A DNA stretch of 26,637 nucleotides, from positions 1 to 26,637 of IMG/VR virus record IMGVR_UViG_3300044951_000278, one strand, 5' to 3'. Below the pieces are notes generated by a model that was given only the letters and a program-made list of their open reading frames with translations, was not told the DNA's origin and searched no databases. A program made the position numbers and the translations under genes. The DNA comes from a virus. Every line of letters begins with the position of its first letter. Positions within the stretch are counted from its first letter, which is position 1. This document shows, one piece after another, positions 1 to 26,637 of this stretch.

Positions 1-179
1 TCGAACCTTCCATGCGATGATGGAAACGCTCCAGACCACCCTTCTAGCTTAAAAGCTGGTGCAGATAAAATGCGATGAGTTTCCTCACCACAATCACACA
101 CAAGACTTGTTGACTCATAATCAACAAATCTCTCTGTCTTATGCCCGTTTATACAGGCAAATTCATACATTCTTCTCAT
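1..179 (-). CDS. FmdB-like zinc-ribbon protein (3' end beyond window)
   Basis: The gene reads leftward off the window edge, so only about 59 codons are visible. The protein begins MRRMYEFACINGHKTERF and has the FmdB-type zinc-ribbon pattern: Cys and His in ACINGH, then CDCG about 20 residues later, followed by SAPAFKLEGWSG. That tail resembles the one seen after the zinc ribbon in many phage FmdB-like proteins. The four ligands would bind one zinc ion. The start at 179 is chosen because GAGG lies 6 bases upstream; an in-frame ATG at 170 is an alternative. It overlaps the upstream gene's 3' end by 17 bases, so it belongs to the terminase-portal operon. The role is unknown; phages often carry such genes next to portal or capsid genes. 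The reading frame and zinc motif are seen directly; the family assignment is from memory. Confidence 0.8.
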   Translation of the reverse strand, partial: MRRMYEFACINGHKTERFVDYESTSLVCDCGEETHRILSAPAFKLEGWSGAFPSSHGRF

Positions 180-402
180 TTAAGTCCTCAAATGCTCTTT
201 CGCTGACTTGTTTCAAGTTTTTCAGCCAAATTAGTATTGAATACTCACCTTTTCTGAATTGTAGACTTTTTTCGTCTGCAATTGTTGAGATATTATTCAA
301 AGGTTCAATCATTTTGTCAACATCTTCCATTAAATCTACCCACCCTTGAGTGGACATCATGGAAAATCTCTCTTCGTAGTACTTCTGAAGTTCTGGATTC
401 AT
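163..402 (-). CDS. small hypothetical protein downstream of portal
   Basis: A 79-residue soluble, acidic, probably helical protein (MNPELQKYYEERFSMMSTQG...). I do not recognise a family beyond the small proteins that often follow phage portal genes. Its ATG overlaps the portal stop codon as ATGA, which implies translational coupling, and its own 3' end overlaps the zinc-ribbon gene. There are no cysteines, signal peptide or membrane segment. The position suggests a role in head assembly or packaging, but nothing in the sequence proves it. Confidence 0.75.
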   Translation of the reverse strand: MNPELQKYYEERFSMMSTQGWVDLMEDVDKMIEPLNNISTIADEKSLQFRKGEYSILIWLKNLKQVSERAFEDLNEKNV

Positions 403-2372
403 TGTCTAGTCATCTGCTTTTCAACAATCTTAGCCTTGTTCTGAATATCAGCTTCTTTAAGCATCAACTCAGCAACTTTGACACGCTTATCAAACTCTTT
501 TGAAGCTAAAGCGTCATCAGTAGGGAGGTTTTTGGTGTTAGCCGCCATGCTCTTAGCTTGCAACTCAATAGGCATCAATTGCGCTTCAGTCAATAACTTT
601 TGCGCTTCAGCCTTATTCTGCTCTGCTTGTGTCGTTTGGACTGCAATCTGTGCTTGAGCCAGTTGCATAGCCAATTGTTGTTGCATCTGAGCCGCTTGTT
701 GAGCCTGTGGATCAGCCGTAGCCATCTTGTCTAGCATCTCAATCAACTCAAATCTGTTTGACAGAGAAGAATTAGCCATGATGCCCTTCAAAATGATAGG
801 CAAAACAGGTGTATTAGGGCCAAGAGTCTGCAACAAAGCGATAAATTGTTGTTGCTCATGCTCTCTAGCAATAATACCAAGTGCTGCCGTAGGAATGAAC
901 TTCATGTCCACAGTAGGGTAACGCTCTGGATCGAACTGCATATAGCGGTAAGCGGCTTTGGTGATGAAGGGGATCATAAAATCCTCTTGGAAGTTCACCA
1001 AGGTACGCTTGTATTTCTTGATAATCGAGGCAGTAGCCATCGAAATACCGCCCTGACCCGCATCTCTGGAGACAGCAGTAACCATTCCCTGTGAGTCAAG
1101 AGTGCCTGTTGCCATCAAGAGCATACGCTCAAACTCTTTGGCAGTAGTCAGGTTAGAACCATCAGTATTGCCAAACTTAAACGGGAACAGAATCTCATTG
1201 GGATTGCCGTTTGTTAGGATAGCCTTGCCTGGCTTTACTTCAAACTTAGCACCCCGTGGTAAACGGGTAGCATCCATAGCCATCATTGGGCTAGTTGTAA
1301 GAGCTAGTGAATCTAAGTGTGAACGAACTTGGGCATCTATGGCTTTTTGTGAGTTGTAAGCCTTCTCAACAGTGCCACGACCCAACAAGCGATTAGGAAC
1401 TGTATCGTCCTGATAAGCAAGGATTGGGCGATCCTTCATCATGTATGGGTTCTTTTCTGCCTTCAGAAGAGTCCCGTCATTGGCGATAACGACAATAGCC
1501 TCAACCAGATCGGAATACTCATCCTGAATACTGTCTTCAGGGAATAAGTCTTCTACTTCGCCATTTTCTTCGTTCTCTAGTTGCTCAAGATATTCTCTAG
1601 GAACTAAACCATAGTAAGTTAAAAGTTTAACTTTATCATCTTCGTACTGAGAGACCTCTTGTGTAGGCTCTAAGTCTGTGTCCATTGAGTCAGTGCCGAC
1701 CTTTACCTTGCGGTAGATGCCTTCTTCTTGACCTTTAACGATCTTGTGGATAGAGACATACTTCTCAATAGCCACACCCATACAGTCATCAATAGATGTC
1801 CCATTGGGGTCAAACAAGAAGTTACGGGGGTTAACAGGAACAATCTTGACTGCAATGCGATCTTGTTCTACCACTCCGATAGCCGCTTGTCCCATTTGAC
1901 CAGGTATTGCCTGAGTAGCGGGAACAAAGACTTTCTCTGTTTTGACAACAATCTCACCGATGCCCGTACCATAGATTTCTGCCAACAGTTCAATCTGGTC
2001 AATAGACTTGCGAATCTTATCGACTTTGAAGTCTTCCATGAGTTGTGCTTTGATTGCAGCAACGTCTAGGGGGCTACCATTGACATCACGAATATCGTCT
2101 TGAATGTCAAAGAACTCACCCTGACCGAAGATTGCTTCCATGATCTCAGCATGGCGTGTCTCTACGGCTTGTTGGGTAGCGGGGGTAACGATACGGCTAC
2201 GCTCGGACTCACGGGTTTTGTCTTGGGCATCCCACTCACCATTGAAGATGCGCTCATACTCTAGCCAATCATCAAGGCAATTGACATCTCTCCAATCCCG
2301 CCATCTATCACAATGGTTGACAACAAAGTTAACTATCTCTTTGTCTGAGTCGCTAGGTTCTTGGAATTCCAT
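399..2372 (-). CDS. portal protein (head-tail connector)
   Basis: This 657-residue protein is the likely portal: the dodecameric ring at one capsid vertex through which DNA is pumped and to which the tail attaches. Support comes from its position directly after terL (2-base gap), its size, and a portal-like body (N-terminal helical part with RSRIVTPATQQAVETRHAEI, central region with NPRNFLFDPNG, later LLGRGTVEKAYNSQKAIDAQ). The C-terminal part, about residues 550-605, is a Gln/Ala-rich coiled coil (QAQQAAQMQQQLAMQLAQAQ and following), like the barrel helix of podovirus portals. The start is supported by GGGG 7 bases upstream of ATG 2372; the terL stop lies in the same stretch. The C-terminal barrel suggests a podovirus-type particle. 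No truncation is visible. Confidence 0.85.
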   Translation of the reverse strand: MEFQEPSDSDKEIVNFVVNHCDRWRDWRDVNCLDDWLEYERIFNGEWDAQDKTRESERSRIVTPATQQAVETRHAEIMEAIFGQGEFFDIQDDIRDVNGSPLDVAAIKAQLMEDFKVDKIRKSIDQIELLAEIYGTGIGEIVVKTEKVFVPATQAIPGQMGQAAIGVVEQDRIAVKIVPVNPRNFLFDPNGTSIDDCMGVAIEKYVSIHKIVKGQEEGIYRKVKVGTDSMDTDLEPTQEVSQYEDDKVKLLTYYGLVPREYLEQLENEENGEVEDLFPEDSIQDEYSDLVEAIVVIANDGTLLKAEKNPYMMKDRPILAYQDDTVPNRLLGRGTVEKAYNSQKAIDAQVRSHLDSLALTTSPMMAMDATRLPRGAKFEVKPGKAILTNGNPNEILFPFKFGNTDGSNLTTAKEFERMLLMATGTLDSQGMVTAVSRDAGQGGISMATASIIKKYKRTLVNFQEDFMIPFITKAAYRYMQFDPERYPTVDMKFIPTAALGIIAREHEQQQFIALLQTLGPNTPVLPIILKGIMANSSLSNRFELIEMLDKMATADPQAQQAAQMQQQLAMQLAQAQIAVQTTQAEQNKAEAQKLLTEAQLMPIELQAKSMAANTKNLPTDDALASKEFDKRVKVAELMLKEADIQNKAKIVEKQMTRQ

Positions 2373-2374
2373 TC

Positions 2375-3634
2375 TTATACCCCACTAATAATATCTACAG
2401 GTTGCCAATCCTCACTATCATCTTCTTCCATGTAAGATGTAACAGCCAGTTGGTCAATGTAACTGAGGGAGTCAGGCAAGTCATCATGGACTCCTTGAGC
2501 AGGGAACAGGATTAACTGGTCTACAAACTCATCCCAATCTTCTTCCGAATTTAACACAATTCTGCCATGCTCGAACCTACCTTGTAAAGCCCAGATGATT
2601 CTGTCCGCTTTTTTTCTATTTCCGTGGGTCAAATCTATGATGTGAGCATAGGTGTTGTTCTTACGCATCAAGTCGCTCAGATAGGGCAAAACAGCGTTCT
2701 TTAACGCCCCCCTCTCTATCCCCACACTTAAAGGGCGGTAGTCTCGAATGGCAATCAGTATCTTGGAGGCTGTCTCTCGGATGTCCCAACGTCCATGTTC
2801 AATCTTCTCAACAAACCACTTCCCATCGTCTGTCACCTTAACAATTGAGATAGCAGACTCGTCTAACCGCTTCTTAGAGTTGGCGGCTTGTTTGGCAACT
2901 TCCTCGAACCCCGCAAGGTCAACAGCGATGTAATAGCTTCCATGTTCAGGTTTTACCCCGTATTTGATCCACTCTTCTTTGAAGATGTCCGAACCTGCAT
3001 TGGTAAACGAAGCCATAAACTCTTGCTTAAAAGCGAAGGAACTTAGGGTCTTTTTAGCGGAATCTATCTCTGCTTGGTCAATCAATGGGTTATCAGCAGT
3101 GGTAAAGTGCCATGACTTCCAATCAGGATCATCCTCTGACTCGCCCAACTTAAAGGTGTCGTAGAACCAGTTGCGTCCTTTTGGAGTGCCAATAAAGAGT
3201 GCTCTTCCCCGTTTATCAGATAGAGAGGCTCTAATGACCTGTTCCCATGCTTCGGGCTTAATGTCGGCTACCTCATCGAGAACGGCATAGGTCAAGCTAA
3301 CGCCACGAAGGGTATCAGGTCTATCCGCACCACGGACGTATATCCTAGCCCCGTTTATCAAGGTAATGTCTAGGTTGTTTACATGACTGCTCTGAATAAC
3401 CTCTCTGCCAAGGTCTAGCAGTAAGTCCCAAATAATCTGTCTTGATTGTCCCATAGTGGGACTCACATAAAGAACCGCAGAGCCTTGTGGACACTTGAGT
3501 CCTTCAATCAGTAGGGTAACTGCCGCCATACGTGACTTACCGCACCTACGCCCAGCAGCCACAACCTTGAAGCGTGTCGTATCCTTAAATACCTCTTGTT
3601 GCCAAGGAAGTAGAGAGAAGTTCAGATCAGCCAT
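2375..3634 (-). CDS. terL: terminase large subunit
   Basis: The 419-residue ATP-driven DNA packaging motor and headful/cos nuclease. The ATPase domain has a Walker A motif AGRRCGKS (residues 27-34), Walker B YAVLDE (116-121, with the Asp-Glu pair), and a coupling motif FIGTPKGRNW (147-156). The RNase H-like nuclease domain shows an acidic residue in YYIAVDLAG (Asp239), Glu307 in GIERGA, and a C-terminal acidic cluster HDDLPDSL (383-390). The length is typical of compact TerL proteins. ATG 3634 overlaps the terS 3' end by 8 bases, with GAGG 6 bases upstream. It partners TerS for DNA recognition and docks on the portal encoded next. All key residues appear intact. Confidence 0.95.
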   Translation of the reverse strand: MADLNFSLLPWQQEVFKDTTRFKVVAAGRRCGKSRMAAVTLLIEGLKCPQGSAVLYVSPTMGQSRQIIWDLLLDLGREVIQSSHVNNLDITLINGARIYVRGADRPDTLRGVSLTYAVLDEVADIKPEAWEQVIRASLSDKRGRALFIGTPKGRNWFYDTFKLGESEDDPDWKSWHFTTADNPLIDQAEIDSAKKTLSSFAFKQEFMASFTNAGSDIFKEEWIKYGVKPEHGSYYIAVDLAGFEEVAKQAANSKKRLDESAISIVKVTDDGKWFVEKIEHGRWDIRETASKILIAIRDYRPLSVGIERGALKNAVLPYLSDLMRKNNTYAHIIDLTHGNRKKADRIIWALQGRFEHGRIVLNSEEDWDEFVDQLILFPAQGVHDDLPDSLSYIDQLAVTSYMEEDDSEDWQPVDIISGV

Positions 3635-4001
3635 ATTTAGCCTCTACATCTTCAGCATCAGGAATGGTGTCTATCACAGTAGGTTCTTGTCCTAATCCGG
3701 TGATATTGATGGTTACGGCACTTCTCTGAGACTTATCCTTTTCAAACAAAGAAACAGGAAGAGTCCTATCAAGACACATCTTCAAGGCTACCAATTGATG
3801 GGGATGCTCATCATTAAGGGCTATCTCAATAACCTTCTGAGCCACATCCTTACCACCAGACCTAATCATTAGCTCTTTAAGCTCCTTGAGACGTTGATGG
3901 TCTGTCTTAGGTAGTACTAGGGGTGGATTGTCAGCAAACCTCTGTATGGTCATCTTGACGCTCCCCTTTGGTCTTCCTCTTCCTCTTTTCAATTGTTCCA
4001 T
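3627..4001 (-). CDS. terS: terminase small subunit (putative)
   Basis: A 124-residue protein directly upstream of and overlapping terL, so it is most likely the small terminase subunit that recognises the packaging site. The N terminus is very basic with a GRGRPKGS motif (AT-hook/tail-like), followed by a helical region (TDHQRLKELKELMIRSGGKD) and a C-terminal acidic tail (DAEDVEAKYG). Similarity to named TerS families is weak, as usual for this protein, and the call rests mainly on position and size. The start is decided by AAGGAG 5 bases upstream of ATG 4001. It is the first gene after the 315-bp control region, so it probably carries the operon's 5' leader. Confidence 0.75.
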   Translation of the reverse strand: MEQLKRGRGRPKGSVKMTIQRFADNPPLVLPKTDHQRLKELKELMIRSGGKDVAQKVIEIALNDEHPHQLVALKMCLDRTLPVSLFEKDKSQRSAVTINITGLGQEPTVIDTIPDAEDVEAKYG

Positions 4002-4065
4002 TGGTTCTCCTTGGAATTGTCAATTTAGCTTTTTCTGAGGGTAGGGTGCACCTCAAATCTTCTCT

Positions 4066-4090
4066 CCCCTCACCTACCCCCTCCCCCCCC
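4066..4090 (-). other. G-rich tract in terS leader (possible G-quadruplex)
   Basis: On the minus strand there are runs of 8, 5 and 4 G residues within 25 bases (plus-strand C runs at 4083-4090, 4077-4081 and 4066-4069). The run of 8 can supply two G-tracts, so a four-tract quadruplex with short loops is possible. It lies 65-89 bases upstream of the terS start codon, in an otherwise AT-leaning region. It could fold in the leader RNA or the displaced DNA strand, or be part of a packaging site. The G-runs are seen; folding is inferred. Confidence 0.45.
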
Positions 4091-4100
4091 ATACACCACC

Positions 4101-4113
4101 TAGGGTTTTCCCT
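4101..4113. promoter_or_regulatory. AGGG-TTTT-CCCT element, copy 1
   Basis: The sequence TAGGGTTTTCCCT is an inverted repeat of AGGG/CCCT around four T. A second copy lies exactly 50 bases away at 4151-4164, and related elements occur at 4601-4619, 7049-7064 and 10123-10136, all in noncoding DNA or at gene ends. It abuts LexA-like box 1. It is likely a protein-binding site; the binding protein is unknown to me. Confidence 0.5.
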
Positions 4114-4121
4114 CATGTCTT

Positions 4122-4127
4122 TTTATA
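4122..4127 (-). promoter_or_regulatory. candidate -10 element for the terminase operon
   Basis: TATAAA reads leftward here, preceded directly by CTG. At 17-base spacing the -35 position (4145-4150) reads ATCTGT, a poor match to TTGACA, so the promoter would be weak or need an activator. Transcription would start near 4115 and give a leader of about 110 bases containing the G-rich tract. The promoter is inferred from this one hexamer. Confidence 0.3.
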
Positions 4128-4150
4128 CAGTACTGTCCAGGCATACAGAT

Positions 4151-4164
4151 CAGGGTTTTCCCTA
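4151..4164. promoter_or_regulatory. AGGG-TTTT-CCCT element, copy 2
   Basis: CAGGGTTTTCCCTA shares a 12-base core with copy 1 and is located between LexA-like boxes 2 and 3. The exact 50-base distance to copy 1 (about five helical turns) would put both sites on the same DNA face. Confidence 0.5.
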
Positions 4165-4190
4165 CTGTACAAATAACCAGGCAGCTAGAT

Positions 4191-4209
4191 GCGAATGATT
4201 CTCATTTAC
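4191..4209. promoter_or_regulatory. Fur-like box
   Basis: Read on the minus strand, the 19-mer GTAAATGAGAATCATTCGC matches the classical Fur consensus GATAATGATAATCATTATC at 14 of 19 positions, with 12 of 13 in the central AATGATAATCATT block. It lies just upstream of the LexA-like cluster relative to terS. It could bind host Fur (iron-dependent repression), or the resemblance may be accidental. Confidence 0.4.
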
Positions 4210-4316
4210 GTTTCATGCAAGTGTAAGTAGTGGCGGGTGCTTTTCAAAGTTACTTGATTGATCTAGTTCTATCCGTTCACCTTGTCTATCCCTTATGTAT
4301 TCCCTTACTGTTTACC

Positions 4317-4556
4317 CTATTGATTGACATGGTTAGGGCTATCCCTTTTCTTTTCGTCTAGGTTAGTTACTAACCCTATTGTCTCTAAGGGGCTATCTGT
4401 TCTATATCCCAAGCAATGCAAGTGCTGATACAAGCTCAATAGGTTTTCAAAACCCTGGCTGATATTCCCTTGTCCAGCACTCAATAGAATTTGCAGCTTA
4501 GGGTTATCCAACTTGCGTCTAAACTGAACTGTATCTACCTTAGGCGGGCGGGCCAT
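4317..4556 (-). CDS. small possible DNA-binding protein
   Basis: A 79-residue protein starting MARPPKVDTVQFRRKL, basic at the N terminus, followed by a helical segment (NISQGFENLLSLYQHLHCLGY). This layout resembles small phage ribbon-helix-helix-like regulators, but I cannot name a family. AAGG lies 7 bases upstream of ATG 4556. It is transcribed leftward toward the terminase control region and is divergent from the 4692-5851 operon, with inverted-repeat elements between them. An autoregulator acting on the flanking AGGG/CCCT elements is an attractive but untested idea. Confidence 0.6.
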   Translation of the reverse strand: MARPPKVDTVQFRRKLDNPKLQILLSAGQGNISQGFENLLSLYQHLHCLGYRTDSPLETIGLVTNLDEKKRDSPNHVNQ

Positions 4557-4600
4557 GATCTAACCTTGCAAAACAATTAAATTAAAATAATTGTACTTTA

Positions 4601-4619
4601 TTAGGGTTTGTCCTAATAG
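4601..4619. promoter_or_regulatory. inverted repeat between divergent genes
   Basis: TTAGG-GTTTGT-CCTAA, extendable to a 7-bp stem TATTAGG/CCTAATA (4599-4618), lies between the start of the 4556 gene (minus) and the 4692 operon (plus). Two T-runs follow on the plus strand, so it resembles a terminator, but no rightward gene precedes it. Its likeness to the AGGGTTTTCCCT elements favours an operator. Confidence 0.4.
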
Positions 4620-4691
4620 TTTTTTCTTTTTTTGTCGTTACTCTACTGATACCGAACTAGCGGATCTAGTGTCAACTGATAGGCGTGAACG

Positions 4692-4787
4692 ATGAAAAAT
4701 ACCCTTTTAGATATCTTTGCAGCTGTGCTCATTGGCCTAATGCTTTGCATAGGTTTACTGGCTTATTTTGATGTTTTGGTCAAATAA
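4692..4787 (+). CDS. 31-residue single-span membrane peptide
   Basis: The short frame encodes MKNTLLDIFAAVLIGLMLCI and a further 11 residues ending FDVLVK, almost all one hydrophobic helix. AGG lies 8 bases upstream of the ATG, and the bases around the start (ATAGGCGTGAACGATGAAAA) closely mirror those of the next gene, supporting real translation. It is the first gene of a small rightward operon; the next start follows 25 bases after its stop. The function is unknown; phage membrane micropeptides of this size can modulate host membrane proteins or exclude other phages, but nothing here shows which. Confidence 0.6.
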   Translation: MKNTLLDIFAAVLIGLMLCIGLLAYFDVLVK

Positions 4788-4812
4788 TTTTCTTTTTTAA
4801 TAGGTGTCAACA

Positions 4813-5571
4813 ATGAAAAATCCATACAAAACTATTCTGGCTGCTCGTGGCCTACCCTACAAAACAATTCTGGGTGAATCGTCAGCAAAAACAATTAAGG
4901 GTGAAAAGATCGGCTATTTAACGGGTATCGTTTACCTTGTACCCGATGAAATACTTTGCCCTTTGGCTAAACTGGCTGGCTGCTTCGAGGGTTGCCTAAA
5001 AAGTGCAGGGCGTGGCGCATTTAACAGCGTACAAAAAGCCAGGGAATCAAAAACACAGTTTTTTTACAATAATGAAGCAGCTTTCATGCTTTCATTGTGC
5101 GCTGACGTATGGTCTTTGGCTAACAAAGCAAAGCGCATCAATTTAAACCCTTTGGTGCGCCCTAATGGGACAAGTGATATCGCTTTTGAAAATATTATTG
5201 TGCATGATGGAAAAACAATTTTTCAATTATTCCCTGATGTACAGTTTTACGACTATACAAAACACCCTTCACGCAAATTAGACGGGAAAACAGCGGGTAA
5301 TTATGATCTTACATATAGTTTTTCGGCTATTACACCAAAACCTATAAGCATAAAAGGGCTGACAAACCCTAATAATTCCCGTACGGCTGTAGTTTTCCAA
5401 AAGCAAAGCGATATCCCTAATAATTTTCGTGGCTGGCGTGTAATTGACGGGGACAATACTGATGTGCGCCACATAGAACCAAAATCTGTAGTTGTTGCCC
5501 TATATGCCAAAGGGAAAGCAAAAAAAGACAATGGCGGCTTTGTTCAAATTAGGGGTGTTCACTATGCTTAA
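4813..5571 (+). CDS. GP88-like phage protein of unknown function
   Basis: A 252-residue protein that I match from memory to the phage 'gene product 88' family (the name is uncertain). The hallmark is a cysteine cluster near residues 47-58, CPLAKLAGCFEGCLKSAGRG, followed by an Arg/Lys-rich helix (VQKARESKTQFF) and a predicted alpha/beta body. The spaced cysteines suggest a metal or Fe-S site. ATG 4813 is chosen over GTG 4804 because its AGG-N8-ATG spacing matches the preceding gene. It overlaps the next gene's start. The operon is separated from both the structural and replication blocks, so it behaves like an accessory (moron-like) unit. Confidence 0.7.
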   Translation: MKNPYKTILAARGLPYKTILGESSAKTIKGEKIGYLTGIVYLVPDEILCPLAKLAGCFEGCLKSAGRGAFNSVQKARESKTQFFYNNEAAFMLSLCADVWSLANKAKRINLNPLVRPNGTSDIAFENIIVHDGKTIFQLFPDVQFYDYTKHPSRKLDGKTAGNYDLTYSFSAITPKPISIKGLTNPNNSRTAVVFQKQSDIPNNFRGWRVIDGDNTDVRHIEPKSVVVALYAKGKAKKDNGGFVQIRGVHYA

Positions 5572-5788
5572 AACAATGAAAGCAAAATATTTTGGAAAAT
5601 GTAAGTTATCTGGCGCACTTATTAAGCCAGGGGATTATATTTTGTATGACACAAGCAATAAAACAGCACAACTACAACCCGATTCGGACACTATTACCTT
5701 CATCGGTGAGAACGGGCCTTCTACCTTCTACCGAAATAAACGTGGACGCTGTATTGATGCACCATGCTGTGGCTGCTGCACAATTTAA
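5564..5788 (+). CDS. Cys-rich small protein
   Basis: A 74-residue protein starting MLKTMKAKYFGKCKLSG with a C-terminal cluster CIDAPCCGCCTI. One early Cys plus five late ones suggest metal binding or disulfides, though the usual CxxC pairs of a zinc ribbon are absent. I do not recognise the family. The start at 5564 is supported by AGGGG 8 bases upstream, the same geometry as the two genes before it; an upstream in-frame ATG (5492) would lie inside the GP88-like gene without a ribosome site. The 8-base overlap with the previous gene indicates co-translation. Confidence 0.65.
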   Translation: MLKTMKAKYFGKCKLSGALIKPGDYILYDTSNKTAQLQPDSDTITFIGENGPSTFYRNKRGRCIDAPCCGCCTI

Positions 5789-5797
5789 GGGAAATAA

Positions 5798-5851
5798 ATG
5801 ATTTATGCAATTGCAGCCCTAATCCTTAGAATACTTTCAGGAAAACGATAA
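5798..5851 (+). CDS. possible 17-residue hydrophobic micropeptide
   Basis: MIYAIAALILRILSGKR follows AAGGG with 6-base spacing, 10 bases after the previous stop and 5 bases before the terminator stem. The good ribosome site and hydrophobic-then-basic composition make translation plausible; the length makes it uncertain. Confidence 0.35.
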   Translation: MIYAIAALILRILSGKR

Positions 5852-5855
5852 ACCC

Positions 5856-5882
5856 AAAACCCGCCTAATCAGCGGGTTTTTT
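5856..5882 (+). terminator. strong rho-independent terminator of the 4692-5851 operon
   Basis: A perfect 9-bp stem AAAACCCGC/GCGGGTTTT with a 7-base loop (CTAATCA) is followed by further T residues. On the minus strand the same hairpin has four U, so it may also stop the convergent recombination operon that ends at 5959. Confidence 0.85.
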
Positions 5883-5896
5883 GTTGCCTAAAATTT

Positions 5897-5917
5897 AAGC
5901 CTTTACGGGCTTTTTTT
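5897..5917 (+). terminator. second, weaker terminator hairpin
   Basis: AAGCC/GGCTT stem (5 bp, loop TTTACG) followed by seven T. It lies 15 bases after the first terminator and probably backs it up. Confidence 0.55.
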
Positions 5918-5958
5918 GCTTTATGCTACCCTACTATGCACCGATGATAAAAAAACGC

Positions 5959-6261
5959 TTAGAACGGGTTTTTAGTGCTTTTTAGGGGTATCGCTTCGCA
6001 TATTCTGCGGATTGTCTCATTTAATGCTGCTAACTCGTCCATTTTGTAGACGCTCCATAATCTACGTTGACCATGTATCCCGTTTAAGCTTCCCCGATGA
6101 CAATCAGCACACAATGGCATCGATGTAAACCATTGGCCCTGGTTTATTTCATGGCATTCGCTTGGTGGTGGTGAGTCGCAAATAATGCATGACATGAGTT
6201 TAATTTTGGCTATGTGCAGCCTTTCCCCTGCGCTTGGTTTGGGTTTGTTCTTTGATTGCAT
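5959..6261 (-). CDS. Ref-like RecA-dependent HNH nuclease
   Basis: A 100-residue protein resembling the phage P1 Ref (recombination enhancement nuclease) family. It has CIICDSPPPSECHE (residues 25-38), then PLCADCHRGSLNGIHG (49-64) and RRLWSVYKMDELAALNETI. The two Cys pairs plus His residues form the zinc-bound HNH-like core, and GIHG followed by W is typical of Ref. Ref proteins cut DNA at RecA-made D-loops. It is the last gene of the leftward recombination/replication operon; its ATG shares one base with the preceding stop (TAATG). It lacks P1 Ref's long basic N-terminal region, as many phage versions do. Confidence 0.75.
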   Translation of the reverse strand: MQSKNKPKPSAGERLHIAKIKLMSCIICDSPPPSECHEINQGQWFTSMPLCADCHRGSLNGIHGQRRLWSVYKMDELAALNETIRRICEAIPLKSTKNPF

Positions 6262-6587
6262 TATTGGGTGTTTTTTATTTCATGCCTAGCACTATATTGC
6301 TCGGTTCTATATACCTCGATGCGGGTTTGTGCAGCCGTCATTAGCCAACGATAACGCTCCTCCAGTTCCACTGCTTCCCTGATTCCTTCAAGTATTTCGA
6401 TGTAGTCAGCATGAGCATAGGCATAGGTTTCCTGCTTTCCTAGAACCTCAGTTCCCGCTTGGCTCATGAGCTGGGCTTTGCGGCTTTTTCTGAATTCCTC
6501 TAGAAACATCCGAGTAGCCTTAGCCTTACTGTAAAGGGGTGCAGTGTCAATCAGGAATTGCACCGCCTTGTGTGGGTTATCGCTCAT
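6261..6587 (-). CDS. conserved-looking helical phage protein
   Basis: A 108-residue, mostly helical, charged protein (SKAKATRMFLEEFRKSRKAQ..., later EILEGIREAVELEERYRWLM). It resembles a protein found in many phage recombination blocks, but I know of no assigned function. ATG 6587 overlaps the previous stop as ATGA. There are no cysteines, membrane segments or catalytic signatures. Its position between the Ref-like nuclease and other replication-block genes suggests a DNA-metabolism role. Confidence 0.75.
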   Translation of the reverse strand: MSDNPHKAVQFLIDTAPLYSKAKATRMFLEEFRKSRKAQLMSQAGTEVLGKQETYAYAHADYIEILEGIREAVELEERYRWLMTAAQTRIEVYRTEQYSARHEIKNTQ

Positions 6588-6766
6588 GTTCTTTCCCTGA
6601 TCGCATCCATGTGGACATAGCCAGTTGAAGCATCCAAAATTTCGATTATTTCATTGCGTTCATGCTCTGCTACCAGTTTGGCAAAGCGCACAAGCCCATC
6701 TTCATCAAACTTCAGACCGCTTACAGTGTGTTCTATTGCCAATTTAACAATGTCGTCTTTGGTCAT
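6584..6766 (-). CDS. small phage protein, AIRERT type
   Basis: A 60-residue acidic helical protein, MTKDDIVKLAIEHTVSGLKF..., ending MDAIRERT. The pattern of an N-terminal DDI-LA-EA helix, a central RFAKLVAEHERNE helix and a terminal AIRER motif is very common in small phage proteins of unknown function. GGAGG sits 6 bases upstream of ATG 6766. It overlaps both neighbours by 4 bases. Confidence 0.75.
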   Translation of the reverse strand: MTKDDIVKLAIEHTVSGLKFDEDGLVRFAKLVAEHERNEIIEILDASTGYVHMDAIRERT

Positions 6767-6996
6767 ACATCCTCCATCTTGAAGTTGAGTTTGTGATGCT
6801 GAAAACGCATTGCAGCTTCACACTCCAACTCTTTGAAAGATTCGTCACTCAGCAAACCGATACAGTTGCGACCCTCGAACCAAACCTCACGAATAGACTC
6901 GTTAAAGGTGGAATCTAGGTCTTGCTCATATTCGTAAACGACTGTTACGACTTCGCTACCCGCACCGATTGTTGTATCAAATTCCCATGTGTTCAT
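6763..6996 (-). CDS. small hypothetical protein
   Basis: A 77-residue acidic protein (MNTWEFDTTIGAGSEVVTVV...), probably beta-rich at its N terminus. No family is recognised. AGGAG lies 6 bases upstream of ATG 6996. The 65-base gap before it contains an inverted repeat and one AGGG/CCCT-type element, so an internal promoter may start here. Confidence 0.7.
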   Translation of the reverse strand: MNTWEFDTTIGAGSEVVTVVYEYEQDLDSTFNESIREVWFEGRNCIGLLSDESFKELECEAAMRFQHHKLNFKMEDV

Positions 6997-7024
6997 AATT
7001 CACTCCTGTTAAAAATTAAATGTT

Positions 7025-7064
7025 ATTCCTGTTTTGGAATGTTTTGAATAGGGATAAACCCTTA
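7025..7064. promoter_or_regulatory. inverted repeats upstream of the 6996 gene
   Basis: Two elements are present: ATTCC-TGTTTT-GGAAT (7025-7040) and TAGGG-ATAAA-CCCTTA (7049-7064); the latter overlaps the rusA stop codon. They occupy the only noncoding gap inside the leftward block and could be operators of an internal promoter. No clear -35/-10 pair is seen. Confidence 0.3.
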
Positions 7065-7490
7065 GTCCAAGCATTCTTTTACACACACATCTATGCCTGA
7101 TTGACTTGAGTAAACCTTCGTTACATGGATGTTTACGATCTGTGTGTCATCTTTGTAAACAACTCCATTCATGGCATCTTCTACACTCTTGAGAACATTT
7201 GATGCGTCAGGCTTCTTAATTGGTTTCTCAAAGCCGTTTAAACAGTCTGCTATTTTCTTTTTAGAGTAAGACTTGGGGATTGGCGCTCGAATGTAGAGAT
7301 ACAGATTTACAGGGGTCTCCAATGGTTCAGAACTTCCCATTGCCTCGGTTGCGGCTTCTTTGATTAAAGATTCATAGGTTCTGGTTTTGTCAGGGGTGTA
7401 AGTCTGGACAAAGTTTCCTCGCCTAGCGTATCTTGCTCTTTGTTTGCCAACAGGGTCAGCATCCAACTTAAAAGTGACCATGAAAGTCAT
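7062..7490 (-). CDS. rusA: RusA-like Holliday junction resolvase
   Basis: A 142-residue endonuclease that resolves Holliday junctions formed in phage recombination/replication. The RusA fold is indicated by an early basic stretch DADPVGKQRARYARRG, the central KPDASNVLKSVEDAMNG (residues 92-108) and the acidic VVYKDDTQIV (109-118) that supplies metal-binding aspartates. The usual second Asp in KPDxDN is replaced by Ser here (KPDASN), a variation worth noting though I believe it occurs in other phage homologues. Length is normal for the family. It overlaps the upstream gene by 4 bases and works in the same pathway as the Ref-like nuclease and the ERF annealing protein. Confidence 0.88.
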   Translation of the reverse strand: MTFMVTFKLDADPVGKQRARYARRGNFVQTYTPDKTRTYESLIKEAATEAMGSSEPLETPVNLYLYIRAPIPKSYSKKKIADCLNGFEKPIKKPDASNVLKSVEDAMNGVVYKDDTQIVNIHVTKVYSSQSGIDVCVKECLD

Positions 7491-7699
7491 AGAAGTGTCC
7501 CATCTTTGATTCGGTTCATATATTCCCTAATTCTGTCTCTAGCACCTGTGCCATAAATTCTTTCGGCTCTTTCAAGTCTGGCACGAATGAGATCACGATT
7601 TTTACTTCCTTCCCAATTCCGATAGAGTTCCCTAGCTTCGGCTTGCTCTAGGATTACTCTATCGCTTGGGCCTTGAATGTTACGTCTGCTCCAGGTCAC
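7487..7699 (-). CDS. small Arg-rich phage protein
   Basis: A 70-residue protein with 14 arginines (SRRNIQGPSDRVILEQAEAR, RLERAERIYGTGARDRIREY). It probably forms helices and may bind nucleic acid. It resembles small proteins often encoded beside phage rusA, without assigned function. The start is GTG 7699, supported by GGAG 7 bases upstream. Its 5' end overlaps the preceding small gene by 20 bases and its stop overlaps rusA. Confidence 0.7.
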   Translation of the reverse strand: MTWSRRNIQGPSDRVILEQAEARELYRNWEGSKNRDLIRARLERAERIYGTGARDRIREYMNRIKDGTLL

Positions 7700-7793
7700 C
7701 AGTTAACTCCAAGGCTAAATTTATTAAACGTACGGGATAAGGTACGCCTTCCTTAACTCTGTCTAGCAGTCTCATGGCTTCAAAGTAGTTCAT
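7680..7793 (-). CDS. 37-residue phage protein
   Basis: The frame encodes MNYFEAMRLLDRVKEGVPYP and a further 17 residues ending LELTGDLEQT. The pattern (MNY-EA--LLD-V-EG-PYP...LTGDL) resembles small proteins I remember from betaproteobacterial phages. ATG 7793 follows the upstream stop TAA directly, with GGGGA upstream, so it is translationally coupled to the PP-loop gene. The function is unknown. Confidence 0.65.
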   Translation of the reverse strand: MNYFEAMRLLDRVKEGVPYPVRLINLALELTGDLEQT

Positions 7794-8660
7794 TTAATCC
7801 CCACAGAAGCAAGCAATTGCCTCTTCATTTGGATCAAACATATCTTTTTGCTGAGAAGAATATTTGGCCATGGTTTCATAAGTTGGATGATCTCTGGAGA
7901 AATGAATGACACTTTTGGCAAAGTTATCTTTTGCGTAGCTTTCCATTTCTACCCACCAAACTGCTCTTTCTGGCTTTTCTTGGATAAGAGAAACAATTTG
8001 AGCAACAGGTTTATGAAAACATAAATCACAATTTGAATGAAAACTTTTCCCGTTATACATTGGCGTATTTAAGTTAAATGGTTGAGATTCCCAAAAATCA
8101 CCAATGTGAGAAGCTATTACTCCAGCATCTGCCAGGGGAGTCAAAAAGTCTCCAATCCAATTTTTCTTTCGTTGAGCGCCATTAGACCCTCTCATTTTAG
8201 CTACTCGCCTTTGCTCATCAGAACGAATGCCAACCATCTGGTCGCATGGATTGTCATCAGTTCCAATATTTTGGTCTTTTAAATACTTATGAACAATATC
8301 GATTTTTAGTTCACCAGTGCAAAACCGCATAAAACCATTTGGCAGGGCTTTCTTTTTAATGCACATATCTCGGAAAGGCTCTCCATTTCTTGCAGCCGTT
8401 TCGTAGGAAACCACTTCATAGCCAAGTTTGTTATCTCTCCATTCCAGCCAAACAATTGGAACATTCCAGTTTGTTGAGCAATCGTGAATAAACTTAAGGG
8501 TTGCCTCTTCTTCTTTGCCTGTATTGGCAAAACAAACAACTGCCTCTGGCGGTAGGCTCATGTGGTGAGCTTCTAAAACTCTGTACAACATATATGCGCT
8601 AGTTCTGCCGCCAGAAAAACTAATGCAAGTTGGGGTTTTAATTTCAAATGGATTACTCAT
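7794..8660 (-). CDS. PP-loop PAPS-reductase-family protein
   Basis: A 288-residue member of the PAPS reductase/DndC-like PP-loop ATPase superfamily. The nucleotide-binding loop is SFSGGRTSA (residues 14-22), followed by CFANTGKEEEATLKF. Cysteines in RFCTGELKI, CDLCFHKP and the C-terminal CFCGD could hold an Fe-S cluster. The ECGLH-type C-terminal motif of true PAPS reductases is absent, so sulfite production is unlikely. Phage members are common near replication genes and are suspected of thiolation or DNA-modification roles (DndC is the precedent). ATG 8660 has GGAG 6 bases upstream and overlaps the preceding stop as ATGA. Family confidence is high; function is unresolved. Confidence 0.8.
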   Translation of the reverse strand: MSNPFEIKTPTCISFSGGRTSAYMLYRVLEAHHMSLPPEAVVCFANTGKEEEATLKFIHDCSTNWNVPIVWLEWRDNKLGYEVVSYETAARNGEPFRDMCIKKKALPNGFMRFCTGELKIDIVHKYLKDQNIGTDDNPCDQMVGIRSDEQRRVAKMRGSNGAQRKKNWIGDFLTPLADAGVIASHIGDFWESQPFNLNTPMYNGKSFHSNCDLCFHKPVAQIVSLIQEKPERAVWWVEMESYAKDNFAKSVIHFSRDHPTYETMAKYSSQQKDMFDPNEEAIACFCGD

Positions 8661-9421
8661 GCTTTTCTCCGATAAGCGTTAAGAATTGCTCGTTCTTCAG
8701 GTGTTGGAGGGCGAGTTATTTTTTCATCAGCCTTGATCTTCTCAAGCGCAGGGTCAGGCTCATTTGATGGCGCAACAGTGAGCCTTACTTTGTCGGCAGG
8801 GTTTGGTTTAACAATCCACTCTGCTTTTAAGCCTTGGCTGCCACGACTGCACCATTCAGCCAAAAACTTTTCCAAAGGCCAACCAAGTATCTTTGCTTCA
8901 GCAATAGCACCATTCAAAACAGTTTGGGTAATCGGTGCTTTCTTGCTTTTACGCAAGGCTACCCAATCATTCCAAATTTGCTGAGAAACATCTGGTGGGC
9001 AAGCAACGCTAGTTGCGCTCTCTCTCTTTGGTTTATGGTTATTGGTTAGTGGTTCTTGGTTATTGGTTGCTATTGGGGTAGCATTAGGGGGGCTAATAGC
9101 CTCCCCATTGGGGGGTGTTCCCCACCTCTTAGCAGCCCCACGTTTACCTGCTTCAGCAAACTCTTTGTATTGCTTGATTTCCTTGTCTGCACGAGGAGAA
9201 ACAAAGCCATCCTCTGTTGAAATAAAGAACTCATTGAGGACAGTCATAACGTCTTCTTCATGCTCACGCATACCGATCTGACGAGCAACATCCCTGTGCT
9301 TTATGGGTTTCTCATGCAAAAAGTAGAAGTCTAGCAAACGTCTGTAAGCTAAATCTTCCAACAAAGAAAGGTGGTGGGTGTGACTTTTGTAGTCACCAAT
9401 GTGAAACTGGTAGTAGTGCAT
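8657..9421 (-). CDS. DUF1376 replication-type protein
   Basis: A 254-residue protein starting MHYYQFHIGDYKSHTHHLSL, the signature of the DUF1376 (YdaU-like) domain, residues 1-100, a winged-helix-like region seen in phage replication/primosome proteins. A Pro/Asn/Thr-rich linker follows (about 102-135) whose TNNQEPLTNNHK segment is coded by near-repeats. The C-terminal region QQIWNDWVALRKSKKAPITQ...EKFLAEWCSRGSQGLKAEWI resembles the C-terminal region of DnaT/O-like proteins. It probably recruits the host helicase/primase at the origin. Start ATG 9421 has a weak GGA upstream. No separate helicase loader is visible in the window. Confidence 0.78.
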   Translation of the reverse strand: MHYYQFHIGDYKSHTHHLSLLEDLAYRRLLDFYFLHEKPIKHRDVARQIGMREHEEDVMTVLNEFFISTEDGFVSPRADKEIKQYKEFAEAGKRGAAKRWGTPPNGEAISPPNATPIATNNQEPLTNNHKPKRESATSVACPPDVSQQIWNDWVALRKSKKAPITQTVLNGAIAEAKILGWPLEKFLAEWCSRGSQGLKAEWIVKPNPADKVRLTVAPSNEPDPALEKIKADEKITRPPTPEERAILNAYRRKA

Positions 9422-9443
9422 ATATTCCGCTTTTTAACCACCC

Positions 9444-9494
9444 TTAAAAGGAATTGCCAGCAGGAGAAGGGTTAACTCTTTTCGGTGCGCTCAT
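9444..9494 (-). CDS. possible 16-residue leader peptide
   Basis: MSAPKRVNPSPAGNSF is encoded immediately upstream of the DUF1376 gene, ending 22 bases before its start. AGG lies 9 bases upstream of the ATG. The start codon sits in the loop of the 9484-9505 hairpin. It may be a real short phage peptide, a leader controlling the next gene, or chance. Confidence 0.3.
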   Translation of the reverse strand: MSAPKRVNPSPAGNSF

Positions 9495-9505
9495 GACTTC
9501 GCACC
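9484..9505 (-). repeat. hairpin enclosing a start codon
   Basis: Inverted repeat GGTGCG/CGCACC with a 10-base interior. On the minus-strand RNA the AUG of the 16-residue peptide is in the loop and its AGG in the stem. No U-run follows, so it is not a classical terminator. Confidence 0.4.
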
Positions 9506-9547
9506 TAGCTGGATTCCATAATATCAAACTAATTCTACTTTGTAAAC

Positions 9548-9910
9548 TCAAATAAATTGATTATTTGTGATTTCATTTGTTGGTTTTCTGCCAAACAAAC
9601 GAATAGCTTGGTTGTTCATAGAAGCATACTCAGCCTTAGTGAAGATGCCTTTAGCGTTCCTGATGTCAAAGGGGTTTAGCAGATCACGAGGTTCTTCTAC
9701 CTTTTCAGCCTCAATCATATGCGGCTCTAACGTGTACTGAGAAACCCAAGAACGACCTAACTTAATTTTTCCAATTTTTAATTTCTTCTTGTAGCTCATC
9801 TTTGTGCAACAAGCTGCAATGGATAGTCTTGGAATGCCTGTTAAATCTTCTATTTGATAGGAAGTAAGTGGGCCGTTTTGTAATGCTCTGATAACTGCTT
9901 CTTGGGTCAT
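9548..9910 (-). CDS. winged-helix-type DNA-binding protein
   Basis: A 120-residue protein whose first 60 residues look like a winged helix: MTQEAVIRALQNGPLTSYQI, EDLTGIPRLSIAACCTKMSY, then KKLKIGKIKLGRSWVSQYTL. The pattern (helix, 'gpLTSyQIeDLTGIPR' recognition helix, basic wing) is typical of phage regulators or replication accessory proteins. The C-terminal third is helical and may dimerise. It is the second gene of the leftward early unit; ATG 9910 overlaps the previous stop (ATGA). The target is unknown; the nearby divergent control region is an obvious candidate. Confidence 0.65.
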   Translation of the reverse strand: MTQEAVIRALQNGPLTSYQIEDLTGIPRLSIAACCTKMSYKKKLKIGKIKLGRSWVSQYTLEPHMIEAEKVEEPRDLLNPFDIRNAKGIFTKAEYASMNNQAIRLFGRKPTNEITNNQFI

Positions 9911-10086
9911 TTGTAAAGGTTCTCTAGGTTGATTGGGCGGTTTAGATGGAGTTCTAGCGTTCTGGCAAGCAAAGCTGTTACAGCCGCATCAAAGTCCTCT
10001 GGTTCGGTTGTATAAGCATCTGCCATTGTTTGAGAGTACCCAAGCAAGGCTTCAGCGCATCTTTTTTCAAGTATTTCAGTTTTCAT
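9907..10086 (-). CDS. 59-residue hypothetical protein, first gene of leftward operon
   Basis: The frame encodes MKTEILEKRCAEALLGYSQT, a middle segment MADAYTTEPEDFDAAVTALL, and ends LNRPINLENLYK. It is acidic and probably all-helical. AGG lies 8 bases upstream of ATG 10086. It is the promoter-proximal gene of the leftward recombination/replication operon and overlaps the winged-helix gene by 4 bases. No family is recognised. Confidence 0.65.
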   Translation of the reverse strand: MKTEILEKRCAEALLGYSQTMADAYTTEPEDFDAAVTALLARTLELHLNRPINLENLYK

Positions 10087-10141
10087 GCGAGTAGCCTAAC
10101 ATGATAAAAAAGTTGCGTAAATTAGGGAAAACCCCTATGTA
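10087..10141. promoter_or_regulatory. divergent early promoter region with AGGG/CCCC operator
   Basis: Leftward: TATCAT (10107-10102, five of six to TATAAT) with TTCCCT 17 bases upstream. Rightward: TTGCGT (10113-10118), 17-base spacer, TATGTA (10136-10141). The element TTAGGGAAAACCCCTA (10122-10137) fills the rightward spacer and overlaps the leftward -35, so one protein bound there could control both early operons. The element is seen; the promoters are weak matches. Confidence 0.45.
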
Positions 10142-10172
10142 AATTCAGGAATCTGTGTGGCACATTATCGGT

Positions 10173-10192
10173 GTGGGCAAACAGTAGCCCAC
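10173..10192 (+). promoter_or_regulatory. 5'-leader hairpin of the rightward early operon
   Basis: GTGGGC/GCCCAC stem (6 bp, plus two flanking G-U pairs) with an 8-base loop, 17 bases before the first start codon. No U-run follows, so it more likely stabilises or controls the leader RNA than terminates it. Confidence 0.45.
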
Positions 10193-10209
10193 GTTTAACA
10201 GGAGTAAAT

Positions 10210-10410
10210 ATGCCGATTCTTAATGGAAAAAAGGTTGTAGACCTAGAGATAGATGGAGTAGATAGCAGAGACTTTCCAGACTTCTCTGATGCCTACTTTT
10301 CAAGTGGATGCTATGAAGATGGAACACCATTGACAGAAGATGAGTTAAACAAGCTCACCGATCTGGCGGGTGATGTTCTGTGGACAATGGCTTACGAGAG
10401 TTTCCACTAA
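10210..10410 (+). CDS. small acidic early protein
   Basis: A 66-residue protein, MPILNGKKVVDLEIDGVDSR, then DFPDFSDAYFSSGCYEDGTP, ending MAYESFH. It is acidic with 'LTEDELNKLTD' near the C terminus, and resembles small early proteins at this position in other phages. The ATG at 10210 is chosen because AGGAG lies 5 bases upstream; the upstream GTG at 10171 falls inside the leader hairpin. It is the first gene of the rightward operon and its stop shares a base with the next start (TAATG). Confidence 0.65.
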   Translation: MPILNGKKVVDLEIDGVDSRDFPDFSDAYFSSGCYEDGTPLTEDELNKLTDLAGDVLWTMAYESFH

Positions 10411-10598
10411 TGAAAACACTATTTGAGTTCTTTGTGGAAGAGTTCTCAGACATCCACTACTGCCCTTATTGCCTGGCAATCAAAGGGGATAAAATAGTTT
10501 GCTGCCAAGAAGCAGACTTTATCGAGTTTAAGGATTTATATCCTGAACAACAAAAAGAGATTATTCAACAAGAGTTAAACGAAAATCAAAGGAGTTAA
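10410..10598 (+). CDS. small protein with CxxC motif
   Basis: A 62-residue protein, MKTLFEFFVEEFSDIHYCPY, with CPYC and, 10 residues on, CC (GDKIVCCQEADF), which could bind one zinc ion. The C terminus is acidic and helical (EQQKEIIQQELNENQRS). The start at 10410 is coupled to the previous stop; ATG 10380 would lie inside the previous gene. The function is unknown. Confidence 0.6.
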   Translation: MKTLFEFFVEEFSDIHYCPYCLAIKGDKIVCCQEADFIEFKDLYPEQQKEIIQQELNENQRS

Positions 10599-10600
10599 TC

Positions 10601-11215
10601 ATGGGTGTACATAAAAAGTTAATGGATGCAAGGATTCTCTTGCAACAAGCACCACTAAAGAAGTCAGGCCATAACAAGTTTGCGGGTTATTCTTACTTCG
10701 AGCTTGGTGACTTTCTGCCAACAATCAATCAAATCTTCGCTAAAGTAGGTCTGTGCGGTGTTGTATCGTTCGATAAAGAACTAGCAACCCTGACCATTAC
10801 CGATACTGAAGACAGTACAGAGATCAAGCTGACAAGCCCTATGGCAGAAGCTAACCTAAAGGGATGCCATCCAATCCAGAATCTTGGTGCGGTAGAAACG
10901 TATACCAGGCGGTATCTGTGGGTTTCAGCAATGGAAATTGTTGAGCATGATGCGCTAGACTCTTCTGCGCCTTTGAAGGAAGATAAGGTCATCATTAGCC
11001 CAACTCAGGGCGCAATGGATAATATTCCTCCAGAGGAAGTGCAGTACTTGCAAGAGATGGCAGTTGAATTGATTGCTACCTGTGAGCAAGGTGACCCCAA
11101 GGCAGCTTGGGATAAGTTGGAAGGAGAGAACCTTGATGCAGAACAAAAGATTGCATTGTGGACACTCCTACCCAGTAAAGTAAGAAGTGCGTTAAAGAAA
11201 GCGAAGGAAATGTGA
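10601..11215 (+). CDS. erf: ERF-family single-strand annealing protein
   Basis: A 204-residue single-strand DNA annealing recombinase of the ERF superfamily (P22 Erf type). Characteristic segments are the N-terminal KLMDARILLQQAPLKKSGHN-KFAGYSYFELGDFLPTINQIF, the central beta region, and HPIQNLGAVETYTRRYLWVS followed by AMEIVEHDALD. ERF proteins pair complementary strands during RecA-independent recombination and genome circularisation; they usually act with a nuclease and SSB. Here the SSB-like protein is next door and RusA and Ref-like proteins are in the divergent operon. GGAG lies 6 bases upstream of ATG 10601. Length is typical and the key core motif is intact. Confidence 0.9.
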   Translation: MGVHKKLMDARILLQQAPLKKSGHNKFAGYSYFELGDFLPTINQIFAKVGLCGVVSFDKELATLTITDTEDSTEIKLTSPMAEANLKGCHPIQNLGAVETYTRRYLWVSAMEIVEHDALDSSAPLKEDKVIISPTQGAMDNIPPEEVQYLQEMAVELIATCEQGDPKAAWDKLEGENLDAEQKIALWTLLPSKVRSALKKAKEM

Positions 11216-11451
11216 TGGAAAAGAAAGATAACTCAGGCGTTTTATTCAAGAACGACAAAAAAGAGTCAGAGAAACACCCTGATTACAAAGGAAATATCAC
11301 AGTGGGTGGTCAGGATTACTGGCTATCTGCATGGATTAAAGAGGGCAAATCAGGCAAATTCATGGGTTTAGCAGTATCACCCAAAGAAGACTATCAGCCC
11401 AAACAAGCCCCTAAGAAGGCTAGTTTTGAAGATGAAGACCTGCCGTTTTGA
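11215..11451 (+). CDS. SSB-like small protein (DUF736-like)
   Basis: A 78-residue protein, MEKKDNSGVLFKNDKKESEK, then HPDYKGNITVGGQDYWLSAW and an acidic tail ending FEDEDLPF. The beta-strand pattern (GVLFKND...YKGNI...DYWLSAWIKEGKSGKFMGLAV) fits a compact OB-like or DUF736-like fold, and the acidic DLPF tip resembles the SSB C-terminal peptide that binds partner proteins. Location right after ERF fits a single-strand DNA-binding role. ATG 11215 overlaps the erf stop (TGATG), with AAGGA 6 bases upstream. Confidence 0.68.
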   Translation: MEKKDNSGVLFKNDKKESEKHPDYKGNITVGGQDYWLSAWIKEGKSGKFMGLAVSPKEDYQPKQAPKKASFEDEDLPF

Positions 11452-11465
11452 GTTAATATAAACCC

Positions 11466-11521
11466 GAGGGGAGAGCTGTGCAAAGGATTTTCCTAGCTTG
11501 CAGACGAGCAGTTTTCCCCTC
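11466..11521 (+). ncRNA. compound intergenic hairpin in early operon
   Basis: Outer arms 11466-11479 and 11508-11521 pair over 14 positions (GAGGGGAGAGCTGT against GCAGTTTTCCCCTC), 11 Watson-Crick and 3 G-U. Inside, GCAA (11480-11483) pairs with TTGC (11498-11501) and AGGA (11484-11487) with TCCT (11491-11494). No U-run follows, so it is not an intrinsic terminator. It lies between the SSB-like gene and the next ribosome site (AGGAG at 11529). It could be a processing site, attenuator or protein-binding RNA. Confidence 0.5.
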
Positions 11522-11536
11522 ACCCAATAGGAGTCA

Positions 11537-11869
11537 ATGATGAGAGATATTTTTAACAACATGAAAGATTCGATGGAGAGATTCTTTGGTACTGAACCAT
11601 TTAAGTTGGTACGCAAAGAAGACCCCACAACAAGCCATCAAGCGGCTCAAGCAGTTGATACCACCAAGCTAGAAAGTCTTGTCTACGAGGCTATAAAGGG
11701 CTTTCCAGATGGGTGTATCTCAGACGAGATACTAGAGATGTATCCAAACTACCCATATTCCTCAATAACAGCAAGGTATCGTGCTTTGTTAGACAAGGAT
11801 TTAATTGAAGTAACGGGTGTCAAACGAGGTCGGTTTGGCAGAAATCAACGAGTGATGAAAGCGAAATAA
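11537..11869 (+). CDS. winged-helix phage protein
   Basis: A 110-residue protein with RKEDPTTSHQAAQAVDTTKL (residues 26-45), then LESLVYEAIKGFPDGCISDE and SSITARYRALLDKDLIEVTG. This is a winged-helix pattern common in phages (TSH-AA---D---L---V---I---P-G-T--E), with C-terminal KRGRFGRNQRVM resembling the basic wing. It may be a transcriptional or replication accessory regulator. AGGAG lies 3 bases upstream of ATG 11537 and 6 before the adjacent ATG 11540. The preceding noncoding gap holds the compound hairpin. Confidence 0.75.
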   Translation: MMRDIFNNMKDSMERFFGTEPFKLVRKEDPTTSHQAAQAVDTTKLESLVYEAIKGFPDGCISDEILEMYPNYPYSSITARYRALLDKDLIEVTGVKRGRFGRNQRVMKAK

Positions 11870-12051
11870 TGTTAGAAAAACCACCTTATTCAAAGATCAG
11901 TTATCCATCTACCCCAAACAAAGACTTTAAATGGTCTACAGGATCAGATGTGCAGGCAATTTGGAGAAAGCATGGATGGACTCCACCCTCAGAGAAAATG
12001 CTTCCACCACCACCTGAGAAATATCAAGAACCTTTAAGGAGAGTGAGATGA
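11869..12051 (+). CDS. small Pro-rich hypothetical protein
   Basis: A 60-residue basic protein with MLEKPPYSKISYPSTPNKDF and later VQAIWRKHGWTPPSEKMLPP. The 'VQ-IWR--GW-PPS' segment recurs in small phage early proteins as far as I remember; no function is known. Its start shares a base with the previous stop (TAATG) and its end overlaps the MazG-like gene by 4 bases. Confidence 0.7.
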   Translation: MLEKPPYSKISYPSTPNKDFKWSTGSDVQAIWRKHGWTPPSEKMLPPPPEKYQEPLRRVR

Positions 12052-12353
12052 GTTACGCAGCAATTGAAATAAAGATTTTGCAATGGTCTGAAGCCCGTAA
12101 GATCATTCCTAATAGCAACCCAGAGTCTCAGCTACTCAAGGCGGTATCTGAGATGGGAGAACTCGCAGATGCCACAATTAAAAAAGACAAAGAAGCTATT
12201 GTTGATTCTGTTGGTGATGTCATGGTCTGTCTTATTAACTACTGCGCTCTTCAAGACATCAATCTGGTAGACTGCATGGAAATAGCATACGATCAGATCA
12301 AGAATCGTAAGGGTACTCTTTTGCCAAACGGAGTCTTCCAGAAGGACACTTGA
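12048..12353 (+). CDS. MazG-like NTP pyrophosphohydrolase
   Basis: A 101-residue all-alpha NTP pyrophosphohydrolase. The metal-binding motifs are present: EMGELAD (ExxE) near residue 36, and DSVGDVMVCLINYC (residues 53-66), which aligns with the EExGD signature of MazG-type enzymes (first Glu replaced by Asp, second by Ser). The enzyme would hydrolyse an NTP or dNTP to the monophosphate and pyrophosphate; phage versions may shape nucleotide pools or lower ppGpp signalling. GGAG is 5 bases upstream and ATGA overlaps the previous stop. One standard acidic residue is replaced by Ser, so activity should be tested. Confidence 0.8.
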   Translation: MSYAAIEIKILQWSEARKIIPNSNPESQLLKAVSEMGELADATIKKDKEAIVDSVGDVMVCLINYCALQDINLVDCMEIAYDQIKNRKGTLLPNGVFQKDT

Positions 12354-12411
12354 GTGTCATAAATCAAATCTACTATGTCATTGCAACAATCGGTTGCGTC
12401 AGGAGAACATC

Positions 12412-12606
12412 ATGAAATTTGAAATGGAATTTGGTTGGACAGGTAGTGAGAAAATTATTGTCGAGTCGCACGACTTTAGTAAAATTAAGATTATTCAAGA
12501 ATTTATTGAATACCAAATCGAGACAGATTGGGCTGAATATGAAGACGCTGACGAACTTGAGGTTGAACTTGAAGAAGATACAGAAGAAGAAGAAGTAATT
12601 GAGTAA
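12412..12606 (+). CDS. highly acidic small protein
   Basis: A 64-residue protein, MKFEMEFGWTGSEKIIVESH..., with 24 Asp/Glu, only 4 Lys and no Arg. The last 28 residues are almost a continuous acidic run (EDADELEVELEEDTEEEEVI). AGGAG lies 6 bases upstream of ATG 12412, which is preferred to TTG 12394. It is the last gene of the rightward early operon. The composition suggests a DNA mimic or a polyanionic inhibitor of a host DNA-binding protein, but no homology is recognised. Confidence 0.65.
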   Translation: MKFEMEFGWTGSEKIIVESHDFSKIKIIQEFIEYQIETDWAEYEDADELEVELEEDTEEEEVIE

Positions 12607-12613
12607 TTTTATA

Positions 12614-12643
12614 GGGGCTTACTTTGCTAAAAGGTAAAGCCCC
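12614..12643. terminator. possible bidirectional terminator between convergent operons
   Basis: GGGGCTT/AAGCCCC stem, extended by GTA/TAC with one bulge, with a short loop, at the junction of the rightward early and leftward late operons. It lies at the 3' end of the 47-residue gene. Neither strand has a clear U-run, so it would be a weak intrinsic or rho-assisted terminator. Confidence 0.4.
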
Positions 12644-12762
12644 ACATTTGAAAATGCGTACCCTGCGTACACGATAGCCATGTGTGGGTTATCTTTCCAA
12701 AGCTGCTCACCAGCGATATAGGCGTAAATAGCCCCTGTCAAGATGATTAGCCAAGCACTCAA
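12619..12762 (-). CDS. 47-residue two-span membrane protein, TTG start
   Basis: The frame reads (M)SAWLIILTGAIYAYIAGEQ, then LWKDNPHM, then AIVYAGYAFSNVGLYLLAK: two hydrophobic helices joined by a short charged turn. Such proteins occur near phage lysis or late genes. The start is TTG 12762, overlapping the preceding metallophosphoesterase stop (TTGA), with AGG 6 bases upstream; no in-frame ATG is available. The last gene of the late leftward transcript, its end coincides with a hairpin. The function is unknown. Confidence 0.65.
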   Translation of the reverse strand: MSAWLIILTGAIYAYIAGEQLWKDNPHMAIVYAGYAFSNVGLYLLAK

Positions 12763-13745
12763 AATGCACCTACATCAATTACTTCGCCACGAAACTCAAT
12801 CTGATCCTCATCAAATTTGTGAACCAACTCAGGCCACAATAGTTTGCCATTGAAGAAGTTTAACACCGCAAAGCCCGATCTGTGGTTGCTAGGGTTTATC
12901 TCAGCATAAGTAAATTGTGGGCCATCTGTCTCAGCCAAAGTCCCTGTATCTACACCATATCGAATCCCGTTATAGTCGTTAAATGGAGTGACTTTAAGGC
13001 TATGCAAGTGTCCAGTAACGATTGACACACCAGCGTTAACTGTATTGTTGTGAGTAGCGTGAACACCGCCTTTGTATCGGTGCTTGATAATCACATCCTC
13101 GGTAGGCCATACCGCCCAACAGAATTCCCAATCAAGGAAATGGTCTGTCAATTTAAAGCCTAATACTTCTTTGTACTGTGGTGCGTGTTGTGCTAAACGA
13201 TTACCGAATCTAACATCGTGATTGCCCCATGTAAACAGGAGCTTTACATTGTGTCTTGCTGCTTTAGCAACTTCCTCAATCTCACCCAATGCACCCTGAC
13301 AAGCCTTTAGTTCTTGGATAACAGTAGTCGCTGGTTGCTCAGTTACGTCATGGCGAGAGATAGAAGCCCCATCAAACGCATCCCCGTTACAGATAATAGC
13401 TTTGGGCTTGAACTCTTGGATAGCCCACAAAAGCCCTTTAAATGCTGTTGAGCGTTGACCAGGTATGAAGTGAGCATCTGAGAAGACTATGACAGTCCCA
13501 TCTAGGATGCCAAGCTCTACTTGCTTTAAAGGAGAGAAAGACTTAGGTCTGTTTTTGTTATACAGATCACCTCGATGGTCTTTCGCATTGAGGGTCATGT
13601 TGTATTCTTTTTCAATCCACCTTCTACGCAAATGGACTGCCCTGTTATTTATACCAAGGTGTTCTGCCATTCTTTGTGCAGATTGAAGTTGACCCCATAG
13701 TTGGATAAACTCCATGTCGGTACAGGTTTCGTTATGAGCGCCCAT
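12759..13745 (-). CDS. calcineurin-like metallophosphoesterase
   Basis: A 328-residue protein with all five metal-site motifs of the calcineurin-like phosphoesterases: FSDAHF (DxH, residues 88-93), NGDAFDG (GD-xx-D, 120-126), WGNHDVR (GNHD, 173-179), GGVHATHN (His 229) and TGHLHS (GHxH, 244-249). The first 60 residues look like a helix-turn-helix (AQRMAEHLGINNRAVHLRRR), so a DNA-bound phosphatase or nuclease is possible. Similar HTH-MPE proteins are common in phages with unknown substrates. Its start overlaps the zincin gene by 14 bases. It lies downstream of the lysis cassette. Confidence 0.85.
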   Translation of the reverse strand: MGAHNETCTDMEFIQLWGQLQSAQRMAEHLGINNRAVHLRRRWIEKEYNMTLNAKDHRGDLYNKNRPKSFSPLKQVELGILDGTVIVFSDAHFIPGQRSTAFKGLLWAIQEFKPKAIICNGDAFDGASISRHDVTEQPATTVIQELKACQGALGEIEEVAKAARHNVKLLFTWGNHDVRFGNRLAQHAPQYKEVLGFKLTDHFLDWEFCWAVWPTEDVIIKHRYKGGVHATHNNTVNAGVSIVTGHLHSLKVTPFNDYNGIRYGVDTGTLAETDGPQFTYAEINPSNHRSGFAVLNFFNGKLLWPELVHKFDEDQIEFRGEVIDVGAF

Positions 13746-14106
13746 TGGTATCCTTAGACAGTAACTTTTCTAAAAGGTTAATGACTCTATGCTCTTGCAT
13801 TTCCACTTCATCTTGAGATGATTTAGGGTCTTGCGCTACAGTCATTAAATCGTGCAGAAACACATGAAGCAACTCATGTAAAGCAGTCTGATCCAGAGAC
13901 TCAGGTGTGATCTTCTCAGCACCAAAATCACCTAGTCTATAAGTAGCCAATCGAGCAGAAGTATTAAACTCAACAGAAGCCATAGCAGCCTTTGCTGGTT
14001 TACTTCCTTTTTCAATTCTCCAATCACCCAAACTAAGCACTTGCTGCCACTTTCTGACACTTTGTGCGAAAAGTTTTGCATCTTCTGGTGTAGGAATGTT
14101 AGGCAT
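13732..14106 (-). CDS. phage zincin metallopeptidase-like protein
   Basis: A 124-residue protein with HELLHVFLHD (residues 77-86), the HExxH zinc-binding motif, preceded by LDQTALHELLH. A Glu at EHRVINLLEKLL downstream could be the third ligand. N-terminal segment RKWQQVLSLGDWRIE is typical of small phage zincins. Role unknown: processing of virion or lysis proteins is possible. AAGG lies 7 bases upstream of ATG 14106. It follows the endolysin gene and precedes the metallophosphoesterase, so it is expressed late. Confidence 0.72.
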   Translation of the reverse strand: MPNIPTPEDAKLFAQSVRKWQQVLSLGDWRIEKGSKPAKAAMASVEFNTSARLATYRLGDFGAEKITPESLDQTALHELLHVFLHDLMTVAQDPKSSQDEVEMQEHRVINLLEKLLSKDTNGRS

Positions 14107-14141
14107 TTCAACACCTTATACAGTATTTATGACAATTTAAT

Positions 14142-14744
14142 TTAAGAAGCAAGCACAAGTAAGGCGTGATCTATGTGCTTTATGCGGTCTTCTAGCCCTA
14201 TAAACCCACCATTTATCTTCTTAGTCATCATCTTGTAGTCTCGGGTATCGGCATATTGGTTTAACTTATGCGTAGCCCAGAACCACCCCGCAGTCAGGGC
14301 AGCGTACTGAGGTGTAGCCACTAGGTCAGGTTGCATCACAAAGTCCTCTCCAAGGGCTTGTCCTGCGTGATAGTACCCTGCATGACCAGTAAGCTGAAAA
14401 AGTCCTCTGCCTCGAAACCTGAATCCATCCCCTGAAGCCTCATCTCTGTTGCCCATACGATTGGCATAAACAGAATTAGCAATCTTCTTAGGATCACGCT
14501 CAAACTGCTTGGCAAACTCTAATGTCGGAAAGCGTTTAGGCCATACCTTCATCAAGGTTTCTGCACGATAGTTCAGGTTTTCATTAAGCATCTTGAAATT
14601 ACCACTCTCATGCCCTGCTTGACCAATAAAAGCCGCTTGCCTTAGTGGATTTGAGATGTCAAACCTGTCAAAAGTGGTGTTTAGTGCCGCTTCCCATACA
14701 GGATCAATGTGAAGTTGTCGGAGTTTGTCAGCGTTTATTGTCAT
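14142..14744 (-). CDS. endolysin, glycoside hydrolase family 19
   Basis: A 200-residue single-domain GH19 (chitinase-like) lysin that cuts host peptidoglycan. Signature segments are GQAGHESGNF (residues 41-50, catalytic Glu46), YANRMGN (93-99), FRGRGLFQLTGHAGY (110-124) and KINGGFIGLEDRIKHI near the end. There is no signal peptide or wall-binding domain, so a holin or membrane disruption is needed to release it; the holin candidate and spanins lie just upstream. Its start overlaps the Rz-like gene by 17 bases. Length is normal. Confidence 0.92.
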   Translation of the reverse strand: MTINADKLRQLHIDPVWEAALNTTFDRFDISNPLRQAAFIGQAGHESGNFKMLNENLNYRAETLMKVWPKRFPTLEFAKQFERDPKKIANSVYANRMGNRDEASGDGFRFRGRGLFQLTGHAGYYHAGQALGEDFVMQPDLVATPQYAALTAGWFWATHKLNQYADTRDYKMMTKKINGGFIGLEDRIKHIDHALLVLAS

Positions 14745-15228
14745 TTAGTAAGTTCCTTACATTCTCATAGGCATCTACGCAAGCATTCAAAGCGACAGTA
14801 TTCTTATCCCCTTGGGCAACTATTTCTGCGATGGCATCGATTGTTGCTCTTTCGGCATCAGAAGGTTCATTAGTCTGTCTGTTAGATTCACTGGTTGCTT
14901 TTGAATCTGGGCTGGTAGAGGCGGTATTTGTGGTGGTTTGTACGTTACTTGGGGGGCAGAGGCGCAACTTGCCAGCACGATTGGCAACAGCAAGAGCAGT
15001 AGTTTTTTTGTTGATAGCATCATTGGCTTCCTGTAGTTTGGCAGATTGTTGAGAAAGTTTTTCAGTCATGTTTTGCTCAATAAGACGAGCTTCTTCATTC
15101 TTTTTAGCAATAGCTATCTTCATGTCGTTGTCTCTGTCTTCCCAACCAAAGTGATAGCCACCTCGGTAAGAACCAAATAAGGCAATGCAGATTGCCAATA
15201 TCAAATATGGTATGGGTATGCCAAACAT
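14728..15228 (-). CDS. Rz: i-spanin (Rz-like)
   Basis: A 166-residue inner-membrane spanin subunit: an N-terminal membrane helix (IPYLILAICIALFGSYRGGY, residues 6-25) followed by a long periplasmic coiled coil (KKNEEARLIEQNMTEKLSQQ...NDAINKKTTALAVANRAGKL). The periplasmic part would contact the o-spanin and fuse the two membranes at lysis. The o-spanin gene is completely embedded in another frame. It overlaps the holin-like stop (15228) and the endolysin start. Confidence 0.85.
   Translation of the reverse strand: MFGIPIPYLILAICIALFGSYRGGYHFGWEDRDNDMKIAIAKKNEEARLIEQNMTEKLSQQSAKLQEANDAINKKTTALAVANRAGKLRLCPPSNVQTTTNTASTSPDSKATSESNRQTNEPSDAERATIDAIAEIVAQGDKNTVALNACVDAYENVRNLLNDNKR
14820..15023 (-). 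CDS. Rz1: o-spanin lipoprotein (Rz1-like), nested in Rz
   Basis: A 67-residue lipoprotein in a different frame, fully inside the i-spanin gene. The signal peptide MMLSTKKLLLLLLPIVLASC ends in a lipobox LASC with Cys20 as the acylated residue. The mature part is Pro-rich (YKPPQIPPLPAQIQKQP), as in Rz1 proteins. AGGA lies 5 bases upstream of the first of two ATGs (15023, 15020). It pairs with the i-spanin to breach the outer membrane, so the host is Gram-negative. Confidence 0.85.
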   Translation of the reverse strand: MMLSTKKLLLLLLPIVLASCASAPQVTYKPPQIPPLPAQIQKQPVNLTDRLMNLLMPKEQQSMPSQK

Positions 15229-15746
15229 TATTCAGCCTCTTTTCTTGCTTGAGCCAATTCTTCACGCTCATAGTCGTCTTCTAGGTGGTCAGGAGGGGTA
15301 GTTGGAGGAGGGCCAGGTGTCCAAGATTCATCCAACTCTGGGTTCTTCCAAACAGGCATAGCACCAAATGGTTGACTAGGCAAACCATACGCAGATTGCG
15401 GAGGGGCATAGGACGAATTAAAACCGCCCATAGAGCCTCCATAGCCCATTGGTTGACACATTGGTTGCGTTGGAGGATTAAACGCTCTAGCGGCACTTGA
15501 CATAGCCCGTTTACCAATAACTCCACCGATACCGCCAACAATCAAAAGAACAATGTCGTTCAGCATCTTGGTATAGGCTTGGTCAATCGGGGCCATGCTC
15601 TTGATTGGCTGAGTCACAAACGTCACAGAGTAGAGCAAAGCAGCAACGATGAACATGAGGATAAGTGTGACCGCAATCACAACAAACCCCCAAATCCTTA
15701 CCTCAATCTCTTCAGTTGTTAGCTTTGGTTTCTGGTTGGACATCAT
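15228..15746 (-). CDS. holin-like two-span membrane protein
   Basis: A 172-residue protein with two membrane segments, about residues 18-41 (IWGFVVIAVTLILMFIVAAL) and 62-80 (LNDIVLLIVGGIGGVIGKRA), followed by a Pro/Gly-rich tail (PPTQPMCQPMGYGG, PGPPPTTPP) and an acidic C terminus. It resembles 2-TM proteins found with environmental phage lysis genes; I infer a holin or pinholin-like role from location. The start at 15746 (ATGATG) has GGAG 10 bases upstream; the extended ATG at 15833 lies within the lipoprotein gene without a site. Its 3' base joins the Rz start. Confidence 0.65.
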   Translation of the reverse strand: MMSNQKPKLTTEEIEVRIWGFVVIAVTLILMFIVAALLYSVTFVTQPIKSMAPIDQAYTKMLNDIVLLIVGGIGGVIGKRAMSSAARAFNPPTQPMCQPMGYGGSMGGFNSSYAPPQSAYGLPSQPFGAMPVWKNPELDESWTPGPPPTTPPDHLEDDYEREELAQARKEAE

Positions 15747-15915
15747 TGATTTTTTTCTCCAAGATTGGGGCAACCAAGTACTCAGGACAAGTCTGAGTGA
15801 ACTGGCATCTAGGTTTTTGACATGGTTCAGCATGGAAGTTATCTGGGTTTTGGCAGAAATAGCGATATTTCTCTTCGCAACCAGTGAGAAGTAAAAGAAG
15901 CAACAGATATTTCAT
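15712..15915 (-). CDS. Cys-rich phage lipoprotein
   Basis: A 67-residue predicted lipoprotein: MKYLLLLLLLTGCEEKYRYF has a short signal with lipobox LTGC (Cys13), then YFCQNPDNFHAEPCQKPRCQ and FTQTCPEYLV. The CQNP-N...C--P-C---T-C pattern is one I recall in T7-like and environmental phages, where the function is unknown. It could be a second outer-membrane component in lysis or an exclusion factor. It overlaps the preceding gene (ATGA) and the next gene's start by 35 bases. Confidence 0.7.
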   Translation of the reverse strand: MKYLLLLLLLTGCEEKYRYFCQNPDNFHAEPCQKPRCQFTQTCPEYLVAPILEKKINDVQPETKANN

Positions 15916-16067
15916 TTACCAAGACCAACCTTTCCAAGTAGAAGATTGACAATTCTGTCAGACAGATCATCAGGTAAGAACTTTAGAAAACCTAAGAAAT
16001 ACAAAGCCACTAACCCATAAACGAATATCTTGAGGCATAGGTCAAAGGTCTTCTGATACTCATTCAC
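15912..16067 (-). CDS. 51-residue membrane protein, GTG start
   Basis: The frame reads (M)NEYQKTFDLCLKIFVYGLV, then ALYFLGFLKFLPDDLSDRIV, ending LLLGKVGLGK. There is one membrane span, about residues 12-30, then an amphipathic helix. GTG 16067 overlaps the upstream stop as GTGA, and AAGG lies 8 bases upstream. The stop overlaps the lipoprotein start as ATGA. Such tight overlaps at both ends argue for translation. It could be an alternative holin or antiholin. Confidence 0.6.
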   Translation of the reverse strand: MNEYQKTFDLCLKIFVYGLVALYFLGFLKFLPDDLSDRIVNLLLGKVGLGK

Positions 16068-16561
16068 CGACCACACCTTCTTGTTGCTTCACAGAATGTC
16101 ATCAACTCATTGACACCAACAAAGACTAGAAACAAAACAAAGCAAATTCCACCTATTGCCAAGCCAATTTCTAGTTGTTCTTGCTCTTTCTCTTTGGCTT
16201 CTTTTTCTGCCTTCTTTAATGCGCTAATCTCTTTGGCATCTGCCAAGTCCATCTCTGCTTGACGGGCTTTAATCTTCTGCCAAACGTCAATCTTTCCTGT
16301 CTGCATAAAGAGCATCTTTAGCTCTTCCTCAAACGCTCTGGCTTGTTCTAAAGCCATCTCAATCTGCAAAGCCGTACCCATGTTCGAGCCTTTGCCAGAC
16401 TGTTTAGCCTGAAGCATTGCTTTGGTAGCTACAGACTTAGCATCAAATAGCTTACCAATCATGGGCGCAAGTGAGCCTAGGTCATTGGCAACATTAGCCG
16501 CCTTCTTGACCATCGAAATAGCTGACTGTATGCCAGCTAGAGCTGTGATCGGATCAATCAT
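16064..16561 (-). CDS. coiled-coil protein with C-terminal membrane anchor
   Basis: A 165-residue protein starting MIDPITALAGIQSAISMVKK, with a helical middle, a charged coiled coil (AEMDLADAKEISALKKAEKEAKEKEQ) about residues 106-133, and a C-terminal membrane helix (LAIGGICFVLFLVFVGVNEL). Proteins beginning MIDPI-AL recur beside lysis and tail genes of environmental phages; function unknown. ATG 16561 is chosen (GGAGA 7 bases upstream) instead of GTG 16576. It overlaps neighbours at both ends by 4 bases. Confidence 0.7.
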   Translation of the reverse strand: MIDPITALAGIQSAISMVKKAANVANDLGSLAPMIGKLFDAKSVATKAMLQAKQSGKGSNMGTALQIEMALEQARAFEEELKMLFMQTGKIDVWQKIKARQAEMDLADAKEISALKKAEKEAKEKEQEQLEIGLAIGGICFVLFLVFVGVNELMTFCEATRRCGR

Positions 16562-16671
16562 TTCTTTCTCTCCCACTTAATGCACACAACCCTTCGGTTG
16601 TAAACATCACCAGTCCAAGTCCACTTAATACATCGGTACTCTATGGTTGCCGCCAAGAGAAAGGCGATCAC
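16558..16671 (-). CDS. 37-residue conserved-looking protein, GTG start
   Basis: The frame reads (M)IAFLLAATIEYRCIKWTWTG, then DVYNRRVVCIKWERKK. A hydrophobic N terminus is followed by a 'CIKW-WTGDVYNR-VVCIKWE' unit that looks like an internally repeated CIKW motif; I recall similar short proteins in phage lysis regions. The GTG overlaps the upstream stop (GTGA) and the stop overlaps the next start (ATGA). The two Cys could form a disulfide if exported. Confidence 0.6.
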   Translation of the reverse strand: MIAFLLAATIEYRCIKWTWTGDVYNRRVVCIKWERKK

Positions 16672-16760
16672 GGAAATGCCCAAACAACAATATAACTACA
16701 ATAAATGACAAAACAAACAAGAAAGAATGCCGCAACAAATGCTTCGGCAAAGTCTCTCAT
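16668..16760 (-). CDS. 30-residue membrane micropeptide
   Basis: The frame encodes MRDFAEAFVAAFFLVCFVIY and 10 further residues ending VVWAFP, a single hydrophobic helix. Its ATG shares a base with the stop of the 890-residue virion gene (TAATG), and its stop overlaps the next start. It is the first of the chain of small membrane genes leading to the lysis cassette. Confidence 0.55.
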   Translation of the reverse strand: MRDFAEAFVAAFFLVCFVIYCSYIVVWAFP

Positions 16761-19432
16761 TACTCTTCTGTCATTGGCTGAACAGCACCACGGGCAGCGC
16801 CAGTAGCAAAGTCTTGAATCGCATCACGACCCCAATCAATGCCAAACTTCTTACCAATCCTGATAGCCTCTTGAATCTTATCTTGGTCAAAAGTGCCATT
16901 CTTCTGCTGAAGTGCTGAGAACACTTTTACTGCATCAGTAGGATTTAGCAATAAGGTCTTGAGCTTTTCTTCTGTTGCTGCTGATGCCTTGTTTGCCCAG
17001 AACTTACTCATCAATGAGCTAATGGCATAGAAAGGCCCAGAAACAGGGTTTGTAAAGCGTGAGATAACTTGCTCTGGAGGAATGCCAACAACGCTCTCAA
17101 AGGGTGTTTTAGGTACTGTTTCAACCTTAAACGGCACATTGGTCAAGTCTCTGTTAAGTCTGCCAGAAACTAAAGCAAAGTCTTGAACCTTCTGAGCGTA
17201 TGTTGGCCCAAAAACCCTATTAAACACAGCCGCTTTTGTTCTGTCATTCAGTGTTGCAACTGGATCACCCGCACGAACAATGTCATCCAACATAAAGGAA
17301 CGAGCCGCATTTACTGCATCCTTGTTCGCCCCATACTGTTGCATGAACTTATTGGTGAAGTTCACATCAGAGTACATCTTAGAGACCAACTCTTGTGGAC
17401 TCTTAAAGCCACCAGAACTTACAATTTGGTCACCAGCAACCTTCTTAAATGCGGAATCCAAACGATTACGTTCTGCTATCAGGGCAGTAACATTGTTTGA
17501 AGCAGTACGAAGCTCATCCTCTAAGCCTGGCACTAAGGACATTCCACCTTGGTTTTTGGACAACCATTTATTAGCCGCTTTGGGGTCTATAACATCGTTC
17601 TTGAGAGCCGCACGACTGAAACTGTCGTAGAAAGCATCCCTAGCAACACGAACACCCTCTTCGCCTGTAGCTTTAATAAAGTCATCAACATTAGACTTGT
17701 TACCAATAATTGCAGGAGCAATTTGCTCAACAAACTTCTTGCGGTCAACAGCCTTCAATGTTTCAGAATTAAATGGCAGACCAACCTTCTGGAAGTAAGA
17801 GGCATCAGCATTGCGATAAGCCTGAACAAAGTCAGGATCAAGATTGTCAATGTGTCCACCAACACGGGCTTTTAACTCGGAAAGCAGTCGAATATCAGCG
17901 GGTTCGCTCGTTTTTCGCAATTGTTTGTTGATTTCTCGCTTTAACGAGTCCAAATCTTCTACTGTAGCGGCAGAGAACTTGATTCCACCCTCGGTCATTG
18001 GCTTGCCTTCTGCAGTCAGAATAGGGCTAGGCTCAACTTCGGTAGGACGGAATTTTGCACGAACACGATTGTAGATAGATGGGAAAGTCTTAAAGATGTC
18101 AGATGCTTGCTCACCCGCAACAAAGTTGAAGATGTCATCAACAGAGTTAGCAGGTAATTCAACATTCTTCTGTTTGGCAATGTCAAACGCCTCTGTATAA
18201 AGTGGCTTAACCAACTGATATGCCGCATCTTCTTTGGCGGCAACAAGTGTAGAAACACGTTGACCAAACACATTGGGGTCAAGAGTTGCGTCTTTGTAAG
18301 TATCTGCAATCTGCTCATCAATAGTGCGAGTTCTACGAGCTTGTGGTTTAGCCAAATCAAGCGGAGAGATATTTACTTTAACTTTAGATGGGTCACCAAA
18401 TAAACGAACCTGACTAGCAGCCAAAGCCTGTTTAGCTTGCTCAAACTGATTGCCATACTGCGCTCTAAACACAGGGTCTTTGGCAGAAAGACTCTGAATC
18501 AACTGGTTAACAACAGGATTGTCTGCCAACAAAGAACTTACGGGCATTTGTATTGGTGTGCCACCCGCTGTCTTTAAAGAAAGGTTTTGTTGTGCTTTGG
18601 CGGCTTTTGTAATCGTATCCATAAAGGTAGGATCGGCAGCACCTGCGGCAATAAAGATATTGCTGATTCGGTTGTCTACATCTTTAAGCAACTCATCTTC
18701 AGGGACAGTTCCACGAACCTTAGACCATTGATTTCGAGCAACATCAAAACCTTTGTTGACAACAGGCCCAGCTTTAAGCAAATTGCCTAATGAGTAAGCG
18801 CCACCGCCACCACCTGCAATACTACCAACAACTCGACCAGTAGTGGGAGCGCCCATCTTTTCACCAATATACTCACCCGCTTGACCACCAGCTTCAGCAG
18901 TAGAACCAATAACTTGTTGTTCAGTAGGGCGCAATATTGTTTGACCAAACAAACCTAGACGTTTTGTAGCCGCCAATGGAGGGAATAGATAACTCTCTGG
19001 GGAAGTAACAGCCTCTGCGCCTTGCCCAATAATCTTTTGGAAACCACCTTGAGGTTCAACACCAGTAGTCCCCAAAGATTCCATCACACTCTTAAAAACA
19101 GGCTCACGACCTGCTCTAAAGGTTTCTACAATCCCACCAGTGGTAGGTGCGGGAGCAACAGTTCCACCAGAGGCTCTCATGCCCATAGTAAGAGGGTTAA
19201 CTCCAGCACGCTCTAATGCAGAAAATAATAAGTTTGATAGACCTGAAGTCGTACCAACACTACTTGCAAAACCTTTTCGAGCAGACTCAGCAATTACAGC
19301 ACCCGTAGAAGGTGCTTCAGGCTTTTCTCCTGCCAACATTTTTAGTGTTTGGTCAGAAAGTGCCGCAATATTGCCAGTAGAAAGCGCCTCTAACTCTGCA
19401 TCAGACAAGGCGTTAAGGTCTAATTTGCTCAT
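16760..19432 (-). CDS. large internal-virion-type protein
   Basis: An 890-residue protein with N-terminal LDLNALSDAELEALSTGNIA and LSDQTLKMLAGE, an Ala/Gly/Ser-rich section (about 45-215), and a long helical remainder rich in charged and amide residues. I see no lysozyme or transglycosylase signature. Location after two other large virion-type genes and size fit the large ejected internal proteins of podoviruses (as T7 gp15/gp16 or P22 gp16/gp20 fill this role), but that is inference. ATG 19432 overlaps the previous stop (ATGA). Confidence 0.65.
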   Translation of the reverse strand: MSKLDLNALSDAELEALSTGNIAALSDQTLKMLAGEKPEAPSTGAVIAESARKGFASSVGTTSGLSNLLFSALERAGVNPLTMGMRASGGTVAPAPTTGGIVETFRAGREPVFKSVMESLGTTGVEPQGGFQKIIGQGAEAVTSPESYLFPPLAATKRLGLFGQTILRPTEQQVIGSTAEAGGQAGEYIGEKMGAPTTGRVVGSIAGGGGGAYSLGNLLKAGPVVNKGFDVARNQWSKVRGTVPEDELLKDVDNRISNIFIAAGAADPTFMDTITKAAKAQQNLSLKTAGGTPIQMPVSSLLADNPVVNQLIQSLSAKDPVFRAQYGNQFEQAKQALAASQVRLFGDPSKVKVNISPLDLAKPQARRTRTIDEQIADTYKDATLDPNVFGQRVSTLVAAKEDAAYQLVKPLYTEAFDIAKQKNVELPANSVDDIFNFVAGEQASDIFKTFPSIYNRVRAKFRPTEVEPSPILTAEGKPMTEGGIKFSAATVEDLDSLKREINKQLRKTSEPADIRLLSELKARVGGHIDNLDPDFVQAYRNADASYFQKVGLPFNSETLKAVDRKKFVEQIAPAIIGNKSNVDDFIKATGEEGVRVARDAFYDSFSRAALKNDVIDPKAANKWLSKNQGGMSLVPGLEDELRTASNNVTALIAERNRLDSAFKKVAGDQIVSSGGFKSPQELVSKMYSDVNFTNKFMQQYGANKDAVNAARSFMLDDIVRAGDPVATLNDRTKAAVFNRVFGPTYAQKVQDFALVSGRLNRDLTNVPFKVETVPKTPFESVVGIPPEQVISRFTNPVSGPFYAISSLMSKFWANKASAATEEKLKTLLLNPTDAVKVFSALQQKNGTFDQDKIQEAIRIGKKFGIDWGRDAIQDFATGAARGAVQPMTEE

Positions 19433-20688
19433 TTTTTACCTTCTTGACGTTGTTTCAACAAAGCACGAGCTTGTGCGGCTACATCACCAGTTACTGCTGG
19501 CGCTTGTTGACCTGAGAACTCTGGAAAATCAAGGGCTTGGTCAACACGAGCCTTATCGTAGCCAGGATTACTGTAAGCAATTTTACGTTGTGCTTCAATT
19601 TCAGTCTTAGCTTTATTTGTAGAAACTTTCTTAATAGCCAAAAGCGTCTTCTTGATTTTTTCTTGTGTGTCAAGAGTTGGAGTAGAAGTAAACAATCTAG
19701 CTACGTAATCAGCAGTTCCACCAAGCAATGATGGATCAGCACCAGCCGCTAACAATTCCTTCTGACTTAAATCTCCAGAGCCAGAAATAGCCCTAGCAAA
19801 TTGTGTTTGCGCTGCCCTAAAAGATGCAAAGTTGTTTGTATCAATAGAGTCTTGGATATTTTCCAGAGCATTATCAGCAGCGGTTACTGCTTTAAGCTGA
19901 GGATCAATCGTGCGTTGAACACTTGCCCTAAATGCTGGAATATCTGCCAATTGTTTATCACCAGGCATCACATTGGTAATCGTAGTGCCTTTTCCTTCAC
20001 CCTTGGCTTTAATGGCGGCTTGTACTTGTGCCAATAGTGGAGAACCTGCTGGCAATGTTGCGGCATATTCTTGAAGTTTTTGAATCTCAGTTTTTGCTTC
20101 TGCCTTTTCACCCTTGCTTGTCAATCGTCTTAATTCTGTTAAGCGAGTATTCAACAAATTCTTGGCACGAGTACGCTCTGGGTCTGCGGGTAAATCCTCA
20201 ACTCGTGATAATGCGTCTTCCAAAGTAGCAATTTCATTTGCAATCTGAATATCGTTAGGAGTAGCTTGTTGACGTTCACGAGCTGCTTGTGCCGTAGAAG
20301 CCAATGCAGCCGCTTGTCTCTGTTTTGTTTGGGCAACATCACTCTGCGCTTGACGAGCATACTGAGCCAATGCCATAGCGCCTTGTTGGTCTCCTGCTTG
20401 TGAAAGCATCTGAGCACCTTTTAAGATTGACTCAGGATCAGTCTGGTCTATCTGTTGAGCAATAGTGTTTCGAGTGCTAATCATCTTCAATTGTGGGTCT
20501 TGAACACCCATAGCACCACCAATGGCAGTACCTAGACCTTTAGCGCCACCATAAGTTAATGCCGCACCACGAGATGCGGGGTCTAGTTGAGCAAGGGTAA
20601 TACCTTCTTGCAAAGCACTTGTTCTTTGACGCTCACCATACATTTCAGGGGTTAGCCCAAACAAACCCGCTACGATATTTTCTGCCAT
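19429..20688 (-). CDS. Gln/Ala-rich internal-virion-type protein
   Basis: A 419-residue protein: MAENIVAGLFGLTPEMYGER, a Gly-rich part (RGAALTYGGAKGLGTAIGGA), then a long Gln/Ala coiled-coil section (QAGDQQGAMALAQYARQAQS and on), and a helical C-terminal half. It resembles structural proteins next to large ejection proteins in podovirus-like contigs. AAGGA lies 6 bases upstream of ATG 20688. It probably forms a complex with the 890-residue protein, whose start it overlaps. Confidence 0.65.
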   Translation of the reverse strand: MAENIVAGLFGLTPEMYGERQRTSALQEGITLAQLDPASRGAALTYGGAKGLGTAIGGAMGVQDPQLKMISTRNTIAQQIDQTDPESILKGAQMLSQAGDQQGAMALAQYARQAQSDVAQTKQRQAAALASTAQAARERQQATPNDIQIANEIATLEDALSRVEDLPADPERTRAKNLLNTRLTELRRLTSKGEKAEAKTEIQKLQEYAATLPAGSPLLAQVQAAIKAKGEGKGTTITNVMPGDKQLADIPAFRASVQRTIDPQLKAVTAADNALENIQDSIDTNNFASFRAAQTQFARAISGSGDLSQKELLAAGADPSLLGGTADYVARLFTSTPTLDTQEKIKKTLLAIKKVSTNKAKTEIEAQRKIAYSNPGYDKARVDQALDFPEFSGQQAPAVTGDVAAQARALLKQRQEGKK

Positions 20689-20697
20689 GATGAATCC

Positions 20698-22677
20698 TTA
20701 ACCAAATAAGCTAGTCAATGCACTGCCAGCGGCAGTACCAAATAAGGGAGAAGCACCCAAACCACCTAATAGTGTTGAATATGGATTAGTAGTTGCTGCA
20801 TTACCAGTAGCTAATCGAGTACTAAACTCAGCACCTGACAATCCTAAACGACCTACGTTAGCACCTGCTGTAGCCGCTTGTTGACCAAGAGCTGCACCCA
20901 TTGTCAATGGTTGTTGTGCCAATTGCTCCAAGCCCTGAACTTGTCCCAAAGCAGTCGTGTAAGGCGCATAAGCGGCTTGTTGACCACCATAGTATTGACC
21001 CATAGTCTGTGCGCCAGTACCAAGCAATCCCGCACCAAATGCGACATTCTGTTGACCATACTGTTGAGCATTAGCCGCCAATTGAGCTTCTTGTTGCGCT
21101 CTAGCATTGAACAAAGCCTGTAGTTCAGGAGTAGTAGCACCCAAAGTACCGCCTTGAGCAACCGCTAAACCACCACGACCTTGTTGTTGGAGTCTGTTTT
21201 GCAGATTAGCCAACTCTAATTCACGACCTGGTTGCAACAAAGCCATCTGCTGATTCAGATAGTTTTGTGCAACATCTTGTGGAGATTGAGCAATATATTG
21301 ATTGCCAAGGTTAAACAAGTTTTGTGCGCCTGTTTGCAAAGGAGCGAATTGAGCTTGTGCGCCTTCAGCTTGCTGTAAACCTTGTTCAGCCAAAGCTACT
21401 AATCTGTCTTGAGCATTTTTAGCTTGCGGGTCTAATGTGTAACCTGCGCTAATCAATTGACCTGTTACTGGATCGACTTGGAATTGTGAAGTGCCAAAAC
21501 GAGTAGTCATGCCAACAGGTCTGAACTGAGCCGCTTGTTTAGCAGCAGCAGTCTCTCTGTCAATCATGGCTTGCGCTCTTTGAGCCGCTTCACGAGATGT
21601 TTGTTGTTGAAGAAGACCTGCACCAGTAGTCAAGCCACCTGATAGCAAAGCACCAAGTTGAGCCGCTGTAAGACCACCAAGACCTGTTGCTGCACCAGCA
21701 CCTAAGCCTGCTGCTACGCCTGTTGTCAATGCACCAGTTCCTAATGTACCTGTACCTAAACCAGTTACACCACCAGTAACACCTGTTCCTGCTCCCGTCC
21801 CCAATAAAGTTGTACCAAGTCCAGAACCTGCAAGAACACCTGTTCCTGTCAAAGCACCAGTACCTGTTCCGAGCAAAGTAGTGCCAAGACCAGAACCTGC
21901 TAAAACACCAGTCCCTGTTAATCCTGTGCCTGCTGTGATTCCTGCGCCTGTTCCTGCCGTACCTAAACCTGCGCCAGTAGTGCTAAGACCTAAACCGCCA
22001 GCACCTGCTGTTAAGCCAGTACCAGTACCCATTCCTGTAATACTTCCACCTGTTAAAGCACCTGTACCACTACCACCTGTTAGGTTTGTCAATGTACTTG
22101 TTAAAGCACCAGTAGTTAAAGAGTTAGCAAGAGCAGTAGCTCCCGCAGTACCACCAGCACCACCAAGAGCTAAGTCTAGTTGAGCCAACTCAGCCATTGT
22201 TAAGCCAGTAGAGCCAACAGTAGCCGCACCACCACCAACCCCTGCTAAAGCCGCACCACCAAATAAAAGCCCAGCCCCTGCCAAGAACTTTAGAAAGTCT
22301 TGACCTGCATTGACTTCTTGTTGAACACCAGTTCTTTGAAGTTCACCAGTAGGGGTGTACTGTTGATAGCCACCACCAGCTTGGTTTTCACCTGCTTTAT
22401 AGGTAATAACATTTTCTAATGGGCCAACTTGTTGATCTTCACCAGAACCTCTTACTTCATTGACAGCTTGAACATAAGTATCACCAAGCAATACTGCTTG
22501 ATTAGGAGGAATAACTGCGCCTACACGAGCCGCAACCGCACCCTCATCTAACCCAACAGCTTGAGCCATTTGAGCAGGAGAAACTCCATTAGCCTCCATA
22601 GCCGCAACGATCTGGGCATCAGTCATGCCAGGATTCTTCAACAGAAAATCTACAATTTGTGCGCTAGTTACAGCCAT
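20698..22677 (-). CDS. Gly/Thr/Ala-rich virion protein
   Basis: A 659-residue protein of three parts. Residues 1-125 include a small helical, UBA-like domain (SAQIVDFLLKNPGMTDAQIV, AAMEANGVSPAQMAQAVGL). Residues 133-355 are low complexity and more than half Gly, Thr, Ala and Leu, containing two 23-residue repeats. Residues 356-659 are Gln/Ala-rich helix (QTSREAAQRAQAMIDRETAA; LNQQMALLQPGRELELANLQ). It is likely a virion or ejected protein; the Gly-rich part may be flexible or membrane-active. AAGGAG lies 6 bases upstream of ATG 22677. No cysteine is present. Confidence 0.65.
   Translation of the reverse strand: MAVTSAQIVDFLLKNPGMTDAQIVAAMEANGVSPAQMAQAVGLDEGAVAARVGAVIPPNQAVLLGDTYVQAVNEVRGSGEDQQVGPLENVITYKAGENQAGGGYQQYTPTGELQRTGVQQEVNAGQDFLKFLAGAGLLFGGAALAGVGGGAATVGSTGLTMAELAQLDLALGGAGGTAGATALANSLTTGALTSTLTNLTGGSGTGALTGGSITGMGTGTGLTAGAGGLGLSTTGAGLGTAGTGAGITAGTGLTGTGVLAGSGLGTTLLGTGTGALTGTGVLAGSGLGTTLLGTGAGTGVTGGVTGLGTGTLGTGALTTGVAAGLGAGAATGLGGLTAAQLGALLSGGLTTGAGLLQQQTSREAAQRAQAMIDRETAAAKQAAQFRPVGMTTRFGTSQFQVDPVTGQLISAGYTLDPQAKNAQDRLVALAEQGLQQAEGAQAQFAPLQTGAQNLFNLGNQYIAQSPQDVAQNYLNQQMALLQPGRELELANLQNRLQQQGRGGLAVAQGGTLGATTPELQALFNARAQQEAQLAANAQQYGQQNVAFGAGLLGTGAQTMGQYYGGQQAAYAPYTTALGQVQGLEQLAQQPLTMGAALGQQAATAGANVGRLGLSGAEFSTRLATGNAATTNPYSTLLGGLGASPLFGTAAGSALTSLFG
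21793..21918 (-). repeat. 69-bp tandem repeat inside the Gly-rich virion gene
   Basis: Residues 254-272 (TGTGVLAGSGLGTTLLGTG) recur exactly at 277-295. The two DNA copies (21862-21918 and 21793-21849) differ at several third codon positions, so the duplication is old and protein-level identity has been retained. Confidence 0.8.
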
Positions 22678-22686
22678 GATTGCTCC

Positions 22687-23481
22687 TTATTGTGGCTCAA
22701 TGCCAAGTTCTTTGCGTATTTTTGTAGCTGAAATGGCATGAGTAGCCGCATCAAACGACTCTTGCTCTATTTTATATCCAACATCCCTACCATAGGTGAT
22801 ATTAACAATATTTGGCACAAGTTGTATCTCATACTGACCTTGGTATAAAGGGTCTAAATCACGCTTAATAAAGTCTTTTACCTGATTAGCAGCAAAGGGA
22901 TTAGAACCATTCCAACCCTGACAGTCTCTGATCTGAATGACCACTTGACCAGTTTTAGCTAATGCTCTCTCAAAGAGTTTTCTGTGACCTTCATGCCACG
23001 GCTGCCATCTGCCAAGCATCTGAACAGTCTCTTTTTGCCAATCAAAGACGGGGCGTTGGCGGTTGTCCAAGATATGTGCGGCAATGAACTCACCCCACTT
23101 CTCAGCGTTTTGCTCTGTAATTCTGAAGTCATACTGCTCTGGGGCAACAAACACCTTGTTGGTGTCTTCAAAACGACCTTGGTTAATCGTGTCAACCCAC
23201 ACAGTCCAATCAGCTTTGAAGTTGTTTCGCATCTCAACAAGAGGGGCAACGAAGTCGCAGATTACATAGTCCACATCGTAGCTGTCAGCAAGACCACGCA
23301 TCCGCAGACTTTGGCGAATACGACCTTCATGGGAGAAGTCCCAATCGTTGTATTTCTTACGCACATCATCAGCATTCAGCCACATGACTGTTTTATGGTT
23401 GTTTTGCAGATGCTCAAGAACGTGCTGTGCAAGGTAAGTTTTACCAGCACCAGGCAAGCCCATAACTAATATGCGTTTCAT
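22687..23481 (-). CDS. APS kinase-like / HxGH nucleotidyltransferase fusion
   Basis: A 264-residue two-domain protein. Residues 1-140 resemble adenylylsulfate (APS) kinase: P-loop MGLPGAGKT (7-15), LNADDVRKKYNDWDFS (35-50, matching the LDGDNVR...FS segment of CysC), and VICDFVAPLVEMRN (73-86). Residues 150-264 are a short nucleotidyltransferase with GRWQPWHEGH (157-166, HxGH) and ISATKIRKEL (250-259), closest in style to NadM/cytidylyltransferases rather than full ATP sulfurylase. It may make PAPS, the sulfate donor, for the sulfotransferase with which it is coupled (ATGA overlap at 23478-23481). ATG 23481 is preferred to the upstream 23562. The C-terminal reaction is uncertain. Confidence 0.75.
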   Translation of the reverse strand: MKRILVMGLPGAGKTYLAQHVLEHLQNNHKTVMWLNADDVRKKYNDWDFSHEGRIRQSLRMRGLADSYDVDYVICDFVAPLVEMRNNFKADWTVWVDTINQGRFEDTNKVFVAPEQYDFRITEQNAEKWGEFIAAHILDNRQRPVFDWQKETVQMLGRWQPWHEGHRKLFERALAKTGQVVIQIRDCQGWNGSNPFAANQVKDFIKRDLDPLYQGQYEIQLVPNIVNITYGRDVGYKIEQESFDAATHAISATKIRKELGIEPQ

Positions 23482-24299
23482 CCCTTGACCTTGTAAAGTT
23501 GTTTTATTGCAAACTCTGGTGCTGGTGTGCGCCAGAACTCTTTGCCACTGTACTTCTCCCAAACTGACTTAGGAAGAATAGATGGACGCTCTTGCCATGT
23601 CACTTCTTTCCTGACTGTATGCAGACTTTTCATGTTCAAGGCTTTGTCATAGACTTCGTTGTCATACTCAACATTCTTGAAGTCATGGTCATAATAAGGC
23701 TTGCCAATAAACCCATAAATCTCACGCATCACGCTCTCAGGCTTCTTGCATAAAGACTCATATTCCACCAACATAATCATGTCGGGGTTTAGCAGTAAAC
23801 CTTCTTCTAAGAAGTAATAAGGCTTGACCACTTGGCCTTCCTTCTTCACATCCATTAGGGCATCGCATCTTGTGGTGACTGTCTGCCTTGCTTCGTCATC
23901 TGTCAGGCTTGCGCCATACAAAGAGTTCTTAGATGCAACACGCTCAAAGCTATCAAGAATCCAAGGTAAATCACGCACACAGCAAATAATCTTTGTCTGT
24001 GGATACAGGTCTTTTAGCAAAGATGTTTTGGCAGTCCAGCCCCTGCTAGTGTCAAACACTGTGTTTGGCGTAACTGCTTTGTAGTAAGCCTCAAATACGT
24101 CTTTCAGTATTTGCTTGCGTCTGTCTTCATCTATCAGGTGATTGCTCTCGCTTCCAGTAATGACATTGATAGTAGATGTAACCAATCCTTGTACTGGCGA
24201 GGAAATATCTGCATAGAACTCAGGGTTCTGACGCAAGATAGCCGAGAGTAGGGTTGAACCCGACCTTGGCAAACCAGAGATAAAGAAAAACTCTTTCAT
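23478..24299 (-). CDS. PAPS-dependent sulfotransferase
   Basis: A 273-residue sulfotransferase. FFFISGLPRSGSTLLSAILR carries the 5'-phosphosulfate-binding loop (residues 8-16), and IICCVRDLPWILDSFERVAS (104-123) provides the Arg and Ser of the 3'-phosphate site. TFDTSRGWTAKT-like and LVEYESLCKKPESVMREIYG segments are typical of the family (the latter is the 'Y--L---P---M--I--FIG' helix). It would transfer sulfate from PAPS to a hydroxyl or amine on a sugar, lipid, peptide or small molecule. Its start overlaps the preceding virion gene (ATGA) and its end overlaps the APS kinase-like gene. Confidence 0.85.
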   Translation of the reverse strand: MKEFFFISGLPRSGSTLLSAILRQNPEFYADISSPVQGLVTSTINVITGSESNHLIDEDRRKQILKDVFEAYYKAVTPNTVFDTSRGWTAKTSLLKDLYPQTKIICCVRDLPWILDSFERVASKNSLYGASLTDDEARQTVTTRCDALMDVKKEGQVVKPYYFLEEGLLLNPDMIMLVEYESLCKKPESVMREIYGFIGKPYYDHDFKNVEYDNEVYDKALNMKSLHTVRKEVTWQERPSILPKSVWEKYSGKEFWRTPAPEFAIKQLYKVKG

Positions 24300-24721
24300 C
24301 CTTGAGCAACCCAGTTAACTGTAGCTTCATCCCATTGATATGCAACATTGCCGCCATTCATAATGGCATCAGCGGGTCTTGCTATTGGTGCTGCCCATGT
24401 CATTGTGTCCAAGTAACCAATCCAAGATGGATAAGGCTTACGGGCTTCATGCTCGGCAACTTTGGCTGCATTAAATTCTGCTTCTGTCAATACTTGCAGA
24501 ACACCCGCAATGTTTAGGTCAGCGTCTGCATCACAAGTGCCATAGTATCTAGGCGCACGAAGATATGTGCCATCAGAAGCAACTTCTACAGGCCATGTAG
24601 AACTGTCATGCCAAATATGAGTCCAACCTTTAATTGCTGGCATTGATGGGCCTGTGCGTTGTGGCTCGGCTGTGCAGACTATTTTAGTTACTGCGTCTAC
24701 TTCTGTTATGCAAATGTACAT
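24296..24721 (-). CDS. virion or tail-fibre-assembly-like protein
   Basis: A 141-residue acidic protein with MYICITEVDAVTKIVCTAEP at the N terminus and a C-terminal part (KPYPSWIGYLDTMTWAAPIA ... NVAYQWDEATVNWVAQ). The 'PYPSW--...Y-WDE---NWV' pattern resembles short C-terminal modules of cyanophage and other environmental phage tail-associated proteins. AGGAG lies 8 bases upstream of ATG 24721. The exact role is unknown; it follows the receptor-binding candidates. Confidence 0.6.
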   Translation of the reverse strand: MYICITEVDAVTKIVCTAEPQRTGPSMPAIKGWTHIWHDSSTWPVEVASDGTYLRAPRYYGTCDADADLNIAGVLQVLTEAEFNAAKVAEHEARKPYPSWIGYLDTMTWAAPIARPADAIMNGGNVAYQWDEATVNWVAQG

Positions 24722-24736
24722 TGTGGTTTCTCCTAA

Positions 24737-25486
24737 TTAAACTGCAACTCTGCGAACTGCTCGAACACGATGTGCATTGTACTTAGTGCTTTTGAGCTGA
24801 CCGCCAGTACCGAAACTCTGCCTCCATGCGTACTGAGCAGCTTCCTCGGTACTAGACCAATAAACATCTGCTAAACCAAAATCTTCTGTGCCTGTACTTT
24901 GAAAATCAGTAGCAGAAGTTTGTGCTGGTGTTCCAGTAGTGTAATTACTGCCACGACTGGGGACGGCATTGGTGTTAGTGCCTGAAGATGTATCGTTGGA
25001 AGCTGTTGTTGGTTTTAAGTTGTAATAGCAAATTTCTAACTCATTCTTGGCTGGCATATACCAATCTGTTTGACCACCAGTAGATAAATTATTGCAAAAA
25101 TGAGCCGCTGGGTAAACTGTTGCATTGCCATCAGCTACCATGTCAGCCGTGTTTTGTGGGCCATCTATAACACTATCTGCACCAGCAGTTGCGGTGTTAA
25201 CAGTTTTATATTCTTTGGCAGAATCCGCAGAAGCTACAGGCCCAACAATAATATAGTGAGTGGCAACACCGCTTACACCGATTTGACCAGCGTAATATCC
25301 ACCGCCATAGGCTTGACCTATAACTGTGGGTGGGGCAGGATTACCCGCAGTAGGCCACAGCCCTTGCTTCTTAAACTGCATGGCTTGGTCAAGTGTCCAA
25401 ACACCTGTTGCAACGCTTGTCTCATACGGCCCTGCTGGTAATGTTGGACTCTTTGTAATAAACCCGCCTGGATATTTTTGGCTCAT
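24737..25486 (-). CDS. DUF1566/C-type-lectin-like receptor-binding candidate, copy A
   Basis: A 249-residue protein whose C-terminal half matches the DUF1566/Fib_succ-like fold: TDWYMPAKNELEICYYNLKP (residues 140-159), VYWSSTEEAAQYAWRQSFGT and RVRAVRRVAV at the end. These folds resemble C-type lectin/formylglycine-generating domains and occur in phage host-binding proteins. A short N-terminal region (about 1-50) may anchor to the tail. It is a tandem paralogue of the next gene: the 'QNTADMVADGN-TVYPAAHFCN' and 'SGxNTNAVPSRGSNYTTG' blocks are nearly identical, while the last 45 residues diverge. AAGGAA is upstream of ATG 25486. Confidence 0.72.
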   Translation of the reverse strand: MSQKYPGGFITKSPTLPAGPYETSVATGVWTLDQAMQFKKQGLWPTAGNPAPPTVIGQAYGGGYYAGQIGVSGVATHYIIVGPVASADSAKEYKTVNTATAGADSVIDGPQNTADMVADGNATVYPAAHFCNNLSTGGQTDWYMPAKNELEICYYNLKPTTASNDTSSGTNTNAVPSRGSNYTTGTPAQTSATDFQSTGTEDFGLADVYWSSTEEAAQYAWRQSFGTGGQLKSTKYNAHRVRAVRRVAV

Positions 25487-25495
25487 GGTTGTTCC

Positions 25496-26227
25496 TTAGA
25501 CTGCGACTCTGCGAATGGCTCGTACCTGAGCCGAATAGTTCTTGGAGCGCTGATAGTCCTGCAAGCCATTACTAAATGACTGATAATTAGATCTCGTAGT
25601 ATCTTGCTCAGTACTAGACCAATACCGATCAGCTGTAAACGCTTCAGAGCCTGTGCTTGTTATGAAATCAGCAACAGAAGTTTGAGCTGGATTACCAGTG
25701 GTGTAATTACTGCCACGACTTGGGACAGCGTTGGTGTTTGCTCCCGAACCAGTATTGTTGCTTGTTGTCGTGGGTTTTAAATTGTAGTAAAAAACTTCAA
25801 GTTCTTTCTTCGCTGGCATATACCAATCACTAAAACCACCAATCACCAAATCATTACAAAAGTGTGCCGCTGGGTAAACAGTAGAATTTCCATCTGCCAC
25901 CATATCTGCCGTGTTTTGTGTGCCGTTAATAGTGCTATCAGCCCCAGGGGTAGCGGTCTGTGCGTTTTTCCAAATTGTATTAACTTGTGCCGAGGCTTTA
26001 GGCCCAACAACTAAGTTGTAGTCAGCAATACCATTTCCAGCGGTCGAGATTTGACCTGCAAAAAAACCACCACCAAATGCAGAACCAATGGCGGGTAAAG
26101 TAGCGGGCCAATTTCCAGCAGCAAGGGCTTGCAATTGTTGTGGCAGCGTAAATAACCCACTGGCAGCACTAGAAGAAATTGTAGGAGCAGTAGCGGAAAT
26201 TACACCGCCTTTGTATCGCATGGACAT
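25496..26227 (-). CDS. DUF1566/C-type-lectin-like receptor-binding candidate, copy B
   Basis: A 243-residue paralogue of the neighbouring gene, with the same N-terminal (M-YKGG-I), DWYMPAKKELEVFYYNLKPT and YWSSTE blocks and the terminal VRAIRRVAV. The segment after YWSSTE (QDTTRSNYQSFSNGLQDYQR) differs at most positions from copy A, as expected if that surface contacts different receptors. AAGGA lies 6 bases upstream of ATG 26227, and only 9 bases separate its stop from copy A. No reverse transcriptase or template repeat is in the window. Confidence 0.72.
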   Translation of the reverse strand: MSMRYKGGVISATAPTISSSAASGLFTLPQQLQALAAGNWPATLPAIGSAFGGGFFAGQISTAGNGIADYNLVVGPKASAQVNTIWKNAQTATPGADSTINGTQNTADMVADGNSTVYPAAHFCNDLVIGGFSDWYMPAKKELEVFYYNLKPTTTSNNTGSGANTNAVPSRGSNYTTGNPAQTSVADFITSTGSEAFTADRYWSSTEQDTTRSNYQSFSNGLQDYQRSKNYSAQVRAIRRVAV

Positions 26228-26236
26228 TTTTAGTCC

Positions 26237-26608
26237 TTATGTGATTTCTTCAAAGCTAATCGTGGCAACCAAGTCACCAGTTGCACTAGCAAGCGCACCA
26301 ATTGACTGATTCTCTAGTAGGTAGAACGCTGTCGTTTTATCACTCACAATCAATGTCGCATCTGATGGGACAGAGATAGTAGAAGCAATAGCCGTAGCCG
26401 TTCCACCCAAAGCAGCCGCAGAGTAGATATTGACTGTTACTTCAGCCGCTGCTGTGCCATCAATGTTGGCAATCAAGATTGAGTTAATCTTAAATACTTT
26501 ATTGCTTGAAGCAGCGTTTGATGCTAGTTGTGTAGCACTTGTGCCAACAGCAACCGATAAAGTATTACCGATAATACTTGTGACGTTTACGATATTTGGA
26601 TTTGCCAT
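26237..26608 (-). CDS. small beta-rich virion protein
   Basis: A 123-residue Ala/Ser/Thr/Val-rich protein with alternating hydrophobic residues (MANPNIVNVTSIIGNTLSVA, SSNKVFKINSILIANIDGTA, ATGDLVATISFEEIT), typical of a beta-sandwich phage structural protein. Similar small proteins occur before tail-fibre or receptor-binding genes in T4-like cyanophages and other environmental phages. AAGGAA is upstream of ATG 26608. The exact role is unclear. Confidence 0.65.
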   Translation of the reverse strand: MANPNIVNVTSIIGNTLSVAVGTSATQLASNAASSNKVFKINSILIANIDGTAAAEVTVNIYSAAALGGTATAIASTISVPSDATLIVSDKTTAFYLLENQSIGALASATGDLVATISFEEIT

Positions 26609-26617
26609 AATATTTCC

Positions 26618-26637
26618 TTAGAAGCCAAAGAGCATTG
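26618..26637 (-). CDS. 3' end of another leftward gene (partial)
   Basis: Only six codons are visible, reading ...MLFGF then TAA at 26620-26618. LFGF-type endings are common in virion proteins. The frame cannot be verified because only 20 bases are in the window. Confidence 0.3.

Follow-up and report, generated by a model that had tools for sequence, protein, structure and literature searches.

Genes and sequence elements upstream of terS

The window analysed here is a viral contig of 26,637 nucleotides (IMG/VR record IMGVR_UViG_3300044951_000278), for which hundreds of relatives exist in IMG/VR. No close isolate relative was found, and the identity of TerL and portal protein to the phage GenBank matches listed does not exceed about 25-29%. 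The operon considered here lies entirely on the minus strand and comprises terS, terL (2375-3634; PHROG_2, E 1.9e-48) and the portal gene (399-2372; PHROG_1216, E 5.3e-39). The putative terS (3627-4001, 124 aa) was assigned by its position and its conservation together with terL; its product had neither a PHROG hit nor a Pfam match above the cut-off. Two related phages carry extra ORFs between terL and portal (L267, 1987-2661; L269, 5941-6678), which differ from each other, and one of them looks like a zinc-ribbon/HNH-type insertion. Elsewhere in the window, at 7794-8660, a phosphoadenosine phosphosulfate reductase-like gene (PHROG_424) is encoded.

The first gene of the operon is preceded by an array of palindromic elements. 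Within positions 4102-4205, it combines three LexA-type boxes with two AGGGWAAACCCT palindromes and a single Fur-type box. Read on the minus strand, the order is CTGGTTATTTGTACAG-T-AGGGAAAACCCT-GAT-CTGTATGCCTGGACAG-TA-CTGTATAAAAAGACAT-G-AGGGAAAACCCT, followed by a G-run (GGGGGGGGAGGGGG, 4077-4090, minus strand) and then by terS, so that LexA-like 16-mers alternate with the palindrome AGGGAAAACCCT. The two copies of this palindrome (both minus strand) are situated at 4102-4113, closest to terS, and at 4152-4163, 50 bp from the first. On the other side of the array lies ORF79 (4317-4556, minus strand), a small conserved protein with 23 aligned family members. It has a putative promoter of its own at 4590-4614 (minus strand), inferred from an AGG-type box (4603-4614) followed by TACAAT, and this box is kept in relatives as AGGRYAAACCC variants ahead of ORF79.

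Three clustered LexA-type boxes

The first-pass annotation had described one perfect and two single-mismatch copies of CTGT-N8-ACAG within 70 bp, and exact matches were found at 4115, 4133 and 4165. Box 1 (4115-4130; minus strand CTGTATAAAAAGACAT, plus strand ATGTCTTTTTATACAG) deviates from the motif by one mismatch and includes a TATAAA, box 2 (4133-4148; minus strand CTGTATGCCTGGACAG, plus strand CTGTCCAGGCATACAG) has the perfect core, and box 3 (4165-4180; plus strand CTGTACAAATAACCAG) again has one mismatch. The boxes show the dyad of an SOS box, with conserved half-sites. In the whole window, 14 matches with at most one mismatch were observed and 13.1 were expected; as there is no general excess, it is the cluster alone that is unusual. 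When the window was dinucleotide-shuffled 1000 times, three boxes within 70 bp came up twice (once if a perfect box was required), and 5000 shuffles of the local region 4000-4690 gave no such case, in agreement with the earlier estimate that chance is an improbable source. The view that the cluster is accidental and has no function could draw on the missing excess of single boxes. Against this stand the cluster probability of about 0.002 and the recurrence of the elements across some 105 dereplicated relatives and their absence from coding controls, and this conservation makes a chance cluster hardly credible. The cluster is real and beyond chance.

It had also been proposed that the boxes overlap the probable promoter of the operon. 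A leftward TATAAA is indeed present in box 1 on the minus strand. However, no -35 element was found at the boxes, a promoter scan returned no sigma70-like site there, and in relatives the TATAAA occurs only where this variant of box 1 is carried. A sigma70-like promoter at the boxes was therefore rejected, and the proposed promoter overlap is not established.

For a more specific comparison we built a LexA matrix from 23 sites located ahead of lexA genes in genomes of one bacterial order. This order was chosen by L155, the only bacterial match to the phage region, which sits in a betaproteobacterial MAG; the order behind the matrix may differ from that of the phage host. A scan of the window with this matrix, similar to the host LexA scan advised earlier, placed the three boxes at ranks 1, 3 and 4 of 26,617 positions: box 3 (4165) is the best site with 14.9 bits, box 1 (4115) follows with 10.2 bits and box 2 (4133) with 9.7 bits, and rank 2 is held by a site within a gene (6529, 12.1 bits). 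Three sites of this quality within 74 bp were seen in none of 1000 shuffles. Upstream of terS, the best LexA score has a median of 14.5 bits across 103 relatives, compared to -4.2 bits in coding controls. The bases outside the CTGT/ACAG core, which had not been used for picking the sites, also fit LexA, with a mean of 0.1 against -7.0 in random context, whereby the sequences are mutually related. Since the bacterial training operators score 11-26 bits and the boxes of the window (9.7-14.9 bits) lie at or below the low end of this range, the phage boxes would be weak to moderate sites.

The sequence TACTGTATNNNNNNACAGTA was detected at about 60 places in bacteria of the order of the L155 MAG, versus one in the control, and several of 20 neighbourhoods read resemble lexA, recA, umuD and dinB, named from translations without a family search. 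LexA was above the cut-off in 39 of 60 genomes of this order. Compared to the SOS boxes of proteobacteria (CTGT-N8-ACAG, as in lexA, recA and umuD operators), the phage boxes are alike in half-sites, in spacing and in the preference for TA in the flanks and AT at inner positions. They differ in scoring lower, in being embedded in a repeat array, and in that many of them have a GACAG right half, whereas bacterial sites have TACAG or AACAG. Judged by these sequence comparisons, the boxes behave like real LexA-type operators and are well supported as candidate sites.

Palindrome modules and a Fur-type box

The initial reading of the elements as LexA boxes is thus backed by matrix, half-sites and flanks, but it covers only a part of a modular array that also contains AGGGWAAACCCT and a Fur-type box. 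The latter (ATGCGAATGATTCTCAT, 4189-4205, plus strand) has one mismatch to the 7-1-7 Fur motif; the corresponding palindrome TGANAATNATTNTCA is matched with one mismatch at 4190-4204, and no other site in the window comes as close. The pattern ATRAGAATCATTCKCAT was found in 4 of 120 bacterial genomes and not at all in the control. In two of the four sites it adjoins an iron locus, feoAB-like in L313 and fbp-like in L315 (genes named from translations). At the fbp-like iron-transport locus the 17-mer is identical to the phage ATGCGAATGATTCTCAT. Unlike the Fur boxes of iron uptake genes, the phage box precedes packaging genes, and in some relatives other cassettes take its place.

The 12-bp palindrome of the phage is shared with tandem AGGGTWWACCCT-N12-AGGGTWWACCCT promoters in some bacteria of the same order. 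There, AGGGTAAACCCT occurs in pairs 24 bp apart that flank promoter-like sequence, whereas the phage spacing is usually 50 bp. In the bacterial promoters of L295-L298 and L304-L311, two AGGGTWWACCCT palindromes 24 bp apart are followed by TATAAT. A further cassette of the family, Z (AGTTATAAATCATAAC), was considered as a bacterial operator and dismissed, with 10 matches not above the control.

Conservation and reshuffling in relatives

About 105 dereplicated relatives share these modules and their junction spacings but arrange them in differing order and number. Among 103 distinct upstream regions, the density is 2.28 per kb for perfect CTGT-N8-ACAG and 4.5 per kb for perfect AGGGNNNNCCCT, versus zero for both in 144 kb of neighbouring coding sequence. 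The palindrome module (AGGGAAAACCCT in the window) has 99 copies in 105 dereplicated relatives and none in coding controls. In 16 longer records, AGGG palindromes are nearly confined to the area upstream of terS, and CTGT boxes elsewhere are few. The junction lengths between modules are fixed (A-3-L, L-2-l, l-1-A and others). The modules themselves vary in order and number, with at least 60 architectures among 146 unique regions. The reshuffled modules are always located directly upstream of the invariant poly-G tract and terS.

When the 16-mers were taken by position only, 3 nt after AGGGWAAACCCT, information amounted to 0.4-1.0 bit per base in the half-sites but to 0.03 bit at the centre, a contrast typical of sites bound by dimeric proteins. 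The 16-mer of box 2 (CTGTATGCCTGGACAG) itself occurs 21 times directly after AGGGWAAACCCT in relatives. A lack of conserved half-sites in relatives had been named as evidence against a regulatory role; instead, the half-sites are kept and the centre drifts in about 105 relatives. A pairwise comparison of array and coding divergence yielded too few close pairs to be informative. One 68 kb contig (IMGVR_UViG_3300043446_000617; L049, L053) contains two terS-terL regions, separated by about 34 kb, that differ from each other and in their arrays; it probably represents two related genomes fused in assembly.

Alternatively, the boxes could be operators, with LexA-like half-sites, of a dimeric regulator encoded by the phage itself, which times late transcription; ORF79 or another small protein could be considered. 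ORF79 is placed between the array and its own promoter, which bears an AGG-type box, and AGGGWAAACCCT is the most constant module of the array. The AF2 model of ORF79 (pLDDT 74.7) has an extended N-terminus and helices at 18-27 and 32-48, and this predicted strand-helix-helix order fits a ribbon-helix-helix repressor, so that ORF79 may be a DNA-binding protein of this type. Ribbon-helix-helix repressors bind tandem short repeats. However, family and fold searches with ORF79 gave no match, and its alleles give no indication of the modules in an array: in each of the four larger ORF79 types, 50-72% of arrays have the perfect CTGT-N8-ACAG core. ORF79 was therefore set aside as the specific binder of the array. 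In addition, flanks and inner positions of the boxes follow the bacterial LexA matrix and the Fur-type box matches bacterial iron operators, and we consider a phage-encoded regulator unlikely.

Sister clades and the conserved leader

The G-run is a near-invariant landmark between array and terS in all clades. It (GGGGGGGAGGGGG) is followed by a leader (..GATATTTGTGG..CCC..CAGAAAAAGC) that extends to position 4002; both are kept in all clades, and the sequence preceding them turns over. Both elements were seen in the window, L073-L075, L155 and L376-L455. G-run and leader are candidates for a core promoter, cos or pac. In sister clades near L155, they are kept and LexA boxes are mostly absent. 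The L155 subclade itself has LexA boxes upstream of its ORF79 homologue instead. In other clades, this place is occupied by DnaA boxes, by Fur boxes or by further kinds of palindromic repeat. The place before terS is conserved and its content turns over. DnaA-box sequences (TTATCCACA) take the position of the LexA boxes in L388, L391, L422, L448 and L451, where they lie some 100-200 nt ahead of the G-run. In L394, L399, L426, L438, L446 and L447, the G-run is preceded by arrays of SlmA-like palindromes that resemble GTNAGTRCTNAC. As SlmA sites, the GTNAGTRCTNAC repeats were discarded, with fewer bacterial matches than the control. In a panel of regulator motifs, which included motifs already noticed in these sequences and was applied to mutually related regions, only LexA, Fur, SlmA-like and DnaA motifs were enriched besides the modules of the family.

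The vicinity of terS raises the question of a structural element, such as a packaging site (cos/pac) or a replication origin, the function of which would depend on palindromes or protein-bending sites, with the likeness to LexA and Fur boxes being secondary. The array adjoins terS and the poly-G tract, DnaA boxes occur in some sister clades, and contig ends accumulate in the 200 bp before terS (19 of 139 contigs), more than elsewhere. However, these ends are spread across the 200 bp and do not share a single point, so that assembly breaks, probably at the variable array and the G-run, explain them, and cos/pac was rejected as their cause. Module order and number vary freely while TerS is mostly 90-100% identical, unlike what would be expected for a site read by one packaging protein. 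Folding is only mildly better than in shuffles (z -2.1), on which basis a hairpin role in RNA or DNA was dropped as well. A structural element of this kind appears very unlikely to us.

The turnover in sister clades could also point to a decoy. Multiplying phage genomes would draw LexA and Fur (in sister clades also other regulators) away from host SOS and iron genes and thereby derepress these, with terS itself unregulated. This would account for several unrelated host-type regulator motifs being gathered at one place, where sister clades have DnaA or Fur boxes or the GTNAGTRCTNAC repeats, and for the location of the array upstream of the conserved leader and not on it. On the other hand, each genome offers only 3-6 sites, far below the hundreds or more repressor molecules in a cell; the strict position ahead of terS and the fixed spacings argue for local regulation, and the SlmA-like repeats are not enriched in bacteria. 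In sum, titration as the sole function seems quite unlikely.

A possible link to host stress regulators

We propose that host LexA (and Fur) bind the modular operator array and restrain the terminase/head operon until LexA is cleaved or outnumbered, a reading to which we assign a probability of about one half. During infection, the bound regulators would hold down leftward terS-terL-portal expression at early times. Relief could come about through activation of RecA by phage replication and the ensuing cleavage of LexA, or through an excess of multiplying phage genomes over the repressors; in both cases replication would precede the expression of the packaging genes. A different regulator would recognise the AGGG palindrome. 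Against this mechanism count the modest matrix scores of the boxes and the GACAG right half of many of them. In addition, the conserved leader elements are downstream of the array, and an array-bound repressor would therefore not block RNA polymerase sterically, and most sister clades are without LexA boxes. The link between SOS response and packaging and head genes that was suggested initially is a plausible hypothesis.

A precedent is known from bacteriophage GIL01 of Bacillus thuringiensis, in which the promoters P1 and P3 are repressed by host LexA together with gp7 (PMC6182141, PMC4551915). At the late promoter P3, LexA and gp7 act through tandem boxes (PMC6182141). Both systems have tandem LexA boxes ahead of a late gene operon, and in both, here as a proposal, host LexA replaces a dedicated phage repressor. 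Compared with P3, the boxes of the window are likewise in tandem, but no -35 or sigma70-like site was found there and the TATAAA is not conserved. GIL01 is temperate, infects Bacillus and has its boxes within a mapped promoter, with experimental proof, whereas the phage described here is a tailed freshwater phage known from sequence, with the array upstream of the leader, Fur and AGGG modules mixed in and no evidence of lysogeny. A combined LexA and Fur array in a phage was not reported in the open-access literature searched, but as coverage was partial this is weak evidence of novelty.

A tyrosine integrase was not found in 17 records of relatives, and SOS control would therefore not serve ordinary prophage induction; a classical prophage switch is not supported. 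A prophage state was also rejected after the genome collection had given one match only, a 4.7 kb contig in a possibly misbinned MAG. This widespread freshwater phage family is apparently lytic, although a plasmid-like lysogeny would be compatible with the lack of an integrase hit.

The striking part, as seen at the sequence level, is the shuffled multi-regulator array. In a wider and more tentative interpretation, possible rather than probable, the region before terS might serve as an evolvable platform on which several host master regulators dock (LexA, Fur, the AGGGWAAACCCT regulator, and DnaA in sister clades), the modules of the platform being shuffled under a fixed spacing syntax. Late expression might then respond to DNA damage and iron state in the host and to the supply of regulators, or the array might titrate regulators.

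Most examples known to date of control by host stress regulators come from temperate phages and mobile elements. If the proposed mechanism is true, such regulators would govern the packaging operon of a tailed phage in which no integrase is apparent. With more than 100 natural variants of a reshuffled array at constant spacings, the family is a ready data set for combinatorial promoter logic, and the array makes the dependence of late gene expression on the state of the host testable in abundant freshwater phages.

Follow-up and report, generated by a model that had tools for sequence, protein, structure and literature searches.

The lectin pair and its neighbourhood

The window, meaning the whole stretch of 26,637 nucleotides analysed, is a phage contig (26.6 kb) that encodes terminase and portal proteins. 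It is fragmentary, about 10 kb of the phage genome probably being missing. Named phages are related to it only distantly, and among the best 80 of 125 matches in bacterial genomes there is no close relative, the top identity being 49%, to a gammaproteobacterial MAG. Two lectin genes, ORF-A (25496-26227, 243 aa) and ORF-B (24737-25486, 249 aa), lie in tandem on the minus strand, 9 bases apart. They are preceded by a conserved 123-aa gene (26237-26608, minus strand) that marks the left edge of the lectin array, and followed, across a gap of 15 bases (24722-24736), by a 141-aa gene (g141; 24296-24721, minus strand), a conserved sulfotransferase gene (23478-24299, minus strand; Sulfotransfer_3, E 1.2e-17) and an APS-kinase-like gene. 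A 568-aa gene upstream of the 123-aa gene is seen in the overlapping contig L003, and matches both head-decoration families (2.8e-36) and tail fibre families (1e-34). The family of the 123-aa gene is very wide, with at least 538 confirmed of at least 599 stretches in viral contigs.

Both lectins match the Pfam profile Lcl_C/DUF1566 (PF07603), for which the curated cut-off is 34.9 bits: ORF-B scores 46.8 bits, and ORF-A 34.0 bits alone and 35.7 bits with its neighbours in frame. The structure model of ORF-B has a pLDDT of 84.6, with 89-96 in blocks over the variable segment. Its best structural match is the C-terminal domain of Legionella Lcl (8q4e; VIA Z 12.7, rmsd 3.5 over 124 residues; Foldseek E 9.8e-5), and it also matches 4eps (Z 12.0). 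A C-type-lectin-like fold as in Lcl is thus predicted with confidence, and the lectin-like character proposed in the original prediction is upheld by profile and model together. Lcl belongs to the same Pfam family; unlike the window lectins, it is a bacterial adhesin, it is only 19-25% identical to them, and the available part of PMC11162425 describes no diversity-generating retroelement (DGR) for it. DUF1566 and 4eps are related to the DGR target TvpA according to the portion of PMC4159848 at hand. Neither TvpA nor Mtd is among the VIA and Foldseek matches listed for the model, which is no evidence against kinship.

ORF-A and ORF-B share 60% amino acid identity over their alignment, including the identical blocks QNTADMVADGN, DWYMPAK, YYNLKPTT, NTNAVPSRGSNYTTG, YWSSTE and RRVAV, with few matching residues from YWSSTE to VRA. 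The two paralogues that had been predicted, with near-identical blocks and one diverged stretch between these motifs, are therefore both present as open reading frames. At the DNA level the genes form a repeat of 293 nt at 77% identity, and shorter repeat blocks flank the diverged part (37 nt at 78% and 53 nt at 72%). The C-terminal divergence is real; however, it is not the sole difference, as a single diverged surface would imply, since the N-terminal ~100 residues are likewise diverged.

DGR cassettes and remnants at the same locus

In relatives, the place of the 15-base gap is a slot for a DGR cassette, with g141 as its conserved right border. The gene order in L178 is lectin, Avd (bAvd, 6.4e-11), template repeat (TR), reverse transcriptase (RT; RVT_1), g141 and sulfotransferase, with the cassette at the site of the window's gap. 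The L178 TR (DNYWSSSENSATNAWKQNFNNGNQNNNNKNNSNRVRAVRR) differs from its own variable repeat (VR) at 23 positions, 23/23 of them adenines. A scan with the L178 RT gave at least 80 loci, of which 23 were analysed (L165, L178 and L296-L316). The lectin is present in 16 of the 23 (L165, L178 and L296-L309). In the TR window found at every one of these, A changes number 9-16, and non-A mismatches, of 50, are 0 at 13 loci and 1 at L303-L305; L298/L300 repeat a single sequence, and so do L303-L305. These 16 relatives thus combine RT, Avd, TR and a C-type-lectin target with a VR at its 3' end. The remaining loci, L310-L316, carry RT and partly Avd, with no lectin of 60 bits. DUF1566 is named as a common DGR target domain in those parts of PMC4159848 and PMC6642488 that were available.

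Of 119 distinct loci, 109 contain no RT, TR or Avd. The distance from the lectin frame to g141 is -114 to 156 in the 109 RT-less loci (distinct by g141), versus 1702-1902 in the 10 loci with RT. A tblastn search with the L178 Avd and RT found only three Avd pieces among the loci outside the RT-derived set (L054, L184 and L161). L161 carries a cassette scar, consisting of an Avd start and an RT tail (0/300 shuffles each), and its second lectin has 0 non-A mismatches in 70 to the TR of L165. As the whole L161 record contains no RT, this lectin would seem to bear a DGR-made face beside a deleted DGR. The first of the three L161 lectins (5343-6261) is split in two frames (5343-6008 and 6037-6261) and is apparently decayed. 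An Avd start is also retained in L054 (0/300 shuffles) and L184 (tblastn 1.9e-7). The bases ahead of g141 in both resemble the final part of the RT gene of L165, with the L054 tail not significant at 198/300 shuffles (last 18 bases left out; L184 outside this test). Weaker remnants are found in L113 and L100, which have a leader piece and a short RT tail readable as FNGQLTKLV (0-5/300 shuffles). L055, marked "scar" in the g141 tree, was rejected as a remnant (44/300 shuffles, not significant). No remnant is seen in the window, where the 15-base gap is too short for the remnant test.

In the g141 tree, which has few columns and long branches and was rooted by choice on L302/L303/L306, L054 and L161 group with the RT-carrying L165/L296 (support 99), and L113/L100 fall inside a 40-row set that contains the window (support 96). 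The early forks mix loci with and without RT, and the RT label requires six changes, three of them forced by starred branches. The number of cassette losses is not fixed by this tree because of its few columns.

Template signature and origin of the variable segments

The lectin family was collected from viral contigs by a scan with ORF-A, which contributed 79 loci (the best of 140 matches), and by three scans with neighbouring genes or paralogues (at least 80, at least 79 and at least 80 loci). Among 91 distinct lectins, ORF-A and ORF-B included, entropies reach 2.4-3.7 bits at many of positions 198-234 (ORF-A numbering throughout). This segment corresponds to residues 198-234 of ORF-A (25526-25636, minus strand) and 206-240 of ORF-B (24767-24871, minus strand). 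Among or beside the variable sites are near-invariant ones, S205, F218, G221, K229, V235, R236, A237 and R239 (0-0.9 bits), and this scattered mixture goes beyond chance and has the look of a DGR variable repeat. The AAC/AAT codons of the TR coincide with the hypervariable positions of the family. The segment also varies in length and outside the TR positions (at 198, 199, 210 and 215). Between the window and five relatives, nucleotide identity is 0.89-0.92 in the sulfotransferase, 0.88-0.91 in g141, 0.64-0.76 in the lectin bodies and 0.45-0.59 in the variable segments.

Randomisation of adenines turns AAY template codons into NNY codons. Among four-fold codons of 181 RT-less lectins, the median fraction with a pyrimidine third base is 0.815 at the 14 AAC/AAT positions, versus 0.565 at 110 flank positions and 0.45 at 18 flank positions rich in N/D/Y/H/F/C. 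Pooled fractions are 0.80 at AAY positions and 0.68 at other TR positions, the latter value being raised by conserved sites, among them 235, 238 and 239, which stand at 0.94-0.97. When the lectins were thinned to 164, with the sequences still related, and pairs differing at codon bases 1 and 2 were compared, third-base class agreement had a median of 0.75 at the 14 AAY positions and 0.52 at 108 others (p 2.6e-5), and third-base identity in the same pairs was 0.41 versus 0.33. These tests at TR positions were set up after the discovery of L178. An earlier pooled third-base test, with 0.66 in the segment versus 0.55 in the flanks, is ambiguous alone.

Mismatches of the window genes to the L178 TR are enriched at adenines, in ORF-B at 22/45 adenines versus 15/72 other bases (p 0.0016) and in ORF-A at 25/45 versus 24/72 (p 0.015). 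No such enrichment against L178 is found in the flanks of the two genes (p 0.97 and 0.79). When 70 bases are aligned to this TR without gaps, non-A mismatches number 4 for ORF-B and at best 14 for ORF-A, the median of RT-less lectins being 11. ORF-B thus fits the TR better than ORF-A, and both genes appear to carry the statistical fingerprint of a former target, weakly so in ORF-A.

The adenine bias alone could also have originated from TRs being shaped toward sites that were already variable. The lectins would then never have been DGR targets; their binding surface would have diversified under ordinary selection and recombination, and DGRs would have entered later, with TRs that copied the pattern. 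Such a history would suit the lack of an RT at most lectin loci, the fast divergence of the lectin bodies relative to the sulfotransferase, the length changes and the variable sites outside TR positions. However, third bases conserved only at AAY positions, where the first two bases are scrambled, would be harder to explain in this way, and cassette remnants occur at RT-less loci. Near pairs also lack any excess of amino acid change in the segment: the pN of 18 near RT-less pairs, which are non-independent, is 0.026 there against 0.025 in the flank, which gives no sign of a gradual acceleration of evolution. We therefore regard a history without DGRs as unlikely.

We favour, as reasonably probable, the reading that the window genes are retired DGR targets, small and probably receptor-binding lectins of a tailed phage, with variable faces that are now inherited. 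In an ancestor or donor phage, a DGR between the lectin and g141 would have written the variable face. Its RT would have copied the TR, in which AAC/AAT codons mark the residues of the face, with the adenines randomised, and the mutated copy would have taken the place of the lectin gene's 3' end. Later deletion of the Avd-TR-RT cassette would have left the two faces as stable alleles, with duplication, ordinary substitutions and exchange among copies or phages as the sources of change. It seems likely that the cassette was once present in the lineage of the window itself, or else that the faces were taken from a lineage that had it. The variable face would bind the host, and two copies may widen or hedge host recognition.

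Present state of the lectins and known systems

RT-less lectin pairs with flank identity of 0.86-0.95 have a VR identity of 0.88-0.97 in 12/12 cases, and the nine pairs with flanks of at least 0.98 have VRs of 0.99-1.0; thus the 21 RT-less pairs with flanks of at least 0.86 (VR 0.88-1.0) show no excess VR change. Of six RT-carrying pairs with flanks of at least 0.92, four are identical throughout, VR included, and in the other two a 0.94 flank (just 113 nt) goes with a VR of 0.78 and a 0.92 flank with one of 0.82. Where the flanks of RT-less pairs fall below 0.86, VR identity is ~0.5 in nearly all, so that the change is abrupt. The window itself is matched by L003, from another assembly, with 100% identity across 3,996 bases that take in both variable segments.

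An active DGR within the window was rejected, as the record has neither RT nor TR and the segment is stable in near relatives. No RVT_1 was found in its 26.6 kb, nor a TR for the lectin VRs, the repeats of the window being only the two genes themselves. A DGR could instead be encoded in the unsequenced part of the genome, or work in trans, its source being a co-infecting phage or the host. The fragmentary record allows for this; some known DGRs act on targets far away (PMC8144416 and PMC3521204, in the parts available), and the perfect fit of the L161 VR to an L165-type TR would suit writing in trans. However, RVT_1 is missing from 128 of 129 related records (0/39, 0/40 and 1/50 positive; many are fragments). 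G095 (36.6 kb, with ends that repeat 228 bases exactly, and with a portal and terminase 76% and 82% identical to those of the window) contains neither RT nor TR, and the same holds for G007 and G098, which have exact 127-base end repeats. A TR scan for 388 VRs of 208 RT-less loci, which also covered ten longer records (G037, G059, G088 and G106 to 40,000 bases only), found none for 384; the other four matches lie within lectin paralogues (L162, L163 and, twice, L161). A first scan of family loci and window with 91 VRs and loose limits gave five matches, all paralogues. Together with the identity of L003 over both segments and the retention of the segment in near pairs, this makes a DGR acting from elsewhere unlikely. 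The diversity-generating element outside the window that had been postulated is thus probably right for the past, given the complete DGR at this locus in relatives; for the present it is not supported, given the 15-base slot and the stability of the segments, and the RT expected with it was not found in the window or in those 128 records, nor the template repeat in the window.

The two further routes to altered specificity that had been named, duplication and recombination, fared differently. Duplication is supported, as RT-less loci mostly have 1-3 lectins and one locus has 4. Among loci with 1.5 kb of upstream sequence, one lectin is present in 8/8 with RT and more than one in 38/95 without (Fisher p 0.025, uncorrected for kinship). 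Loss of the mutator may thus have been followed by lectin duplication, a weak suggestion, against which the loci with remnants speak, as a single lectin is found at each of L054, L184, L113, L100 and L055. Recombination is indicated by a few pairs only, in which a shared variable segment on more diverged flanks points to segment exchange (for example L027 3466-4236 and L112 3671-4588, 0.85 on flanks of 0.76). The Erf-like annealing protein of the window (10601-11215) could aid such exchange.

A receptor-binding role of the lectins is plausible from their fold and their position behind a tail-fibre-like gene. They might alternatively decorate the virion or bind to the particle, for example at the head, with variability serving adherence to other surfaces, since they are separate genes rather than fibre domains, the large upstream gene matches head-decoration families besides tail fibres, and Lcl, the nearest solved fold, binds sulphated glycosaminoglycans (PMC11162425, as partly available); this is the least probable of the alternatives, as the lectins lie in a tail-fibre-like gene cluster and the main phage DGR targets are described, in the available text of PMC10743442, as receptor-binding tail proteins.

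The phage group as a whole may alternate between two modes of flexible host recognition, one with a DGR and a single lectin and the other, after cassette deletion, with one or several frozen DGR-made lectins. These would be copied and passed among different phage backbones, and a DGR phage in the same cell might now and then rewrite them in trans. We put this forward tentatively, as a rather speculative extension; if true, loss of the mutator, and perhaps its gain, would be a recurrent and readable step in phage evolution.

The relatives resemble DGRs with DUF1566/Lcl_C targets, of which BPP-1/Mtd is the prototype, in having the lectin, Avd, TR, RT and adenine-specific change. The window and 109 of the 119 loci differ from these in the lack of RT, TR and Avd at the locus, in a stable segment and, at many loci, in having 2-4 lectins. 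The accessible part of the DiGReF study (PMC3521204) describes paralogous targets with as many as four VRs among them, and one genome with a strongly mutated RT near distant targets. The present case is comparable to such degraded or multi-target DGRs, but in that genome another RT still serves the targets, as reported there, whereas here the record and its end-repeated relatives have no RT or TR. DUF1566 DGR targets are thus already known, and the new part is the loss of the cassette leaving frozen, often tandem, copies. No description was found of a phage in which DGR targets persist after loss of the DGR itself, most of the literature being outside the reach of the search, and the fate of DGR targets after loss of the mutator is hardly described in the literature searched. 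Here one syntenic locus is represented by 119 distinct forms, including intact, partly deleted and clean RT-less elements, and such a series makes it possible to measure across relatives what a targeted mutator costs and brings, and what becomes of its products. It also follows that hypervariability of a lectin segment in metagenomic data does not necessarily point to a live DGR.

The sulfotransferase and the APS-kinase-like gene, which has a nucleotidyltransferase-like end, form a sulfation module beside the lectins (22687-24299), of interest because Lcl binds sulphated glycans (PMC11162425, in the part available). The genes for g141, sulfotransferase and kinase are shared by the window with G007, G098, G100 and G088 at 79-95% amino acid identity. 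The portal and terminase of the window have no match in these four at E 1e-10, and the module thus seems mobile between phage backbones. A PAPS-reductase-like gene is located away from the lectins, at 7794-8660.
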